The notes under the pieces: model-generated
The model's database searches: none
Seen by the model: only the letters and a program-made list of their open reading frames with translations
What the model was told of the DNA's origin: nothing
In this document: positions 1 through 64,000 of the stretch, in pieces
Layout of the letters: the number at the start of each line of letters is the position of its first letter
Position numbering within the stretch: the first letter of the stretch is position 1
Program-made: the position numbers and the translations under genes
Source: Candidatus Gastranaerophilales bacterium
GTDB lineage: Bacteria; Cyanobacteriota; Vampirovibrionia; Gastranaerophilales; CAJFVJ01
Assembly: GCA_944323485.1 (NCBI GenBank)
Contig: CALUSR010000001.1
Span: forward strand, 192,437-256,436
Length of the DNA stretch: 64,000 nt
Direction: 5' to 3'

Positions 1-785
1 GCATGCTCATACTCAAGCTCCCAAACAAAGAAAAATATCATTGAGAACACAGATATAAAAGTCAACACGCAAATCCAAGGCGTTCCAAACCAGTCATACT
101 GCTGACCTTTATCAAGGACTATCTGCATGTTCAAAAGCCATAACACAAGGAAAGACAGCCCGACAATATCAACTCTCTTGCTTACCCGTCTTGTTCTCTC
201 CTGTTTTATCGCCTGCTCCACAAGCATAAGCGATATAATACCGGCAGGCAAATTGATTATAAATATCCACTGCCATGACAAGTTATCAACCAGAAAACCT
301 CCGACAGTAGGACCGAGAATAGATGTTGTCATTACGGCAAATGCAAACACCGCCATCGCACGTCCCTTCTGTTCTGAAGGAAATGCCTGCAGCAAAATGG
401 ATTGAGATAAAGGCATCATAGGACCGCCCCCAATTCCCTGAATAACACGCCCCAGAATAAGCATATTCAAATTCTGCGCCATAAGACAAATTATAGAACC
501 GCATATAAAAATCATTATGAAAATTTTCAGGAAGTTTTTCCTCCCCATAATATTCTCAAACCATCCCGTAAGCGGCAGCAAAATAGCATTTGCAATCATA
601 TAACTCGTGATAACCCAGTTCACTTCTTCATGAGTCGAACCAAATGACCCTGCGATATGAGGAAGAGCAACGTTGGTAGCTGATGTTGCAAGCATTGCAA
701 ATGATGTAGGCACCATAATAGCAAGTGCCACAAGCCATACAGGGATTTGTTTTATTTCCGGTAATTCTGAAACACTGCTGCTCAT
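1..785 (-). CDS. EmrB-like DHA2 drug:H+ antiporter (3' end cut off)
   Basis: This is the inner-membrane MFS pump of an EmrAB-TolC-type exporter. Only the first 261 residues lie in the window; the C-terminal half runs off the left edge. The visible part starts MSSSVSELPEIKQIPVW and continues into helices with NVALPHIAGSFGS, WVITSYMIAN, GRVIQGIGGGPMMPL and ILGPTVGGFL, all typical of the 14-TM DHA2 family. The ATG overlaps the TGA of the upstream emrA-like gene (ATGA), so the two are translationally coupled. The first-helix motif, usually LDxTIxNVALP in this family, reads LATSATNVALP here and lacks the aspartate. The substrate is unknown; the pairing with EmrA comes from the overlap. Confidence 0.93.
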   Translation of the reverse strand, partial: MSSSVSELPEIKQIPVWLVALAIMVPTSFAMLATSATNVALPHIAGSFGSTHEEVNWVITSYMIANAILLPLTGWFENIMGRKNFLKIFIMIFICGSIICLMAQNLNMLILGRVIQGIGGGPMMPLSQSILLQAFPSEQKGRAMAVFAFAVMTTSILGPTVGGFLVDNLSWQWIFIINLPAGIISLMLVEQAIKQERTRRVSKRVDIVGLSFLVLWLLNMQIVLDKGQQYDWFGTPWICVLTFISVFSMIFFFVWELEYEH

Positions 786-1969
786 CTTACTTTTACTTCC
801 GGAATTACTGACATACCAGGAACTATATTGTATTGAGAATAGTCTTCATCAAACACAATCTTTACAGGCACACGCTGTACTATCTTTACATAACTGCCAA
901 CAGCATTCTCAGGAGGAAACAAACTTGCTTTTGCTCCGGTTGCCCTTTGTATACTGTCAACTTTGCCCTTGAAAACCTTATGCGGATAAGTATCAATTTT
1001 TATAGATACGGGCTGACCTGGTTTCATGCTCTCAAGCTGTGTTTCTTTGAAGTTCGCAACTACCCAAACTTTTGTCGGAACTATCGCCAAAAGGGGTTGC
1101 GCTACATTTACATAATTCCCTTTTTCTACACTTCTCGCCGTTACATTTCCTTCCTGAGGAGCATAAATCTTTGTATAAGAAAGATTAAGCTTCGCCTGCT
1201 CAACCTCAGCTTCGAGTCTTTTTATCTCAGCTTCAACAGCAGCCTTTCTGGCCTTTGATGATTGCAAAGAAGATTCACTGGCTTTTACTCTGTCATTTGC
1301 CGAATTATAATTTGCCTGTGCCACATGCAAATTTGTCATGCTGTTGTCATAATCCTGTTTTGAAACTATTCCTTCTTTATACATATCGTTGTATCTTTTG
1401 TAGTCCTCTTTTGCAAAATTCAGCTTGGACTGCGTAGAATGAATATCTTGAGAATACTGGCTTAATGTTGCTTCATTTTGTTCAACCTGCTTATCTGTCA
1501 TATTCAAAGATGCTTTTGCCTCCTGCAACTTTGCCTCTGCCTGTGCAAGTTTGACTTCATAATCCTTCGGGTCTATTTCAGCTATCAGCTGACCTTCCTC
1601 AAGATGCTGGTTATCATCAACATACAGATTGATTATCTGACCTTCAACACGTGGGGCAACGGAAATAATATGCCCCTCAACAAACGCATCATCCGTTGAC
1701 TGATAAAAATAGGAATGGATGGTAAAATATACCCCGCCCAAAAATACCAGCACAGCGGCAAGAATAGGAAGAAGAACTCTTTTTTTCTTCATCTTCTTCT
1801 TTAATTTTTTATTTTCTTTTGTTTCCTTCTGATCTTTTTGCTCTTTTTGAGATTTCTCTTCAGTTTGATTTTTTTCGTTTTTCACCGGCTGTCCCTGATG
1901 AAAAAACGGTTTATCTCCGGACTGTTCCGGTTGCTCGGGTTGTTTAGGACTATTCAAATTATCGCTCAT
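782..1969 (-). CDS. emrA: EmrA/HlyD-family membrane fusion protein
   Basis: Periplasmic adaptor of 395 aa that would link the EmrB-like pump to the outer-membrane channel. Residues 1-64 form a very charged Gln/Glu/Lys-rich cytoplasmic tail. One transmembrane helix lies at about 65-86. The family hallmark STDDAFVEGHIISVAPRVEG follows (91-110), then a lipoyl half-domain, a long coiled-coil hairpin (about 134-270) and the beta-barrel part containing KVWVVANFKETQLESMKPGQ. GAGG precedes the ATG at a normal distance. The gene is 19 bp downstream of marR and overlaps the EmrB-like gene by 4 bp, so the three form one operon. The charged tail is longer than in E. coli EmrA. Confidence 0.95.
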   Translation of the reverse strand: MSDNLNSPKQPEQPEQSGDKPFFHQGQPVKNEKNQTEEKSQKEQKDQKETKENKKLKKKMKKKRVLLPILAAVLVFLGGVYFTIHSYFYQSTDDAFVEGHIISVAPRVEGQIINLYVDDNQHLEEGQLIAEIDPKDYEVKLAQAEAKLQEAKASLNMTDKQVEQNEATLSQYSQDIHSTQSKLNFAKEDYKRYNDMYKEGIVSKQDYDNSMTNLHVAQANYNSANDRVKASESSLQSSKARKAAVEAEIKRLEAEVEQAKLNLSYTKIYAPQEGNVTARSVEKGNYVNVAQPLLAIVPTKVWVVANFKETQLESMKPGQPVSIKIDTYPHKVFKGKVDSIQRATGAKASLFPPENAVGSYVKIVQRVPVKIVFDEDYSQYNIVPGMSVIPEVKVR

Positions 1970-1988
1970 AATTTCCTCTTCTTATATT

Positions 1989-2447
1989 TTATATCTGCAT
2001 ATTTACTTTCTTTTCCAAATTTGCCTGAAATTTTCCGAGAACTTCAAGACAAATTTCAATGTCTTCTTTCTCAATTCCAATATTTATTTCATTTCTCATC
2101 TCATATATCGCAGGTTGTATTTGCTTATAAATCGCATGCCCCTTCTCAGTCAAAAACACTTTGAAGACCTTCCTTCTGTTCGTGTCCTCGACCCTGTTCA
2201 CATAACCTCCCGCTTCCAATATATTGATTATCCTAGTAATATTCGGACGATCCTTCAACATGATGGCAGCTATCTGTCTTTGATAAAGACCATCTTCTTC
2301 AGCGAGTATTGAAAGCACTTCAAATTGCTCGGGAGTTATCGCAAATTTTTTTTCGCGAAAAACCTGTCTTTTGCATATTCTCATCAAAGTTCCGGAGTTA
2401 ATAAGCATAACACCGGCTTTTTTCCTCAGTTGATTAATTTCTTCCAT
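1989..2447 (-). CDS. MarR-family repressor of the EmrAB-type operon
   Basis: Winged-helix regulator of about 152 aa. The wHTH runs from TPEQFEVLSILAEEDG through RPNITRIINILEAGG to the wing with RRKVFKVFLTEKG. The frame is open upstream to 2501, but the ATG at 2447 (MEEINQLRKK) is preferred. It has AAAGAG in front of it, and the upstream extension would run through a perfect palindrome that looks like the operator. The gene is the first of the marR-emrA-emrB operon and is divergent from the TolC-like gene. MarR proteins of this type normally repress their own operon and release it on binding aromatic ligands. That mechanism is inferred from the family. Confidence 0.9.
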   Translation of the reverse strand: MEEINQLRKKAGVMLINSGTLMRICKRQVFREKKFAITPEQFEVLSILAEEDGLYQRQIAAIMLKDRPNITRIINILEAGGYVNRVEDTNRRKVFKVFLTEKGHAIYKQIQPAIYEMRNEINIGIEKEDIEICLEVLGKFQANLEKKVNMQI

Positions 2448-2464
2448 GATCTCTTTACACTTTT

Positions 2465-2494
2465 CTTTTTGTGTTATCATAATAACACAAAAAG
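2465..2494. promoter_or_regulatory. MarR operator candidate: perfect palindrome
   Basis: Two perfect 13-base arms (CTTTTTGTGTTAT and its reverse complement) are separated by 4 bases. They lie in the 68-bp gap between the divergent marR and TolC-like genes. The centre is 32-37 bases from either start codon, so one bound MarR dimer could silence both directions. Confidence 0.75.
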
Positions 2495-2515
2495 ATTTCA
2501 TGAGAGCAAGTAAAT

Positions 2516-3913
2516 ATGAAAAAAGTTAAAATTATTTTATTATGCATGCTGTTAATATTCAGCACTACAACCGCTTTTGCAAAGTCAAAAGTAAAAAATA
2601 AACACGAAAAAAATACTGATAACAAAATAGAATATCTAAACCTCAACTGGTGGAATAAATTTGAAGACCCTATTTTGACAGATTATATGCTTAAAGCTTA
2701 TCAGCACAATCATGATTTGAAGATTGCTTCGCTGAAAGTTCAGCAGGGACAACAAATCGTAAAGCAATCACTATCCCAAGAGCTGCCGTCAATTCAGTTC
2801 TCCGGAAATTTTGCAAGAACCTTCAGGTCAAGCGATACATACTTTGGGGATATGGTTATCCCGAATTATAACCAGAGCAATTTTCTGCTCCCGCTGACAA
2901 TGAACTATGAACTTGATTTATGGGGACAAAACCACCTCCAGACAAAAAGCACAAAACAAAGGCTCGAAATGCTTAAACAGGATGAAAGAGCAACTTATAT
3001 AGGCCTGACTTCAGCACTTGCCGCAAATTACTACAATCTGGTCAAACTCAATAAGTTAATTGAAATCCAAAAAGAACTCATTGACTCTCAAAAAACAGTT
3101 CTTACCATGACCGAAAAAAAATATAAAAGCGGGCTATGTCCGATTACCGAACTAATCGACGAACAAAAAAGACTGAAATATTTTGAAGAAGACCTCAACA
3201 GTCTCGAAGAAAAACAAGATGTTGTAAAAAACCAGCTTTCAGTATATCTTGCACAAAAAAATTCCGATAACATACAAACTATTGCCTATGAAGACATCAA
3301 ATTAATCGACACTCCGGCAAATATAAAATCGGAGTTAATTCAAAACAGACCTGATATGCTAAAAGCCGAACAAAATCTCAAAAGAGTAGGTATAGATGTC
3401 AAAGTAGCAAGAAGAAACTTCCTCCCGAAAATTATAATCTTCGGACAGATAGGATTTAATGCTTATCAATGGAAAAACATATTCTCCAACCCTGCATTTT
3501 TATCAAATGCAGGTGTCGCACCGGTTTTTGACCTGTTCTCAGGCGGTCGTAAACTTGCATATTTGAAATTCAAAAAATACGAGCTCGAAGAAGCTTCTCA
3601 AAACTATGAAAAAATAATACTCACCTCCATGCAGGAAATCAATGACAGCCTTGTAAGCGCTAAAACGGCAAACAAAAACTACCAGAACAGCACCGAAAGA
3701 CTCAAGCTCGAAAACGAAAAATTTGACCTTATGGATAAAAAATTGAATATAGGTGCCGCTTCAAAACTCGACCGGCTGAAATATCAACAAATAATTCTCA
3801 TGACAGAGCAGGAAGATATATCAAACAAAATAAACTGTATGTTGAGCGCAATAGAACTCTATAAGGCAGTCGGAGGCAAAAACCTTTATGACATAGAGCC
3901 GGAATACATCTGA
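2516..3913 (+). CDS. TolC/NodT-type outer-membrane efflux channel
   Basis: Outer-membrane factor of 465 aa that would complete the tripartite pump with the divergent EmrAB-type proteins. A signal peptide (KIILLCMLLIFSTTTAFA) ends near residue 23. There is no lipobox cysteine, unlike many NodT lipoproteins. The mature part has the internally duplicated OEP architecture. The first half contains LNWWNKFEDPILTDYML and YELDLWGQ; the second contains QNRPDMLKAEQNLK, ARRNFLPKI and FDLFSGGRK. Each half carries long coiled-coil helices. The start lies 21 bases past the palindromic operator, so expression is probably tied to the MarR neighbour. Transport specificity cannot be read from the sequence. Confidence 0.93.
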   Translation: MKKVKIILLCMLLIFSTTTAFAKSKVKNKHEKNTDNKIEYLNLNWWNKFEDPILTDYMLKAYQHNHDLKIASLKVQQGQQIVKQSLSQELPSIQFSGNFARTFRSSDTYFGDMVIPNYNQSNFLLPLTMNYELDLWGQNHLQTKSTKQRLEMLKQDERATYIGLTSALAANYYNLVKLNKLIEIQKELIDSQKTVLTMTEKKYKSGLCPITELIDEQKRLKYFEEDLNSLEEKQDVVKNQLSVYLAQKNSDNIQTIAYEDIKLIDTPANIKSELIQNRPDMLKAEQNLKRVGIDVKVARRNFLPKIIIFGQIGFNAYQWKNIFSNPAFLSNAGVAPVFDLFSGGRKLAYLKFKKYELEEASQNYEKIILTSMQEINDSLVSAKTANKNYQNSTERLKLENEKFDLMDKKLNIGAASKLDRLKYQQIILMTEQEDISNKINCMLSAIELYKAVGGKNLYDIEPEYI

Positions 3914-3934
3914 TATGTTTAAAACTTTCTCTCA

Positions 3935-3970
3935 CAATGACTGTCATGCCATGCGGCATGACAGTCATTG
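3935..3970. repeat. Perfect 16-bp inverted repeat between convergent genes
   Basis: Two 16-base arms, CAATGACTGTCATGCC and its reverse complement, flank an ATGC loop. It sits between the ends of the TolC-like gene and the convergent DUF4870 gene. It has no T-run on either side, so it is not a classic intrinsic terminator. It could stabilise mRNA 3' ends or be a dispersed palindromic repeat. Confidence 0.8.
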
Positions 3971-4030
3971 CATTATACAGCGTTTGCCGGAGCAACTGAA
4001 AACAAGAACAGTATGACTCCTGATTTCAAT

Positions 4031-4372
4031 TTATTTTATAAAAGGAATTGTCATCGGATATTTGAAATCTGTCCATGAATTAACGGCAACAGCAGCCATA
4101 ACAAGAACAACAATATTCACAATATGAACCAGCGGCAGAAGAATGCACCCTATACCGACAAATGACAAAAGACCGCATATAATCTCTGCTATAAATATCG
4201 TCAGCTGAAAATTCAGCGTACCTTTCGCTATACTATCAGCATAAGAAGAAAAACTGTCCCTCTTCACAAACCACACAATCAAAGGAAGCAAAAAACCAAA
4301 AAAAATTGCTCCCAAAACTGTAATTATTAACGTAACTTTTTCTTCTCCGTTTTTATTCTGTTCTTCCGTCAT
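4031..4372 (-). CDS. DUF4870-family small membrane protein
   Basis: Small integral membrane protein of 113 aa. It has the DUF4870 pattern: a first helix ending in PLIVWFVKRD, then a linker with KGTLNFQLTIF, then two more helices, ending in FKYPMTIPFIK. The ATG at 4372 has a strong AAAGGAG in front of it. A TTG at 4402 would overlap the MATE stop codon but has no such site. It is the last gene of the marR-MFS-MATE-DUF4870 run. The family has no established biochemical role; its position suggests accidental or accessory co-expression with efflux pumps. Confidence 0.85.
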   Translation of the reverse strand: MTEEQNKNGEEKVTLIITVLGAIFFGFLLPLIVWFVKRDSFSSYADSIAKGTLNFQLTIFIAEIICGLLSFVGIGCILLPLVHIVNIVVLVMAAVAVNSWTDFKYPMTIPFIK

Positions 4373-4398
4373 AATTATTTCTCCTTTATCACTAAAAC

Positions 4399-5790
4399 TC
4401 AAGCAGCCATCTTACGCTGTTCTCTGATTGAGGATATTGTCTTATGCACAATCTTTCCTATGCTCATATAATATCCTATAGCAACAACCAAAGAAGCACT
4501 TACCCAGGCAATAGGTCCTGAATAAAAAATACCTATATAACCAAAGTGAACAGCCAGATAAACAGCGGCAAAAGCACGCACTACAAGCTCTGCGACACTT
4601 GCCCACAGAGGAATAACAGCCTCTCCCATACCCTGCAGCGCATTTCTGTAAATAAAAATCTGACCTAAAAAGAAATAATACATCGTGCTTATAAATAAAT
4701 ACTGCTGAGCAATATCTATAATCTCTTTTTTAGTATCTCCTATAAAAATTCTGACTATATCACTTCCGAAATAATGCATAATAAACGCCATCACAATGCT
4801 CAACACAAGACAAATAACAGACGCCTGCTTTACACCGAGCCTTATCCTGGCAAAACTGTTTGCCCCGAAATTTTGCGCAACATAAGCAGCAAGCGCAACA
4901 CCAAAAGAAATCATCGGCATGGTAGCAATCTGCTCAATCCTCAAAGCTGCCGTCAAAGCAGCAATAACATTCGGACCGAAAGTGTTGCAAACACTCTGAA
5001 TTATCAAAATTCCGGCTCCGAGAATAGAAAACTGCAACGCCATAGGAAAACCGACTTTCATATGATCCATCGCAAAATTAAAATCTTTATGCCCTATTGA
5101 ATAATTAAAAATCCAATCACTTTTCTTCAGATGCAGTATCGGAAACTTCTTCTTTACATAAAATATGCACAGAACAGCGGACACTGTCTGCGAAAGAACA
5201 ACCGCAACAGCAGCCCCCGGCACACCCATGTGAAATTGCAAAATAAACAACAGAGCAAGAAATATATTCAACAATGAAGCAAAAATTAAAAAATACAAAG
5301 GCGTCTTGCTGTCACCGAGCGCCCTTATCACACTCGCAAGCAAATTATACAAAGTCGTAATAACAAGCCCGCCTACAACAATTTGAATATACCAGTAAGC
5401 ATCATGCATAATCTCCTTTGGTACATTCATCAAATACAGCACCTGCTCCATAAACAACGCAAGCGCAGCAGAAAATACAACGGTAAATCCAAAACTCAAT
5501 ATAACAGAAATCGCTACAGAACGTCTTACCCCGACAATATCTTTCGCACCGAAGCGTTGCCCCGTAATAACAGCAAACCCGTTGGTCATTCCGACAAGCA
5601 CCATCATAAGAAAGAAAAAAATAGGAGAAATTGCTCCAACAGCAGCAAGAGCATTCACCCCGAGAGTTCTTCCGACAATAGCAATATCAGCTATGTTATA
5701 AAGCTGCTGGAAAATATTCCCTATCAACAAAGGAACAGAAAACCACATTATCAAACCAAGCGGGTCACCTTTTGTCATGTCCTTTATCAT
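4399..5790 (-). CDS. MATE-family multidrug/Na+ antiporter
   Basis: Efflux protein of 463 aa with about 12 transmembrane helices in two MatE repeats. The N-terminal signature is PLGLIMWFSVPLLIGNIFQQ, followed by YNIADIAIVGR and ALAAVGAISP. The second repeat contains QLYNIADIA-like counterparts and YRNALQGMGEAVIPLWAS. Length and motifs fit the DinF/NorM-like bacterial MATE class. The ATG follows AGGAAAT. It lies 106 bp downstream of the DHA2 pump gene on the same strand, with no visible terminator between them, so it probably belongs to the second MarR-controlled transcription unit. Substrate not predictable. Confidence 0.93.
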   Translation of the reverse strand: MIKDMTKGDPLGLIMWFSVPLLIGNIFQQLYNIADIAIVGRTLGVNALAAVGAISPIFFFLMMVLVGMTNGFAVITGQRFGAKDIVGVRRSVAISVILSFGFTVVFSAALALFMEQVLYLMNVPKEIMHDAYWYIQIVVGGLVITTLYNLLASVIRALGDSKTPLYFLIFASLLNIFLALLFILQFHMGVPGAAVAVVLSQTVSAVLCIFYVKKKFPILHLKKSDWIFNYSIGHKDFNFAMDHMKVGFPMALQFSILGAGILIIQSVCNTFGPNVIAALTAALRIEQIATMPMISFGVALAAYVAQNFGANSFARIRLGVKQASVICLVLSIVMAFIMHYFGSDIVRIFIGDTKKEIIDIAQQYLFISTMYYFFLGQIFIYRNALQGMGEAVIPLWASVAELVVRAFAAVYLAVHFGYIGIFYSGPIAWVSASLVVAIGYYMSIGKIVHKTISSIREQRKMAA

Positions 5791-5896
5791 AAATATTTCC
5801 TGCTCTGCTCAAGACCGTATAAATTTTTACAAACTAATCTTAAAAATATTTTATACAAGAAATAAGATTATATCCATAAATTTATATAAAAGATTT

Positions 5897-7435
5897 CTAT
5901 ACCCGCCTTTTACGTTTATACAACAATAACAGAGGAAGGCAAAAAAAGCATACAACCCCGAAAATTCTGAATGATTCAATATAAGCACACAACGTCGCCT
6001 GCTGTATAAGTTCTTGATATAACGTACCCATAGCCTTCTCCAAAGCAACCGGATAATTCTCATATACAGAAAAAGTCGAAAATAAAGCATTTAACTTATC
6101 GGAATAAACACCGTTCAAATCACTCAAATTTTCTACAAAATAATGCTGAAATGCCTGCGAATATCTTGAAACCATTGTCGCAACAAGCGAAGTTCCTACA
6201 GCCGCACCGATATTTTTCAACAAATTCTGAACACCGCTTGCATTTGTCATCTGCGCATTGCTGATTGTCTCCATAGACACGGTTGTCAACACCGTCATGG
6301 TCATCCCGACACCGGCACCAAAAAGCAAATTCGGAAGTACTATATTGAACATGGATATTTCCAAATTCAAAAATCCGAACATAAGACCTGATACCCCGAG
6401 CAAAATCAACCCTAAAGCCGTATAAATTCTGAAATCCACTTTATCACTGGTTACACTGTACAAAGCAATCATCATAACACTTCCTATACCTCTCGGCATC
6501 AAAGAATAACCGCTCCAAAAAGCGCTGTAACCAAGTAAATTCTGCAAAAATAAAGGCATAATCGTTGTCGAAGCATACAAAACAGTATTCACCAGAACAA
6601 GAATCAATGTTCCAAGCAAAAAATTCATATCCTTGAACACGGATAAGTCAATTATCGCCCTCTTTTGCTTGAGCTGGGAATAAATAAACAAAACCATCGC
6701 AACAAAAGATATGCCGCTCACAACACAAACCCATGTCGCATTAAACCAGTCCGCATTATTTCCCTTATCCAAAACAACCTGCAAAGTAACAAGCCATATA
6801 ATCAACAAAGTAAATCCGATGTAATCTATATAAGGATTCGGCTGCTTCTTTGCATAAGGCGGGTCAACAATCCACAGCCATGAAGCAATCGCAGCAAATA
6901 TACCAAACGGAATATTTATGAAAAATATCCAGTTCCACGACCAGTTATCAGTAAGCCATCCGCCGAGAACAGGACCGATGACGGGAGCGACTACAACACC
7001 GAAACCGAATATTGACATCGCAAGAGCTCTTTTTTCTTTTGGAAAAGCCTCCAGCAAAATTGCCTGAGAAACAGGAAGCAGAGCACCTCCTCCAAATCCC
7101 TGCAAAATACGTGAAAAAATCATCATATCAAGAGATGTCGACATCCCGCACAGGAGTGATGCTGCGGTAAATAACAAAACACATGCAATAAAAAACATCT
7201 TCCTCCCGAACAATTTGCTGAACCAGTCAACAGAGGGCACAACTATCCCGCTTGCAATCAGATAACTCGTCAAAATCCACGTCGCTTCATCATTACTCGA
7301 AGAAAAACTTCCTGCCATCTGCGGCAGCGCAACATTTGCAATTGTTCCGTCAAGTACAAAAATAAATGTAGCACTCATAACCGCAACCGTTGTCAGCCAT
7401 GGGTTCATCTGTTGTTCTCTGTTCTCTTCTTGCAT
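5897..7435 (-). CDS. DHA2 (EmrB/QacA) MFS drug transporter
   Basis: Fourteen-helix proton antiporter of 512 aa. Diagnostic segments are FIFVLDGTIANVALPQMAG (with the conserved Asp), WILTSYLIASGIVVP, RILQGFGGGALLPVSQ and APVIGPVLGGWLTD. It is full length for the family. It begins 13 bp after the MarR gene and is clearly in its operon. Unlike the pump at the left edge, it has no adjacent EmrA partner, so it either works alone or borrows the membrane fusion protein at 782-1969. That second possibility is inference. Confidence 0.94.
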   Translation of the reverse strand: MQEENREQQMNPWLTTVAVMSATFIFVLDGTIANVALPQMAGSFSSSNDEATWILTSYLIASGIVVPSVDWFSKLFGRKMFFIACVLLFTAASLLCGMSTSLDMMIFSRILQGFGGGALLPVSQAILLEAFPKEKRALAMSIFGFGVVVAPVIGPVLGGWLTDNWSWNWIFFINIPFGIFAAIASWLWIVDPPYAKKQPNPYIDYIGFTLLIIWLVTLQVVLDKGNNADWFNATWVCVVSGISFVAMVLFIYSQLKQKRAIIDLSVFKDMNFLLGTLILVLVNTVLYASTTIMPLFLQNLLGYSAFWSGYSLMPRGIGSVMMIALYSVTSDKVDFRIYTALGLILLGVSGLMFGFLNLEISMFNIVLPNLLFGAGVGMTMTVLTTVSMETISNAQMTNASGVQNLLKNIGAAVGTSLVATMVSRYSQAFQHYFVENLSDLNGVYSDKLNALFSTFSVYENYPVALEKAMGTLYQELIQQATLCAYIESFRIFGVVCFFCLPLLLLYKRKRRV

Positions 7436-7448
7436 TTCTTCTTCTCGT

Positions 7449-7925
7449 TTATATCTGTATACTGACCGTTTCGCTTATTTTATCAATAATTTTATCAAGA
7501 CCTCTTTTCATTACCTCGAGTTCTTCTTCGCTGAAATCACTCAAAAAAACATCCATATCTTTTTCAAGCGGAGATGAATATTTTTTTATCATCTCTTCTC
7601 CCCTGTCTGTCAGCTTCATAGTCTTGACAGGACGTCGACCTTTTACTGAAAGTTCTCGGATTATCAGTCCTCCATCCTCAAGAATATTCAAAATTCTTGT
7701 AATATTAGAACGGTCCTTCAATACTATCTTTGACAAATCTCTTTGACAAATGCCTGGATTGAAGGCTATTGTCTCAAGAGTGATGAACTGGTCTATCGAC
7801 AACCCTGCCTCAAAACTGTTCAGAATATAAGATCCCCTGAGCTTCATATAAATTGCTGCTTTCTCTATCTTATACGGCAATCTGTCAGCATAACAATTCA
7901 GCAAATTATTTTCTCTATCAGACAC
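7449..7925 (-). CDS. MarR-family repressor of the MFS/MATE operon
   Basis: Winged-helix regulator of 158 aa, related to the other MarR of this window. Shared features are the recognition region RSNITRILNILEDGG and a wing with RRPVKTMKLTDRGEE. It starts with GTG at 7925; no ATG occurs until residue 27, which would remove the first helix. A consensus-like promoter and two tandem operator candidates lie directly upstream, consistent with autoregulation. It is the first gene of the run marR-MFS-MATE-DUF4870. The inducing ligand is unknown. Confidence 0.9.
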   Translation of the reverse strand: MSDRENNLLNCYADRLPYKIEKAAIYMKLRGSYILNSFEAGLSIDQFITLETIAFNPGICQRDLSKIVLKDRSNITRILNILEDGGLIIRELSVKGRRPVKTMKLTDRGEEMIKKYSSPLEKDMDVFLSDFSEEELEVMKRGLDKIIDKISETVSIQI

Positions 7926-7928
7926 TAT

Positions 7929-7958
7929 GTTATAATTCCAACTTGTTGTAATTCCAAC
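7929..7958. promoter_or_regulatory. Tandem operators for the second MarR
   Basis: Two 14-bp near-palindromes, GTTATAATTCCAAC (7929-7942) and GTTGTAATTCCAAC (7945-7958), sit 16 bp apart just downstream of the -10 box and against the GTG start. Each reads GTT..AATT..AAC with short imperfect symmetry. The position in the early transcribed region suits repression by the adjacent MarR. Confidence 0.6.
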
Positions 7959-7961
7959 ATA

Positions 7962-7990
7962 ATTCTAAAAAATAACAAATCAAAAGTCAA
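7962..7990 (-). promoter_or_regulatory. Sigma70-like promoter of the marR-MFS operon
   Basis: Read on the minus strand: TTGACT, 17-bp spacer, TAGAAT. Spacing and boxes are near consensus. The predicted transcription start falls inside the tandem operator candidates. Confidence 0.7.
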
Positions 7991-8002
7991 GAAAAACGAA
8001 AC

Positions 8003-8130
8003 TTATATAGCAAATTCCACAGATACATCATTCTGATGGCTTTAGTCTAAAGAATCCTTTTTGTTTAGATACTTCGCTAACGCTCAGTATGACGTTGTTT
8101 TGAAAATTTTTGGAGGAATTTGCTATATAA
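8003..8130. mobile_element. MITE-like element with 16-bp terminal inverted repeats, copy 1
   Basis: A 128-bp non-coding element bounded by perfect 16-bp inverted repeats (TTATATAGCAAATTCC and its reverse complement). The core, read on the minus strand, contains GTCATACTGAGCGTTAGC, GAAGTATCTAAAC and AAAAAGGATT. A second copy in the opposite orientation is at 26941-27080 with the same ends and core. It encodes nothing; a non-autonomous transposon or palindromic repeat is the best reading. Confidence 0.75.
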
Positions 8131-8209
8131 ATCGGGGAAAAACACCCTTTCAACAATAATCGAATTAAATTATAATAATACAGGTAAAAAATGAAAATAG
8201 GACAAAAAC

Positions 8210-8992
8210 ATGGATAACAGACAAATTCTGATAAAAATGATAGAAGACTACAAACAATTTGACGAAGTTGAAGCAATAGCAATCAGCGGCTCATCAACGG
8301 CAAAACAATCAGATAATCACTCTGATTTTGATATATATATTTATTGTACAAAAGAGCCTGATGTCACAAAACGAAGACAAATTGCAGAAAAATACTCTGA
8401 TACTCCGGAAATTGACAACCATTTCTTTGAAACAGGCGATGTCTATACTCTCAGAGAAACAAATAAACCGATTGATATAATGTATCGTCATCCAAACAGC
8501 ATAGAAGGAAACATCAAATGGGTGTGGGAAGAAGGAAACGCTTCTCTCGGATATACCACCTGTTTTATCTTCAACGTGAACAAATCGGAAATCCTGTTTG
8601 ACAGAAACGGCTGGTTCAGAAAGCTGCAGGAAAAGACTCAAATACCTTATCCTGAAAAACTCGCTCAAAATATTATCAAAAAGAACTTTGCTTACCTCAA
8701 GGATGTAATGTTTTCATATTATGACCAGCTCGAGTCTGCCGTTGAAAGAAAAGACTATGTCAGCATAAATCATAGAAGCGCAGCATTTCTGGCAAGTTAT
8801 TTTGACATAATTTTTGCAAAAAACAAACTCCTCCACCCGGGAGAAAAAAAGCTCGTGTCTTTTGCCCTCGAAAACTGCAAAATTCTTCCGGAAGACTTCG
8901 AAAAAGATGTCGAAGCTCTCGCAATCGGCTCTGTTTCGCAAAAGCTCCAAACAGCAGACAAAATGGTAGAAAATTTGAGGAAAATATTGTAG
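8210..8992 (+). CDS. Nucleotidyltransferase-fold protein (DUF4037-like)
   Basis: Protein of 260 aa. The N-terminal part has the polymerase-beta/MNT nucleotidyltransferase signature: GSS at 27-29 followed by SDFDIYIYC, with Asp39 and Asp41 as likely metal ligands. A third acidic position is plausible in KPIDIMYRH. The C-terminal half (from about 140) is helical, as in DUF4037 and aminoglycoside-nucleotidyltransferase-like proteins. It stands alone downstream of the repeat element with its own AT-rich upstream region. It could modify a small molecule (for example an antibiotic) or a macromolecule by NMP transfer; the sequence does not decide. Confidence 0.8.
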   Translation: MDNRQILIKMIEDYKQFDEVEAIAISGSSTAKQSDNHSDFDIYIYCTKEPDVTKRRQIAEKYSDTPEIDNHFFETGDVYTLRETNKPIDIMYRHPNSIEGNIKWVWEEGNASLGYTTCFIFNVNKSEILFDRNGWFRKLQEKTQIPYPEKLAQNIIKKNFAYLKDVMFSYYDQLESAVERKDYVSINHRSAAFLASYFDIIFAKNKLLHPGEKKLVSFALENCKILPEDFEKDVEALAIGSVSQKLQTADKMVENLRKIL

Positions 8993-9038
8993 AAAATTTT
9001 GACGGGTAGAAATATATCTTCTGTAGTATAATCCATAT

Positions 9039-9341
9039 ATGAAAATACTACATTTCCTTTTGATAAATCTTATAATTGTCAACACGGCATATGCATCAGT
9101 ATGCACGGATTATCTGTCTGAGATTTATTCCTCTCAGTACGGAAAAAAAATAGAACTTACACAAAAAAACAACGAACATATCGACAAACTCGAAGACTAC
9201 ATCGGAAACCGGTTTGTTTCTTCCGTAGTCTACGGCAAAGCCCGTATCAGAGGACTGGACAAAAGACAAAAAACTCTCAACTACGCATGTCTTATGGAAA
9301 ATGACAAAAAACCGCTGTGGGGCTATATATTTTCTGATTAA
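9039..9341 (+). CDS. Small secreted protein of unknown function
   Basis: Protein of 100 aa not recognised as any family. It has a signal peptide (ILHFLLINLIIVNTAYA) with probable cleavage after AYA. The short mature part of about 80 residues has two cysteines (SVCTDY and NYACLM) that could form a disulfide, and a charged middle. A TATAAT box lies at 9027-9032. It is followed after 21 bp by the phosphoesterase gene, so the two are probably co-transcribed. Confidence 0.7.
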   Translation: MKILHFLLINLIIVNTAYASVCTDYLSEIYSSQYGKKIELTQKNNEHIDKLEDYIGNRFVSSVVYGKARIRGLDKRQKTLNYACLMENDKKPLWGYIFSD

Positions 9342-9362
9342 TACAAACCTGAGGAAACAGAA

Positions 9363-10304
9363 ATGAAAAAACTCTTTCTGCTTACAGCCGCATTATTCTT
9401 TGCAATATGTTTAACCATTACTTATATGGTATTTGTAGAACCGCAACTACTCATAACAACACATGAAACTCTCTATATCCCGAACTGGAATAAAAAACTA
9501 AACGGGCTCAAAATCGGCGTCGTATCAGACCCCCACATCGGGCATGGCTTTACGGACATCAAAAAACTTGAAAATATCGTAGAAAAAGTCAATGACCAAA
9601 AACCTGATTTGATTTTTCTTCTCGGTGATTTTGACGCTCAGAGCATAGAAGACTCAAAAATATCAAAAAAAGAAATATCAAATACACTCGATGACCTCAA
9701 AGCTAAATACGGTATTGTTGCAATCCTCGGCAACCATGACTACAAACCTCCATGTGTCATAAAAAAAATTCTCAGACAAGCCAATATTCCCCTGCTTGAA
9801 GATGAGAGCAAATATTTTTCAATCAACGGACAAACAATCAGAGTCGTAGGCTTCAAGGATCTGTGGCACTCAAACCCGAATCCGATTAAGACAATAGGCA
9901 AACCGCCTTACAAAACCCCCGTCATTGTTCTCGAACATAACCCTGATCTGTTCCCGAAAATTCCTCAAGGAACAAGCCTTACACTGAGCGGGCATACCCA
10001 CGGCGGCGAAGTCTGCTTCCCGCTTCTCGGAGCACCTGTTGTATCATCGAAGTACAACCAGCGCTACAAAAAAGGCTATGTTGTCGAAAACAACAAACAT
10101 CTCTACGTATCAGGCGGAATTGGGACATCAAGTACCATGAGATTGCTGAACCCTCCTGAAATAGTCTTTCTCAACCTCTACACACAAACTCCCAAGACAA
10201 AAATTTCAAACACCAAACCACATGGCGGCTTCAAGAAAAACTATATGCCCTATTATCAACATATAGTCAACAAATTGAAGAATATAAATATCAAAAAAGC
10301 CTAA
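9363..10304 (+). CDS. Membrane-anchored calcineurin-like metallophosphoesterase
   Basis: Phosphoesterase of 313 aa. A hydrophobic N-terminal segment (about 4-24) anchors or exports it. The two-metal active site is complete: SDPHIG (Asp56, His58), LLGDFD, LGNHDY, LEHNPD and SGHTHGGEVCFP. The pattern matches YaeI/YkuE-like enzymes acting on phospholipid- or nucleotide-type phosphodiesters at the membrane. AGGAAAC precedes the ATG. The 3' end overlaps the convergent HxlR gene by 4 bp. The true substrate is not known. Confidence 0.88.
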   Translation: MKKLFLLTAALFFAICLTITYMVFVEPQLLITTHETLYIPNWNKKLNGLKIGVVSDPHIGHGFTDIKKLENIVEKVNDQKPDLIFLLGDFDAQSIEDSKISKKEISNTLDDLKAKYGIVAILGNHDYKPPCVIKKILRQANIPLLEDESKYFSINGQTIRVVGFKDLWHSNPNPIKTIGKPPYKTPVIVLEHNPDLFPKIPQGTSLTLSGHTHGGEVCFPLLGAPVVSSKYNQRYKKGYVVENNKHLYVSGGIGTSSTMRLLNPPEIVFLNLYTQTPKTKISNTKPHGGFKKNYMPYYQHIVNKLKNINIKKA

Positions 10305-10621
10305 ACAACACTTCTATAATACTCTCCCCACTGTGCCATAGCACCTAAAACAGGAGCCAGAGTCTTTCCGAGTTCTGAGAGAGAATACTCAACTCTCGGA
10401 GGAACTTCAGCGTACACCTGCCTGTTTATAAGACCGTCATTTTCTAATTCTCTCAAGTTTTCTGTCAAAACTTTTTGAGAACATCCAACACTTCTTTGCA
10501 GCTCTTTAAATCTCTTTATTCCCGTAAGTAAATCTCTTATAATCAATATCTTCCATTTGTTGCCTATCATCTTCAACACAATTTGAACCGGACAAGGAGG
10601 CAAATCTTTTTTTTCAATCAT
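10301..10621 (-). CDS. HxlR-family transcriptional regulator
   Basis: Winged-helix regulator of 106 aa. It has the HxlR hallmark CPVQIVLKMIGNKWKILII, then FKELQRSVGCSQKVLTENLR as the recognition region and a wing with PPRVEYSLSELG. Cys9 just before the first helix and Cys46 could be redox-sensing, as in HypR-type members; that is inference. It is divergent from a cupin gene across a 123-bp region that contains an inverted repeat, the usual HxlR target-gene arrangement. Confidence 0.9.
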   Translation of the reverse strand: MIEKKDLPPCPVQIVLKMIGNKWKILIIRDLLTGIKRFKELQRSVGCSQKVLTENLRELENDGLINRQVYAEVPPRVEYSLSELGKTLAPVLGAMAQWGEYYRSVV

Positions 10622-10644
10622 TGTTATAACCTTTCTTCACACAA

Positions 10645-10683
10645 TAGTTACTTTTTTAATACTGCATTACAAAAAAGTGCCTA
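10645..10683. promoter_or_regulatory. HxlR operator candidate
   Basis: Inverted repeat with arms TAGTTACTTTTTT (10645-10657) and AAAAAAGTGCCTA (10671-10683), 11 of 13 positions complementary, 13-bp spacer. It lies between the divergent HxlR and cupin genes. Confidence 0.55.
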
Positions 10684-10744
10684 CTTTACTTTTCTACTTC
10701 AAACAATATAACATAACATTGTAGAGAATAAAAGGAGATATTAT

Positions 10745-11179
10745 ATGAAAGAAATTATTGTAAAAAACTACAAAGATATCACACCTGAGATAAACTCTCA
10801 AAACGGCAACTCTTTTGAGGTAAAAAACATTATCCCTCAATCACAGACAGACAAATGTCAGGCAAATTTTGTTGAAGTAGCACCGGGGAACTATGCTTAC
10901 GGATACCATTATCATGAAGAAAATGAAGAAATTTTCTATATTATCAGCGGGCAAGCCGTTGTCAAAACCCCAAAAGGAGATATAAACCTGAAAAGCGGAG
11001 ATGCAATCTGTTTCCCGGCAAATGAAAACGGTTCTCATGTCATATCAAACCCGTCAAAAGATGAGAAATTGATTTATCTTGATTTCGGGACATCAAACAA
11101 ACCAGATATTGTTCATTTTACAGGCACTGACGCAGGCATGGTCATAGCAAAAACAGGAGTTTACAACTTCAAAAAATAA
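10745..11179 (+). CDS. Cupin-domain protein
   Basis: Single-domain cupin of 144 aa. Motif 1 is about YGYHYHEENEEIFYIISG, with metal-type His/His/Glu ligands; motif 2 is around CFPANENGSHVI. A strong AAAGGAG precedes the ATG. Its divergent HxlR regulator and the operator between them suggest it is induced by an aldehyde, oxidant or similar small molecule. Cupins range from isomerases to dioxygenases and sugar-binding proteins, so no reaction can be assigned. Confidence 0.88.
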   Translation: MKEIIVKNYKDITPEINSQNGNSFEVKNIIPQSQTDKCQANFVEVAPGNYAYGYHYHEENEEIFYIISGQAVVKTPKGDINLKSGDAICFPANENGSHVISNPSKDEKLIYLDFGTSNKPDIVHFTGTDAGMVIAKTGVYNFKK

Positions 11180-11192
11180 AAATTCCGCAAAC

Positions 11193-11227
11193 AGAAATAA
11201 GCACCGTTGTTACCGGTGCTTATTTCT
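11193..11227. terminator. Shared terminator between cupin and AsmA-like genes
   Basis: A 14-bp stem (AGAAATAAGCACCG) with a 7-nt loop sits between two convergent genes. Both flanks are AT-rich but lack a strong T-run. Confidence 0.6.
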
Positions 11228-11239
11228 TCTCTGTAAAAA

Positions 11240-14014
11240 CTATTTTATTCTCTTCAAAGATGATAGGAAGTTATTTTTCTCGACATCGCCGTCGACCTTT
11301 GTCAAAAATACCTGACAATCTTTCTCATCAGCATCAATCGGCGGCAGAAGAGCAAGCTCGGCGGCATAATAATTGCTGTCATTCCTGCTGCTAAGAGGAA
11401 CCCTGTTTGCAAGACTGTTGAGAGATATATTTCTTAAAAACCCTGCAACACCTTTATTCTTGTTTGAAAATTTGGTATAAATTCTCAACGTAGCATCACG
11501 TGTTTCCAAATCGAACCTTCCTACAATAAACGAACTGAGCTGAGGCGCCGATGATTTAATCATTATTTTCTCGACAACATTATCTTTCAATTCGAGGTCA
11601 CCGTTAATTTTATCAAAATTTCCCTCAGGAACGTTTACTAAATCAACAAGCGTTGCAGGGCTAATCATTGCCATCGGATTTCTAAACAATGAGGCAAACT
11701 TGAGAGCATACTCAACAAGTCCTATTTTGCCGATAGTTCCGTTTTTGATTGCAAATTTTATCAGCCCGTTTAATTTGAGAGAATCATCAGTGTTGAGCAT
11801 AATCAGCCCGCTTGCTTTTCCTGAAATTTCCCGAGGTAGAGCAAGAAGAGATGTTGCCATGGTATCAGAGTTCACATCTTTTATGCCGAGTTTTATGCTG
11901 TATTCATGCTTTTTCAAATCGCATAAAACTTTCAGCGAAGAAATACCCTCCGCAATATCAAATCTGTTTGAGTGAATCTGCAAAATACCATTTCTATCAA
12001 GAGTCATATTAGCCTTGATATTTCCAAAGTTGATTTGTTTGTAAACACCTTTTACCACCTCAAGTATACAGCGTTCAATAACAATCAAACCCGTGTTGAA
12101 AGTAACTTCATCATCGCTCTTTGCTTCATTTTCTTCAGTTGAAGCAAACATCTCCGCTGCATTTGTCTGCGCAGTAATTTCATTCGGATTCTGGCTGTTG
12201 AATGATTTCAATATTCTATCAATATCAATATTATCAACCGTAAGGTGAATATCCTTCACCACAACGGGCAGAACCATTGCATTTGCTATATCACCGGTGA
12301 ATTTATAATCAGACTTTTTATATTTTCCGAATATATTCAGATGAACTGTCTTTGAGTTTGTCTTCAGCTGACCGTCGTTTATAAACAGTCGCTGACTCGG
12401 AACACGAACTTTGTTCATTGCAAGATGACCGTCAAGGACAGGATATTTACCCGTATTTACCATCTGGAGATAGCCCGCTATTGTCCCGCTTTTGAAAACC
12501 TTTTGCCCGATAAGCACGTTCAAAAATTCACTCGGGAGAGGTTTTGGTATTTCAAAACCGAGATTTTTTATATTAAGCGTCACAACATCCATATTGCCAA
12601 ACACCCGTAAAATAGGTTTTATCTTGCTGTTTCTGTCAATAACAGATGCAATGTAGTAGTCAATTGTCTTTATCTCAAGGTTTGTTCCGACAAGACCCAA
12701 ATCAGCCTTGAACGCTCTGTCATAATTCACAGGGCTGAGCGATGACCCGCCGACAAGGATGTCTTCTCCATGTTCGAGTTTGAACATAACCGATAAATCA
12801 ATTTTGTTGTTTTTCATCTTTATCGGAATCAACGTTGGCGCCTCTCCGACAAGCTCGATAGGATAACCTATCATCTTTGTCAGATAATCATTCGTAAACT
12901 CTTTTGTCGCAAGAGCTTTTGCCTTGATATCCGTATCAAAAGACTTCATATAGTCTTTGATTGTACCGGCAAATTCTATTGTATTTTTCTTGTTTTTTCC
13001 GTAATATCCCTTAAAATCCTTTACAAACACTGTGTCATCCTGAATATCAAGATAACCCTGAGTAAGAATTATCGGAATATTATTCACCATAATAACCTTC
13101 AATGCGAGGTCATGGAGATCAACACGACCTTTTATTCCGTCGTTAGAAAGATTTACATAGAAATCAAAATCTCCTTTGATATCACCAAACAAAGACATCA
13201 ACTCTTCGCCGTTGCCGATAATAAGATTTGACGACAGCAAGCCGACAATATTCTGAATGTTAAAATTCTTTGAATGAACTTTGACATCAAATTTCTTGCC
13301 CTGCGCAAGAGTTGAATTAATCAGCACTTTAGATTTGTTTATGCTGAGTTCAACATCGTCGATATGGAGTTTACGATTTTTTGTATAAACCCTGTTTTTA
13401 TCAGCAATTGTCATAAAGAATTTTTCTTTATTTTTCTCAACATAAACAGCAAGCTTGAAATGAACAAACTTTGGATTTCTCGTGTCTGTGATTGCAAGGT
13501 CTTTGCCCGCTATTCTGACTTTCATATCTTCTGCAGGATCAAATATGATTATGCATTCTTTGACATAAAGAAGAGAATCAAACAGGTCAACAAACCACCC
13601 GCTGTTCTTTTTCTCTTTTTTGCTGCCTGAAAAAGACAGCTCGCTCAATTTGTTCAAATCGGCAAAGATATAATCAGCTCCCAGCCTGTCAACAACTATT
13701 CTTTTTTGAAAAATTTCTTCAAAAGAAATTGCCGCATCAAATTTTTTGACAGAAAGGAGAGTTTCTTTTTTCTTCAGCAAAGAAAGCTCATCAACCGAAA
13801 AAGAAACATCGGGCGACAGAGCTGTCTTCAACACGGGATTTTTCACCGTCAAATCAAGACCTGCAGCTTTATGAAGCGAGCGTTGAACAAGACTTATCAT
13901 ATGTTTGTTTGAAACAGCCTCCGGAAGCACTTTGAGATAAATCCCCGCAAGCAGCGCCAGAGAGACAACAAACAAAATCACCAGACTTATTAAAATTTTT
14001 ATTGATTTTTTCAT
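11240..14014 (-). CDS. AsmA/TamB-like envelope protein
   Basis: Large protein of 924 aa. It has an N-terminal transmembrane anchor (about 5-27) and a long beta-rich periplasmic body, as in the AsmA family of bridge-like lipid-transfer proteins. The N-terminal part (LDLTVKNPVLKTALSPD, then VDELSLLKK and DAAISFEEIFQKRIVVDRL) is typical of the AsmA domain. The C-terminal third (GLIKFAIKNGTIGKIGLVEY and FDLETRDATLRIYTKF) resembles the AsmA-2 domain. Family members act in outer-membrane phospholipid homeostasis. The gene stands alone and diverges from the WG-repeat gene. Low-complexity Lys stretches reflect the genome, not a fusion. Confidence 0.85.
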   Translation of the reverse strand: MKKSIKILISLVILFVVSLALLAGIYLKVLPEAVSNKHMISLVQRSLHKAAGLDLTVKNPVLKTALSPDVSFSVDELSLLKKKETLLSVKKFDAAISFEEIFQKRIVVDRLGADYIFADLNKLSELSFSGSKKEKKNSGWFVDLFDSLLYVKECIIIFDPAEDMKVRIAGKDLAITDTRNPKFVHFKLAVYVEKNKEKFFMTIADKNRVYTKNRKLHIDDVELSINKSKVLINSTLAQGKKFDVKVHSKNFNIQNIVGLLSSNLIIGNGEELMSLFGDIKGDFDFYVNLSNDGIKGRVDLHDLALKVIMVNNIPIILTQGYLDIQDDTVFVKDFKGYYGKNKKNTIEFAGTIKDYMKSFDTDIKAKALATKEFTNDYLTKMIGYPIELVGEAPTLIPIKMKNNKIDLSVMFKLEHGEDILVGGSSLSPVNYDRAFKADLGLVGTNLEIKTIDYYIASVIDRNSKIKPILRVFGNMDVVTLNIKNLGFEIPKPLPSEFLNVLIGQKVFKSGTIAGYLQMVNTGKYPVLDGHLAMNKVRVPSQRLFINDGQLKTNSKTVHLNIFGKYKKSDYKFTGDIANAMVLPVVVKDIHLTVDNIDIDRILKSFNSQNPNEITAQTNAAEMFASTEENEAKSDDEVTFNTGLIVIERCILEVVKGVYKQINFGNIKANMTLDRNGILQIHSNRFDIAEGISSLKVLCDLKKHEYSIKLGIKDVNSDTMATSLLALPREISGKASGLIMLNTDDSLKLNGLIKFAIKNGTIGKIGLVEYALKFASLFRNPMAMISPATLVDLVNVPEGNFDKINGDLELKDNVVEKIMIKSSAPQLSSFIVGRFDLETRDATLRIYTKFSNKNKGVAGFLRNISLNSLANRVPLSSRNDSNYYAAELALLPPIDADEKDCQVFLTKVDGDVEKNNFLSSLKRIK

Positions 14015-14068
14015 ACTAAATTCCCAGTTGTTATTATAACATAATTAATTTTATGATATTATTCTATT

Positions 14069-14977
14069 ATGAAAAAGATTTTATTGTTTTTAAGCTTATT
14101 AATTTTTATTTTGCAAACGCCGGCACAGGCAATCGAAGACCCAAAACCCGTGCTTCAAATGTCTGATGTCGAGGTGTTCTCTGATGAAGACGGATTATTC
14201 GGTCTGAAAGATAAACAGGGCAACGTTGTTGTCGAACCGCAATACAAAAAAATAATACGCCTCGGGAATACATCCTGGATTATCCAGAGAAAAAGTAAAT
14301 TCGGACTCATGGACTCATCAGGAAACTATTTGATAAAACCAAAATACAGACATGTCGAAAGAGTTTTCGGCGAATATGTAAAACTCGGCAACGACAAGGA
14401 TTTCGGATTGTATAACCAGAAAGGTGAAGTTGTAATTGCCCCCGAATACACAAAAATTGATCCGTTGTTCGGGCGCATGTTCTTGACCTGTAAGGATTAT
14501 AAATACGGAATATCTGATGAAACAGGCAAAATTCTTTTGAAAAACGAATACGACGACATCTATATGCCGACGCCAAAAACGATGAGAATAAAATACGACG
14601 GCGAATGGTTCGAAATAGAACGTCTCGCTGAGGACGAAATTATCCTCCCCGAAGGTGTTCACAAAATTACCGTTGATAATAAAGACTACAAAGTCACACA
14701 CCTGATTGCCAACACAGGGGTAATATCAGGTTATTCGGCACTGACGCTGGCTGACTATACACTGAAAATTTTCTCATCAATTTCACCTGCTTATGAAGAA
14801 ACAATTGACGAGCTGATGTTATCACAGGGTGCAGAAACAGTATCAATCTTTATCAAACTCGGCTGGATACCGAAGTTTCCGTTTACATACGCAAAGAAAT
14901 ATTACAATAACCTGCGTGCGCCAAACAACGGACCGTTATCTGATGTCAGAAACGATATGAAAAAACAGTTGAAGTAA
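14069..14977 (+). CDS. Secreted WG-repeat protein
   Basis: Protein of 302 aa. Its signal peptide ends near AQA|IED. Four WG-like repeats follow at about residues 45-155 (LFGLKDKQGNVVVEPQY, KFGLMDSSGNYLIKPKY, DFGLYNQKGEVVIAPEY, KYGISDETGKILLKNEY). The tryptophan is replaced by Phe or Tyr in each. After the repeats comes an unrelated helical C-terminal region (about 200-302). WG/KWG-repeat proteins are beta-rich and usually surface-associated, with no defined enzymology. Its start is divergent from the AsmA gene across only 54 bp. Confidence 0.85.
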   Translation: MKKILLFLSLLIFILQTPAQAIEDPKPVLQMSDVEVFSDEDGLFGLKDKQGNVVVEPQYKKIIRLGNTSWIIQRKSKFGLMDSSGNYLIKPKYRHVERVFGEYVKLGNDKDFGLYNQKGEVVIAPEYTKIDPLFGRMFLTCKDYKYGISDETGKILLKNEYDDIYMPTPKTMRIKYDGEWFEIERLAEDEIILPEGVHKITVDNKDYKVTHLIANTGVISGYSALTLADYTLKIFSSISPAYEETIDELMLSQGAETVSIFIKLGWIPKFPFTYAKKYYNNLRAPNNGPLSDVRNDMKKQLK

Positions 14978-15082
14978 ATCACTGATTTTTGATTTTCATC
15001 TTTATACCTAAAATACACACAAATTTGTATCCGCAGAAATTTTTCAGTGAAAATACCTGCTCTAAAAAACTTTAAAACTTAT

Positions 15083-15305
15083 ATGAGTATATTTTCACTA
15101 CAACACAGATTCTGAACTTAACTCTAAAGATTCACCGAACAACAAAGAAATCAACGACATCTTTGAACGAATAAAAACCGTTGCCGACAACAAACAGTAT
15201 CTTGATTTTATCAAACTTGCACTTGATGTTTTCAACGACGATGCAGCGGTCGAAAAAATGGAACTTTTTCTCTCGGGCATAAAATTGGGTAAAAAACAAA
15301 ATTAA
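15083..15305 (+). pseudogene. Frameshifted small gene
   Basis: From 15086 to 15305 there is a codon-like reading frame (including KEINDIFERIKTVADNKQY and VEKMELFLSGIKLGKKQN) that has no start codon of its own. An ATG at 15083 is in another frame and stops after 10 codons. Removing one T from the TTTT at 15092-15095 joins the two into a 73-residue protein starting MSIFHYNTDSE. Either the gene is broken by a one-base insertion or this is a sequence error. No family recognised, and no clear ribosome binding site. Confidence 0.5.
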
Positions 15306-15308
15306 TTA

Positions 15309-15317
15309 TGCTAAAAT
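15309..15317 (+). promoter_or_regulatory. Extended -10 element TGCTAAAAT
   Basis: It lies 37 bp before the ATG at 15354. The same TGnTAAAAT form precedes the tRNA at 17340 and the genes at 39817, 40565 and 52447. Confidence 0.4.
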
Positions 15318-15353
15318 AATTTCACAACAAAGAGCAAAAAGGTATCTGAAATT

Positions 15354-16031
15354 ATGAAAAAATTTATTCTTGTTGCATTGCTGCTTGTGTGTGTTTTGCA
15401 GCCTGCTTATCCCTATGAATACAAGCAAAATGTCAAAGACGGGTTATCAGCAGGAGATAAAATATTTTATGAGCAAAAAAGCTCAAGATGGTCAAAAGAC
15501 AAGTCTTTCAGAGATATGCATTTCAAAAAATACATAACAACAGGAACAGGCAGCTTTTCTGTGTTTGCTTACAGAGGCAATCTCTATGACACCGGTACCA
15601 CCTATGAATTTCTGGATGGAAACAAACTCATCGGGTATAACGCCCATAAGCTGAAATTCTATGAATTGACTTTTTCGAACCAGAAAATCAACAAAAAAGA
15701 ACTCTCTAAAGAGCAGGTCAAACAATACTTCCCTGATGTTGATATAATCAAAATCTCCGAATTGAAAGATAACAAACTCGATATAGAAAAACCATGGTTC
15801 AAGAGAAAAACTTTTATGCTGCTGAACGACACTGATGAAGAATTTTACAAATATCAATTTGAAAGATACAAACAGGACGAACTCATAAGAGGGCTCTTCG
15901 AAGCGAAATACCCGCGAAAATTTATCTTCTCTCATTTCAAAGCAAACAACGAGATGTTCCCTGCTCTTGAAATTAATATTCACAACAAAAAACTAAATTT
16001 TAATCTTTTTAACAAACAGGAAAAAAACTAA
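15354..16031 (+). CDS. Secreted protein of unknown function
   Basis: Protein of 225 aa that I do not recognise. It has a signal peptide (FILVALLLVCVLQPAYP). The mature part is rich in Lys, Phe and Tyr, without cysteines or obvious repeats. The middle (FSVFAYRGNLYDTGTTYEF) reads like beta structure and the rest is largely helical and charged. It belongs to a run of small exported-protein genes between 14069 and 18321, all on the plus strand, and could be an envelope accessory of this lineage. Confidence 0.7.
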   Translation: MKKFILVALLLVCVLQPAYPYEYKQNVKDGLSAGDKIFYEQKSSRWSKDKSFRDMHFKKYITTGTGSFSVFAYRGNLYDTGTTYEFLDGNKLIGYNAHKLKFYELTFSNQKINKKELSKEQVKQYFPDVDIIKISELKDNKLDIEKPWFKRKTFMLLNDTDEEFYKYQFERYKQDELIRGLFEAKYPRKFIFSHFKANNEMFPALEINIHNKKLNFNLFNKQEKN

Positions 16032-16084
16032 ACTCTCCACCAGGGGAATAGACTCCTTTTGCTGGAGAATTTAATGTCTTGGTT

Positions 16085-16987
16085 ATGAAACAATTTCTCT
16101 CAAAACACAAGACCCTCTTCCTGCTTTTCATGACGGGAATAATAATTTTTCTCGGAGTATATATCTATCAAATATTGAACTACACCTATATAACGGTTCA
16201 GTTTGACAACCTGCGCCCGTTTCGGGAAAAACTAGAGGTGTTTTACAACGGCTTTGAAATAGGACACACTATCAAAGTTATGCCTGATAAAGATTATAAA
16301 ACAACTCTCGTCAAAATAGCCCTCCACCCGCAGGACTTAAAGCTGCCTTACAACATAACAATCAAATTAAAACGGGAAAAACATCATGACAAAAAAATTG
16401 ATTTTCTCGAACTAATCTATCCTGAAAAACCCTCGAAATACCTTCTGAAAAACGGTGATATTGTAACAGGCAAAGCAACAGTAGATATAGAATCATACCT
16501 TGCAAGTCAGGAACCTGAATCACTTGACCAAATAAAAGACAACCTCAATGAAACAATTGAAAATCTGCAAGCAGCTACAAACGAATTATCACAACTGATT
16601 TCAACCGTACAAGCAACCCTGAACGAGAACCGCACAAATATCAAAACAACAACCTCGAACATTGCCCGTACTTCTCAAAACATAGAAAATATGACAAACA
16701 AATTCAACAACTCGTTGAGCAGCCAAAAACTCGACAACACAACATCAAGCATTGATATAACCGCACAAAATGTGGAAGAGTTAAGCAAAAACATAAATAC
16801 GCTTTCTTCATCTTTAAACCAAACAATGCCCAAAGTTGACTGCACAATCAACCAGACAAACAGCATACTGAAAAACCTCAACGAAATAACCTGCGGCATA
16901 TCAAAAACTCTCCAAAAGAGAATGGGTGGATTGAGGCTCTTGTTTGGAAAAACAATCAACGATGAATGTACCAATGATTGTCGATAA
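16085..16987 (+). CDS. MCE/MlaD-type membrane-anchored protein
   Basis: Protein of about 300 aa with an N-terminal transmembrane helix (about 11-31) and an MCE-like beta domain (VQFDNLRPFREKLEVFYNGF and EIGHTIKV). A long Asn/Thr/Gln-rich helical tail follows, with coiled-coil-like repeats (TIENLQAATNELSQLISTVQ). MCE proteins bind lipids in envelope transport, usually with an ABC permease and ATPase, which are absent nearby. GGAG at 16065 could also serve a TTG at 16079. It lies just before a four-codon frame (MSWL, 16073) whose TGA overlaps this ATG, which may be translational coupling. Confidence 0.72.
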   Translation: MKQFLSKHKTLFLLFMTGIIIFLGVYIYQILNYTYITVQFDNLRPFREKLEVFYNGFEIGHTIKVMPDKDYKTTLVKIALHPQDLKLPYNITIKLKREKHHDKKIDFLELIYPEKPSKYLLKNGDIVTGKATVDIESYLASQEPESLDQIKDNLNETIENLQAATNELSQLISTVQATLNENRTNIKTTTSNIARTSQNIENMTNKFNNSLSSQKLDNTTSSIDITAQNVEELSKNINTLSSSLNQTMPKVDCTINQTNSILKNLNEITCGISKTLQKRMGGLRLLFGKTINDECTNDCR

Positions 16988-17032
16988 AAAAGTTATATGT
17001 TAACATGGTCAAATATTATGGAGAAGAGAATA

Positions 17033-17296
17033 ATGAATAAAGTTGAAATTTATACAACACAGACATGTCCGTATTGTATGAGAGCAAAAAAATTGCTTAC
17101 CTCTTTAGGGCTTGCTTATGAAGAACATAACGTCGAAGATTCTTTTGACGAAATGTGCAAAACACTGTCAGAAAAATATAATCAACCGGGAATTGCAACA
17201 GTTCCCCAGATTATCATCAACGGAAACTACGTCGGAGGTTATGACAATCTCGAAGCACTCTACAAATCAGACAAATTGAAAGAACTTTTGAACTAA
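17033..17296 (+). CDS. Glutaredoxin (CPYC type)
   Basis: Thiol-disulfide oxidoreductase of 87 aa. It has the dithiol active site TCPYCMRAKK, the cis-proline loop TVPQIIING and the GSH-binding GGYDNLEAL. The start at 17033 is chosen because GGAGAAG is correctly spaced before it; the frame is open further upstream. It uses glutathione or another low-molecular thiol to reduce disulfides. A second glutaredoxin with CPYS is at 32022, so the genome has two types. tRNA-Ser follows 43 bp downstream. Confidence 0.92.
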   Translation: MNKVEIYTTQTCPYCMRAKKLLTSLGLAYEEHNVEDSFDEMCKTLSEKYNQPGIATVPQIIINGNYVGGYDNLEALYKSDKLKELLN

Positions 17297-17317
17297 GTTA
17301 TATTTCAATTTTGATTG

Positions 17318-17326
17318 TGCTAAAAT
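17318..17326 (+). promoter_or_regulatory. Extended -10 of tRNA-Ser
   Basis: TGCTAAAAT ends 13 bp before the tRNA 5' end, the right place for its promoter. Confidence 0.5.
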
Positions 17327-17339
17327 ATTTTTGTCTGCT

Positions 17340-17424
17340 GGAGAGGTGTCCGAGTGGTTTAAGGTGCGGATCTCGAAAGTCTGTGCGGGGAAACCCGCCG
17401 AGGGTTCGAATCCCTCCCTCTCCG
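17340..17424 (+). tRNA. tRNA-Ser(CGA)
   Basis: Class II tRNA of 85 nt. Acceptor stem GGAGAGG pairs with CCTCTCC (17417-17423) and the discriminator is G. The anticodon loop CTCGAAA gives CGA, which reads UCG. It has a long variable arm (GTGCGGGGAAACCCGCC region) and T loop GGTTCGAATCC. CCA is not encoded. Confidence 0.97.
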
Positions 17425-17454
17425 GATTTTTCGGATAAATTAAAACTTTCTAAA

Positions 17455-18321
17455 ATGTTTGTACGTATTTTGCTTACAATTCTGCTTTTATTCCTGACAA
17501 ACAGGAGTTTTGCAGAGCCAAAAATTTGTTTTAACGAAAGCTTGCTGGTATACAACAACTGTATTCTGATACCAAACTTCGGGCAGCCGCCTCACACAAA
17601 AGAGAGAGCAAAAGCAGCAGGATACATTTTGTATTATAAAAACAATAAACTGCAAGAATATATCCCGCCTGATGGAAATCTGGAATATCCGACAGCCATG
17701 GCAGTTCACCGCAAAAACTTATTTATATGCAACAGAAACAATCTTCTGATCTATGACATCACCAATCTCAAAAAGCAACCTCAAAAGATAACTTTCAGAA
17801 ATAATAACGCTCTGAACGACCTTGCTATATCTGATGGAAACCTCTATATTACTTCAACGGATAAAAACCGCATCTACAAAATAAATCTGAACTCAAAAAA
17901 TTTTACACCTCAAAAATGGATTGATATCCCCTCTCCAAACGGAATAATTTTCCATAAAAATACAGCTTATATCGCCTCTATTCCAGCTGACTACAAAAAT
18001 GTCAAAGAGGAGAATGTTGTCTACATCATCAAAGATAAAAACAACCCGAAAGCAGAAAAATTTAACAGCACCCCAGGGCTGTATGACGGGCTTGCAATAT
18101 CAAAAGACGGAAAAACTCTGTATGTTTCAGACTGGAAAACATCATCTATCAAAGCAATCGATACATCAACAAAAAAAGAAAAAACTGTCTATTTCGAAAA
18201 AAATCTTTCGCCCGCTGATATTGCACTCGAAAAAAAACAGCTCCTAATCCCTGATATGATGAAGCACAGAATCATTATCTTTGACCTGACAAATCTGAAT
18301 ACAAAGCTCATCACAAACTGA
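17455..18321 (+). CDS. Secreted beta-propeller protein (SMP-30/NHL-like)
   Basis: Exported protein of 288 aa. The start at 17455 (MFVRILLTILLLFLTNRSFA, signal peptide) is preferred; the open frame extends back into the tRNA gene, which is not plausible. The body shows blade-like repeats: LNDLAISDGNLYITSTDKNR, PNGIIFHKNTAYIAS, YDGLAISKDGKTLYVSDWK and PADIALEKKQLLIPDMMKHR. This fits a six-bladed propeller of the SMP-30/gluconolactonase or NHL class. No catalytic metal site can be assigned with confidence, so it may be a binding protein. Confidence 0.8.
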   Translation: MFVRILLTILLLFLTNRSFAEPKICFNESLLVYNNCILIPNFGQPPHTKERAKAAGYILYYKNNKLQEYIPPDGNLEYPTAMAVHRKNLFICNRNNLLIYDITNLKKQPQKITFRNNNALNDLAISDGNLYITSTDKNRIYKINLNSKNFTPQKWIDIPSPNGIIFHKNTAYIASIPADYKNVKEENVVYIIKDKNNPKAEKFNSTPGLYDGLAISKDGKTLYVSDWKTSSIKAIDTSTKKEKTVYFEKNLSPADIALEKKQLLIPDMMKHRIIIFDLTNLNTKLITN

Positions 18322-18326
18322 TTTTT

Positions 18327-19436
18327 TTATTCTATCAAAGGAGGATATCCGCTTTCTTCAAGATGCTCAAAACCTATTTTAGCCTGTATTCTTGGACTTA
18401 AAGCTAATCCGTTTAAAACATCTTCTCTTATTCCAGGTTTTGATGACCCGCTGTATATAATAAACTCAGATGTAAAATTATATGCATCTATTTCCATAGG
18501 TTCTGAATAATATTCTGTTTTCGAATCTTCCGTTCCTCCAATTTTGTTCTTCAGATTTGTCAAAAAATGTTCTTTCACTGATAAATATCTGTTATCATCA
18601 GGGAAAATGCTGAATTTCAACATTGTATTTTCATCTAACATCTTCTTTGGTTTGTAACTCTTATAATACGTATTGATATGTTCTTCTTTTTCTTTTTTCA
18701 GTCTTGCAAGATTCTCAGCAATACTTTTTCCGTTTTCATCCGTTTCAATGCCATCTTGCAACATTGACTCATCAATAGATATTAGCTCATCATGTAAGTT
18801 TATAATTTTAGCATTATTTTTATCATATATTCTTTTTGTTTCATCTCCAACATTTTCGCACGAAGCAAGAAGATGCTCCTGAACACAATGTCTGAGTTCA
18901 TGAGCAAAATGTGACTTCAAAGCAAGTTCTTTCTCCTCTTCGTTCAATTTTACAACTCTACCTTCATAAGGGGCGTCCTGAGACATTATTGTTTTTCTGA
19001 GACCTTCTTCTCCATAACATATAGTAGGGAGCGTTCCCTCTTTTTCATAATACAAATATATATTTTCTTTCATCAAATGTTCCGAAACATCGAGCGTATT
19101 ATTTCTAAAATTATATGCAGCAAGTGTAGACGAATTTGGGTCAGTATCTTTTTCGAACACAAGCTTCGGTTTTGAGATATTCAAATCTTTGACTATCGGC
19201 GGCATAAGACCCATAACTTCATCATATGTTTCGTTGTAAAGGCGCTCGATATAAGCTTCCTCAGGTGTTTTTGCAACTTGAGTAATTTTTTGAGCATCGG
19301 AAGTTCTGACAAACTCATCCTTCACAGGCTGGCTGTTGATTGAGGGAACTGAATTCTGAGCTGCCGGATTTGGTCGTATGCTCCCCGCTCTGTTTGTCAG
19401 AAGAAAATTTTGAAATATGTTGCCATTAATGTCCAT
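18327..19436 (-). CDS. Putative HExxH zinc metallopeptidase, lineage-specific
   Basis: Protein of 369 aa, not matched to a named family. Residues 179-183 are HELRH inside the helix KSHFAHELRHCVQEHLL, a zincin signature. A downstream acidic segment, EYYSEPMEIDAYNF (308-321), could give the third zinc ligand (Glu312 or Glu315). The N-terminal 50 residues are polar and unstructured, with no signal peptide. The C-terminal part is mixed and charged. The gene converges on the beta-propeller with 5 bp between the stop codons and lies in a lower-GC stretch. Peptidase activity is inferred from the motif alone. Confidence 0.65.
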   Translation of the reverse strand: MDINGNIFQNFLLTNRAGSIRPNPAAQNSVPSINSQPVKDEFVRTSDAQKITQVAKTPEEAYIERLYNETYDEVMGLMPPIVKDLNISKPKLVFEKDTDPNSSTLAAYNFRNNTLDVSEHLMKENIYLYYEKEGTLPTICYGEEGLRKTIMSQDAPYEGRVVKLNEEEKELALKSHFAHELRHCVQEHLLASCENVGDETKRIYDKNNAKIINLHDELISIDESMLQDGIETDENGKSIAENLARLKKEKEEHINTYYKSYKPKKMLDENTMLKFSIFPDDNRYLSVKEHFLTNLKNKIGGTEDSKTEYYSEPMEIDAYNFTSEFIIYSGSSKPGIREDVLNGLALSPRIQAKIGFEHLEESGYPPLIE

Positions 19437-19492
19437 ATTTAAAATAAAAATTTTAAATTAAAGAAATTTCTCTTTTTATATTATATTTATTA

Positions 19493-19642
19493 CTAAATAT
19501 TAATATTTATTTTGCAGTATTCAAACAAAAAATATTCGCAGCCGGCAACAAAAACCAAATTAATACCTTTCCTTCGCAGTTTTTCTTCTTCAATTGAAGC
19601 TTTCAACATATAATTTTCAATTTCTTTTTCATCTGCATTCAT
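19493..19642 (-). CDS. Short ORF or gene remnant
   Basis: A 49-codon frame starting at an ATG with AAGG six bases upstream. It encodes a charged helix (MNADEKEIENYMLKASIEEE) and a hydrophobic end. No homology recognised. The surrounding 19437-19725 is otherwise AT-rich and empty, so this may be the residue of a decayed gene. Confidence 0.3.
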   Translation of the reverse strand: MNADEKEIENYMLKASIEEEKLRRKGINLVFVAGCEYFLFEYCKININI

Positions 19643-19725
19643 AAACCTTGCAAGCCGACGTCATAAACAATCCTGCGATATTTTAAATTTTTAACATTTC
19701 CCTTTTTCCATACAGAAATTATATA

Positions 19726-20442
19726 TTACGCATTAGGTTTTACATATTCAGTCCTATTATAAATTTCGTCTAAATTTACATGATACCAGCTAAAATCTGA
19801 CTCTTCTTTAAACTTTCTGCCCAAAAATTCACTATGGCAGTACATTCCTGTAATTGCACGATTTTTAAGATATTCAGCAGCATATTGTGAAAATCTGGCA
19901 ACTATCGGATTAGAAACTCCTTTTTCTATACACTCAATTCCCATCTCCTTGTTAAAAAGCACTTCCAAAGCATTTTCACTAAACTGAAAATAATGCCATG
20001 GTCTCTCATGTGAAGAAAAACTATAATGAGTTTCTACAAAAATATATCCCCCAACTTTTAGCAACTTAACAATTTCTTGAGCAGCAATCCAAGGCATTGC
20101 AAAATGCTCAAAGCAAGCAGATGAAAAAATCAAATCAAACTTTTCTCCATTAAAATAATTTGATAGCTTATGCACATCACCAACTACATCAACATTATTC
20201 CCCGGATAAAAATCAAATCCGGTATATCTGGCATTTATAAGTTTTTTGCGTATAGAAGAAGGACCAGTTACCTCTCTGCTGCCTATTTCTAAAACATTCC
20301 AGTGATTTTTATTCGCAAGTTCAATCAAATAATCACACCATTTATCATGTGCAACAGTTATAGATAAAGGAACATTTTTATGCAAATAGGATTTATCACT
20401 TTTAAAAATGTTTTTAATTTTCAAAAATAAATTTTTCATCAT
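19726..20442 (-). CDS. Class I SAM-dependent methyltransferase
   Basis: Methyltransferase of 238 aa. SAM-binding motif I is NVLEIGSREVTGPSS (about 49-63); motif II is TGFDFYPGNNVDVVGD. The acidic post-motif FDLIFSSACFEHF and the motif III region LLKVGGYIFVETHYSF follow. The arrangement is that of Methyltransf_11-type enzymes often seen in surface-polysaccharide loci, but no glycosyltransferases are nearby. Its AT content is higher than that of the housekeeping genes to the right, which may indicate transfer. It lies between the zincin gene and tRNA-Ser(GGA). Substrate unknown. Confidence 0.82.
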   Translation of the reverse strand: MMKNLFLKIKNIFKSDKSYLHKNVPLSITVAHDKWCDYLIELANKNHWNVLEIGSREVTGPSSIRKKLINARYTGFDFYPGNNVDVVGDVHKLSNYFNGEKFDLIFSSACFEHFAMPWIAAQEIVKLLKVGGYIFVETHYSFSSHERPWHYFQFSENALEVLFNKEMGIECIEKGVSNPIVARFSQYAAEYLKNRAITGMYCHSEFLGRKFKEESDFSWYHVNLDEIYNRTEYVKPNA

Positions 20443-20468
20443 AAAAACTTTCTAAAACTATCAAAAAA

Positions 20469-20556
20469 CGGAGAAGGGGGGATTCGAACCCCCGGTACCC
20501 TTTTGAGGTACACAGTCTTTCCAGGACTGCACCTTAAACCGCTCGGACACTTCTCC
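20469..20556 (-). tRNA. tRNA-Ser(GGA)
   Basis: Class II tRNA of 88 nt on the minus strand. Acceptor GGAGAAG pairs with CTTCTCC and the discriminator is G. The anticodon loop CTGGAAA gives GGA, which reads UCC and UCU. It has a long variable arm. It shares its D-arm sequence GTGTCCGAG-GGTTTAAGG with the tRNA-Ser(CGA) at 17340, which is in the opposite orientation. CCA is not encoded. Confidence 0.97.
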
Positions 20557-20602
20557 TCAGTTCTATATTCAAGTTTATCATCTAATCAAAATCGGTCAAT
20601 CT

Positions 20603-21904
20603 CTAACATATTGTCTTATAAATTAAAGCTTCTGTTTTAACCGGGTCAGATACAATTTCGTAAGCAAAAGATATCTCTTCACAGACCGCTTTTCCTAAAT
20701 TTTCATCATCGGCATGGACATAAGCAAGCACCTCTCCATTCTTGACCTCATCTCCGATTTTTTTTGCAAGAACAATTCCCACTCTGTGGTTAATCTCATC
20801 GCCTTTTTTGTCTCTTCCTGCTCCTAACATTTTGCAGGCTTTTGCAATGCTCAATGCATCACATCTTGAAACATATCCATCGCTAAAAGACTTCACATCA
20901 AGAATATATCTTGCCTTATCATATGTTCCTTTTTCAATGGACAAAAGGTTTCCATGCTGCGCTGATACCATCTCTTCAAATTTTCTGAAAGCTGACCCGT
21001 CATCGAGAAGTTTGCACAAATAAACCTCAGCATCTTCCAGATTTTCAAACTTCTTCGCTTTCACAAGAGCAAGCGCCGCAAAATAAACCGACAAATCTCT
21101 GACATCATCAGGTCCTTTTCCTCTCAAGACATCAACAGACTCGACTACTTCAAGCAAATTTCCGACAGCAAAACCAAGAGGCTGGTTCATATCCGTTATA
21201 ACAGCCGTGATATCACGCCCGAGCCTGTGCCCGACAGATACCATAAGTTCCGATAACTTCTCTGCCTGCTCTTTTGTTTTGATGAATGCCCCGCTTCCGC
21301 ATTTTACATCAAGTATGATTATGTTTGCGCCTGATGCAATTTTTTTTGATACAACGGATGAACATATAAAAGGAAGGCAATCAACCGTTGCGGTAACATC
21401 TCTCAGAGCATAAAGTTTCCCATCGGCAGGCGTCAGCTCAAGAGTTTGTGAGGCAATAGCCACGTTGATATTCTTCACCTGAGCCAAAAATTCGTCGATA
21501 GATAAATCCGTTCTGAATCCATCAATTGACTCTAATTTGTCAATTGTCCCTCCGGTATGCCCGAGCCCGCGTCCGGATAACTTTGCAACAGGCAGCCCTG
21601 CCGCAGCGAGAAGAGGTATCAGCACAAGTGTAATTTTATCACCCACACCGCCCGTTGAATGTTTGTCTACAATATAACTGCCCAATGATGATAAATCAAG
21701 CATATCGCCCGACTTCGCCATTGCCTCTGTCAAATAAGCAGTCTCATCATCATTCATACCGGCAAACCAAACAGCCATCAACCATGCAGAAATTTGATAA
21801 TCTGCAATCGTTCCGTTAGTAATCCCGTCTATAATAAACTGTATTTCATCACGGGTATAGGAAGAACCTTTTTTTTTCTTTTCTATTAAATCAACTATTC
21901 TCAT
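20603..21904 (-). CDS. pdp: Pyrimidine-nucleoside (thymidine) phosphorylase
   Basis: Salvage enzyme of 433 aa that splits thymidine/uridine with phosphate into base and (deoxy)ribose-1-phosphate. The family signature is intact: DKHSTGGVGDK, SGRGLGHTGGTIDKLES, LYALRDVTATV and KCGSGAF. Length matches Pdp/DeoA. The ATG overlaps the motB stop codon (ATGA), an unusual partnership, so it is probably co-transcribed with motAB. DeoA and Pdp cannot be told apart reliably by eye; the organism type favours Pdp. Confidence 0.93.
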   Translation of the reverse strand: MRIVDLIEKKKKGSSYTRDEIQFIIDGITNGTIADYQISAWLMAVWFAGMNDDETAYLTEAMAKSGDMLDLSSLGSYIVDKHSTGGVGDKITLVLIPLLAAAGLPVAKLSGRGLGHTGGTIDKLESIDGFRTDLSIDEFLAQVKNINVAIASQTLELTPADGKLYALRDVTATVDCLPFICSSVVSKKIASGANIIILDVKCGSGAFIKTKEQAEKLSELMVSVGHRLGRDITAVITDMNQPLGFAVGNLLEVVESVDVLRGKGPDDVRDLSVYFAALALVKAKKFENLEDAEVYLCKLLDDGSAFRKFEEMVSAQHGNLLSIEKGTYDKARYILDVKSFSDGYVSRCDALSIAKACKMLGAGRDKKGDEINHRVGIVLAKKIGDEVKNGEVLAYVHADDENLGKAVCEEISFAYEIVSDPVKTEALIYKTIC

Positions 21905-23109
21905 TCTTTTGTCCCTGATGAATCTTTCGGTTTGAATAACGAATTATACAGCTGTGTAAAAATCGACTCTGACTCAAATTCGTCCAAAACCTTTTCATCA
22001 GCCGAATATTGAGTTATCGGTTGTGTTCTGTTGTTATTTTCCTGAGCTTGACCTTTTATTGATTGCTCATATCGGAAAATTTGATTTTCAATATCGTCAG
22101 ATTCTTTTTTGTATGTGTCTTGGATAATAATCGCATCTTTTGAGTCGCCTTCTTCAAGAATAGCATTTACCGCCGCACTGTTTTTATGCTCCGGAGCAGT
22201 TTTATCTGACACGGGTATATTCGGAGAAGCCTGCGATGTCTGAGGATTTCTCAAATTTTTAAGGTTATCTTTGTTGTCTGATACAGGTGCATTAGGATTG
22301 TTATTATAAATATTCAAAGACTGATGAACCGATGACTCAGGATCGTTCATTGCTACCTTATTTTTCAAAACAATAATTTCAACACGTCTGTTTTTTTTGC
22401 GATTTTCAGGTTTTTGATTATCAGCAATCGGACGTGTATCAGCATAACCGACTATTGAAAATAAATTCGGCTTGAAAGAAAAATTTGTTATGAGATATCT
22501 GGCGACACTTCCGGCTCTTGCAGCTGAAAGTTCCCAGTTCGAAGGATAAACAGCAGATGCCATCGGCACACTGTCTGTGTGTCCTTCAACTCTTATATTA
22601 TGCAGGTTGAATTTGCTCTTTATCAATCCGCCTACTTTATCAAGAATTTTCGTCGATTTAAGCGTAAGTTTTGTACTTGATGACTCAAATAATAAATCTG
22701 AATCCAAAATATTAATGACAAGCCCTCTTTCATCTATACTGACATCTATATCATTTTTGAGGTCTTTATCTTTTTCTATTGCTTCTTTAATCTTCTCAAA
22801 AGACTCCTGCTCGTACTTGGGGCTCAAGAGCTCAAGAAGAGGAGGAACAACCGAATCACCCGGAGTGTTGTCAAATACACTTTCATCATTCCCGCCTTCT
22901 CCCATAATGCTTGGAGAGCCGTCAAACAAAGATGATGCAGAGAAAGCTCTTTCAAGAGAATCCTGCAGATTTGTATAATCCTGAGCATTCGACATGGCAA
23001 GACCATAGAGAACAACAAATGTGGCAAACAGCAATGTCATAAAATCAGCATATGACACAAGCCATCTTTCTAAATTTTCATGTTCTTCCTGATGTTTTTT
23101 TTTCGCCAT
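21901..23109 (-). CDS. motB: MotB-like stator protein with long C-terminal extension
   Basis: Protein of 402 aa. The N-terminal segment (ERWLVSYADFMTLLFATFVV) holds the single TM helix with the proton/sodium-conducting Asp. An OmpA-type peptidoglycan-binding domain follows at about 150-255 (VEGHTDSVPM, SNWELSAARAGSVARYL, ADTRPIADN, NRRVEIIVLK). MotB normally ends soon after this, but here about 145 extra polar, Asn/Ser/Pro-rich residues follow. The gene is 40 bp downstream of motA. No other flagellar gene is in the window, so a role with a flagellar or another energised system stays open. Confidence 0.88.
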   Translation of the reverse strand: MAKKKHQEEHENLERWLVSYADFMTLLFATFVVLYGLAMSNAQDYTNLQDSLERAFSASSLFDGSPSIMGEGGNDESVFDNTPGDSVVPPLLELLSPKYEQESFEKIKEAIEKDKDLKNDIDVSIDERGLVINILDSDLLFESSSTKLTLKSTKILDKVGGLIKSKFNLHNIRVEGHTDSVPMASAVYPSNWELSAARAGSVARYLITNFSFKPNLFSIVGYADTRPIADNQKPENRKKNRRVEIIVLKNKVAMNDPESSVHQSLNIYNNNPNAPVSDNKDNLKNLRNPQTSQASPNIPVSDKTAPEHKNSAAVNAILEEGDSKDAIIIQDTYKKESDDIENQIFRYEQSIKGQAQENNNRTQPITQYSADEKVLDEFESESIFTQLYNSLFKPKDSSGTKE

Positions 23110-23149
23110 ACTGAGCCTTGTTTATACTCCCTCGGTTAAAATAAAAATA

Positions 23150-23890
23150 TTAAAGTAAATATGTCTGGAGCTTTCTTTCAATCAACGCAGGACTTTCACC
23201 TGCCTGAATGGCAAGTATACCCTCGAGAATCATCTCTCTTGCAATCATCACTTCTTTTGATTTAAAACGCAAATTTGTAGACATAGGAATGCTGATTAAA
23301 TTTGCAAAACCAACACCATAAACAGTTGCAACGAACGCAACGGCAATACCTGCGCCGAGTTTTGAAGGGTCTGATAAATTCTGCATAACCTGAATCAAAC
23401 CGAGAACCGCTCCGATAATACCGATTGTAGGAGAAAATCCGCCTGCTGATTCCCAAACTTTTGCCGCCCCTGCTTCTTTTGCTTCTTCTTGAGCCATTTT
23501 ATTTTCAAGCATTTCACGGACAAGTTTCGGGTCAGTACCATCGCTGACCAGTTCAAGACCCAGTTTCAAAAATTCATCGTCTTCTGTCTTTGCATCCTGT
23601 TCAAGAGATATAACACCTTCTTTACGTGCTTTTTGCGCATAAGTTATTATTTTTTGTATGATAACTTCATAGTTTATCTTTGTTGAGAAGAAAACGATTT
23701 TTGTGCTCTTCAAAGCATCCATCAAAGTTTCCGGCGGAAAACTCAAAAGTATCGCACCAAAAGTACCCCCGAATACAATAAATGCAGCCGTAATCTGTAT
23801 AAGCTGATTAATATTACCACCTTCGAGAGCCTGCCCGATTAGAATAAACCCGATGCCGGCAACTGCCCCTATTAAGGCTACTATATTCAT
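23150..23890 (-). CDS. motA: MotA-like stator protein
   Basis: Protein of 246 aa with four TM helices of the MotA/ExbB superfamily. The N-terminal hairpin is NIVALIGAVAGIGFILIGQAL with FIVFGGTFGAILLSFP. A cytoplasmic loop carries charged residues, and the conserved C-terminal pair includes GFSPTIGIIGAVLGLIQVM and LGAGIAVAFVATVYGVGFAN. Length and the second signature identify MotA rather than TolQ/ExbB. GGAG precedes the ATG. It is the first gene of motA-motB-pdp. Whether it uses H+ or Na+ is not clear. Confidence 0.93.
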   Translation of the reverse strand: MNIVALIGAVAGIGFILIGQALEGGNINQLIQITAAFIVFGGTFGAILLSFPPETLMDALKSTKIVFFSTKINYEVIIQKIITYAQKARKEGVISLEQDAKTEDDEFLKLGLELVSDGTDPKLVREMLENKMAQEEAKEAGAAKVWESAGGFSPTIGIIGAVLGLIQVMQNLSDPSKLGAGIAVAFVATVYGVGFANLISIPMSTNLRFKSKEVMIAREMILEGILAIQAGESPALIERKLQTYLL

Positions 23891-23981
23891 TTTTGCTCCA
23901 AATGTAATTACAATTATCTCATACTAATTAAATAATACTTTTCATATATTGTAATCATTCAGTTAAATTAAATAATAATAT

Positions 23982-24569
23982 TTACAGCTCTATCCACTTT
24001 CTGAAGACATCATACCCTGCCCTTGCACTTTTTTCAGGGTGAAACTGCATTGCGAATATATTATCCTTTTCAACAGATGCCGCAAAATCAATATAATAAC
24101 TGCAATAAGCTGACACTATACTCTCATCTTCAGGCTTAACATAATAAGAATTTACAAAATAAAAATAATCATCTGACAACACTCTGTTATTTGAAGTGGT
24201 GCGAAGTTTGTTCCAGCCTATCTGAGGGATTTTTCCTTCTCTGAATTTCAAAACTTCACCTCTGAAAACCCCAAGACCGTCAACACCCGGAGCCTCTTCA
24301 CTTTTTTCGAACAGAACCTGAAGCCCCAAACACACTCCCAAGAAATATTTTCCCGAATTGATAGACTCTTTGATTACGGGTACAAGCCCTTTTTCATCAA
24401 GGTTTCTCATTGCCTGAGCAAAGTGTCCCTGACCGGGGAAGATTATTTTATCAGCAGACAAAATCTTCTTCTCATCAGATGTAAGTTCATACTCGCAGTC
24501 AAAGTTATCAAGCATATTTGCTATGCTGCACAAATTGCCTGCTCCATAGTCTATTACAGCTATTTTCAT
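23982..24569 (-). CDS. hisH: Imidazole glycerol phosphate synthase, glutaminase subunit
   Basis: Class I glutamine amidotransferase of 195 aa that feeds ammonia to HisF at step 5 of histidine synthesis. The oxyanion and nucleophile region is FLGVCLGLQVLFEKSEEAPG (Cys). The catalytic His and Glu are in MQFHPEKSARAG. Its start overlaps the hisB stop by 4 bp. HisF is not in this window, so the two subunits are not adjacent here. Confidence 0.96.
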   Translation of the reverse strand: MKIAVIDYGAGNLCSIANMLDNFDCEYELTSDEKKILSADKIIFPGQGHFAQAMRNLDEKGLVPVIKESINSGKYFLGVCLGLQVLFEKSEEAPGVDGLGVFRGEVLKFREGKIPQIGWNKLRTTSNNRVLSDDYFYFVNSYYVKPEDESIVSAYCSYYIDFAASVEKDNIFAMQFHPEKSARAGYDVFRKWIEL

Positions 24570-25150
24570 AAAATTCCCTTCGTCGAAGGAGTGATATCAG
24601 AATGCTTTTCATCAATTGATACAGCCTGAGAAAGAGCACGTGCAAAAGATTTAAAAACAGCTTCAATTTTATGATGAGTGTCCTCGCCGGCTAACAACTT
24701 TATGTGTATGGTAGAAGCACTTGCAACAGAAAAACTGTTGAAGAAATGCTTCAGCAAAACGGTTTCAAAATCGCTGACAATCTGTTCTTCTATCTCAACA
24801 TCAATTCCTGAAAAAGGGCGCCCGCTAAGGTCAACAACACTCAACACAAGAGCCTCATCCATAGGGATAATTGCATGCCCGTAGCGTTTAATGCCTTTTT
24901 TATCACCTAGAGCCTCTTTGAAAGCTTCCCCGAGCGTAATAGCAGTATCTTCAAGAACATGATGAGAATCACCATCGAGAGATTTTGAATTTATATCAAT
25001 ATCAAAATGCCCGTGGGCAGCAAACTGCTCAAGCATGTGGTCAAAGAACTTTATACCTGTAGATATATTCCTCTTTCCTGTGCCGTCAAGGTTCAGGCTG
25101 ATTTTTATTTCAGTTTCAAGAGTTTTTCTTTCGCGGGTTGATGTCCTCAT
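24566..25150 (-). CDS. hisB: Imidazoleglycerol-phosphate dehydratase
   Basis: Monofunctional HisB of 194 aa, step 6 of histidine synthesis (IGP to imidazole acetol phosphate), a Mn-dependent enzyme. Duplicated metal motifs are visible: GDSHHVLEDTAITLGEAF in the first half and GEDTHHKIEAVFKSFARAL in the second. It lacks the N-terminal histidinol-phosphatase domain of enteric HisB, so the phosphatase must come from elsewhere, probably the HAD domain fused to the upstream HisC. It overlaps that gene and hisH by 4 bp each. Confidence 0.96.
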   Translation of the reverse strand: MRTSTRERKTLETEIKISLNLDGTGKRNISTGIKFFDHMLEQFAAHGHFDIDINSKSLDGDSHHVLEDTAITLGEAFKEALGDKKGIKRYGHAIIPMDEALVLSVVDLSGRPFSGIDVEIEEQIVSDFETVLLKHFFNSFSVASASTIHIKLLAGEDTHHKIEAVFKSFARALSQAVSIDEKHSDITPSTKGIL

Positions 25151-26871
25151 CTTATTGCTCCCATATAGTTGATAATATCTTTTGTATTCTCTAATATTAC
25201 CACAGGTTGATGATTTGACATCAATTGTTTGAGGGTTTCGCTCTTGTCCTGAGGCGGAAGAATTCCAATTCCTTTTACTTCCGCTGTTTTAGCAGCAAGC
25301 ATATCATCCTGAGTATCTCCAAGATAATATGTTTCTGAAGGCTGAACAATATCAACAATCTTCAAAATGCCGTCAGGATAAGGTTTCTGTCTGTCCTCAG
25401 GAACATCATTCATGGTTATTATCGGCGAGAACAAATCATATATACCAAAATATTTCAAAATAAATTCAGCCTCTGTCTTCGGACGACCGGTAAAGACCGC
25501 TAAATCAAAATCCTTTGATAACTCTTCGAGTTCTTCTTTTGAGATAAGCAAAGACTCATTTCTGATTAACCCGTCACCGCCATGCCCGAAATAAAGCGTC
25601 TGGAATTTATCGATTATTGCCTGTTTCGGAACACGAACACCATCTTCTTTAAGAAGATACTCCGTCAAATCCCAATCATTGTTTAATCCGCCCAAATTCT
25701 TAGCTTCACGGATTTTATCAAAAGAGAGCTCTTTTTTAGCAAAAAATTCAAATGTGGATTTTATCGCCATACGATAGGATTTTGATGTATCTACCAGAAC
25801 ACCGTCTATGTCAAAAATCAAAAGTTTTGAAGTTTTTTTTATAACTTCAACAAGCTCGTAGGCATCTTTATTCGAAGGCATTGTCACACGGAAACAGTTT
25901 TTTACAAGTCCTTCATGCATAAACTTGACTTTTATTCCGTGCTTTAAAAGTTTTTTGTAAATATACTGCGCTCTTTCTTTGAAATCTATGCACAAAAAGT
26001 TTCCATCGCTCGGGTAAACAGTGGCAACATCTTTTAAGCCTTCCGTAACAATATCTTTTGAACGTAAAATTTCATCCCGTACAAATTTGAAATGCTCGGT
26101 ATCCTTCAAAGAAGCTACACCTGCTTTTGCAGCAATAATATTAACACTGAAAGGATTGAATATCTTTTTTATATGATTAATATTCTCAGCATTCGAAATA
26201 ATGTATCCGAGGCGCAGACCTGCAAGAGCAAAGTCTTTTGACATCGAGCGTACAACAGCTACATTATCAAATTTCGAGGCAAAAGATACATAATTCCTTT
26301 CTGAATAACTTCCGTAAGTCTGGTCTATCATTACAAGGGTGTTCTGCTCTTGAGCTTTTTCTATTATTCTCAAAAGATTATCTTCAGAAATACTATCACC
26401 CGTAGGGCTGTTTGGAGTTGTGACAAGAACTATCTTTGTCTTCTCATCAATTGCAGCAAGAACATCATCTATCGGGTAAACCCATTTTCTTTTATACGGC
26501 ACTTCTTTATAAGATGAATTTGAAATTCTCGCATAAATCTTCGACATTACAAACGTCGGAACAGCCGTCACAATATTCTCATCTTCTTCGAGAAAAGTAT
26601 TGAGAAGATAACAAATCGCCTCATCGCCCCCATTTGTCGGCAAAACCATATCATCAGAAACATTATTTGCCCCGGCAATTGTCGAAATCAACTCTCCATA
26701 AGCCGGATAGAATTTCACATCATTGCCTGTTATATGTTTTAAAACATCGACAACTTTCTCTGACGGTCCAAGAAGGTTTTCATTAGAGTCCAACTTTATT
26801 TTGAAATCTTCTATATAGAGCTGGTGGTCATATCCCGATACACCATTCAGTTGTTTTTTAGGTTTTACCAT
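25147..26871 (-). CDS. hisC: Histidinol-phosphate aminotransferase fused to a HAD phosphatase
   Basis: Fusion protein of 574 aa. Residues 1-345 are a PLP-dependent HisC with TPNSPTG (152-158), Asp183 and the Schiff-base lysine in SMSKDFALAGLRLGY (Lys212). Residues 350-574 are a HAD-IA phosphatase with DIDGVLVDTS (nucleophile Asp354, acid Asp356), FTGRPKTEAE, KPYPDG and GDTQDDMLAAKTA. Together they could do steps 7 and 8: aminotransfer to histidinol phosphate, then dephosphorylation. The ATG at 26871 is chosen because GAGGTG precedes it; a GTG at 26892 would lie at the predicted transcription start. First gene of hisC-hisB-hisH. The phosphatase assignment is inferred. Confidence 0.9.
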   Translation of the reverse strand: MVKPKKQLNGVSGYDHQLYIEDFKIKLDSNENLLGPSEKVVDVLKHITGNDVKFYPAYGELISTIAGANNVSDDMVLPTNGGDEAICYLLNTFLEEDENIVTAVPTFVMSKIYARISNSSYKEVPYKRKWVYPIDDVLAAIDEKTKIVLVTTPNSPTGDSISEDNLLRIIEKAQEQNTLVMIDQTYGSYSERNYVSFASKFDNVAVVRSMSKDFALAGLRLGYIISNAENINHIKKIFNPFSVNIIAAKAGVASLKDTEHFKFVRDEILRSKDIVTEGLKDVATVYPSDGNFLCIDFKERAQYIYKKLLKHGIKVKFMHEGLVKNCFRVTMPSNKDAYELVEVIKKTSKLLIFDIDGVLVDTSKSYRMAIKSTFEFFAKKELSFDKIREAKNLGGLNNDWDLTEYLLKEDGVRVPKQAIIDKFQTLYFGHGGDGLIRNESLLISKEELEELSKDFDLAVFTGRPKTEAEFILKYFGIYDLFSPIITMNDVPEDRQKPYPDGILKIVDIVQPSETYYLGDTQDDMLAAKTAEVKGIGILPPQDKSETLKQLMSNHQPVVILENTKDIINYMGAIR

Positions 26872-26894
26872 ATCACACCTCATCTCTCGCACTC

Positions 26895-26923
26895 ATTATA
26901 AATAAAGCAAAAAAGTGAGTCAA
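26895..26923 (-). promoter_or_regulatory. Promoter of the hisC-hisB-hisH operon
   Basis: Minus-strand TTGACT, 17-bp spacer, TATAAT: near-consensus sigma70 boxes 24 bp before the chosen ATG. Confidence 0.8.
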
Positions 26924-26940
26924 CGCAGCGAAAATTGGAT

Positions 26941-27080
26941 TTATATATCAAATTACGCCCCAAATTTCCCAAACAACGTCATACTGAGCGTTAGTGAAGT
27001 ATCTAAACAAAAAGGATTTTTCGGGCTAAAACCCTTAGAATGACGGACTTTTAATATTATCTGTGTAATTTGTTATATAA
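26941..27080. mobile_element. MITE-like element, copy 2
   Basis: A 140-bp element with 15-bp terminal inverted repeats (TTATATATCAAATTA against TAATTTGTTATATAA, one mismatch). The core AAACAACGTCATACTGAGCG, then GAAGTATCTAAACAAAAAGG, is nearly identical to copy 1 at 8003-8130. It is inverted relative to copy 1 and differs mainly by small insertions on the right side. Confidence 0.75.
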
Positions 27081-27102
27081 GTTCCGTGAAAATCCCGCAA
27101 AT

Positions 27103-27132
27103 AAAAAAAAGAACCTTATTTTACTAAGGTTC
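27103..27132 (-). terminator. Intrinsic terminator without an obvious upstream gene
   Basis: On the minus strand: GAACCTTA stem, 6-nt loop, TAAGGTTC, then eight T. The nearest gene upstream on that strand is beyond the plus-strand radical SAM gene, so it may end a short RNA encoded in about 27133-27290. Confidence 0.65.
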
Positions 27133-27300
27133 AAGCTCTGGAATTAAGAATAGCTGGAAGTATGAAAAAGATTAATTATATTAAAAAAGATTTTGATTGA
27201 CCTTTCAATTAGTCGGCTGGCTATCAAAAAGGATTAAAAAAGTTGAATTAAAAGTATAACTCATGTGAAAATATTCTTGTAGAAAAAACAGGTGGAAAAA

Positions 27301-27930
27301 ATGAGTGATAACTATGCATATCTTTTAGACGGAGCTTTATATATAAATCTCACAAATGCATGCACAAACAACTGCGTGTTCTGCATAAGAGATTTGAACT
27401 CCAAAGTCAAAGACAAAAATCTGTGGCTCGAAAAAGAAAAATTTACTCCTCAGGACGTAATAGAACAAATTAAAAAACTTGAACCGCAACAGCAACGGGA
27501 ATTTGTCTTCTGCGGCTACGGAGAGCCAATTATAAAACTCGATCACATAAAAGAAATTTCAAAATTTCTCAAAGAAAATTACCCAGAAAAAAAAATAAGA
27601 ATAAATACCAACGGACATGGAAATCTTATTCATAAAAGAGATATAGTTCCCGAGCTGAAGGGATTGATTGATAAAGTATCAGTCAGCTTAAACGGAGAAG
27701 ATGCCGATTTATACGGCAAAATTTCTCAGCCGACTTATTCCCCAGAAACAGCATATCAGGCTGTTCTGGATTTCATCAAAGAATGTTCCGAAAACGGAAT
27801 AGACACGACAGCAACTATTGTCACAGGTTACAAAGATTTCAAACCTGATGTGGAAAAATGCAGAGAAATTGCAGAAAATCTTGGAGCAAAATTCAGAATC
27901 AGAGAATGGCTTGATGAGGGCTACAACTAA
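27301..27930 (+). CDS. Radical SAM protein of the TatD-associated type
   Basis: Protein of 209 aa. The iron-sulfur/SAM cysteines are in CTNNCVFCIR (Cys21, 25, 28). The SAM-binding GGEP-like motif is FCGYGEPIIK, and RINTNGHGN follows. The N-terminal YINLTNACTNNC matches the small radical SAM family often found next to TatD nucleases. Length is typical for that group, which lacks an auxiliary-cluster domain. AGGTGG precedes the ATG at 27301. No tatD gene is adjacent here. Reaction unknown. Confidence 0.87.
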   Translation: MSDNYAYLLDGALYINLTNACTNNCVFCIRDLNSKVKDKNLWLEKEKFTPQDVIEQIKKLEPQQQREFVFCGYGEPIIKLDHIKEISKFLKENYPEKKIRINTNGHGNLIHKRDIVPELKGLIDKVSVSLNGEDADLYGKISQPTYSPETAYQAVLDFIKECSENGIDTTATIVTGYKDFKPDVEKCREIAENLGAKFRIREWLDEGYN

Positions 27931-28042
27931 GATTGTTGTAAGATTTTTTCCCTTTTGCTATTTACACCGAACTTTTATTGTAATTTAATAAAGATATAGT
28001 TTTTACTTAAAAATTTTTTTAAAAGAAATAGAGGAAACAAAA

Positions 28043-30205
28043 ATGGTAAAACAAATTGACGCAATTATGAAGCCTAAATCAATTGCTGTAATTGGTGCTT
28101 CAACAAAACCGAAAACAATCGGTTCAGAAATTATGCAAAGATTGAGAGATTACAAATTCAACGGTAATATCTACCCTGTTAATCCAAAAGGCGGAATTAT
28201 CGAAGGATTTCAGGCTTACACCTCAATCAATGAAGTACCGGGAGAAGTTGATCTGGCTGTTATAGTAGTTAACGCTAAATTCGTTCTTGATACAATTGAC
28301 CAATGCCATGAAAAAGGCATCAAAGGGATATGTATCATCACGGCAGGATTTAAAGAAACAGGCAAAGAAGGTGCAGAGCTTGAAAAACAACTTCTTGAAA
28401 AAATTCGTTCATACGGTATGAGATGCGTAGGTCCAAACTGCCTCGGTGTATTAAACACTGATGATAACATCAGAATGGATGCTACATTCGCAGAATCACT
28501 CCCCGTAAAAGGTGATATCGGATTTGTTTCACAATCAGGAGCTCTTGGCGGCGGTATTTTGAATATTCTCAAAGACTTGAACCTTGGTTTTGCTCAGTTC
28601 GTATCAATCGGTAATCAGGCTGATATCAATGCCGAAACAATGCTCGAATACTGGGAAAACGACGACGAAGTAAAACAAATTCTCCTCTATATGGAGTCAA
28701 TCCAAAATCCTGCTAACTTCAGAAAACTTGCAAGCAGAATAACAAAGAAAAAACCGATACTTGCTCTTAAAGCAGGACGTTCTGCAGCAGGTGCTTCAGC
28801 AGCATCTTCGCACACAGGTTCTCTTGCAGGTGCAGATAAAGCAGCTGACGCTTTATTGAAACAATCAGGCGTCATCAGAGAATTTTCTTTGAAAAACCTG
28901 TTCTCAAACGCAAAAGCATTCTCAAACTGCCCGATACCACAAGGTAACAGAGTCGCAATCATTACAAACTCAGGCGGTCCCGGTATTATGGCTACAGACG
29001 CTGTTTGTGAATCAGGCATGCAAATGGCAAAATTGTCTGATGCGACAAAAGACAAATTGAGAAGCTTTCTGCCTGCGGCAGCAAGTGTTAAAAACCCGGT
29101 TGATATGATTGCATCAGCTCCTATCGAACACTACAAACAAACTCTTGAAACTGTTATAGCTGATGAGAACGTTGATATGATTGCTGTTATCTATCTTCCG
29201 TTCCTTGGCCTTGCAGATATTGACGTAGCTGAAGCGCTTATGGAAATTAAAGCCAAAAATCCTCAAAAACCAATTCTTGGCGTATTCATGACAAAGAGCG
29301 AATTCTTCACCAAAATTGCAAACATGAACGTAAATATGCCGTTCTATATGTACGCTGAAGAAGCTGCAGAAGCAATGACAAGACTTGACAGACAAAGACA
29401 GTGGATGAACAGACCGGAAGGTAAGTTCCCTGTTTATGACGTAGACAGAGCAAAAGCAGCCGAAGTAATCAAAAAATCACTCTCAGAAGGAAGAGCACAG
29501 CTCACAACTCTTGAGTCAATTGATGTTCTTAATGCTTACGGTATCAGAGCCTGCAAATACGGTCTTGCAACAAACGTTGATGAGGCCGCTAATGTTGCAA
29601 ACAACATCGGATACCCTGTTGTTATGAAGATTACATCAAAAACAATATCTCACAAAACAGATGTGGGCGGTGTAATCGTCGGTATCCAATCGGAAGAACA
29701 CCTCCGTCAGGAATATGCAGCCCTGATTGAAAGACTCAAAGAAAGAAACATCCTTGACGGTCTTGAAGGCGTAATTGTCCAAGAGATGGTCAAAGGAAAC
29801 CGTGAAATGGTCTGTGGTATAGCAACAGATCCTCAATACGGTCCTATGATGATGTTCGGCTTGGGCGGTGTATTTATCGAAACCATGAAAGACGTAACAT
29901 TCAGAATAGCTCCGCTTTCAGACGTTGATGCAGAAGAGATGATTAAGTCAGTTAAAGCTTATGAATTGCTCAAAGGTGCAAGAGGCACAACTCCTGCTCA
30001 AATAGACCAAATTCAGGAAACACTGCTGAGATTATCTCAACTCGTAACAGACTTCCCGTTCATCGATGAACTCGATATCAACCCGCTGTTGATTTCAGAG
30101 AAAACAGGCGAAGGAATAGCAGTCGACGGACGTATCAAAGTAAGAATGAACGAAGCTCAAGAAAAACTCGGTTCTTGCTGCGATTGCTGCTCTTGCAACG
30201 GTTAG
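28043..30205 (+). CDS. ADP-forming acetate-CoA ligase (acetyl-CoA synthetase)
   Basis: Single-chain enzyme of 720 aa that makes ATP and acetate from acetyl-CoA, ADP and phosphate. The N-terminal CoA-binding domain (KSIAVIGASTKPKTIGSEIM) and the succinyl-CoA-ligase-like region carry the likely phospho-His in AASSHTGSLAGADKAAD. The C-terminal ATP-grasp half contains GYPVVMKITSKTISHKTDVG. The last ten residues are SCCDCCSCNG, a five-cysteine tail I do not know from this family. AGAGGAAAC is the ribosome site. With the PFOR at 36077 it forms a fermentative ATP-yielding route. Confidence 0.93.
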   Translation: MVKQIDAIMKPKSIAVIGASTKPKTIGSEIMQRLRDYKFNGNIYPVNPKGGIIEGFQAYTSINEVPGEVDLAVIVVNAKFVLDTIDQCHEKGIKGICIITAGFKETGKEGAELEKQLLEKIRSYGMRCVGPNCLGVLNTDDNIRMDATFAESLPVKGDIGFVSQSGALGGGILNILKDLNLGFAQFVSIGNQADINAETMLEYWENDDEVKQILLYMESIQNPANFRKLASRITKKKPILALKAGRSAAGASAASSHTGSLAGADKAADALLKQSGVIREFSLKNLFSNAKAFSNCPIPQGNRVAIITNSGGPGIMATDAVCESGMQMAKLSDATKDKLRSFLPAAASVKNPVDMIASAPIEHYKQTLETVIADENVDMIAVIYLPFLGLADIDVAEALMEIKAKNPQKPILGVFMTKSEFFTKIANMNVNMPFYMYAEEAAEAMTRLDRQRQWMNRPEGKFPVYDVDRAKAAEVIKKSLSEGRAQLTTLESIDVLNAYGIRACKYGLATNVDEAANVANNIGYPVVMKITSKTISHKTDVGGVIVGIQSEEHLRQEYAALIERLKERNILDGLEGVIVQEMVKGNREMVCGIATDPQYGPMMMFGLGGVFIETMKDVTFRIAPLSDVDAEEMIKSVKAYELLKGARGTTPAQIDQIQETLLRLSQLVTDFPFIDELDINPLLISEKTGEGIAVDGRIKVRMNEAQEKLGSCCDCCSCNG

Positions 30206-30233
30206 TCAGACAACACGGAACAAATAGCAATAA

Positions 30234-30263
30234 AAAAGCCTGCGGAGAAATTCGCAGGCTTTT
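30234..30263. terminator. Bidirectional intrinsic terminator
   Basis: AAAAGCCTGCG stem, 8-nt loop, CGCAGGCTTTT. It serves the acetate-CoA ligase on the plus strand and the convergent regulator gene on the minus strand, where six T follow. Confidence 0.85.
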
Positions 30264-30298
30264 GTTAATTTAAAGTCATCAAATAAGAAAGGAATTAA

Positions 30299-30718
30299 TT
30301 ATGACTTAAGCAAAAATCCGCCTTCATTCGAGTTAAAGAGAACTTCTTCAGCAATTTTCGCTCTCAAATTTCTGATATATTTGTAGACATAATCTCTCGG
30401 CAAGCCGATTAAAGATGCCAAATCAGTAGCCTTCACAGGCTCGTTGACGTGTTTTGTCAGATAATCCAAAATCTTTTGTTCTCGTTCCGTCAATTTTTTC
30501 TTGAAAGTAAACTTAAACGTAATAGCCTTCTGAGGTTTTTTTGCAGGCAGTTCTGGGGTAGCTGAGATAGCTTCGTTGTTCACTATCATATCAACTATGT
30601 CATGAGTTTGTTTCTTTTCTTCCACCTGTTTCCCGAGTCTTCTTGCAAATTCTTCAAGAGTAATTTTCTCAAGAGAGCTTCGCCATTGTCTTATTTCTTC
30701 TTTAGACAAATAATTCAT
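30299..30718 (-). CDS. Putative winged-helix DNA-binding protein
   Basis: Protein of 139 aa. The C-terminal half (about 70-139) reads as a winged helix: LTEREQKILDYLTKHVNEPV, then TDLASLIGLPRDYVYKYIRN as the recognition helix, and a wing ending EGGFLLKS. This resembles the OmpR/PhoB-type or KilA-like wHTH without a receiver domain. The N-terminal part is charged and helical (EEIRQWRSSLEKITLEEFAR). AGGAG precedes the ATG. No family name can be given; a small regulator is likely. Confidence 0.7.
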   Translation of the reverse strand: MNYLSKEEIRQWRSSLEKITLEEFARRLGKQVEEKKQTHDIVDMIVNNEAISATPELPAKKPQKAITFKFTFKKKLTEREQKILDYLTKHVNEPVKATDLASLIGLPRDYVYKYIRNLRAKIAEEVLFNSNEGGFLLKS

Positions 30719-30904
30719 AGTACAACAACTCCTGTTATTTGAACATAACTTTAAATTAACTGTATTCTAAAAGACAGCTGAAAAAATAAATTGCTAAAAT
30801 CAAGGGGATTTGTTAATAGTTGTTAATAATTTTATTAAAACCAAAAAATTACAAAAATAAAATAAGAACCATGCCTTTTATTAATTTTTTTTAATAAAAA
30901 CTCA

Positions 30905-31183
30905 CTATTTCACAAGTTTTGCAAAAGACAAACCGACAACTCTTCCAGCATTGTTAACTGTCCTGACCAATATCAGCTTTCCTGTTTTTATTTTATAAAG
31001 AAAACTCAGACCTAAACCGACAGCCACGGCAGCGCCAAGGATAGCTCCTTTAGCTGCAATTTTCAAGACTTTCTTTGGCTCAGCAGATTTATTCTCTTCA
31101 TCTTTTTTCAAATTACCGTTTTTCTCCGCAAATGAACCGAAAGACCTTGAATAAGAATTATACCCTACAGGCTGAATATTCAT
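30905..31183 (-). CDS. Small membrane protein with lineage-type N-terminus
   Basis: Protein of 92 aa. The start at 31183 is supported by AGAGG; the frame is open further upstream. It begins MNIQPVGYNSYSRSFGSFAE, a polar leader of the kind also seen in the protein at 39817. A Lys/Glu linker follows, then a glycine/alanine-rich transmembrane helix (AAKGAILGAAVAVGLGLSFL) and a basic tail. It is 81 bp downstream of the BFN gene on the same strand and may be co-transcribed. Function unknown. Confidence 0.65.
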   Translation of the reverse strand: MNIQPVGYNSYSRSFGSFAEKNGNLKKDEENKSAEPKKVLKIAAKGAILGAAVAVGLGLSFLYKIKTGKLILVRTVNNAGRVVGLSFAKLVK

Positions 31184-31264
31184 AAAAAACCTCTGAATGT
31201 TTAAAGCACAACTTTTTATTATAACTCCAGTGAAAATAAAAAGTTGATACTTCCTTAACAAAAT

Positions 31265-31777
31265 TTATTGTTTTGACTCTCCATGGTCATCAAGCAGCTT
31301 TTGGAAATCGGATGGTTTCAAATCCTGAATAAATTTCTTGAATTCTTCCGTTTCCTGCTCGTCTTTTTCTTCATTAGCAGAAACAGTGCCGCTTGCGACA
31401 ACGGAAGGTGAAACAAAAATCGGAGCTTCTGTTCTCAATGCTATCGCAATCGCATCAGAGGGACGGGAGTCTATGACCTTCTCATCTCCATCGTCATTTT
31501 TCAAAACAATATTTGCAAAATAAGTTTCTTCGCTTACATCATGAATTTCAATCTTTTCAACATAATATCCCATTTGCTCAATAAGCGTGCAAATAAGATC
31601 ATGTGTCATGGGGCGTATTACTTTGATATTTTCTATTTTTCTGATTATTGCACTTGCTTCAGCTGACCCTATCCATATCGGAAGAGCCCTTCTATCATCA
31701 AAGTCTTTCAGCACAACAATCGGAGAACCCGTTCTTGTATCAAGCGCCACACCCATTACATACATTTCTATCATCAT
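31265..31777 (-). CDS. Bifunctional nuclease (BFN/DUF151) family protein
   Basis: Protein of 170 aa with the DUF151 fold. Signature regions are LPIWIGSAEASAI, RPMTHDLICTLIEQMGYYVE and SRPSDAIAIALRTEAPIFV. Plant and bacterial members have been linked to RNase/DNase activity and stress responses, but in most bacteria the role is unproven. The C-terminal 40 residues are a charged tail (EEKDEQETEEFKKFIQDLKP), frequent in this family. It may start at either of two successive ATGs. Confidence 0.92.
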   Translation of the reverse strand: MMIEMYVMGVALDTRTGSPIVVLKDFDDRRALPIWIGSAEASAIIRKIENIKVIRPMTHDLICTLIEQMGYYVEKIEIHDVSEETYFANIVLKNDDGDEKVIDSRPSDAIAIALRTEAPIFVSPSVVASGTVSANEEKDEQETEEFKKFIQDLKPSDFQKLLDDHGESKQ

Positions 31778-31864
31778 CGTTTTGTTTCCTTATTTATATG
31801 TACACTAACATATAACAAAAACTCCAAAACTACAATGATAAGCATATATATTATTATATGTTAA

Positions 31865-31887
31865 AAGTATGTAATATTTATATACTT
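31865..31887. repeat. Imperfect inverted repeat upstream of the BFN gene
   Basis: AAGTATGTAA and TTATATACTT, 3-bp spacer, 9 of 10 pairs, in the AT-rich 31778-31977 gap. It could be an operator for the BFN gene; nothing else is seen in that gap. Confidence 0.35.
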
Positions 31888-31977
31888 ATTTGTTTAAAAT
31901 ATATCTTTTCAAGGAATATTATTTCATGTAATTGTATTTTCGTTTATTTTTCTCCTATTGACTCCTTCTTAGCTAAA

Positions 31978-32005
31978 AAAGTATTAGCCGGCTCGTAAGC
32001 CGGCT
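31978..32005 (-). terminator. Terminator of the glutaredoxin gene
   Basis: Minus-strand hairpin AGCCGGCT-TACG-AGCCGGCT followed by AATAC and six T. Confidence 0.7.
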
Positions 32006-32021
32006 TTTCCTTTTGTAAGAA

Positions 32022-32282
32022 TTATAACTTGAGTAATTTCTCTAATTCGCCTGAGTCATAAGCCTCATACAAACTGTCGCATCCTCCGAGAAGTTTTCCA
32101 TTTATGAAAATCTGAGGAACGCTTTGAACTCCTCCCGTAAGCTCTCCCAACTTAATACGCATTTCAGGCTCGTTATCTGTGATATCTATTTCTTGATAAT
32201 CTACTCCGAGTTTATCAAGAAGCGATTTTGCCTTTCTCGAATAAGGACAATAGTTCGTTGTATAAATTTTTACTTTAGTCAT
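32022..32282 (-). CDS. Glutaredoxin (CPYS type)
   Basis: Glutaredoxin of 86 aa with active site NYCPYSRKAKS, cis-Pro SVPQIFING and GGCDSLYEAYDSGEL. The second active-site cysteine is serine, so it can only use a monothiol mechanism. The rest of the fold is like GrxC/Grx3 and lacks the CGFS signature of iron-sulfur-carrier monothiol glutaredoxins. It is transcribed alone with its own terminator. The other glutaredoxin (17033) keeps CPYC. Confidence 0.92.
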   Translation of the reverse strand: MTKVKIYTTNYCPYSRKAKSLLDKLGVDYQEIDITDNEPEMRIKLGELTGGVQSVPQIFINGKLLGGCDSLYEAYDSGELEKLLKL

Positions 32283-32427
32283 ACCACTCTCCTTCTCCTA
32301 TTCCATGTTCAACTCAAAAGAGTTTTTTTTCATCCGTCAAAGTGACTATTCATAAAACATTTATTGTATTGATTCATCAAACAAAATGAGTTATTTTATA
32401 AGAAGGGAAAGAAAGAGGATATGTTAT

Positions 32428-32757
32428 ATGTATTCGGCAAGATGGTATGATATTGACCCGACATTGAGCTTGGCTATAAGTTTATTAAGAAATTCTCAAA
32501 AAGAAGTACAAATAAACGCTGCCGATTTTATTATTAAAAATGCGGAAAAAAGAAACATAAAAATATCCTCAAAACTTTCAAGAATATTCCAAACATTTAC
32601 AAGAAGGTGGTATGACTATCACCAGACGGTTTCAAAGGCATTTCAATATTTGCAGAATGCCTCTGAAGATGAACAAAAAGAAATAGCAGTAGAACTAATT
32701 AACTATCTCTACAAAATAGAACAAAATCCGACAGAGATACCAAATCAAACTAACTAA
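32428..32757 (+). CDS. Small protein with two RWYD repeats
   Basis: Protein of 109 aa, unknown family. It is an internal duplication: residues 4-42 (ARWYDIDPTLSLAISLLRNS onward) align with 59-97 (RRWYDYHQTVSKAFQYLQNA onward). They share RWYD, T, S, A, L, N, Q, A, I and K at the same spacing. No signal peptide or TM segment. The start at 32428 is used because AGAGG stands 9 bases upstream. It is followed after 17 bp by the SpoIID-like gene, perhaps in one transcript. Confidence 0.65.
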   Translation: MYSARWYDIDPTLSLAISLLRNSQKEVQINAADFIIKNAEKRNIKISSKLSRIFQTFTRRWYDYHQTVSKAFQYLQNASEDEQKEIAVELINYLYKIEQNPTEIPNQTN

Positions 32758-32774
32758 GAGTATTACCGGGAATC

Positions 32775-33656
32775 ATGAAAAAAGCAATCAGAAATATACT
32801 AATATTTTTTTGTATTCTGCTTTGTTCCATAAATCAGGCTTACGCAATAAGAATAGGTCTTATGGAAGGGAAGAATGATATAGTGATTGCTGTTTCGCAG
32901 CGAGGACGCTTAATTGACGCAAACAAAAGAAAAACCATCATCGAACTCAAACCCATGAAAAAATATGTTATAAAAAAACACTTTAATAACATAGCAATCA
33001 AGCTTCCTGATGATAAAAAATTTTATACAACAAAAACAAATAACCTGATATTTACAACCGATAAAAACGCCTTCATCTTCACAAAAGGCAAGTGGTACAG
33101 AGGAAACATGATTGCCCAAATCAGAGGGAGGGGAATTACCGTCATAAATGATGTCCCGCTCGAATATTACCTCCTCGGTGTTGTTCCCTCTGAAATGCCT
33201 TCAAAATGGAATATCGAAGCTCTCAAAGCTCAGGCAATCGCAGCAAGAAGCTACGCCGTGGCAAATATGGGCAAAAGAGGGTCAAGAGGCTACGACCTCA
33301 AAGACACGCCTGAAGATCAAGCCTACGGTGGAGCATCAGCAGAAACAAAATCAACAAATCTGGCAGTAAGGTCAACCCTCGGACAGGTGCTTATGTATCA
33401 GAATAAAGTTATTCCTGCCTACTACCACGCAAGTGCAGGAGGACATACAAATAACTCGGGGAAAAGCTGGACAAAAGATATGCCGTTTCTTGCTTCTGTT
33501 CCGTCTTTTGACTCAAACATTCCGAGAAAAGGTCATGGCATAGGGTTATCTCAATATGGTGCCAACAATATGTCAAAAGAAGGATACAATGCTTATCAAA
33601 TATTGAACTATTTCTACAAAGATGTGCGCCTTGGCAAACTAAACACATCTTTTTAG
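32775..33656 (+). CDS. SpoIID/LytB-domain peptidoglycan hydrolase, short form
   Basis: Exported protein of 293 aa. Its signal peptide ends near AYA|IRIG. The SpoIID domain has the catalytic-type Glu140 in GVVPSEMPSKW, then LKAQAIAARSYAVANMG, PAYYHASAGGHTNNS and KGHGIGLSQYGANNM. SpoIID is a lytic transglycosylase that cuts denuded glycan strands. Between FLASVPSFDS and KGHGIGLSQ there are only a few residues, where canonical members have several dozen, so the fold may be shortened. The organism need not sporulate; the domain is widespread in non-sporulating bacteria. It converges on the next gene at zero distance. Confidence 0.87.
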   Translation: MKKAIRNILIFFCILLCSINQAYAIRIGLMEGKNDIVIAVSQRGRLIDANKRKTIIELKPMKKYVIKKHFNNIAIKLPDDKKFYTTKTNNLIFTTDKNAFIFTKGKWYRGNMIAQIRGRGITVINDVPLEYYLLGVVPSEMPSKWNIEALKAQAIAARSYAVANMGKRGSRGYDLKDTPEDQAYGGASAETKSTNLAVRSTLGQVLMYQNKVIPAYYHASAGGHTNNSGKSWTKDMPFLASVPSFDSNIPRKGHGIGLSQYGANNMSKEGYNAYQILNYFYKDVRLGKLNTSF

Positions 33657-34310
33657 TTATTCAAATATTCCGTATTCTGACACCAATTTCGTAACATAAA
33701 AAATCTCACAAGCTCCATCACCGCTGTCATCACGGGATAAGCTGGAATTCCATGTAAACGTCTTTCCCTTTGGAGTTGCTGCTTCTATGTCGACAAGATA
33801 ACCTTCCATATAAACTTTATTGTGCTTTCTCAGTTTTTTTATTCCTTCAAGAACCTTTTCGTTGCAGGGGACAACATGAGTATTCGCCGAATATAACCCG
33901 ACATCAGAAAACTCTGCCGAAGGATAAAAATAATAATACCAGCGCCCGAACTGAAGAAACATCACCTTTGAATAATTTTCTTTCTTTGCATATTTTCCCC
34001 ACCCAAGAGCAAGGTCATACGGTGCCAAATAACCGTCTATACACCAAAAATAACGATGTTTGCTCAAAACAGCCGCATGAACTTTATAACGTGCCTGAGG
34101 AGTAATTATTATGTCATAGTCATGATATTTCTTCACAAAAAAAAGGATGTTTTTCTCTTTCGCAGAAATCCCCGTTTGCAAAGGCTCTTCAAGGTAGGGG
34201 ATTGTTATTTTTTGTTTATAAAATGTTTTATCGACAAAAAACAATCCGCCTATAAGACAAACCGTAATGCCGATAAAAAATATAATAAAAAACTTCACTG
34301 ATTTGGACAT
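33657..34310 (-). CDS. Conserved hypothetical membrane-anchored protein
   Basis: Protein of 217 aa with one N-terminal TM helix (about 6-26) and an extracytoplasmic domain. The motifs APYDLALGWG, FGRWYYYFYP, LYSANTHVVP, VYMEGYLVDIEA and WNSSLSRDDSGDGACEIFYV match a conserved hypothetical family I recall from proteobacteria. No activity is known; the final motif looks like a structural or ligand-binding core. Stop codons of this and the SpoIID gene abut. Confidence 0.75.
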   Translation of the reverse strand: MSKSVKFFIIFFIGITVCLIGGLFFVDKTFYKQKITIPYLEEPLQTGISAKEKNILFFVKKYHDYDIIITPQARYKVHAAVLSKHRYFWCIDGYLAPYDLALGWGKYAKKENYSKVMFLQFGRWYYYFYPSAEFSDVGLYSANTHVVPCNEKVLEGIKKLRKHNKVYMEGYLVDIEAATPKGKTFTWNSSLSRDDSGDGACEIFYVTKLVSEYGIFE

Positions 34311-34325
34311 ATTCTTATTGCCCTA

Positions 34326-34904
34326 TCAAGACTTGATATGCCCGTTGAATCTGCTCCCTGCAAACTCTATCCCCCTGGAAATATAGAGCTCTATCGCATC
34401 AACCGCACAGCTTGCAACCTCTGATAACAAGCTTTCTTCACTCTTGTCAAACTTCTGCAATACATAACTCTCTGATGGCATAAAAGGCGGTTGTGGACCT
34501 ATACCGACTTTTAGCCTTGCAAAATCGTTCTTACCGCCAAGATTACGTATAATTGATTTTATGCCGTTATGCCCGCCATCAGAACCTTTAGCCCGAAACC
34601 TCAGAACTCCCAAATCAAGACTGATATCATCAAAAACGACAAGAAGGTCATGATGAGTCATTTTGTAATAATTCATAAGAGGAATAATCGCATCACCTGA
34701 TAAGTTCATAAAGGTCATAGGCTGGACTATCAAAACATCCTCATTGCCAATCAATCCTCTTCCAATGATTGCATTGAATTTTTTGTCAAACTTTCCGGTT
34801 ATATTAAATTTTTCAGCGAGTTTTGAAACGACAATAAAGCCCGCATTATGTCTTGTAAATTCGTATTTATCACCTGGATTTCCGAGTCCTGCAATAAGTT
34901 TCAT
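34326..34904 (-). CDS. pth: Peptidyl-tRNA hydrolase
   Basis: Pth of 192 aa, which frees tRNA from stalled peptidyl-tRNA. Key residues are present: AGLGNPGDKYEFTRHNAGF (Asn and catalytic His), PMTFMNLSG, VVFDDISLDLG (Asp) and GSDGGHNGIKSII. Length is normal. It is 15 bp upstream of the membrane-anchored gene on the same strand; the start codon follows an AGGAAC site. Confidence 0.97.
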   Translation of the reverse strand: MKLIAGLGNPGDKYEFTRHNAGFIVVSKLAEKFNITGKFDKKFNAIIGRGLIGNEDVLIVQPMTFMNLSGDAIIPLMNYYKMTHHDLLVVFDDISLDLGVLRFRAKGSDGGHNGIKSIIRNLGGKNDFARLKVGIGPQPPFMPSESYVLQKFDKSEESLLSEVASCAVDAIELYISRGIEFAGSRFNGHIKS

Positions 34905-35062
34905 ATTTTTTGTTCCTCACAGGTTGGGGAAAAGAAAATTAATCTGCATATATATTCAATATGATAATTACAAATAAAAGTCAGTGTTCTATTTATATAT
35001 AATCACCATATATTTTTATGATATTTCAAATACATAAAAAAAGAAATAAATTGGGAGGAAAA

Positions 35063-35623
35063 ATGAAAACAAAACAAACACAAAAAAATGAAAGCAGCCA
35101 AAAACTGACTGATTTTCTCTCAAAAAATGATGTACATAAAAAAGACTTTGCACAGATGATAGGAGTCACTCTTTCTTATGTCTACAGCCTGATTGACAAT
35201 ACAATTCCTTTTTCAACACGTGCAACCACCCTCGAGAGAATTGCAACCGTAATGGGCATACCACCGGAAGAATTTGTTGAATACAAGTCCTCAGGAGAAC
35301 CGCGGATTATCGACAGCGGGGTAAAATTCCTGCAAAACAAACAAAAAAAGCTAAATATGACAAATGTTCAATTTCTCAAAAATTTTCCCCGCCAAAAACG
35401 CTCTGAAATAGTCGATATATGGAGAGGAGCACTTCCTATGCCTCTTGACTTTGAATATCTCAAATCAATTTGTGACGTACTCAAAGTCAAACCGCAGGAA
35501 ATATATCCTTACTGGGAAGCAAGAATGCGCCAGTATCTCATGGCAAGCGGAATTGACCTGTTTATAAACGCAGACCTCATAGACTCAATGTTCGACGGTG
35601 CTAAAAAATATCTCAAAATATAA
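35063..35623 (+). CDS. XRE-type HTH protein
   Basis: Protein of 186 aa. The N-terminal Cro/C1-type HTH is at about 26-70 (KKDFAQMIGVTLSYVYSLID and IATVMGIPPEEFVEY). A second, weaker HTH-like region lies at about 95-150 (LNMTNVQFLKNFPRQKRSEI and ICDVLKVKPQEIYPYW). The start at 35063 has a strong GGGAGG. The tail is helical. It stands alone before the DUF1858 gene. Target unknown. Confidence 0.82.
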   Translation: MKTKQTQKNESSQKLTDFLSKNDVHKKDFAQMIGVTLSYVYSLIDNTIPFSTRATTLERIATVMGIPPEEFVEYKSSGEPRIIDSGVKFLQNKQKKLNMTNVQFLKNFPRQKRSEIVDIWRGALPMPLDFEYLKSICDVLKVKPQEIYPYWEARMRQYLMASGIDLFINADLIDSMFDGAKKYLKI

Positions 35624-35692
35624 ATTTTCTCTTTCAATTTGAGTATAAACACATTATAATTGAATAATGTTATACAAAAGAGGGAATTAAAA

Positions 35693-35899
35693 ATGTCAGA
35701 CAAACCTATAACAAAAGATATGGGAATTATCGAAACAGTTCAGCAATATCCTGAAACACTCAGCGTATTCCAAAAATACGGTCTTGGATGCATCGGCTGT
35801 GCTGCTGCTCGTTTCGAAAATATAGAAGCAGGCGCAAAAGTTCACGGCGTTGATATAAACAAATTTATCGATGACTTGAATGCGGCTATCGGCAAATAA
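35693..35899 (+). CDS. DUF1858 redox-disulfide domain protein
   Basis: Protein of 68 aa consisting only of the DUF1858 domain, associated with hybrid-cluster (prismane) proteins in anaerobes. MGIIETVQQYPETLSVFQKY precedes the conserved CIGC (Cys33, Cys36), and the end is DINKFIDDLNAAI. The start at 35693 (MSDKP) follows AGAGGG. The cysteine pair probably forms a redox disulfide. A strong terminator follows, so it is monocistronic. Confidence 0.9.
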   Translation: MSDKPITKDMGIIETVQQYPETLSVFQKYGLGCIGCAAARFENIEAGAKVHGVDINKFIDDLNAAIGK

Positions 35900-35914
35900 T
35901 TGAAAAAATAGAAC

Positions 35915-35947
35915 AAAAAGCCGTCCGATATATTCGGACGGCTTTTT
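35915..35947 (+). terminator. Terminator of the DUF1858 gene
   Basis: AAAAAGCCGTCCGA, 5-nt loop, TCGGACGGCTTTTT: a 14-bp stem ending in five T. Confidence 0.9.
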
Positions 35948-35993
35948 AATTATGTGTATAATAAATCTGTACAAGAGGACACGTTGCAAACAG

Positions 35994-36014
35994 AATGCTC
36001 AAAGAGCATTTTTA
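35994..36014 (+). terminator. Second plus-strand hairpin with T-run
   Basis: AATGCTC-AAA-GAGCATT followed by TTT. A TATAAT box at 35959-35964 precedes it, so a very short transcript between the two is possible. Confidence 0.45.
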
Positions 36015-36020
36015 TACATA

Positions 36021-36054
36021 AAAAGGCGGGATGTAAAAATTTACATCCCGCCTT
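36021..36054 (-). terminator. Terminator of nifJ
   Basis: Minus-strand 15-bp stem AAGGCGGGATGTAAA with a 2-nt loop, followed by TTTTTAT. It lies 23 bp past the nifJ stop codon. Confidence 0.85.
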
Positions 36055-36076
36055 GTATTTTGCAAGAACAAACGGC

Positions 36077-39000
36077 TTATTTCATCAACTCGCCGACTGC
36101 TTTGTAAACAGCCATTCTCTTCGCTGCATCTTCTTCTGCTTGAGTATACAGAGTTTCTGCAGCATCAGGATTTGTTTTAAGCAGCTGTTTATAACGACCT
36201 TCACTTCTGATGAAGTCTTGATAGCTTCCTTTCGGATCTTTAGCATCCCATGTGAACGGTTGTTCATTAGCAGGATTATATCTGTACAGAGGATAATACC
36301 CTGCTTCAACTGCACGTTTTTGTTCTGTCTGAGTTTTACTCATATCAATACCATGAGCAATACAAGGAGCATAAGCAAAGATGATAGACGGTCCGTCGTA
36401 AGCTTCAGCTTCCTGGAATGCTTTCAGAGTTTGAGCTCTGTCAGCACCCAACGCAACTGATGCAACATAAACATAACCGTAAGACATGCTCATCAAGCCC
36501 ATGTTTTTCTTGTAAGTTCTTTTACCGCCTGTAGCAAACTTCGCAACAGCACCTGTAGGTGTTGATTTCGAAGCCTGACCACCGGTGTTGGAATAAACTT
36601 CGGTATCAAGAACAAGAATATTCACGTTTTTATTTTGTGCGAGAACATGGTCAATACCGCCGTATCCGATATCGTTTGCCCAACCATCACCACCGATAAT
36701 CCATACTGATTTATCGGTGAAGTAGTCTTGAAGTTCTCTTACTTTTGCAAGATCAGGACATCCGCAATCAGCATATTTTGCAAGAACTTCTTTGGCTTTT
36801 GCCTGAGCAGCGATAGCTTCATCGGTTTTTGAATTATCCCAGTTAGACATAGCACCTTCAAGAGCTTCCTTCAAATCAGCAGGTGTTTTTTCGTTTTCAA
36901 GAACTTTTTCAACATAAGTCTTCAATGTTGATCTGTTCTGGTCAACAGCCATTCTCATACCGAAACCGAATTCAGCATTATCTTCAAACAGCGAGTTAGC
37001 CCAAGCCGGTCCTCTGCCGTCTTTATTTTTTGTATAAGGTATTGTCGGGAATGTACCTGAGTAGATTGAAGAACAACCTGTTGCGTTAGCAACGATAGCA
37101 TTCTCTCCAAACAATTGAGAAACTAACTTAACATAAGGTGTTTCTCCGCAACCGGCACAAGCACCTGAGAATTCGAACAACGGTTTTCTCAACATAGCGC
37201 CTTTTATTGTCTTGGTTGTGTTTTTGCCCATTACATTATCAGGCAGCTCGTCAAAGAATTTTTCGTTGACACATTCGCCTGCTGCTTCTTCTTTTTCGAT
37301 AGTTGACCAAGTAAGAGCCTGTTTTTCAGGATTTTTGTTTGCAGGACATTGGTCAATACAAACACCGCATCCGGTACAATCTTTGCAATAAACCTGAACT
37401 TTGAATTTTTCATCAGCCAATGCAGGTTTTGCAGGTATTGTGTTAAATGATGCAGGAGCATCTTTGAGGTCTTTTGCTTCAACAAGTTTTGTTCTGATTG
37501 CAGCATGAGGACATGCAGAAGCGCAGATACCGCACTGGATACAAGCTTCGGAATTCCAGTGAGGAACTCTCGGAGCAATCGCACGTTTTTCCAAACAAGC
37601 AGTACCGGTAGGAATTACACCGTCGCATGACATAGCTGACACAGGAATGTCATCGCCTTTTTGTCTCATGGAAGGTTCGATGATTTTCTTAGCAAACTCA
37701 CTTGCATCATCAGACAGGAATTTAACAGGATCTGCTGCACTTACGCCATCTAAAGAAGCAGGAACAACAACTTCTTCACAAGCATCAACAGCAGCGTCAA
37801 TCAACGCCAAGTTCATGTTAACAACATCATCACCTTTTTTCTTAAAGGTTTTCTTGGTCATTTCTCTCATACCTTCAAGAGCTTGTTCAAACGGAATGAT
37901 ACCGGAAACTTTGAAGTATGCAACCATCATAACCGTATTTGCTCCCTTACCGCGTAAACCTGGTTGTTTTTCGATAAGAGATTCAGCATCAATGTTGTAG
38001 AACTTGATTTTCTTGTTGATTATAGTTTCCTGCATATCTCTTGTTAAGTGAGAGAAAGCTTCCTCTTTAGACCAGGGGCTGTTCAGCAGGAAGACACCGC
38101 CTTCTTTGATACCTTTCAACATATCATATCTGCCGATATAAGAATGTGTTGAACAAGATACAAAGTCAGGAGCAGTGATTAAGTATGTAGATTTAATCGG
38201 TTTATCCCCGAATCTCAGGTGAGAAACTGTTACACCGAAAGATTTTTTTGAGTCATAAGCAAAGTATGCCTGAGCATCTTTATCTGTATATTGACCGATA
38301 ATTTTGATTGAGTTTTTATTAGCACCAACGGTACCATCAGAGCCCAAGCCCCAGAACATACAATTTGTAGTTCCTTCAGGTTCCGTTACGATATGTTCTT
38401 CTATCTTCAATGATTTATTTGTAACATCATCTTCGATACCAACGGTAAATCCGTGGAAACCATTGTTTTCTGAATGTTTGTATACGGCAAGAACCATAGA
38501 TGGAGTGAATTCTTTTGAAGACAGACCATAACGTCCGCCGATTACTCTGATGTCTTTATTTTCCAATGCTGCTACAACATCAAGATAAAGCGGTTCGCCT
38601 ATAGCACCGGGTTCTTTTGTTCTGTCAAGGACAGCTATACGTTTAACTGACTTCGGCAATGCTTCGTTGAAGCGTTTAACATCAAACGGTCTGTATAATC
38701 TTACTTTTACCAAACCGTATTTTGTACCGCGTTTTGAGTTCAAATATTCGATTGTTTCTTCGATAGCTTCGCAGCCTGAACCCATAGCAACAATTACATC
38801 AGTAGCGTCAGGAGCACCGACATAATCAAACGGATGATATTGTCTACCTGTTATGGCTGCAACTTTATCCATATATTCCTGAACGATATCAGGAACAGCA
38901 TCATAATATTTATTAACTGTTTCACGACCCTGGAAGTAAACATCGGTGTTCTGAGCACCAACCTTACAAACAGGAGCTTCAGGTCTCATTGCTCTTTGTC

Positions 39001-39610
39001 TGAATTCTTCTATATATTTCGGTTCAACTAACTTAGCAATGTCTTCATAAGAAATTTCTTCGATTTTGTGTACTTCATGAGAAGTTCTGAAACCATCAAA
39101 GAACTGCAGGAACGGAACTTTAGCTTTGTAAGTTGACAAATGTGCAACTAAAGCAAGATCCATTTCTTCTTGAACAGAGTTTGCTGCTAACATTGCATAA
39201 CCTGTATTACGGCAGCCCATAACATCAGAATGGTCACCGAAGATAGCCAATGATTGAGCGGCAAGAGCACGGGCAGAAACGTGAATTACATGAGGGAGCA
39301 TTTCACCTGCTGCTTTGTGCATAACAGGAATCATCAACAACAAACCTTGTGAAGCGGTATAAGTTGAAGTCAAAGCACCGGCAGCTAAAGAACCATGGAC
39401 AGCACCTGCTGCACCTGCTTCTGATTGCATTTCTACAACGCTGACTTCTTTGCCCCAAATATTCTTTTTGTGTTGAGAAGCCCATTCATCAACCCATTCA
39501 CCCATAGTAGATGAAGGAGTAATAGGATAGATTGCTGAAACTTCGCTCAGAGCATAAGCAATATGCGCTGCAGCGTAGTTGCCATCGACTGTTATCGTTT
39601 TCTTTGGCAT
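36077..39610 (-). CDS. nifJ: Pyruvate:ferredoxin (flavodoxin) oxidoreductase
   Basis: Single-chain PFOR of 1177 aa that oxidises pyruvate to acetyl-CoA and CO2 and reduces ferredoxin. Domain order: pyruvate-binding N-terminus (YPITPSSTMGEWVDEW), CoA/transketolase domains, and two [4Fe-4S] ferredoxin clusters (CIQCGICASACPHAAI and CKDCTGCGVCIDQCPA). A C-terminal TPP domain follows with the proximal-cluster cysteines CAGCGETP and GGDGWANDIGYGGIDH. The start at 39610 (MPKKTITVDG) is preferred over one six codons upstream, next to which GGAGG lies. It is monocistronic with strong promoter and terminator, as expected for a central catabolic enzyme. Confidence 0.97.
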   Translation of the reverse strand: MPKKTITVDGNYAAAHIAYALSEVSAIYPITPSSTMGEWVDEWASQHKKNIWGKEVSVVEMQSEAGAAGAVHGSLAAGALTSTYTASQGLLLMIPVMHKAAGEMLPHVIHVSARALAAQSLAIFGDHSDVMGCRNTGYAMLAANSVQEEMDLALVAHLSTYKAKVPFLQFFDGFRTSHEVHKIEEISYEDIAKLVEPKYIEEFRQRAMRPEAPVCKVGAQNTDVYFQGRETVNKYYDAVPDIVQEYMDKVAAITGRQYHPFDYVGAPDATDVIVAMGSGCEAIEETIEYLNSKRGTKYGLVKVRLYRPFDVKRFNEALPKSVKRIAVLDRTKEPGAIGEPLYLDVVAALENKDIRVIGGRYGLSSKEFTPSMVLAVYKHSENNGFHGFTVGIEDDVTNKSLKIEEHIVTEPEGTTNCMFWGLGSDGTVGANKNSIKIIGQYTDKDAQAYFAYDSKKSFGVTVSHLRFGDKPIKSTYLITAPDFVSCSTHSYIGRYDMLKGIKEGGVFLLNSPWSKEEAFSHLTRDMQETIINKKIKFYNIDAESLIEKQPGLRGKGANTVMMVAYFKVSGIIPFEQALEGMREMTKKTFKKKGDDVVNMNLALIDAAVDACEEVVVPASLDGVSAADPVKFLSDDASEFAKKIIEPSMRQKGDDIPVSAMSCDGVIPTGTACLEKRAIAPRVPHWNSEACIQCGICASACPHAAIRTKLVEAKDLKDAPASFNTIPAKPALADEKFKVQVYCKDCTGCGVCIDQCPANKNPEKQALTWSTIEKEEAAGECVNEKFFDELPDNVMGKNTTKTIKGAMLRKPLFEFSGACAGCGETPYVKLVSQLFGENAIVANATGCSSIYSGTFPTIPYTKNKDGRGPAWANSLFEDNAEFGFGMRMAVDQNRSTLKTYVEKVLENEKTPADLKEALEGAMSNWDNSKTDEAIAAQAKAKEVLAKYADCGCPDLAKVRELQDYFTDKSVWIIGGDGWANDIGYGGIDHVLAQNKNVNILVLDTEVYSNTGGQASKSTPTGAVAKFATGGKRTYKKNMGLMSMSYGYVYVASVALGADRAQTLKAFQEAEAYDGPSIIFAYAPCIAHGIDMSKTQTEQKRAVEAGYYPLYRYNPANEQPFTWDAKDPKGSYQDFIRSEGRYKQLLKTNPDAAETLYTQAEEDAAKRMAVYKAVGELMK

Positions 39611-39656
39611 GTTTTTATAAACCTCCATTTCATATTTCCATTACATCTTTCCTAGT

Positions 39657-39686
39657 ATAATAGAAATTTACTCCAAATATGGTCAA
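39657..39686 (-). promoter_or_regulatory. Promoter of nifJ
   Basis: Minus-strand TTGACC, 18-bp spacer, TATTAT, giving a leader of about 40 nt before the ATG. Confidence 0.65.
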
Positions 39687-39816
39687 ATTACAATTTTTTT
39701 ATAACATACGGAAAATTTTTCTCATCATTTTTTATTAACTTTTATCAACTATATTTCCAAAAACTGAATACTTCAAAGCTTGAGCTGGTAAAATGAATAC
39801 TATAAGGAGAACTCTC

Positions 39817-40500
39817 ATGAACATAACACCCATAAATTCATCTATAGTATTCTCTTCAAAAAGAAAAGAATCCCAAAGAGCAAAACGTCAAGCAGAAAAA
39901 AATGCCAGCCACCCTTACAGCAGATATCAACAAAAACAAGCTCAGGTAAAAGCGGAACATCTTCAGGCATTAGGCATAAACATCAAAAAAACCAAGCACT
40001 CATCAGTCAAAGAAGAATATCCTATTAACTCATATAACAGAAAAGGCAAGCTTATATCTTCAGTCAACAAACTCGACGATGGTACTATTATTGCAAAACA
40101 CTACGACGGAAGCGGTAAGATGACATACGCCACAAAACAATATCCAAGCGGCAAAACAGCTCAATGGTATTTTGATGAAAATGGAACAATTATATCCTGG
40201 GATGAAAAAGAACCAAACGGCAACAGATTCACTCATTATTATGATGAAAACGGAAAAATGTTTGTTCTGGTTTCAAAAAACAATGAAGGAACTCATGTCA
40301 GAAAATACAATGATAAAGGAAAACTAACGGGTGAAACATTCCTTACTCAAGATGGGGAAATGACAACAGCAACCTACAACCAAGGACCTGATAAAAATGA
40401 AACTCAAATAGAAGTTCTTGGAACTGACGGAGAATCAAAATATTACAATACAAAATTGATATGGTCTTTTGACAATTTGTTTCAAGACGCAAACAACTAA
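39817..40500 (+). CDS. MORN/YD-like repeat protein with lineage-type N-terminus
   Basis: Protein of 227 aa. It begins MNITPINSSIVFSSKRKES, a basic disordered leader, then has tandem beta-hairpin repeats of about 20-24 residues: YNRKGKLISSVNKLDDGT, YDGSGKMTYATKQYPSGK, FDENGTIISWDEKEPNG, YDENGKMFVLVSKNNEG and YNDKGKLTGETFLTQDG. The Y-[DN]-x-x-G-K pattern resembles MORN or toxin-repeat variants. AAGGAG precedes this ATG; a start at 39793 has no site. No signal peptide. Possibly a cytoplasmic or surface binding protein. Confidence 0.75.
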   Translation: MNITPINSSIVFSSKRKESQRAKRQAEKNASHPYSRYQQKQAQVKAEHLQALGINIKKTKHSSVKEEYPINSYNRKGKLISSVNKLDDGTIIAKHYDGSGKMTYATKQYPSGKTAQWYFDENGTIISWDEKEPNGNRFTHYYDENGKMFVLVSKNNEGTHVRKYNDKGKLTGETFLTQDGEMTTATYNQGPDKNETQIEVLGTDGESKYYNTKLIWSFDNLFQDANN

Positions 40501-40564
40501 AAACACATCAAAAATATTTTTCTGATAAAATCTTCTTGAAAGAGAATTTCGAGAGGATTTTTTC

Positions 40565-41569
40565 ATGACAAAACAAAGAATTGTATCGGGCATGCGCTCA
40601 ACTGGCAAACTTCACTTGGGTCACTACATCGGTGTTCTGCAAAACTGGGTGAAGCTGCAAGATGACTATGAATGTTTCTTCTTTATAGCTGATTGGCATG
40701 CACTTACAACAAAATTTGATGATACCGATTCTTTGAAACAAAATATCCGAGACATTACAATGGATTGGTTAGCCTGCGGGTTAGACCCGGAAAAATCAAC
40801 AATCTATCTGCAATCACTGGTTCCTGAAACAGCGGAACTTCATATTTATTTGAGCATGATAACTCCTCAAAACTGGGTAGAACGTGACCCGACCCTCAAA
40901 GACATGGCAAAAATACTCAGAAGCAACGAAAACGAAGCTCCCTCAGTAAGCTATGGTCTGCTTGGATATCCGGTGTTAATGAGCGCTGATATTATGATGT
41001 TTAATGCAGACTGCATACCCGTAGGAAGTGATCAAATTGCACACATCGAAATAACAAGAGATATAGCAAACAGATTCAACAGAATATACAAAACCGATTT
41101 TTTCAAAGAGCCAAAGCCGAAATTAACGGAAGTTCCGCTGCTCAAAGGTATCGACGGACAAAAAATGGGCAAAAGCTTCCATAATGACATAAAACTCTCT
41201 GATACGGAAGAAGATACAACAAAAAAAATCAAACAGGCTATCACAGACAGAAACCGTATCCGCAAAACAGACCCTGGTAACCCTGATAACTGCGAAGTCG
41301 TGTTCCCTTATTACGAAATTTTTGCCAAATATGATCAAATAACAAAAACATGCGAAGAATGTCAGGCAGCAACAAGAGGATGCGCTGACTGCAAAATGCA
41401 ACTGGCATCAATCGTAAATGATTACCTGCGCCCAATGAGAGAAAAAAGACATGAACTTGAGAAAAACCCTGAATATGTAGACGATGTAATAAGAGAAGGC
41501 TCAAAAAAAGCCCGTATAGTCGCACAGGACATTCTCGCCCATGTCAGAGAACTCGTCAAAATGTACTAA
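40565..41569 (+). CDS. trpS: Tryptophanyl-tRNA synthetase
   Basis: Class I synthetase of 334 aa that charges tRNA-Trp. HIGH-type motif is GKLHLGHYIG (14-23); the KMSKS-type motif is GQKMGKS (about 199-205). The middle has the Trp-pocket region LLGYPVLMSADIMMFNADCI. Near the C-terminus, TCEECQAATRGCADCKMQL carries four cysteines, a possible zinc site found in some TrpS. An extended -10 (TGATAAAAT, 40523) precedes it. Likely monocistronic. Confidence 0.97.
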   Translation: MTKQRIVSGMRSTGKLHLGHYIGVLQNWVKLQDDYECFFFIADWHALTTKFDDTDSLKQNIRDITMDWLACGLDPEKSTIYLQSLVPETAELHIYLSMITPQNWVERDPTLKDMAKILRSNENEAPSVSYGLLGYPVLMSADIMMFNADCIPVGSDQIAHIEITRDIANRFNRIYKTDFFKEPKPKLTEVPLLKGIDGQKMGKSFHNDIKLSDTEEDTTKKIKQAITDRNRIRKTDPGNPDNCEVVFPYYEIFAKYDQITKTCEECQAATRGCADCKMQLASIVNDYLRPMREKRHELEKNPEYVDDVIREGSKKARIVAQDILAHVRELVKMY

Positions 41570-41578
41570 ATAAAAAAA

Positions 41579-41597
41579 ACTCCCTAAAATAGGGAGT
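41579..41597. terminator. Hairpin after trpS
   Basis: ACTCCCTA-AAA-TAGGGAGT. On the plus strand AAAAACTTTT follows; on the minus strand eight T follow. It is a terminator for one or both strands. Confidence 0.55.
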
Positions 41598-41631
41598 AAA
41601 AACTTTTCAAGGAAGGGAAGGTTATATTATA

Positions 41632-41659
41632 TTTATATAAAAACAAATTTTTATATAAA
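41632..41659. repeat. Perfect 12-bp AT inverted repeat
   Basis: TTTATATAAAAA and its reverse complement around CAAA, in the 300-bp gap 41570-41869. A second stem TTTTGGGG/CCCCAAAA is at 41765-41786. The remainder of the gap is AT-rich with no gene. Confidence 0.5.
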
Positions 41660-41789
41660 ATTGCTATATATAATATATTCTTTACAATACTTAATATAGA
41701 GGATGTATTAAAATCCCTTTATCTATTACAATTGTAGTAGATAATAAAAAAGTTATTGATGAATTTTTGGGGGAATTTCCCCAAAATAC

Positions 41790-41818
41790 TTCACATGTCA
41801 AAATGCATGTGATATAAT
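41790..41818 (+). promoter_or_regulatory. Promoter of the 88-aa gene with an embedded operator
   Basis: TTCACA, 17-bp spacer, TATAAT. Inside it CACATG-N8-CATGTG (41792-41811) forms an inverted repeat covering the -35 to -10 gap, a typical repressor site. Confidence 0.6.
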
Positions 41819-41869
41819 ATGTATATCAAAAGTATAGCTATCCCAAGAGTTAATTGAAAGGCTAAGAAA

Positions 41870-42136
41870 ATGATTTTACAGTTCAAAGTTAACGAGTCAA
41901 CGGTGCAGGCAGCCTGGTTACAAACCTTATACGAGCTGATTGATGAACTTAACTGTAAGTGCAAAACTTATCTCGAGGACAACCTGAGCAAATCTTCAAA
42001 ATATCTTGAAAGGACAAGAATTATCGAAGTCTACGGCTCCGATACAATGGTCGGCTGGTTGAAACTGCGTATGGAAAGATATCTGCATTTTGTAGATTCC
42101 TACAACAACAAACCCGAGATAAGAACAATAGACTAA
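41870..42136 (+). CDS. Small conserved-type protein, unknown function
   Basis: Protein of 88 aa, not recognised. Mixed alpha/beta composition: MILQFKVNESTVQAAWLQTL, a helix with two cysteines (NCKCKTYLED), then RTRIIEVYGSDTMVGWLKLR. No signal peptide or TM segment. It has its own well-formed promoter, a likely operator in it and a clear terminator, so it is an independently regulated unit rather than a chance frame. It could be a stress- or growth-regulated small cytoplasmic protein. Confidence 0.7.
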   Translation: MILQFKVNESTVQAAWLQTLYELIDELNCKCKTYLEDNLSKSSKYLERTRIIEVYGSDTMVGWLKLRMERYLHFVDSYNNKPEIRTID

Positions 42137-42165
42137 TAATTGAACTATCCTTACAAACGACGCGA

Positions 42166-42202
42166 CAAGGTGTGGGAAGCCCCATGCCTTATTTTTCTTT
42201 TT
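42166..42202 (+). terminator. Terminator of the 88-aa gene
   Basis: A 10-bp stem (two G-U pairs) of AAGGTGTGGG with CCCATGCCTT around AAGC, followed by ATTTTTC and more T. Confidence 0.75.
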
Positions 42203-42208
42203 TAATTT

Positions 42209-45200
42209 TTATAAATCTAAAGACTGAAACTCAACATCCAAAGAGTCTTTGAATTTTGCTTTTATTACATTCTTCATATCATTCGAAGCGCTAACCCAGA
42301 AATTTGAGTTAGCAAGAATTTTCAGATCTTCATCACCGTTTTTCACATTGAATACAAGCGGATCATTCCCTTTATGTTCGACCAAAAGGTCTTTAAGCAG
42401 CATTATATTCTCAAATGACTGGCGTGATTTGAAGAAAAGATTTACTATATTACAATTTTTTGCTGCTCGAACCTCATCAACAACAATACTTACTATTTTT
42501 TCTTCGTCATCGCCGCGGTATTGAATTTTACCGGCTAAAACAACAGTTTGGTCAAGCTCAAGAAGAGAATTGTATTTGTTCAATACCTCCTGATAAGCGA
42601 CAAACTCAACTTTCCCGTTTAAATCTTCAAGTACCCCGACTTTTAGCTGTTTGTTCGTCTTTGTCAAAATCAGCCTCAAAGAAGTAATCAATCCGCAAAC
42701 GGTAACATAAGTCTTTTCATTCAGCTCATTCAAATCCGATGTGGCATGAGTTGTCAAATAAGGCATATATTGAACAAGCTTTGAAAGGGGGTGTGAAGTA
42801 ACGTAAAAACCTAAGAGTTCTTTCTCAAAAGCCTGAATATCCCTATCTCCAAACTCTTCATCAGAGCCGGTAAGAACAAAATCAGCCCCGCCCTCATCCT
42901 GCGATAGTGCTGCAAATAAGTTTATCTGCCCGCTTTCTTTCCTCTCCTGTTCACGCTGTGCCGCACTGATTGCCGAATCAATATTTTCAACAAGCTGTTT
43001 CCTTGATTTTTCAATCTGGGCAAATGCTCCGGCTTTAATCAAACTCTCAAGAACTCTTTTATTCAAATTGGTTTTCACAAGTTTTGTGCAAAAGTCATAA
43101 AATGACGAATACGGTTCTTCTTCTCTTGCGCTGATAATCTCTTCCACAATGTTCAACCCGACATTTTTAATAGATGCAAGCCCGAAGCGGATATTATCTC
43201 CATCAGGTGTAAAATCGGCAAATGAACTGTTTACATCGGGGGGAAGTACTTTTATCCCGAGTTTGTTTGCCTCTGCAATATAAATCTGCGTACGCTCCTG
43301 ATCTCCATTCACACTGGATAAAAGTGCAGAGAAATATTCAACAGGATAGTGTGCTTTTAAATAAGCAGTTTGGTACGCAACAAATGCATAACATGCTGAG
43401 TGGGCACGGTTAAAACAGTATTCGGCAAATTTTTCAATCTGCTCAAAAAGCTCTGTAGCATCTTTTGCGCTCATGTTATTTTTTGCTGCGCCTTCAATGA
43501 ACTTCTCTTTTTGTTTTGCCATCTCGGCAATTTTTTTCTTACCCATCATACGGCGCACCATATCAGCTTGACCGAGAGAATAACCTGCAAGCGTTTGGAA
43601 TATTTGCATAATCTGCTCTTGGTAAACTATAGTGCCGTAAGTATCTTTTAAAATTGTCTCAAGCATAGGATGAGGATAGACAACCTGACGACGGCCGTGT
43701 TTTCTGTCAACAAACTCATCAACCATGCCGGAGTTCAAAGGTCCCGGACGGAAAAGTGCAACGAGAGAACCGATATCGTCAAATGTAGACGGTTTTAGAC
43801 GTTTGACCAGATTTTTCATTCCTGATGACTCAAGTTGGAAAACACCATCAGTGTCCCCTTTGCACAAAAGTTCATACGTTTTTGAATCATCAAGAGGAAT
43901 TTTGTTTATTTCAAGCTCAACCCCCTTTCTTAACTTTATCAATTCAACTGTTTTGTTGATAACAGTGAGGTTTCTCAATCCCAAAAAATCCATCTTCAAC
44001 AAACCGAGAGATTCAACATCACTCATTGGGAATGCTGTTGTCAGACCGCCTTCTTTTGAGTTCTGAACAGGAATAACTTCGGATAACGGATCACGGGAGA
44101 TAATTACGCCTGCTGCATGCACACCTGTTCCGCATTTCAAGCCCTCAACCTGTTCGGCATAGTCAACTACCTGCTTTACTGTTGCATCACTTTCATACAA
44201 AGTCTTGAACTCGGGCGATTGTTCAAAAGAATCCTTGACTGAACACCCGAAAGGAATAAGTTTTGATATCTTGTTTGATTCGGCAAAAGGTAAATCAAGA
44301 ACACGTGCGACACCCTTCACTGCGTTCCTTGCAGCCAGCGTGCTGAATGTAATAATCTGGCAGACCTTATCTTCGCCGTATTTGTGAGTTACATAATCAA
44401 TAACTTCCTGACGTCTGATAGGACAAAAGTCAATATCAACATCAGGCATTGATATTCTCTCAGGGTTCAAAAATCTTTCAAACAACAGTTTATGCTCAAT
44501 CGGATCCAAATCGGTAATCCCGAGGGCGTAAGCTACAACGCTTCCTGCAGCTGACCCTCTGCCCGGACCTACCGGGATATGATTCTTCTTTGCATAATTG
44601 ATAAAATCCCATACTATCAGGAAGTAAGCCGAATACCCCATTTTTTCTATTACACCGAGCTCGTACTGTGTTCGTTCTTTTAACTCCGGAGTAATTTCTC
44701 CATAGCGTTTTTTGAGCCCTTCCATAACCAAATAATCGAGATATGACGCATTAGTATGATTAGCAGGGACTTCAAAGTTCGGGAGAACGGATTTCCCGAG
44801 TTCAATTGTCAGATGACACTCATCGGCAATCTTGACGGTATTTTCGATAGCTCTGTTAAATGTTTCTTCATCAAGCCAGGTAAATTTCTCTCTCAATTCT
44901 TCAGGAGTTTTAACATAGTATTCTCCAAAAGGAGTAAAACGCATTCGGTGTTCATCATTTTTCAATCTGTTTGTTTGCAAACAAATCAAAACATCATGAA
45001 AATCAGCGTCATCTTTCTTGGTGTAATGGCTGTCATTTGTGATAACCATCTCGATGTTGAGTTTCTTCGCTATTTCTATCAAAACAGGATTTACTATTTT
45101 CTGGCGGTCAATCCCATGGTCCTGCAGTTCGATATAATAATCTTTACCGAATAAATCTTTATATTTTTTCGCTGTTTCTATTGCTTCATCTTTTTTATCC

Positions 45201-45643
45201 CGCAAAATCAGCTGCTGCAGCTCGCCGCCCAAACAGGCAGATAAACACACCAGACCCTCCGAATGCTTTTGCAGAACTTCAAAGTTGATACGGGGTTTGT
45301 AATAATACCCTTCAACCTGAGCTATGCTGACAAGTTTCATCAAATTTTTGTAGCCCTGTACGTTCTTTGCAAGAAGGACAAGGTGGTATAGAGGGTTGTC
45401 ACTGGAATCTTTATGAGATAAATCATTGTTGTGGACATAAAACTCACATCCGACAATCGGTTTGATGCCTGCCTCTTTTGCTTTTTTGTAGAGTTCAATA
45501 GCACCGTACATAACACCGTGGTCAGTGATTGCAACGGCAGGCATGTCTTTTTCCTTTGCTACTTTTAGCAAATCGCCAATCTTTGTAGCTCCGTCAAGAA
45601 GGCTGTATTCAGTGTGCACATGAAGAGGAACATATTGTGTCAT
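42209..45643 (-). CDS. dnaE: DNA polymerase III alpha subunit
   Basis: Replicative polymerase of 1144 aa, DnaE1 type. It has the N-terminal PHP domain (PLHVHTEYSLLDGATKIGDL), palm catalytic region (GPGRGSAAGSVVAYALGITD and PDVDIDFCPIRRQEVIDYV with the acidic residues) and LFRPGPLNSGMVDEFVDRKH. The helix-hairpin and OB-fold parts are near the C-terminus. No DEDD exonuclease domain, so it is not PolC. It has a weak ribosome site and stands alone between the small gene and the GerMN protein. Confidence 0.97.
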   Translation of the reverse strand: MTQYVPLHVHTEYSLLDGATKIGDLLKVAKEKDMPAVAITDHGVMYGAIELYKKAKEAGIKPIVGCEFYVHNNDLSHKDSSDNPLYHLVLLAKNVQGYKNLMKLVSIAQVEGYYYKPRINFEVLQKHSEGLVCLSACLGGELQQLILRDKKDEAIETAKKYKDLFGKDYYIELQDHGIDRQKIVNPVLIEIAKKLNIEMVITNDSHYTKKDDADFHDVLICLQTNRLKNDEHRMRFTPFGEYYVKTPEELREKFTWLDEETFNRAIENTVKIADECHLTIELGKSVLPNFEVPANHTNASYLDYLVMEGLKKRYGEITPELKERTQYELGVIEKMGYSAYFLIVWDFINYAKKNHIPVGPGRGSAAGSVVAYALGITDLDPIEHKLLFERFLNPERISMPDVDIDFCPIRRQEVIDYVTHKYGEDKVCQIITFSTLAARNAVKGVARVLDLPFAESNKISKLIPFGCSVKDSFEQSPEFKTLYESDATVKQVVDYAEQVEGLKCGTGVHAAGVIISRDPLSEVIPVQNSKEGGLTTAFPMSDVESLGLLKMDFLGLRNLTVINKTVELIKLRKGVELEINKIPLDDSKTYELLCKGDTDGVFQLESSGMKNLVKRLKPSTFDDIGSLVALFRPGPLNSGMVDEFVDRKHGRRQVVYPHPMLETILKDTYGTIVYQEQIMQIFQTLAGYSLGQADMVRRMMGKKKIAEMAKQKEKFIEGAAKNNMSAKDATELFEQIEKFAEYCFNRAHSACYAFVAYQTAYLKAHYPVEYFSALLSSVNGDQERTQIYIAEANKLGIKVLPPDVNSSFADFTPDGDNIRFGLASIKNVGLNIVEEIISAREEEPYSSFYDFCTKLVKTNLNKRVLESLIKAGAFAQIEKSRKQLVENIDSAISAAQREQERKESGQINLFAALSQDEGGADFVLTGSDEEFGDRDIQAFEKELLGFYVTSHPLSKLVQYMPYLTTHATSDLNELNEKTYVTVCGLITSLRLILTKTNKQLKVGVLEDLNGKVEFVAYQEVLNKYNSLLELDQTVVLAGKIQYRGDDEEKIVSIVVDEVRAAKNCNIVNLFFKSRQSFENIMLLKDLLVEHKGNDPLVFNVKNGDEDLKILANSNFWVSASNDMKNVIKAKFKDSLDVEFQSLDL

Positions 45644-45730
45644 GATTGTTGTCAGATTCCCTTTTCTCTCACAATAAAATTGTACTTCGAAGGAAGTTGT
45701 TTTACTTTCTAATTTAACTATTTTTTACAT

Positions 45731-45762
45731 AAAAAAAGAGATTCTTTAAACGAATCTCTTTT
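45731..45762 (-). terminator. Terminator of the translation-factor/GerMN run
   Basis: Minus-strand AAAAGAGATTC stem, 7-nt loop, then seven T. It closes the transcript ending with the GerMN gene. Confidence 0.85.
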
Positions 45763-45783
45763 AAACAATTTTTAGAAATTTCC

Positions 45784-46374
45784 CTATTTTGCAGCGGGAG
45801 CCAAAAGATTTGACGGTTTTCCAAAGTTGATTGATTTTTTTTCTTTTTGAGAGTTATTGTTTTTCGGAACAATCGGCTGATTCAATTCAAGCCCTTCGCC
45901 GCCGAAAGTTGTAATTTTTTTGCCTTCCACGTTAATATAAACGGGTTTATCAGCATTTGCCTCAATTGTTTTGACAATTTGGTCGAGTCTTATCTGCATG
46001 CTTGAAGAACCGCCGCCTTCAACAAGATCTTTTGAAAAATTCAAAGTATAACCTTTATCATTTTCATTTATGGACAAAAGATTTGTAGTTTCAGGGATTT
46101 CTGAATAATAGCCTTCTTTTGCTTCCTGAGCGTTCACACCTTCAAGCAGGAACAACAATGAATAAGTTGTGCGAAGCTTCTCTTCAACTTTTACTTTTCT
46201 GAACACAGGAGCAACTGTAGGTTCTTTACCGTTTTTATTTTTTACAAAATATGCATAAACTCCGATTTCACCAGGTGCAAGTTTGTTTTCTACCTTCATA
46301 CTGTTTTTTACAAGGAATGCTGCTACAACTACCAGCACCAAAACTATTACGGAAATTAAAATATTCTTTTTCAT
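45784..46374 (-). CDS. GerMN-domain exported protein
   Basis: Protein of 196 aa with an N-terminal TM/signal helix (ISVIVLVLVVVAAFLVKNSM) and no lipobox. A GerMN domain follows: FLLEGVNAQEAKEGYYSEIP, NDKGYTLNFSKDLVEGG, MQIRLDQIVKTIEA and VYINVEGKKITTFGGEGLEL. GerMN proteins are found with cell-wall enzymes. The tail ends KSINFGKPSN, containing the I-N-F-G motif noted in other proteins of this window. Start at 46374 by AGAGG. It follows truB and may be the last gene of the rimP operon. Confidence 0.8.
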   Translation of the reverse strand: MKKNILISVIVLVLVVVAAFLVKNSMKVENKLAPGEIGVYAYFVKNKNGKEPTVAPVFRKVKVEEKLRTTYSLLFLLEGVNAQEAKEGYYSEIPETTNLLSINENDKGYTLNFSKDLVEGGGSSSMQIRLDQIVKTIEANADKPVYINVEGKKITTFGGEGLELNQPIVPKNNNSQKEKKSINFGKPSNLLAPAAK

Positions 46375-46433
46375 AAACACCTCTTTATATGTACTTAAAC
46401 TGATTTTAAAACTATTTCCATTTTTTTACAAGT

Positions 46434-47327
46434 TCAGATTTCATCAGAAAAAACTTTTTGCGGAACAATTTTTTCTCCATATACTTTTGCTATAGCTGCT
46501 AAAGAATTATTATAAACAAGTTTCAGAAATATTCCGTCGTTAAATAAGCCTCTTTTTAGATATTGTCCGTGCATAATTTTATTCTTTTCCTCTTCAGATA
46601 GTGTATACTCCTCAAAATTTATTTTATCAACGGGATTGATAAACTCAAGAGAAGAGTCCTTGCATCTTGTTTCTACTTCTTCGAGAGATAAGCTTTCTTC
46701 GATATAAAAAGCTCCTGAGCGCAGACGTGTCAAATCGCTCATAACTGCACCGCATCCAAGGTCATTTCCTATATCGTTTATGAGTGACCTTATATAAGTT
46801 CCGCCGGAGCAATCAACATCAAATACAACAACAGGATTCGGCAAATTTTCATCAACAGATTTTATTTCAAGAGAGTTAATCATTACATTACGTTTGGGTA
46901 TATCGTCTATTTTTATGTTCTTTCTTGCATATTCATACAGACGTTTCCCCTTGTAGTGGACAGCTGAATGCATAGGAGGAGTTTGAGTTATTTCTCCTAT
47001 ATATTTTTCACAAACAGATAAAAGTTTATTTCTGTCAAATCGGACTTCTTGTCTTAAAATTTCTTCACCTTCAATGTCGTATGTATCTGTCGTAACTCCC
47101 AATATCATAGACGCACGGTATGTTTTTCCGCTTTCAAAATATTCTATCAACCTTGTAGCTGACCCGACACAAACAGGCAACACCCCTTTTGCCATTGGAT
47201 CCAGAGTTCCGGCATGCCCTATTTGTTTAATATTAAGAATTTTTCTGAGGCGTGCAACAACATCAAAAGAAGTTAATCCTTCAGGTTTGTTTATATTCAA
47301 AATGCCAAACAAACTAAATTTCTCCAC
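46434..47327 (-). CDS. truB: tRNA pseudouridine-55 synthase
   Basis: TruB of 297 aa, which converts U55 in the tRNA T loop. Catalytic region GHAGTLDPMAKGVLPVCVG holds the Asp. KTYRASMILGVTTDTYDIEG, GGTYIRSLINDIG and the C-terminal PUA-like part are visible. It begins with GTG, 14 bp inside the end of rbfA, so it is translationally coupled. Conserved position at the end of the rimP-nusA-infB-rbfA operon. Confidence 0.96.
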   Translation of the reverse strand: MEKFSLFGILNINKPEGLTSFDVVARLRKILNIKQIGHAGTLDPMAKGVLPVCVGSATRLIEYFESGKTYRASMILGVTTDTYDIEGEEILRQEVRFDRNKLLSVCEKYIGEITQTPPMHSAVHYKGKRLYEYARKNIKIDDIPKRNVMINSLEIKSVDENLPNPVVVFDVDCSGGTYIRSLINDIGNDLGCGAVMSDLTRLRSGAFYIEESLSLEEVETRCKDSSLEFINPVDKINFEEYTLSEEEKNKIMHGQYLKRGLFNDGIFLKLVYNNSLAAIAKVYGEKIVPQKVFSDEI

Positions 47328-47658
47328 GAGAAATTTTATTAATCAACTCGGTAATTTTACTCCCTCGCTCTAAAGAATTATCCAAAATAAAAATTAACTC
47401 GGGAGTATTTCTGAGACGAATTCTCCTGCCGACCTCTTTTCTCATCTTCGGAGCATTTTCTTCAAGAGCTTCGAGGATAGTTTGTTTATCTTCGGCGTAG
47501 ATGCTTACATAAACTTTTGCTGAAGAAAAATCAGATGGGAGTTCTATATCAGTGATAGATACAAGACCTGTAATTCTCGGGTCTTTAACCTCTCTAAGGA
47601 GTATATCACTCAGCTCTTTCATCAAAGTTTTTCTTACTCTGTCAACTCTTGAATACAT
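47314..47658 (-). CDS. rbfA: Ribosome-binding factor A
   Basis: RbfA of 114 aa, a 30S maturation factor with a type II KH fold: RVRKTLMKELSDILLREVKD, SITDIELPSDFSSAKVYVSI and NTPELIFILDNSLERGSKI. Position between infB and truB is the widely conserved one; 18 bp separates it from infB. Confidence 0.96.
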   Translation of the reverse strand: MYSRVDRVRKTLMKELSDILLREVKDPRITGLVSITDIELPSDFSSAKVYVSIYAEDKQTILEALEENAPKMRKEVGRRIRLRNTPELIFILDNSLERGSKITELINKISRGEI

Positions 47659-47676
47659 TTTTATATCCTTAAATGT

Positions 47677-50256
47677 TTAAACTAAAGCTTCTCTTTCTAT
47701 TTCCTGAGTAGTGAATGCACGAATAATATCGCCTTCTTCTATGTCATTGAATTTGTTGAATGACACACCGCATTCGTAGCCCATTGCGACTTCTTTCACA
47801 TCATCTTTGAAACGTTTCAGGTGGGAAATAGTACCTTTGAAAATCTCTTTCCCTGCTCTTTCAACAGAAGCAATGCTGTTACGTTGTATTTTTCCTTCGA
47901 GGACATAACATCCGGCAATTTTTGTTGTCTTGCCGATAGTAAACACCTGTCTGACTTCGAGTTTACCTGTTTCCACTTCTTTTGTTTCAGGAGTAAGAAG
48001 CCCAAGCATTGTTTTTTCGATATCTTCAAGAATTTCATAAATAATATCATAACGTCTGATATCTATTTTGTTTTGTTCGGCTATTTTCACAGCATTGTTA
48101 TCTTCTTTGACGCTAAATCCTATAATAATTGCCTTGCTTGCTATAGCGAGCATTACATCAGCTTCAGAGATATCACCGACACCGATGTGTACAATGTTTG
48201 TTACCACTGATTTTGATGAAAGCTGTTGGACTGATGCGCTGACAGCTTCCGCAGAGCCATGAGTATTTGCTTTGATTATTATATTAAGCTCTTTTGTTTC
48301 TTCTTCATCAGAGTTAACAGTATCCGTTTTGACCTGAATAGGAGAAATAGCCTCAAGACGAGATGTTCTTTCTTTTTCTTTTCTTTCGTCAATTACTGCC
48401 CTCATTTCCTTTTCAGAGGGGTAGACTTCAAATTTATCGCCGGCCTGAGGAACTTCCGTCAAGCCTAATACCTCAACAGGAGTCGAGGGGCCTGCTTCTT
48501 TAACTCTTTCACCGGAGTCAGAGAGCAGAGCACGCACTTTACCGCCGACATTACCGACGGCTATGCAGTCACCGATTTTTAGAGTACCGTTTTGGACAAG
48601 CAGAGTGGCAACAGGACCTTTACCTTTATCAAGATTGGCTTCAATAACAACACCCTCTGCCGGAACATCTTCATTTGCTTTCAAATCTTGTATGTCAGCC
48701 AGAAGCAAGATATATTCAAGAAGCTCATCAAGTCCTGTGCCCTGAAGTGCACTGACTTTCACACAAACAGTGTCACCGCCCCATTCCTCAGGAACAAGAC
48801 CGTGTTCCGTAAGCTGTTGTAAAATTCTATCAGGGTTGGCTTCCGGTTTATCCATTTTGTTGACAGCTACAATAATCGGAACATTAGCCGCTTTTGCGTG
48901 GTTAATTGCTTCTATTGTCTGGGGCATAATCCCGTCATCAGCTGCGACAACAAGAACAGCAATGTCAGTAGACTGTGCTCCTCTTGCTCTCATAGCCGTG
49001 AAAGCTTCGTGCCCGGGAGTGTCAATAAATACTATCTTCTTATCATCAAGCTTAACGGTATAAGCACCTATTGACTGTGTAATACCACCGACTTCCGTAT
49101 TAACGATTTTGTGTTTTGAAGCACGGATAGAATCGAGCAGGGTAGTTTTTCCATGGTCTACGTGCCCCATAATTGTAACAACCGGAGCTCTTTTTACTGC
49201 CGTTTCGAGATTGACATTTACGGTAGGTTTGCTGCCCTGAGGATTTGTCATTTTTTCCAAATCTTCGAGGCTTTCTTCCAGGACAGTAACCTCAAATTTT
49301 TCGCAGATACTTTTTGCTGTTTTGAGGTCTATCACCTGGTTGACAGTAGCTAGTATCCCTGACATCATAAGTTCTTTGACTATCTCTGCAGGAGTAATAT
49401 TCAGCTTTTCAGCAAGCTCACCGACTGTCAAAGACTGATTGAGAACAATTTCCGTAACTTTTTCAGGTTCTTTTTCTACCCTGGTATTCTTTTTATGGTG
49501 TTTATTAGGAGTATTGAACTGTTTTTCTTTTTCTTCAAATTTGTCTTTCTCAAAATCTCTTTTATTTTTCTTTTTATTAAGAGCATTTCTCGACTTGCCC
49601 TCATAAGTATCTGGAGAAATTATATGGCGTTTTATCGGAGATTTTCTCTCTTCAGAAGATGATGTTTCTGCGGGCTTTTTATCCTGCGGTTTCTGGGTTT
49701 TGTCTCTGTTAAAACGTCCCTGCACGTCCTGTCTGGAATCTTTATCCTTATTAAATGCAGGTTTTTGCTGAAAAGGTTTGTCAAACGGTTTTCTGGTCTG
49801 AGAAAAATCTTTTGTTTCTTTAGCACCTTCTTTTTGCAAATTTTCATTTTTCTTAGATTCAGACCCAATCTCTTTTGAAGAAACAGACGTTTTTTCAGCA
49901 ACTTCAGTTACAGTAGTTTTTTCTTTTATTTCTTCTTTCTGGACAGGAGTTTCTTCAACTTTTTCAGGCTCGGGCTTGGGTTTCTTTATGAGTTTAACGG
50001 CTCTTTTGGCTTTTTCAACAGGATGGGCAGGAGGCAAATTCGGAGATTGCAAGGGTCTGACAGTTTGAGTTTTTGCTAAAGAAGGCGAAGTATGTTTTTT
50101 ATACTCTTCTTCAAACTTTTTTGCATCCTCTTGAGAGATAGAACTTGTATGAGATTTTACCGTAATATTCATTCTTTTCTCAAGAAAGTCCATAACTTCT
50201 TTATTTGTCAGTCCTAATTTCCTTGCTAAATCATATACTCTTAATTTATCAGCCAT
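47677..50256 (-). CDS. infB: Translation initiation factor IF-2
   Basis: IF-2 of 859 aa, the GTPase that brings fMet-tRNA to the 30S subunit. It has an N-terminal IF2-N helix bundle ([20 protein letters not shown]), then about 200 residues of Lys/Glu/Gln-rich linker, and a second IF2-N ([20 protein letters not shown], about 275-325). The G domain follows: GHVDHGKT (364-371), DTPGHE and NKMD. Domains II to IV complete the protein. The lineage's linker is longer and more charged than the compact IF-2 of minimal bacteria. Confidence 0.97.
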
Positions 50257-50317
50257 TAATTATTTTCTCCTGTTTTTGAGAATTACCCTTCTCCTCTTAT
50301 ATTTGTAACACAATCCG

Positions 50318-50611
50318 TTAATTAAGTACACTTTCTATTTCTTTTATTAAATTTTCGCTGATATTTGCCTTTAATATTTTGCTCAGTTTATTTTTCTTCA
50401 TAACTTTTGTTAAGCACTCTTTTGATTTGCAAATATAAGCAGACCGCCCGAAAGTTTTGTTATCGGGATTAATCAAAAGTTCACCGGTTGAGTTTTCCTT
50501 CAAGATTCTGACCATATTTTTTCTATCCTGAATTTTGGAGCAAGCAACGCATTTTCTTTCAATTGTCTTACTAAAAAGGGGGATTGTATCCCCCTGTTGT
50601 TTATTCTTCAT
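50318..50611 (-). CDS. ylxR: YlxR (DUF448) RNA-binding protein
   Basis: Protein of 97 aa with the YlxR signature: ERKCVACSKIQDRKNMVRIL and GRSAYICKSKECLTKVMKKN. It binds RNA and is found between nusA and infB in many bacteria; proposed roles are in RNase P or transcription control. Overlaps nusA by 11 bp. The C-terminus is helical and basic. Confidence 0.93.
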   Translation of the reverse strand: MKNKQQGDTIPLFSKTIERKCVACSKIQDRKNMVRILKENSTGELLINPDNKTFGRSAYICKSKECLTKVMKKNKLSKILKANISENLIKEIESVLN

Positions 50612-51758
50612 TCTCTATTGTTTCTTCCGTTTGAACTTCTGCATCTTCAGGCTGTTCCTGAGAAGCATTGGTTTCCTGTGTTTCTTCATAGTTGTCATAA
50701 TCTTCCATCTGAGATAAAGATTTGATATCAATCTTCCATCCCGTCAGTCTGTGAGCGAGTTTTACATTCTGCCCGTCACGGCCTATCGCAAGACTGAGCT
50801 GGTCATCAGGAACAACTACAAGTGCTTCTTTTGATTCTTCATCGTCATTCAGAATATCAACAGAAACAATCTGTGCAGGAGAAAGGGCATTAACAATATA
50901 TTCAACAGGATCAGGAGAATATCTGACTATATCAATTTTTTCATTTTTCAACTCGTTAACAATTGTCTGAATTCTGCTTCCTCTCGGACCGATACATGCC
51001 CCGACAGCATCGACTTCAGGGTCATTGCTCCAAACCGCAATTTTTGTTCTGAAACCTGCATCTCTTGAAATACTCTTGATTTCGACAAGACCGTCTTCAA
51101 TCTCAGGAACTTCCAACTCAAAGAGTTCTTGAACAATCTTCGGATGTTTTTGCGAAACAATTACCTGCGGAAGTCTTTGTGTTTCACGGACATCAACGAC
51201 ATAAACCCTTATTCTGTTATTCGGTTTGTAATATTCCCCTCTGATTTGTTCACGAGCAGGCATTATCGCTTCCGTTTTACCGATATTTATAATCACGTTT
51301 CTTGACTCAACTCTCTGAATTATACCTGTAACAAGAGTACCTTTTTTGTCGAGATATTCATCAAGAATAATTTTTCTCTCAGCTTCTCTAATTCTTTGAG
51401 TGATTACCTGTTTTGCAGATTGTGCAGCAATACGACCGAAGTTGTCAGGTGTCACTTCTATTTTGATTTCGTCGCCTATTTCTGCATCTTCAAGAAGTTC
51501 CTGTGCTTCTTCAAGAGAAATTTGAAGATTCGGGTCTTCAACAACTTCTACAATTTGTTTTGTTCTGAAAATACCTATTTCACAAGTTTCTTCATCGATT
51601 TCGGCTTCAAGATTCGAGCTTTCTTTTGTGCGCACATGTTTTTTGTAGGCAGTTACCATGGCATCGCACAAAGAATCCAAAACAACTTCTTTAGTAATAC
51701 CTTTTTCTTTTTCAAGTTGTTCTGTAGCTTCAAACAAAGCGGGACCTATTTTAATCAT
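50601..51758 (-). CDS. nusA: Transcription elongation/termination factor NusA
   Basis: NusA of 385 aa. It has the N-terminal RNA polymerase-binding domain (IKIGPALFEATEQLEKEKGI), S1 domain (GTLVTGIIQRVESRNVIINI) and two KH domains (VGACIGPRGSRIQTIVNELK and LSLAIGRDGQNVKLAHRLTG). A short acidic tail follows and the E. coli-type acidic repeats are absent, as in most non-proteobacteria. It overlaps rimP by 8 bp and ylxR by 11 bp. Confidence 0.97.
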   Translation of the reverse strand: MIKIGPALFEATEQLEKEKGITKEVVLDSLCDAMVTAYKKHVRTKESSNLEAEIDEETCEIGIFRTKQIVEVVEDPNLQISLEEAQELLEDAEIGDEIKIEVTPDNFGRIAAQSAKQVITQRIREAERKIILDEYLDKKGTLVTGIIQRVESRNVIINIGKTEAIMPAREQIRGEYYKPNNRIRVYVVDVRETQRLPQVIVSQKHPKIVQELFELEVPEIEDGLVEIKSISRDAGFRTKIAVWSNDPEVDAVGACIGPRGSRIQTIVNELKNEKIDIVRYSPDPVEYIVNALSPAQIVSVDILNDDEESKEALVVVPDDQLSLAIGRDGQNVKLAHRLTGWKIDIKSLSQMEDYDNYEETQETNASQEQPEDAEVQTEETIENEE

Positions 51759-52245
51759 TATCTGACTCTCCTTTTATATCCAAAATTAATTTCACGCTTA
51801 ATATATCTTCTTCCTTTATATCAAACTGCTGACCATCGCTTAATCTTTCAACATGAAGGGTGTCTGTTCCATTGTATTCACCGATTCTTATATTGAAAAC
51901 TTTTTCTGAAACCCCGTCTATTAATCTTTTCAGTTTCAGTTTAGCTTTTTTCCCTCTGAAAATAACATATTCTCTTGATGACTTGAGTTTTCTATCAAGC
52001 CCGGGGCTGCTGACTTCGAGATAATATTTTACATCTATCAGCTCGTCAAGATGGGTATTCAGGGCACGTGTAAGATTTTCACAATCATCGAGAGATACCG
52101 TTCCATCATTTTTATAGATAAAAATTCTCAAAAACCACTTTCCGTTTTCTTTCTCAAAGCTAATCTCAATCGGAATAAGATTGAGTTTCATTGATGCATT
52201 TTCTATCAACGGAGTAATATTTTTTAGTATCTCTGGTTTGTTCAT
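51751..52245 (-). CDS. rimP: Ribosome maturation factor RimP
   Basis: RimP of 164 aa for 30S assembly: LRIFIYKNDGTVSLDDCENL and YYLEVSSPGLDRKLKSSREY are the conserved parts, with a C-terminal SH3-like domain. It is the first gene of the operon; a promoter and leader hairpin precede it, with GGAG close to the ATG. Confidence 0.95.
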   Translation of the reverse strand: MNKPEILKNITPLIENASMKLNLIPIEISFEKENGKWFLRIFIYKNDGTVSLDDCENLTRALNTHLDELIDVKYYLEVSSPGLDRKLKSSREYVIFRGKKAKLKLKRLIDGVSEKVFNIRIGEYNGTDTLHVERLSDGQQFDIKEEDILSVKLILDIKGESDND

Positions 52246-52266
52246 TCTCCGACCCTTTTATAAATT

Positions 52267-52295
52267 AAAGAGAGTGGCACAATACCGCTCTCTTT
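52267..52295 (-). promoter_or_regulatory. Leader hairpin of the rimP-nusA operon
   Basis: An 11-bp stem (one G-U pair) with arms AAAGAGAGCGG and CCACTCTCTTT around a 7-nt loop lies between the predicted transcription start (about 52301) and the rimP ATG. No T-run follows directly, so it looks like a structural or protein-binding leader rather than a terminator. Confidence 0.5.
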
Positions 52296-52307
52296 GAGGA
52301 TATAAAA

Positions 52308-52336
52308 ATATTAACATCAATTATTTTAATTTACAA
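52308..52336 (-). promoter_or_regulatory. Promoter of the rimP-nusA-infB operon
   Basis: Minus-strand TTGTAA, 17-bp spacer, TAATAT. Confidence 0.55.
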
Positions 52337-52446
52337 CTTTTATTATTTCTCAAACCCTCAGATGAATGTTTTATTTCATGCAAAAGGGTTTAAAATATAT
52401 TCTATGTTAAAATATAATAGTTGAAAAATTATCGGGAGAAAGATTG

Positions 52447-54606
52447 ATGAACTTCTTCTCAAAATTCTTTGAAAAACTACCTAAAGAAAAAATAATCAAC
52501 GGGCTTATATTTCTGCTCTCAGCTTTATTTCTTACTCTTTTGCTCTCAAGCAAATATTATATATTCCAGAGTATTATGGAAAACGGTTTGAGCAAAAGAG
52601 ATATAGTGGCTACAAAAAAAATTGAAGTTGTAGACGTCGACAAAACAGAAAAAAGGAAGCGTGATCTTGCAAAAAAAGTCGACCCTATTCTTACTCCGCT
52701 GCAAAATGACTATATACTGAACAACTACAGAAATTTAATTTCTTCAATAAAAAATTTCAGAGAAAAAGATTTATCAAAAAAAGAAAGAAATGAAGAAATA
52801 ATCAAATTCACTGATATAGCAGACTCTGACAGGGAAAAACAAGCTCTTGTATATCTTGTTAATACATCTGATTACAACTTCAATATGATTGCACATGAGG
52901 GAGAACAAACACTGAAAGAAATGCTCTCAATGAGCATATCAGAATCAGAACTCGACCACATAGACAGAATCATCAGCAGGAAAATAAATCCCTCTCTTAC
53001 TGCAAAACAAACACAGGCTGTTTTGGTTCTAATCAAACAAACAATAATTCCAAATCTGATAGAAGATGAACTTGCAACAGAGATAGCAAGAAAAAATGCG
53101 GCGAACTCTGTTAAGCCAATTGTTGTCACATTTGAACCGGGAAGCAAAATCGTTTATGAGGGAGAGGCAATATCTCCTTTGAAGAAAGATGCACTGAAAA
53201 AAGCAGGGTATAATGTCACGGAACTCAATTTCCTCGGGCTTACCGGACTGTTTGCAATAGTTTGTGTGTGTATGTTTTGTTTTCTGTTTTATCTCACGCA
53301 TTTTGACAGCAAATATGCAACACCGAGATATTCTCTGCTCACACTTCTCCTTGCTTCTTTGATGATTGGTTTTGCAATAAGCCTGCCGTTCAACGTGCCT
53401 GTTTATCTGCTGCCTTTTCCGGCATTTGCTATGTTGATTGCCATTTTTACAAATCAAAAAGTATCATTGCTTACGTCAACTCTTTTAATAATACTTATGT
53501 CAGTATCTTTTCAGTATACTCCCGAAGCAACCTTCGCATTCATAATAGAATCCCTGATATCAATTTTTGCTGTCGGCAAACTCAACTACTCAAGAAGAAT
53601 GGATTTAATCAAAATGGGATTTGAAATAAGCTTTATTGAAGTTTATGCAATCTCTGCAATTTATATATTGCACAACAACTTCTCAACAGAAGCCTTTCTC
53701 CTCGATGTAACAATGGGGGTTGTAAGCTGTTTGATAAGCGGCATTATCGTCCTCGGAATTATACCCATTCTTGAAAGTATGTTCAAAATCATTACTCCTT
53801 ACGGACTTGCAGAACTGGCCGACCACAATCAGGAACTTCTCAAAAGACTACAGTTTGAAGCCCCGGGAACATATCATCACAGCCTTATGGTGAGTAACCT
53901 TGTTGAAGCAGCTGCAGAGGCTGTCGGTGCAAATCCTATACTGGCAATGGTAGGCTCTTTTTATCACGATATAGGCAAATTGAAAAGACCTCTGTTTTTT
54001 GTAGAAAACCAATCCTATTTCAGCATAGAAAATCCTCATGAAAAACTAAATCCGAAACTGAGTAAAATGGTCATTACAGCCCACCCGAAGGACGGTCTTG
54101 AACTTGCAAAAGAATACGGTCTTCCTCAGGAAATATGGCCGTTCATAATCCAGCACCACGGAGACAGTATCGCATCATATTTTTATAATCAGGCAAAACA
54201 ACAGGAAGGTGCTGAAAATGTCACGGAAAGCCAGTTCAGATACACTTGTCCTAAACCAAATACAAAAGAAACAGCTATACTTATGCTCGCTGATGCCGTT
54301 GAATCAGCAGTAAGAAGTTTATCGAATCCCACACAGGAAGAAGTCGAAAAACTCATAGACAAAATAATTCAAGACAGACTAATGGATGGTCAGCTCTCTG
54401 AAAGCCCGCTCACTCAAAAAGATTTGAAGGTTATAGCAGCCACATTCCTGCGTATACTCAGAGGCATGCAGCATCATCGTATAAAATATCATGACAATGT
54501 CATAGAAGAATTAAATACAAAAACTCAAACACAACAGACACAAAAAACAAAACCTGTTCAGAGTATAACTATAAGCCAGAACAAAGAAGCGAAAAATAAT
54601 GATTAA
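52447..54606 (+). CDS. pgpH: 7TM-HD-domain phosphodiesterase (YqfF/PgpH-like)
   Basis: Membrane protein of 719 aa. An N-terminal helix is followed by an extracytoplasmic 7TMR-HDED domain (about 60-255). Seven TM helices (about 260-460) lead to a cytoplasmic HD domain with GTYHHSLMVSNLVEAAAEAV, GSFYHDIGKLKRP and IQHHGDS. In Firmicutes PgpH this domain hydrolyses c-di-AMP; the same activity is probable but not shown here. ATG at 52447 follows GGGAGAAAG. It overlaps ybeY by 8 bp; the pgpH-ybeY-dgkA order is conserved in many bacteria. Confidence 0.92.
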   Translation: MNFFSKFFEKLPKEKIINGLIFLLSALFLTLLLSSKYYIFQSIMENGLSKRDIVATKKIEVVDVDKTEKRKRDLAKKVDPILTPLQNDYILNNYRNLISSIKNFREKDLSKKERNEEIIKFTDIADSDREKQALVYLVNTSDYNFNMIAHEGEQTLKEMLSMSISESELDHIDRIISRKINPSLTAKQTQAVLVLIKQTIIPNLIEDELATEIARKNAANSVKPIVVTFEPGSKIVYEGEAISPLKKDALKKAGYNVTELNFLGLTGLFAIVCVCMFCFLFYLTHFDSKYATPRYSLLTLLLASLMIGFAISLPFNVPVYLLPFPAFAMLIAIFTNQKVSLLTSTLLIILMSVSFQYTPEATFAFIIESLISIFAVGKLNYSRRMDLIKMGFEISFIEVYAISAIYILHNNFSTEAFLLDVTMGVVSCLISGIIVLGIIPILESMFKIITPYGLAELADHNQELLKRLQFEAPGTYHHSLMVSNLVEAAAEAVGANPILAMVGSFYHDIGKLKRPLFFVENQSYFSIENPHEKLNPKLSKMVITAHPKDGLELAKEYGLPQEIWPFIIQHHGDSIASYFYNQAKQQEGAENVTESQFRYTCPKPNTKETAILMLADAVESAVRSLSNPTQEEVEKLIDKIIQDRLMDGQLSESPLTQKDLKVIAATFLRILRGMQHHRIKYHDNVIEELNTKTQTQQTQKTKPVQSITISQNKEAKNND

Positions 54607-55099
54607 AACAAATTTTGATGCTATAAACGAGCAAACAAACTATCAAATTAATGAAGAAAAGTTGTCAAATCTGGCAAACAATATGCTTTGTTTTCTTGAA
54701 AATGAAGGCATACTCGAACAATCATGTTTGAAAGATTATGACCTCAATAAAATTACCCTGAACGGAGATATCCTGATTTGCGGAAATAAAAAAATACATG
54801 AAATAAACAAAGAGTACAGACACAAAGACCGTCCTACAGATGTCATAACATTCGCCCTGTTTGCCGATGATGAAACTTCTTCTGACATCGACGGAGAAAT
54901 TTATCTGGGAGAAATAATCATCTCCGCAGACCAAACAAAAATTCAGGCAGATGAAAACAAAAAAACATTCGAAGAAGAACTGCATTTTCTCCTGAGTCAT
55001 GGTATATTACATTTGTTGGGTTTTGACCATCAGGATGAAGAAACCTATACTTTTATGATAAACTTACAGGATAAAATTCTGGATAATGTCAAAATATAA
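54599..55099 (+). CDS. ybeY: Endoribonuclease YbeY
   Basis: Protein of 166 aa for rRNA maturation and ribosome quality control. The metal site is HGILHLLGFDHQ (three His). Upstream RHKDRPTDVITFALF and GEIYLGEIIIS are also conserved. Overlaps its neighbours on both sides (8 and 14 bp), so it is translationally coupled. Confidence 0.95.
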   Translation: MIKTNFDAINEQTNYQINEEKLSNLANNMLCFLENEGILEQSCLKDYDLNKITLNGDILICGNKKIHEINKEYRHKDRPTDVITFALFADDETSSDIDGEIYLGEIIISADQTKIQADENKKTFEEELHFLLSHGILHLLGFDHQDEETYTFMINLQDKILDNVKI

Positions 55100-55451
55100 A
55101 GCAAAAACCGTTTTCCACAGCTTCAAATATGCTTTCCACGGCATATTTGTTGCTCTAAAATCACAGAGAAACGTCCGTATAGACTTTTTTGCAAGCCTGG
55201 CAGCTCTGTTTCTCGGATTTTATCTGCATATCTCACCGATTGAATTTTGCATAATCTTACTCGTCATCTCACTCGTGATAACGGCAGAATTTCTGAATAC
55301 CATCGTTGAATTTATAGTAGATGCCTATTTTGGTAATGAATACTCAATTCTCGCAAAAATGTCAAAAGACATCGCCGCAGGAATGGTTTTGATTAGTGCG
55401 ATTATTTCACTTATTATCGGAGGGATAATATTTCTCCCGAAAGTTCTCTAG
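55086..55451 (+). CDS. dgkA: Diacylglycerol/undecaprenol kinase
   Basis: Small integral membrane kinase of 121 aa with three TM helices. Motifs are FKYAFHGIFVALKSQRNVRI and AEFLNTIVEFIVDAYF (the E..NT..E..VD catalytic core). The gram-positive and cyanobacterial type acts on undecaprenol, and association with pgpH-ybeY supports that role here. Its stop codon overlaps the end of the convergent next gene by 4 bp. Confidence 0.92.
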   Translation: MSKYKAKTVFHSFKYAFHGIFVALKSQRNVRIDFFASLAALFLGFYLHISPIEFCIILLVISLVITAEFLNTIVEFIVDAYFGNEYSILAKMSKDIAAGMVLISAIISLIIGGIIFLPKVL

Positions 55452-56611
55452 CCAGCAGCAGCTACTGCCTCTGTTTTTTCTTTGTCAGCTTTATCTTTTG
55501 CGAGTTTCCGTTTGCGTCTTCTCATCAAGTCAACAAACGCTTCTAATCTTGTTATAAAACCTGCTCTGCCTGTTTGTTCATCCATAATCAAGGTCAAAAC
55601 AGGAATATCAACATCCTCTTTCACCGCAGGGAATATATTCTGCGACATAATCTCAGGCATGCATGTAAACGGACTGATATGAATCAAACCGTCAGTACCC
55701 TTAAAATGAGCATAACTCATATCGCTAACAGACTCAAGAGCATCACCGCCGATATCTCTCTTGAGATAAGGTCTTGCAAATTTTACTGCACGTTCAAGAT
55801 GAGTTTCTCCCTGTTTGAAGAGCTTTGGAGTAATCGCATCTCTTATCCAGCTGCTGACAGTCAAACTGCGTCTTGTCTGTACTCCCATCCTGCCGAGTTC
55901 TTTTTCGATATCCTGATTTGCAAAAGAATCAAGCACCATAAAAATCTCACCTGTTATATCAACAGTCAAAACTTCCCTGTTTGAATCAAGTTCAACTTTC
56001 TGCAAATCCTTCAAAAATTCTCTTTCGATTTTACCAAGTTCATGGATGCTCAGACAATTGAGTAATTTCTTCAGATGCCTTTCATAAATACGCTCACAAT
56101 GTCCGTGGTTAATCTCTCTTGCTCTGAAATAAGATAGTTTTTCCTGCATTCTGTCCATAATGAAAACTTTTCTTATGGTAAGAATCAAGGCTTTTATAAT
56201 TCTCAGAGGATTCTTAACCCCTGAAATCTCTGTCAAAAAGCGATACATTGCCTTGAAACCATCATACAGTTCAAGTTCTATATATTTTGTATCCCCAGGC
56301 ATCTCAGCCAAAACTGTTTTCATAAGCTTTCCATATTCACCAAGACGGCAAATACCTGGAGAGGTAATCATAACCACATAGTCAGCTCCCTCTTCTACGG
56401 CTTCAATAAAATTGCCTAAAACAAGTTTATATGGAAGACATATAGCCTCAGGGCTGTATTTTACCCCGAGAGATAAAGTTTTTTTGCTTGTATGAGGAGG
56501 CAAAAAAGCCTCAACACCAAGTGAATTCAATGCGGTTGCCCAGGCAACATAAATATCTCCCATATGAGGAAATGCTACTTTTATTTTTTTCTTTTCTTCT
56601 TTTTGACTCAA
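55448..56611 (-). CDS. Acyl-CoA dehydratase activase-related protein (COG3581/DUF2229-like)
   Basis: Protein of 387 aa related to the second half of large activase-like proteins of the 2-hydroxyacyl-CoA dehydratase system. Cysteine motifs are SPEAICLPYKLVLGNFIEA, SPGICRLGEYGKLMK and SPFTCMPEIMSQ, which may bind an iron-sulfur cluster. The core ends VLTLIMDEQTGRAGFITRLE. A basic, Ala-rich tail follows. The ASKHA-type activase that is usually fused or adjacent is not in this window. In anaerobes such proteins are suspected to be ATP-driven electron-transfer components. Reaction unknown. Confidence 0.82.
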   Translation of the reverse strand: MSQKEEKKKIKVAFPHMGDIYVAWATALNSLGVEAFLPPHTSKKTLSLGVKYSPEAICLPYKLVLGNFIEAVEEGADYVVMITSPGICRLGEYGKLMKTVLAEMPGDTKYIELELYDGFKAMYRFLTEISGVKNPLRIIKALILTIRKVFIMDRMQEKLSYFRAREINHGHCERIYERHLKKLLNCLSIHELGKIEREFLKDLQKVELDSNREVLTVDITGEIFMVLDSFANQDIEKELGRMGVQTRRSLTVSSWIRDAITPKLFKQGETHLERAVKFARPYLKRDIGGDALESVSDMSYAHFKGTDGLIHISPFTCMPEIMSQNIFPAVKEDVDIPVLTLIMDEQTGRAGFITRLEAFVDLMRRRKRKLAKDKADKEKTEAVAAAG

Positions 56612-56745
56612 TTTTTTACTTCTTTCTGTTATTATTCTATTCTTTTTATATAGCCCAACAGAATTTCAAAGTCCAGCATTTAATAAGAAAATTAACTTTA
56701 TAATAAATCTTACTACTTTCATTTACCGAAAAACTTACATCAGAA

Positions 56746-56774
56746 TTGTTTAGTAAAAAAAAATAATGTATACT
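56746..56774 (+). promoter_or_regulatory. Promoter of the HD-GYP gene
   Basis: TTGTTT, 17-bp spacer, TATACT, about 32 bp before the ATG at 56807. Confidence 0.55.
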
Positions 56775-56806
56775 TGACTCATAATGAGAAATACGGGGAA
56801 TCTTAT

Positions 56807-57757
56807 ATGCAAAAAGTTGTGCCTCTTGAATTTGTAGATAAAGAAAGCTTGGATTACAATCTGTACGATAAAATTGACAGAATCATATACAAAAAAAATA
56901 CACCCATAACTCCTGAAATTATGCTGATGCTGTTGTGTCAGGAAGTGTACAGAGAACCAATCAAACTGCCCGACGGAAATATGGAGGAACTCGTAGAAGA
57001 CGACGAACCGAAAGTAATTATCGAAAAAGCTCCCGAAATTATCCCGCAGCCTCCAAAAGTTTTCATGGAAGCAGTTATTGCAGCTGATGTCGCAAATGCG
57101 CTCGTAGGAAACTTAAAAGAAGTTCTGGACAATTTTGAAAATGAAGATGACTCTCCGAACCTTGCCGTATGCGAAGCGACAAGAGAGCTGATTGTTGATC
57201 AGGTAAAACAAAACATCACCAAAATAAAAAGCATGGAACAACTGAGAATTATAGATGAATACACCTATTCACACGCTATAAACGTTTCTCTTATGAGCAC
57301 GGCTCTTGCCATCAAACTCAGATTTTCCGAACGAGACATTCAAGACCTCGCACTTGGAGCCCTTCTGCATGACATAGGAAAAGTTAAAACACACAGAAAA
57401 AAACAAAATAATAAAGGCGGGCTAATGAGTGATAAAGAACGAAAAGAGATGTATAAATATACAATCTACGGATACGATATCATCAAAGGCTTGGATTTGC
57501 CTGAAAGAATTGCAAAAGTTGCCCTCCAACATCAGGAACGATTTGATGGCAGCGGATATATGAAAGGTCTAAAAAGAGATGAAATTTCTTTGTTTGCAAG
57601 GATTACGACAATTGCTGATAACTACGACTCTCTTGTAACTCAAAAAGCAAGCCTCCAATCAGCAAACCTCAAACAGGAAGAAGCCATAAAAATTATGATT
57701 TCAGACAGCGGTAAAATTTATGACCCGAACCTCTTATACAAATTTGTCTGGTTATAA
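56807..57757 (+). CDS. HD-GYP-type domain protein
   Basis: Protein of 316 aa. The N-terminal 120 residues are an acidic region without a receiver or TM segment. The HD-GYP domain is at about 140-316 with His156 in TYSHAINVSLMS, HDIGK (188-192) and a second His-rich motif reading QHQERFDGSGYM. Canonical enzymes read HHExxDGxGYP; here the first His is Gln and the Pro is Met. It could still be a c-di-GMP phosphodiesterase, or a variant with another nucleotide or a binding-only role. GGGGA precedes the ATG. Confidence 0.85.
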   Translation: MQKVVPLEFVDKESLDYNLYDKIDRIIYKKNTPITPEIMLMLLCQEVYREPIKLPDGNMEELVEDDEPKVIIEKAPEIIPQPPKVFMEAVIAADVANALVGNLKEVLDNFENEDDSPNLAVCEATRELIVDQVKQNITKIKSMEQLRIIDEYTYSHAINVSLMSTALAIKLRFSERDIQDLALGALLHDIGKVKTHRKKQNNKGGLMSDKERKEMYKYTIYGYDIIKGLDLPERIAKVALQHQERFDGSGYMKGLKRDEISLFARITTIADNYDSLVTQKASLQSANLKQEEAIKIMISDSGKIYDPNLLYKFVWL

Positions 57758-57760
57758 ATT

Positions 57761-58627
57761 TTATTTAACAGCTGATATATAAACAGAACGTGTACTTACC
57801 GTTATCTCACGACCATGAAGAGCCTTCTTCAACTCTAATAAATATCTGTCAAATACATTCTCCGGAACATATTTCAGAAATCGCTCCTTCAACGACAAAG
57901 AACCCGGACTTGGCTGTGAATTGAACCACTGAGGAACAGACTCACCATCAACAACATAAGTCGAAGAAATAATATCTTCATCAATATTTATATCAGAAAA
58001 CCCTGTTTTCTCAAGCATGCCCTTCAACTCGATTTCATCAAAATTGGTAATCGGGTCTGACTTATCATGAGTAATATCATACTCAATATCCTTGAATTTT
58101 TCATAATCAGTAATCTCTTCAGGGCGCACAAGGTCTGAATACTTCGTATTTGAACTCATAATAGGCTCAAAAAACGACAAAATACCACCGGGTTTTAATA
58201 CTCTGAAAAACTCTTTAATACATGCCTCTTTGTCCAAAATATGCACGAGAACGGATCTCATCACAATCCTATCCGCATAACAATCAGGCAAATCAAGTTT
58301 ATCAGCAGGAGAAACAAGTGTCTCAAACCCTGATTTTATACCGATTGCCTGCGCTATCTGCCTGCACTCATCAGTGCAATCACTGAATTTATCCGAAGCA
58401 ATAACAAGACCGCTGCCATGCAAAATATCATAAGCTCCAAACGCCAGAAGCCCTGTCCCCGTCCCGATATCAACAACAACATTGCCGGAGTTAAGCTTTG
58501 CATTCGCAAGAACCCTATCCCTTACAGAAAATAACCACCCGAAAGTTTGTGCTCTCTGCTCTTCGGAAAAAGATGAAAATCTTGTATTATTGAGCCAATC
58601 GGTCCAATTTTTAACAACCTGCGACAT
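57761..58627 (-). CDS. Class I SAM-dependent methyltransferase (UbiE/ArsM-like)
   Basis: Methyltransferase of 288 aa. Motif I is VVVDIGTGTGLLAFGAYD (about 51-68), then SDKFSDCTDECRQ, DRIVMRSVLVHI and EFFRVLKPGGILSFFEP, the Methyltransf_11/31 pattern. The C-terminal 100 residues are an extra domain without cysteine pairs, so arsenite methylation is unlikely. It ends 1 bp from the next gene's start, so the two form an operon. Substrate not predictable. Confidence 0.82.
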   Translation of the reverse strand: MSQVVKNWTDWLNNTRFSSFSEEQRAQTFGWLFSVRDRVLANAKLNSGNVVVDIGTGTGLLAFGAYDILHGSGLVIASDKFSDCTDECRQIAQAIGIKSGFETLVSPADKLDLPDCYADRIVMRSVLVHILDKEACIKEFFRVLKPGGILSFFEPIMSSNTKYSDLVRPEEITDYEKFKDIEYDITHDKSDPITNFDEIELKGMLEKTGFSDINIDEDIISSTYVVDGESVPQWFNSQPSPGSLSLKERFLKYVPENVFDRYLLELKKALHGREITVSTRSVYISAVK

Positions 58628-58628
58628 A

Positions 58629-59177
58629 TCAGTCTAAATAAAATACGGTAACTACTTTGTGTGTTTCCTCAGCATAACCTACAGCCTTATGCAAAGTACC
58701 GCTTGTATGCGATAAGAAGCAAATAAACTGCTGGGCATCATCAATTATCTCTCTGTTGCATATTCTGCTTGCATCAGCCAGTGTCATCATAGCTCTGTCA
58801 GAATGTTCTACAATGTTCGGAACACCAATAAGCTGGTCTTGCACATCAGACGGCTGCTGACCGATTGTCTGAGGAAGTATAACTTTCAAATTCTGAGGAT
58901 TTGCCTTCATCGAACCGCGAATAACAGCAGCATTCGTTCCGCTTGAACCTCCGCTTGTAACAATCACATTACCTTGAGAAGCAAGCGCAAATGCAAGAGT
59001 TTCTATAATCTGTTGGTGAGTAATAGGAAGATTTCTGCTGCCTATAATTGCTATTCTTTTTGATGATTTTTGTATTGTAGCAAGCTCATGTGCCAGCTGG
59101 TCGGCAGTATCAGGCACATCGTCACTTGGGACATCATCTAACGGAACCATTATGGATTTTTCTTTATCTTCAGACAT
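58629..59177 (-). CDS. DprA/Smf-like Rossmann protein (short, cyanobacterial type)
   Basis: Protein of 182 aa consisting of only the Rossmann-like part of DprA: IAIIGSRNLPITHQQIIETL, then GNVIVTSGGSSGTNAAVIRG, VILPQTIGQQ and FLSHTSGTLHKAVGYAEE. The first 38 residues are acidic. It lacks the SAM and winged-helix domains of full DprA. Similar short proteins occur in cyanobacteria under the DprA name, but LOG-like nucleotide hydrolases share the fold. Its pairing with a methyltransferase gene suggests a role outside transformation. Confidence 0.75.
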   Translation of the reverse strand: MSEDKEKSIMVPLDDVPSDDVPDTADQLAHELATIQKSSKRIAIIGSRNLPITHQQIIETLAFALASQGNVIVTSGGSSGTNAAVIRGSMKANPQNLKVILPQTIGQQPSDVQDQLIGVPNIVEHSDRAMMTLADASRICNREIIDDAQQFICFLSHTSGTLHKAVGYAEETHKVVTVFYLD

Positions 59178-59329
59178 TCATCATTTCCTATTACAAATAT
59201 AATACCCGTATCTAAAATATTATACATAATTTAAGAATTTGTCCATTACTTTCTTTGTTGATTATAATTTTTATAGTATTAATAAAGTACAAACAGAGTA
59301 AAAATTTATTAAAAATGATTACGGGAACA

Positions 59330-61810
59330 ATGGAGAATAACTTACTACAGGGATTAAACGAGGCTCAACAAGAAGCAGTCATACAACCATACGGACCTAT
59401 GCTTGTCCTAGCAGGCGCAGGCAGCGGGAAAACAAAAGTTTTGACAACACGAATTCTGAACCTGATTCAAAACGGGGTTTCTCCATATGAAATTCTTGCT
59501 GTAACCTTCACCAATAAAGCAGCAGGCGAGATGAAAGAACGTCTTGCAAAAGTTCTCGGCGACGACCTCGTCAGAAAACTCTGGGTCGGAACTTTCCACA
59601 GCATCTGCGTCAAAATCCTGAGGCAGGACATAGATAAATATAAGAGCGAAGAAAACCGTATCTGGGAGAAAAATTTTGTTATCTTCTCTCAGGATGATTC
59701 CCTCGGTTTAATAAAACAAGCCATAAAAGCAGAAAATATGGATGAAAAAATTTATCAGCCCAAAATGGTTCAAGCAACAATCAGTATGGCAAAAAACAAA
59801 GGGCAAAATGCCTGGGAATACGCTACCCGTGCAAGGGACTATCGTTCCGAACGAATATCAATGATTTTTAATCAATACGAAAAACTACTCGCCTCAAATA
59901 ACGCCCTTGACTTCGACGACCTTCTTTTGATGTGCGTAAAACTTCTCTCTGAAAACCGGGAAGTACTCGAAAAATACCACAACAGATTCAAACATATACT
60001 AGTTGATGAATACCAGGACACAAACCTCACACAGTACAGACTCATCAACACTCTGTATACAGCCAAAAAACCTGAAGAAGAACTCACGGAAAGAAGCCTC
60101 TGTGTAGTAGGTGATGTCGACCAGTCAATCTACAGCTGGCGTGGAGCGGATTACAAGATTATTCTCAACTTCCAAAAAGATTTCAGAAAATCAAAACTCA
60201 TAAAACTCGAACAAAACTACCGTTCAACGGAAACAATCCTTGAAGCGGCAAACTCAATTATCAAAAACAATATCGAACGACTTGAAAAAAATCTCTATTC
60301 AAACAAAGGAAAAGGCGAAAAAATCGGCTGCTTTGAAGCAAACAGCGAAGCGGAAGAAGCTAACTACATCTCAGCAACCATCGAAAAGATGGCAAAAGAT
60401 GACAAAAACTACAACAAATTCGCCGTCCTTTACAGAACAAATGCCCAATCAAGAGCCATAGAAGAATCGCTTATAACAAGAGGAATACCATACAAAATTA
60501 TCGGTGGTCTAAAGTTCTACGACAGAAAAGAAATTAAAGACGCCATAGCTTATCTCAAACTCGTCTACAATCCGATGGACTCCATGAGTTTGAAAAGGAT
60601 TATCAACGTTCCAAAACGTTCAATCGGTCCGACTACCATCAAAAAACTGGAAGCTCTGGCTATCGAAAAAGATACAAGCATGATTGCAATTATTCAAAAC
60701 ATCGAAGAATTTGACGATTTCTCAACAAAAACCAAAAACTCTCTCATCAACTTCTACAATGAAATCGTTCAAATCTCTCAAAAAACGGAAGAACTTCCCA
60801 TCAGCGAGCTTATAAGCTGGATGCTTGACTTCACAGGATATATAGACGAACTTAAACAAGAAGAAAACGAAGAAGAAGCAATCAACCGCCTGGAAAACCT
60901 GCAGGAATTTGTAAACGTAGCTAAAGACTTCGAAGAAAATTATCCTGACCAGGATATGGGAGAATTCTTGTCTCAGGTAGCTCTCGTCAGTGATACAGAT
61001 GATATAGATACAGACGCAAAAAGTGTAACACTAATGACCCTGCACTCTGCAAAAGGTCTTGAGTTCCCGATAGTTTTTCTCGCCGGACTAGAAGAAGGTA
61101 TATTCCCTCATTCACGCTCTCTTGAAAAACTCTCGGAAATGGAAGAAGAACGCCGGCTTATGTACGTCGGAGTAACACGGGCGGAAGAAAAATTATTCCT
61201 GTCCTATGCAAAAAGAAGACAAATGTGGGGGGAATACAGATATTATTCTCCAAGCAGATTTCTGAACGAAATTCCTCAAAATTTGCTCGATAGAAAAATA
61301 TCACAATCTTCACACTCTCAATCATCAAACACTTTCCACTCCGCAGTGAAAACTCTCCGCACAACTCCGTTACGAACCATGCCGGTCGAAGAAAAAATAG
61401 ACTACTCAAAAGGTTTCGGCAGAAATTTTGTTGCTCCTCAACTCATAAAAAAACAATCTCTTTCGACAAATACACAGGAGAAAAAAACTACAAAAATTAA
61501 TAATTCAATAAATACTCTCGCCGATGCAAAAGCCATGGTTGAAAAAATTAAACAATCAAAGCTTAAAGAACAACAAAGCAAGGTTGAATACACATCAGAA
61601 ACTCCTAAAAAACAAGAAACACCAAAAGAAACCGAACATACAAACAAAAATTTCCTCAAAGAAGGAGATAAAGTCTTTCACCAAAAATTCGGAGAAGGAG
61701 AAATAGAGCAAATTTTCAACGTCAGCAACTCAACCATGTATATGGTAAATTTTAAAGACTCAGGGAAAAAAGCAATGGACGCAAGTTTCGCCAAATTAAT
61801 CAAACTGTAA
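59330..61810 (+). CDS. pcrA: PcrA/UvrD-type DNA helicase
   Basis: SF1A helicase of 826 aa. Walker A is LAGAGSGKTKVLTTRIL (28 onward), followed by TFTNKAAGEMKERL, HSICVKILR, LVDEYQDTNLTQYRLI, VGDVDQSIYSWRGAD, TLHSAKGLEFPIVFLAG and YVGVTRAEEKLFLSYA. The final 55 residues (EGDKVFHQKFGEGEIEQIF) form the Tudor-like module of PcrA that contacts RNA polymerase. The start at 59330 is chosen by similarity to PcrA starts; the frame extends 25 codons upstream without a ribosome site. A poorly conserved basic linker precedes the tail. Confidence 0.95.
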   Translation: MENNLLQGLNEAQQEAVIQPYGPMLVLAGAGSGKTKVLTTRILNLIQNGVSPYEILAVTFTNKAAGEMKERLAKVLGDDLVRKLWVGTFHSICVKILRQDIDKYKSEENRIWEKNFVIFSQDDSLGLIKQAIKAENMDEKIYQPKMVQATISMAKNKGQNAWEYATRARDYRSERISMIFNQYEKLLASNNALDFDDLLLMCVKLLSENREVLEKYHNRFKHILVDEYQDTNLTQYRLINTLYTAKKPEEELTERSLCVVGDVDQSIYSWRGADYKIILNFQKDFRKSKLIKLEQNYRSTETILEAANSIIKNNIERLEKNLYSNKGKGEKIGCFEANSEAEEANYISATIEKMAKDDKNYNKFAVLYRTNAQSRAIEESLITRGIPYKIIGGLKFYDRKEIKDAIAYLKLVYNPMDSMSLKRIINVPKRSIGPTTIKKLEALAIEKDTSMIAIIQNIEEFDDFSTKTKNSLINFYNEIVQISQKTEELPISELISWMLDFTGYIDELKQEENEEEAINRLENLQEFVNVAKDFEENYPDQDMGEFLSQVALVSDTDDIDTDAKSVTLMTLHSAKGLEFPIVFLAGLEEGIFPHSRSLEKLSEMEEERRLMYVGVTRAEEKLFLSYAKRRQMWGEYRYYSPSRFLNEIPQNLLDRKISQSSHSQSSNTFHSAVKTLRTTPLRTMPVEEKIDYSKGFGRNFVAPQLIKKQSLSTNTQEKKTTKINNSINTLADAKAMVEKIKQSKLKEQQSKVEYTSETPKKQETPKETEHTNKNFLKEGDKVFHQKFGEGEIEQIFNVSNSTMYMVNFKDSGKKAMDASFAKLIKL

Positions 61811-61889
61811 AATACACCCATAAAATTATAAAAACAATGGTAAATTTTTGTATCAAACGATATATAAAACACTAAAAAGATAAATATAT

Positions 61890-61912
61890 TTATACTTTAA
61901 TCAAAAGTATAA
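61890..61912. repeat. Perfect 9-bp inverted repeat upstream of the last gene
   Basis: TTATACTTT and AAAGTATAA around AATCA, 26 bp before the ATG at 61938. No T-run, so an operator is more likely than a terminator. Confidence 0.4.
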
Positions 61913-61937
61913 GATACTTCTTTAGGAAAAATCTGAA

Positions 61938-64000
61938 ATGATTGTAACCAATAATCTGACGATACAATCAAAAAATAAAAAAACTTTGTATGACCAGGCA
62001 AAAAACAGATATGGTCATGTGAGTCAAACAACATACCCGAGCGGGTTTCACTCGACAAACCACAGAATAAGACTACAACAAAATCCCTTAAAACAAGGTG
62101 CATCTGCACAAATAAGTTTTAAGGGATTTTTTAATCCGAAACATTATCAGATTACTCCAAAACTATATGAAAAAACCGTAGAAATTCTCGAAACAATCTC
62201 TGATGATCAGGCAAAGATGCTGAAAAAAGCCGTCAAAGACTTTGCAGAAGAGGTAAAAAACAACCCGAACTTCAGAAAAAGATTATACTATGACGAAAAC
62301 GACGTAAAAAAACTCTCAGAAGGCATCCTGCTTTCTCTTCCGCAAAAAAGCCTTCCTCACAAACTTCTTACGGCAATAGTCGAACCTTTTTCAAAATTTG
62401 CAAAAAAATTCACTCAATCCGATGACATAAGAAGACAAAGAGAAATTCTCGACAACTACACTGAAGTCAACGGTTTATTCCATTCAATAAACAAATGGGA
62501 AAATCAGTACAGAAGAAGATACGGAGTAGCTGATATAAAAGACGGTGAAGACTTCCTTATCCCTGCAAATCTCCTGAAAGGCAACATTCACAGACGTCAA
62601 TTCGAAGTCTTAGACCCCACAAAAGGTCAATACAGCGCAAAAACCCTCAGCGTAGGCAACAGAGTTGTTTCAGGGATAATCGGATCAACTATGTATGGAA
62701 TTGACGCCTATAATACAACAATGCGTTTATCAAACAATGACAAAGAATCAAACAAAGAAGGCAAAACAAAATTTATACAACAAATTATAAGAATCTCCCT
62801 TGCTGCTTACTTTACAGGAATTGCCCTCGGCGTATTCCAAAATAAAACAAACCGCTCCATCAAAAATGCCCTTGGCGTATCAATCAGCATGGCTCTTCTA
62901 TCTGAAATTCTCGGAAGAAAAATCGTTGGCAAACCAATTCTTCCGACAACAAAAGAAAAAATGGAAGAAATGGAAAAGAAAAACGAAAATTCAAAAAATC
63001 CCTTCCTGAAGCTGGAAAAAGCCATGAAAGAAAAAAATAAAAAACAAAACTCATCAACATCACTAACAAACCAACAGCAAACACAAATAAAATACTACTC
63101 ATCAAACATACCCAAATTATCTTTCAGCGCAAATACCCAAAACAACCAAAACACACAAAATATATCCTTCGGCAAAAAACTTCCGAAGATGTTCTCTTCA
63201 TCAACCCTGAAAAACCTCCTTGATATAGTAGAAGAAATCAACCCGGAACAAGAAAAATATTTTGAAAGAACAATAAAAAAAGGACTAACCAAATTTAAAG
63301 AGTTTGACACTCAAAAAACTCTAAGAGAACTGCTTGACGCTCACAGCGAAATCCCCATAGGCGAATATACCCCCATGACTTCAAAAGCCAGAGATGCCTT
63401 TTTGCTTCCGGTAAAATCCATCCAAAATATTTTCAAATCAATCAAAAGAAAGCTCACCCCCGATAATATCGAAACAAATACAAAAATACTAAAAGATAAC
63501 GGACTCTGGGAGAAATATGAGAGAAAACTCGCAAGAATGCAGCAATCAGAAATATGGCAACGACCTTCTTCCATGACAGAAGCAGAAAAACAAAATGCTC
63601 TTATGAAAGAAATAATACACCTCAACCTTGATGCATCAAAAACGGAACTCTCAGGAGTACAAAATACATTACTCTGGATAGAAAGAGAACTCCTTCAAAA
63701 CAGAAAAAATCTAAATCAGGAACAAACAGATAACATATTGAAAGAAATTCTCCAAAACAAAGACCAACAGGAATACGCAGAACAACTCGCAGGCATAAAA
63801 AATAAACTGAATGCGAAGTCTCTCGAAGCATGCGCTAGAGATAAAGCTGACTACGATACATCCCTTTATTCAACCGCAAACATGTTTCTTGGGAGATTAA
63901 TCAGCACCTCTTTCCTGGTTGCTGACACCTTCAACCTGACAATGCTTCACAGCAACAACAACAAACGTAAATCAAAAGAAAACGGCGCCGAATACGCTGC
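61938..64000 (+). CDS. Large lineage-specific membrane protein (3' end cut off)
   Basis: At least 687 residues; the gene continues beyond the window. No family recognised. The N-terminal 55 residues are polar with AQISFKGFF; two further motifs, KLSFSANTQ and NISFGKKLP, occur later. A cluster of hydrophobic helices is present in the middle (VVSGIIGSTMYGIDAYN, FIQQIIRISLAAYFTGIALG and ALGVSISMALLSEILG). Around them are long charged helical regions, and another hydrophobic segment (FLGRLISTSFLVADTFNL) lies near the edge. No signal peptide. It resembles the genus-restricted proteins with disordered ends seen elsewhere in the window (30905, 39817). Confidence 0.75.
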   Translation, partial: MIVTNNLTIQSKNKKTLYDQAKNRYGHVSQTTYPSGFHSTNHRIRLQQNPLKQGASAQISFKGFFNPKHYQITPKLYEKTVEILETISDDQAKMLKKAVKDFAEEVKNNPNFRKRLYYDENDVKKLSEGILLSLPQKSLPHKLLTAIVEPFSKFAKKFTQSDDIRRQREILDNYTEVNGLFHSINKWENQYRRRYGVADIKDGEDFLIPANLLKGNIHRRQFEVLDPTKGQYSAKTLSVGNRVVSGIIGSTMYGIDAYNTTMRLSNNDKESNKEGKTKFIQQIIRISLAAYFTGIALGVFQNKTNRSIKNALGVSISMALLSEILGRKIVGKPILPTTKEKMEEMEKKNENSKNPFLKLEKAMKEKNKKQNSSTSLTNQQQTQIKYYSSNIPKLSFSANTQNNQNTQNISFGKKLPKMFSSSTLKNLLDIVEEINPEQEKYFERTIKKGLTKFKEFDTQKTLRELLDAHSEIPIGEYTPMTSKARDAFLLPVKSIQNIFKSIKRKLTPDNIETNTKILKDNGLWEKYERKLARMQQSEIWQRPSSMTEAEKQNALMKEIIHLNLDASKTELSGVQNTLLWIERELLQNRKNLNQEQTDNILKEILQNKDQQEYAEQLAGIKNKLNAKSLEACARDKADYDTSLYSTANMFLGRLISTSFLVADTFNLTMLHSNNNKRKSKENGAEYA

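Follow-up and report, generated by a model that had tools for sequence, protein, structure and literature searches.

The window, a stretch of 64,000 nucleotides from a genome of Candidatus Adamsella (G000; Gastranaerophilales), carries two copies of a short, non-coding element, each located between divergently oriented ORFs (Table 1). The two copies are inverted relative to each other and pair over 134 nt with 79% complementarity, the core motif CATACTGAGCGTTAGNGAAGTATCTAA is exact at 8065-8091 and 26980-27006 (0 expected from shuffles), and an end motif is exact at 4/4 ends of both copies. The inverted pair described in the original prediction is therefore real, and its observation that the copies have no coding capacity also holds. 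Its inverted ends of 16 bp, however, are actually ~21 bp long, reaching outwards to GGRAY, and the limits of 8003-8130 and 26941-27080 that it drew are replaced by those in Table 1. Both copies fold much more strongly than shuffled sequences (copy 1, z -4.6 as DNA; copy 2, z -5.3 as RNA). Promoter and terminator scans gave no call within either element, and an Rfam search returned no family matching the MITE. Read outwards, the ends at 8115-8135 and 26936-26956, and the opposite ends, give exactly or nearly TTTGCTATATAA, which resembles an extended -10 box; the promoter scan made no call at these ends of the window copies.

Table 1. Coordinates of the two MITE copies and their parts in the window.
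Feature	Position	Strand	Description
Left target-site duplication, copy 1	7990..7997		AGAAAAAC; 7/8 match to 8136-8143
MITE copy 1, 138 bp	7998..8135	-	A. avium has a copy at the orthologous site
Left terminal inverted repeat, copy 1	7998..8018	+	GAAACTTATATAGCAAATTCC; pattern match with 1 mismatch
First CGTC-type REP, copy 1	8026..8056	+	CATCATTCTGATGGCTTTAGTCTAAAGAATC; tag degraded to CATC
Second CGTC-type REP, copy 1	8068..8094	-	CGTCATACTGAGCGTTAGCGAAGTATC on - strand
Right terminal inverted repeat, copy 1	8115..8135	-	CCGATTTATATAGCAAATTCC on - strand; 2 mismatches to pattern
Right target-site duplication, copy 1	8136..8143		GGAAAAAC
Left target-site duplication, copy 2	26928..26935		GCGAAAAT; 7/8 match to 27086-27093
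MITE copy 2, 150 bp, orientation opposite to copy 1	26936..27085	+	Common to A. avium (C1:365721)
Left terminal inverted repeat, copy 2	26936..26956	+	TGGATTTATATATCAAATTAC; 3 mismatches to pattern
First CGTC-type REP, copy 2	26977..27003	+	CGTCATACTGAGCGTTAGTGAAGTATC
Second CGTC-type REP, copy 2	27015..27045	-	CGTCATTCTAAGGG...GAAAAATC on - strand
Right terminal inverted repeat, copy 2	27065..27085	-	GGAACTTATATAACAAATTAC on - strand; 1 mismatch to pattern
Right target-site duplication, copy 2	27086..27093		GTGAAAAT

A dispersed MITE family in Candidatus Adamsella

Where the original prediction counted two copies, the genome holds ~24, which are not confined to larger duplications. Aligning these copies together with their flanks set the limits of the ends and gave a size of about 140-150 bases, with inverted ends of ~21 bp, GGRAYTTATATARCAAATTCC. 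This end pattern has 41 matches in the genome at no more than 3 mismatches, while the reversed control has 0. In Candidatus Adamsella avium (G001), a member of the same genus, ~49 end pairs have a spacing of 120-150 bp, and a search of the whole genome gave no convincing end pair 0.5-4 kb apart. The pattern is present in 44/286 genomes of the order Gastranaerophilales; among named genomes, it occurs in Ca. Adamsella avium, other Gastranaerophilales MAGs and one 'uncultured bacterium' MAG. Phage and plasmid records contained no MITE copy, and viral contigs contained no exact match to the MITE end region.

Comparison of orthologous sites between the two Adamsella genomes provides evidence of insertion, as 17 G000 copies are common to both and 5 are missing in A. 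avium, while in the reverse comparison 5/10 tested A. avium copies are missing in G000. The empty sites give 8-bp duplications (TTTTGTCA at L012 in G000; TAAAAAGA, AATTTTCT and TGTTGTGA in A. avium), and those around the window copies are near-perfect; the orthologue of copy 1 in A. avium (C1:404205) has the duplications AGAAAAAC/GAAAAAAC. Because both window copies are common to the two species, they probably predate the species split. The elements are thus short and non-coding, with inverted ends, dispersed copies and an 8-bp duplication with matching empty sites, as is expected of a MITE. At one further locus (L025, G000:C3:289236-289284) a single MITE end is fused to a different REP-like interior and the second end was not found; the equivalent place in A. 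avium holds a REP cluster.

Large IS1595-type transposons with the same ends

An IS1595-family transposase is encoded in relatives and scores above the cut-off in both Pfam (PF12762) and NCBIfam (NF033547); in G051, its gene adjoins a MITE-type end previously detected there (L087). A search across the order, with a related transposase as query, reached 29 genomes. In 8 loci the end pattern GGRAYTTATATARCAAATTCCACTAAA closely follows the transposase on its downstream side with 0-1 mismatches, and a further 9 loci have it there with 3-6, each in a different genome. Large elements delimited by perfect or near-perfect end pairs are present in G157 (11.7 kb), G318 (11.6 kb), G230 (8.0 kb) and G317 (8.2 kb), the far ends having been located by pattern and some further elements being split over contigs. 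Perfect 8-bp duplications border 8/8 of the large elements checked, contig-split ones included, although the G051 and G157 elements, both within the eight, have the same flanks and represent one insertion. The outer ~21 bp of the inverted ends are identical between these elements and the MITE. The target duplications, the empty sites and the autonomous partner in related genomes bear out the suggestion of a non-autonomous element in the original prediction. IS6 ends begin GG and contain GCAAA; IS6 was dropped as a source of the MITE ends, since IS1595 elements have identical ends.

The autonomous partner is found outside Adamsella. Neither G000 nor G001, both 99% complete drafts, has a PF12762 match, a hit in a protein-query search or an autonomous partner detectable by end pairs, and viral contigs held no close relative of the transposase. 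No genome was found that combines a full-length IS1595 element of the exact type with a large population of MITEs of the same type, the nearest being G076, which has a transposase with somewhat different ends and 22 end matches. Beyond the outer ~21 bp, the subterminal sequence of the MITE is unlike that of the autonomous elements, so that none of the elements seen would give rise to the MITE by simple internal deletion.

A partial reading of the middles of the large transposons (L300, L302, L304, L308, L313 and L320-L323, in G157, G318, G230, G317 and others) identified as cargo a DUF2130 protein, a 1078-aa PLD/SNF2 helicase, a tyrosine recombinase and, following the transposase, a small ORF. 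The helicase matches PADLOC PLD_Helicase (E 9e-14), and the 8-12 kb elements are possibly defence-carrying transposons. A second IS1595 lineage has the ends GGTAACTATATACAATGTTACASTAAA. Its element in G330 is compact, at 2.2 kb (duplication TTATTTTT), and its MITE in G058 (L070; duplication TTATTTTA) likewise encloses a CGTC REP dimer; both duplications are perfect. In other genera, the same IS1595-type ends as those of the first lineage surround a different REP core, GTCAYNCTGAA...GTTTCAG (L083, L095 and L312).

The core is a dimer of CGTC-tagged REPs

Alignment of intact MITEs revealed an inverted pair of REPs inside, with tags outward. In family alignments, the left half of the core is CGTCATTCTGAG...GAAGAATC and the right half, on the opposite strand, CGTCATACTGAG...GAAGTATC; for the first REP of copy 1, the family consensus is CGTCATTCTGAGGGCTTTAGCC(C/A)GAAGAATC. 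In CGTC-tagged REPs, one end of the stem carries the tag, CGTC or TGTC, and the stem itself begins with AT; by definition the stem measures 8-9 bp and the loop 4-5 nt, and the repeats occur mostly as dimers (Di Nocera et al., 2013; PMC3733652). The superfamily includes the dRS3 repeats of Neisseria and RPE-4 and RPE-6 of Rickettsia, spans several phyla and apparently has no dedicated transposase (PMC3733652). The MITE core fits it in its tag, in the AT at the stem base, in its dimeric form and in its intergenic position, but differs from the surveyed repeats (PMC3733652) in that its stem and loop are longer and less perfect (GTCATNCTGAG...GAAGNATC), in that its host lineage, the Gastranaerophilales, is not among the survey's CGTC phyla, and in being fixed inside a MITE. 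In CTGAG...GAAG-type REPs, ~5 bp pair exactly and the remainder imperfectly; a strict detector missed such copies and a relaxed one found them.

The CGTC core is also found without MITE ends in other families of relatives, and in A. avium 64 core matches lie inside paired MITEs and 32 outside, some of the latter within one-ended MITE remnants. Since the core is seen both with and without the MITE ends, two mobile repeats are nested here. The two readings that the original prediction put forward as alternatives, non-autonomous element and palindromic repeat family, are true simultaneously, the former of the ends and the latter of the core; the resemblance that it noted between the core and a repeat motif of unrelated bacteria agrees with the spread of CGTC-tagged REPs over several phyla. 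Around one CGTC dimer in G011 (L072) there is a third palindrome, GCGCAGGGATTCATTAATT.

GIY-YIG genes flanked by CGTC REPs

In one relative (L298, G282), an IS1595-type end is separated from the transposase by a GIY-YIG gene of 98 aa, which is bordered on each side by an inverted CGTC-type REP. A tblastn search of a plasmid collection with a GIY-YIG query returned 33 records, many from taxa in which CGTC REPs had been listed, namely Neisseria, Sinorhizobium, Sphingobium and Azospirillum (taxa list: PMC3733652). Some records in the collection (NZ_CP119140.1, CP090106.1 and NZ_AP026896.1) are 2-5 Mb long and, while labelled plasmids, look chromosomal, and the S. meliloti 'pSymB' record carries gltA and lpxB. 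We inspected 18 loci from the plasmid collection and 10 more from Gastranaerophilales, and the flanks usually show a repeat with outward-facing tags, whose sequence varies greatly from locus to locus; around the Neisseria gene, the repeats are of dRS3 type.

The strict detector placed REPs on both sides of 11/29 GIY-YIG loci as compared with 0/21000 random windows, and the relaxed detector did so in 17/29 as compared with 46/32000 (0.14%), where random windows are a loose control, the 29 loci are partly dependent (four are Shinella-type or near relatives, two Sphingobium and two near-identical Rhizobium), and the search query itself came from a REP-flanked gene and may favour the flanked subfamily. 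The strict version was too strict for imperfect stems and was relaxed once, after the first result. Some loci scored as one-sided or bare seem two-sided by eye (e.g. L331 and L344). Applied to ORFs of 150 aa or more, the strict detector scored 0 as two-sided, and the relaxed detector found CGTC REPs on both sides in 0/15 RAYT loci.

REP-flanked single-domain GIY-YIG genes (L324-L341, L342-L351 and L298) occur in Cyanobacteriota, Pseudomonadota, Bacteroidota and Gastranaerophilales. A MITE-like core lies directly beside such a gene in G026 (core C2:289683-289749, gene 289362-289643) and in G058 (core C2:154175-154215, gene 153898-154173). The only GIY-YIG gene of Adamsella is a distant one (33% identity), the A. 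avium copy of which has no visible REP flanks, and the GIY-YIG search of viral contigs gave no matches. In Azospirillum lipoferum plasmid AZO_p3 (L338), a GIY-YIG unit with REPs is located between sufB and sufC, which are normally adjoining genes, and in Planktothrix agardhii plasmid p1 (L324), a GIY-YIG gene with clustered REPs is located between a type IIL restriction-modification gene and the DISARM gene drmA.

Related strains differ at the sites of these units. At the site where Sphingobium TomMM7A and TomMM15 carry REP-gene-REP, TomTYG64 has a lone REP, CGTCACCCCGGGTCAAGCCCGGGGTGACGG, and in TomTYG72 and TYG65 both the gene and any recognisable REP are missing. Similarly, Sinorhizobium K101 has a lone REP at the site where S. 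meliloti has a REP-gene remnant-REP arrangement. The lone-REP sites would fit either direction of change: insertion at a REP, as in homing, or removal of the gene from an existing unit. No report connecting GIY-YIG genes to CGTC REPs turned up in the literature searched, whose coverage excludes most subscription journals and bioRxiv, and an earlier publication of the link is possible.

Discussion

We consider it very probable that the element is a MITE moved by an IS1595 transposase, with an independent CGTC REP dimer nested inside. The part concerning the ends is well supported by the ends themselves, the duplications, the empty sites and the 8-12 kb IS1595 transposons that share the ends. 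An IS1595-family DDE transposase, supplied in trans, would have recognised the GGGACTTATATAGCAAATTCC ends and inserted the MITE with duplication of an 8-bp target. Judging from these sequence comparisons, such a transposase presumably moved the Adamsella copies and Adamsella appears to have lost it; as the transposase is absent from both Adamsella genomes, the MITE copies there are probably stranded.

Other routes of spread have to be weighed against this one. The element could be primarily a REP/BIME (REPIN) moved by RAYT, a Y1 tyrosine transposase, with the palindrome only a preferred target, and in keeping with this a REP dimer forms the interior, 18/60 relatives have RAYT-like genes, and REP dimers lie within palindromes in A. 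variabilis and H. neapolitanus (PMC3733652). Yet the 8-bp duplication is external to the palindrome, and RAYT as the mover is contradicted by empty sites that are also without the palindrome, by RAYT loci that CGTC REPs do not flank on both sides, and by the genomes with most MITE copies (G000, G001 and G052), in which there is no Y1 transposase (Y1_Tnp); we regard this route as extremely unlikely. Alternatively, the repeats could be kept for a host function, such as a transcript hairpin, a terminator or a promoter between divergent genes, and spread by duplication only, as the strong folding of both window copies and their position between divergent genes might suggest. The lineage-specific insertions with target duplications contradict this as an explanation of the spread, and the lack of any promoter or terminator call inside the two elements also speaks against it, leaving it very unlikely, although a secondary host role for MITE copies is possible.

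How the dimer came to lie inside the MITE is a separate question. Chance capture or recombination could have brought it there, with GIY-YIG genes merely tolerated beside REPs: CGTC REPs are common, which makes capture possible, the neighbourhood of genes alone is no proof of function, and Adamsella itself offers only the distant GIY-YIG gene and, in A. avium, a copy of it without visible REP flanks. Set against this are the correctly oriented REPs flanking the gene in 17/29 loci from several phyla but only 46/32000 random windows, the orthologous sites at which relatives have a lone REP, and the complete REP-GIY-YIG-REP unit within an IS1595 element (L298). Chance capture is thus a genuine possibility, if in our view a somewhat doubtful one. 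The origin that we propose instead takes the unit still visible in that relative as its model: a REP-GIY-YIG nuclease gene-REP unit would have entered an IS1595 element and then lost the gene, giving the dimer. From this gene context we infer, with less certainty than for the ends, that the core dimer may be the GIY-YIG-less remnant of a homing-like REP element, and that the nuclease may cut REPs. More generally, it is tempting to speculate that a homing-like element has CGTC REPs as its recognition sites and remnants and, as its dedicated enzyme, the single-domain GIY-YIG nuclease encoded between inverted REPs, with the MITE dimer as a gene-less derivative that gained a second means of spread through IS1595 MITEs in Gastranaerophilales; we judge the chances of this broader proposal to be about even.

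Each layer of the element has known counterparts. With the IS1595 family (ISXO2-like DDE transposase, PF12762 / NF033547), related genomes share the transposase, the ends (~21 bp) and the 8-bp duplications, but the autonomous forms here are 8-12 kb long with cargo, and the MITE is geneless with a foreign interior. As in REPIN-RAYT systems (GTAG REPs with Y1 transposases), an inverted dimer of short palindromes is mobile and the autonomous gene is flanked by the repeats, whereas here the tag is another one and the flanked gene encodes a GIY-YIG nuclease rather than a tyrosine transposase. Free-standing GIY-YIG homing endonucleases (I-TevI/I-BmoI group) are encoded by a small gene in or at the putative recognition sequence. 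The arrangement described here is alike in this respect, but the target would be a short repeat with many copies per genome. REP dimers within longer palindromes have been described as GTAG-15 of Anabaena variabilis and CGTC-1 of H. neapolitanus, and the palindrome of the latter likewise begins GGG (PMC3733652). Those palindromes were not identified as transposon ends; that of the MITE is so identified from its target duplications, the empty sites and its autonomous partner.

The MITE constitutes a new IS1595-type family in Gastranaerophilales for which a large autonomous partner is identified, and since palindromes can be transposon ends, the occurrence of REP dimers within longer palindromes becomes explicable. 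The REP-flanked GIY-YIG gene is, in addition, a candidate enzyme for the CGTC REPs, a superfamily described as apparently being without a dedicated transposase (PMC3733652). Flanked by the repeat in distant bacteria, and with a lone repeat in its place in relatives, this gene offers a concrete and testable enzyme for the family.
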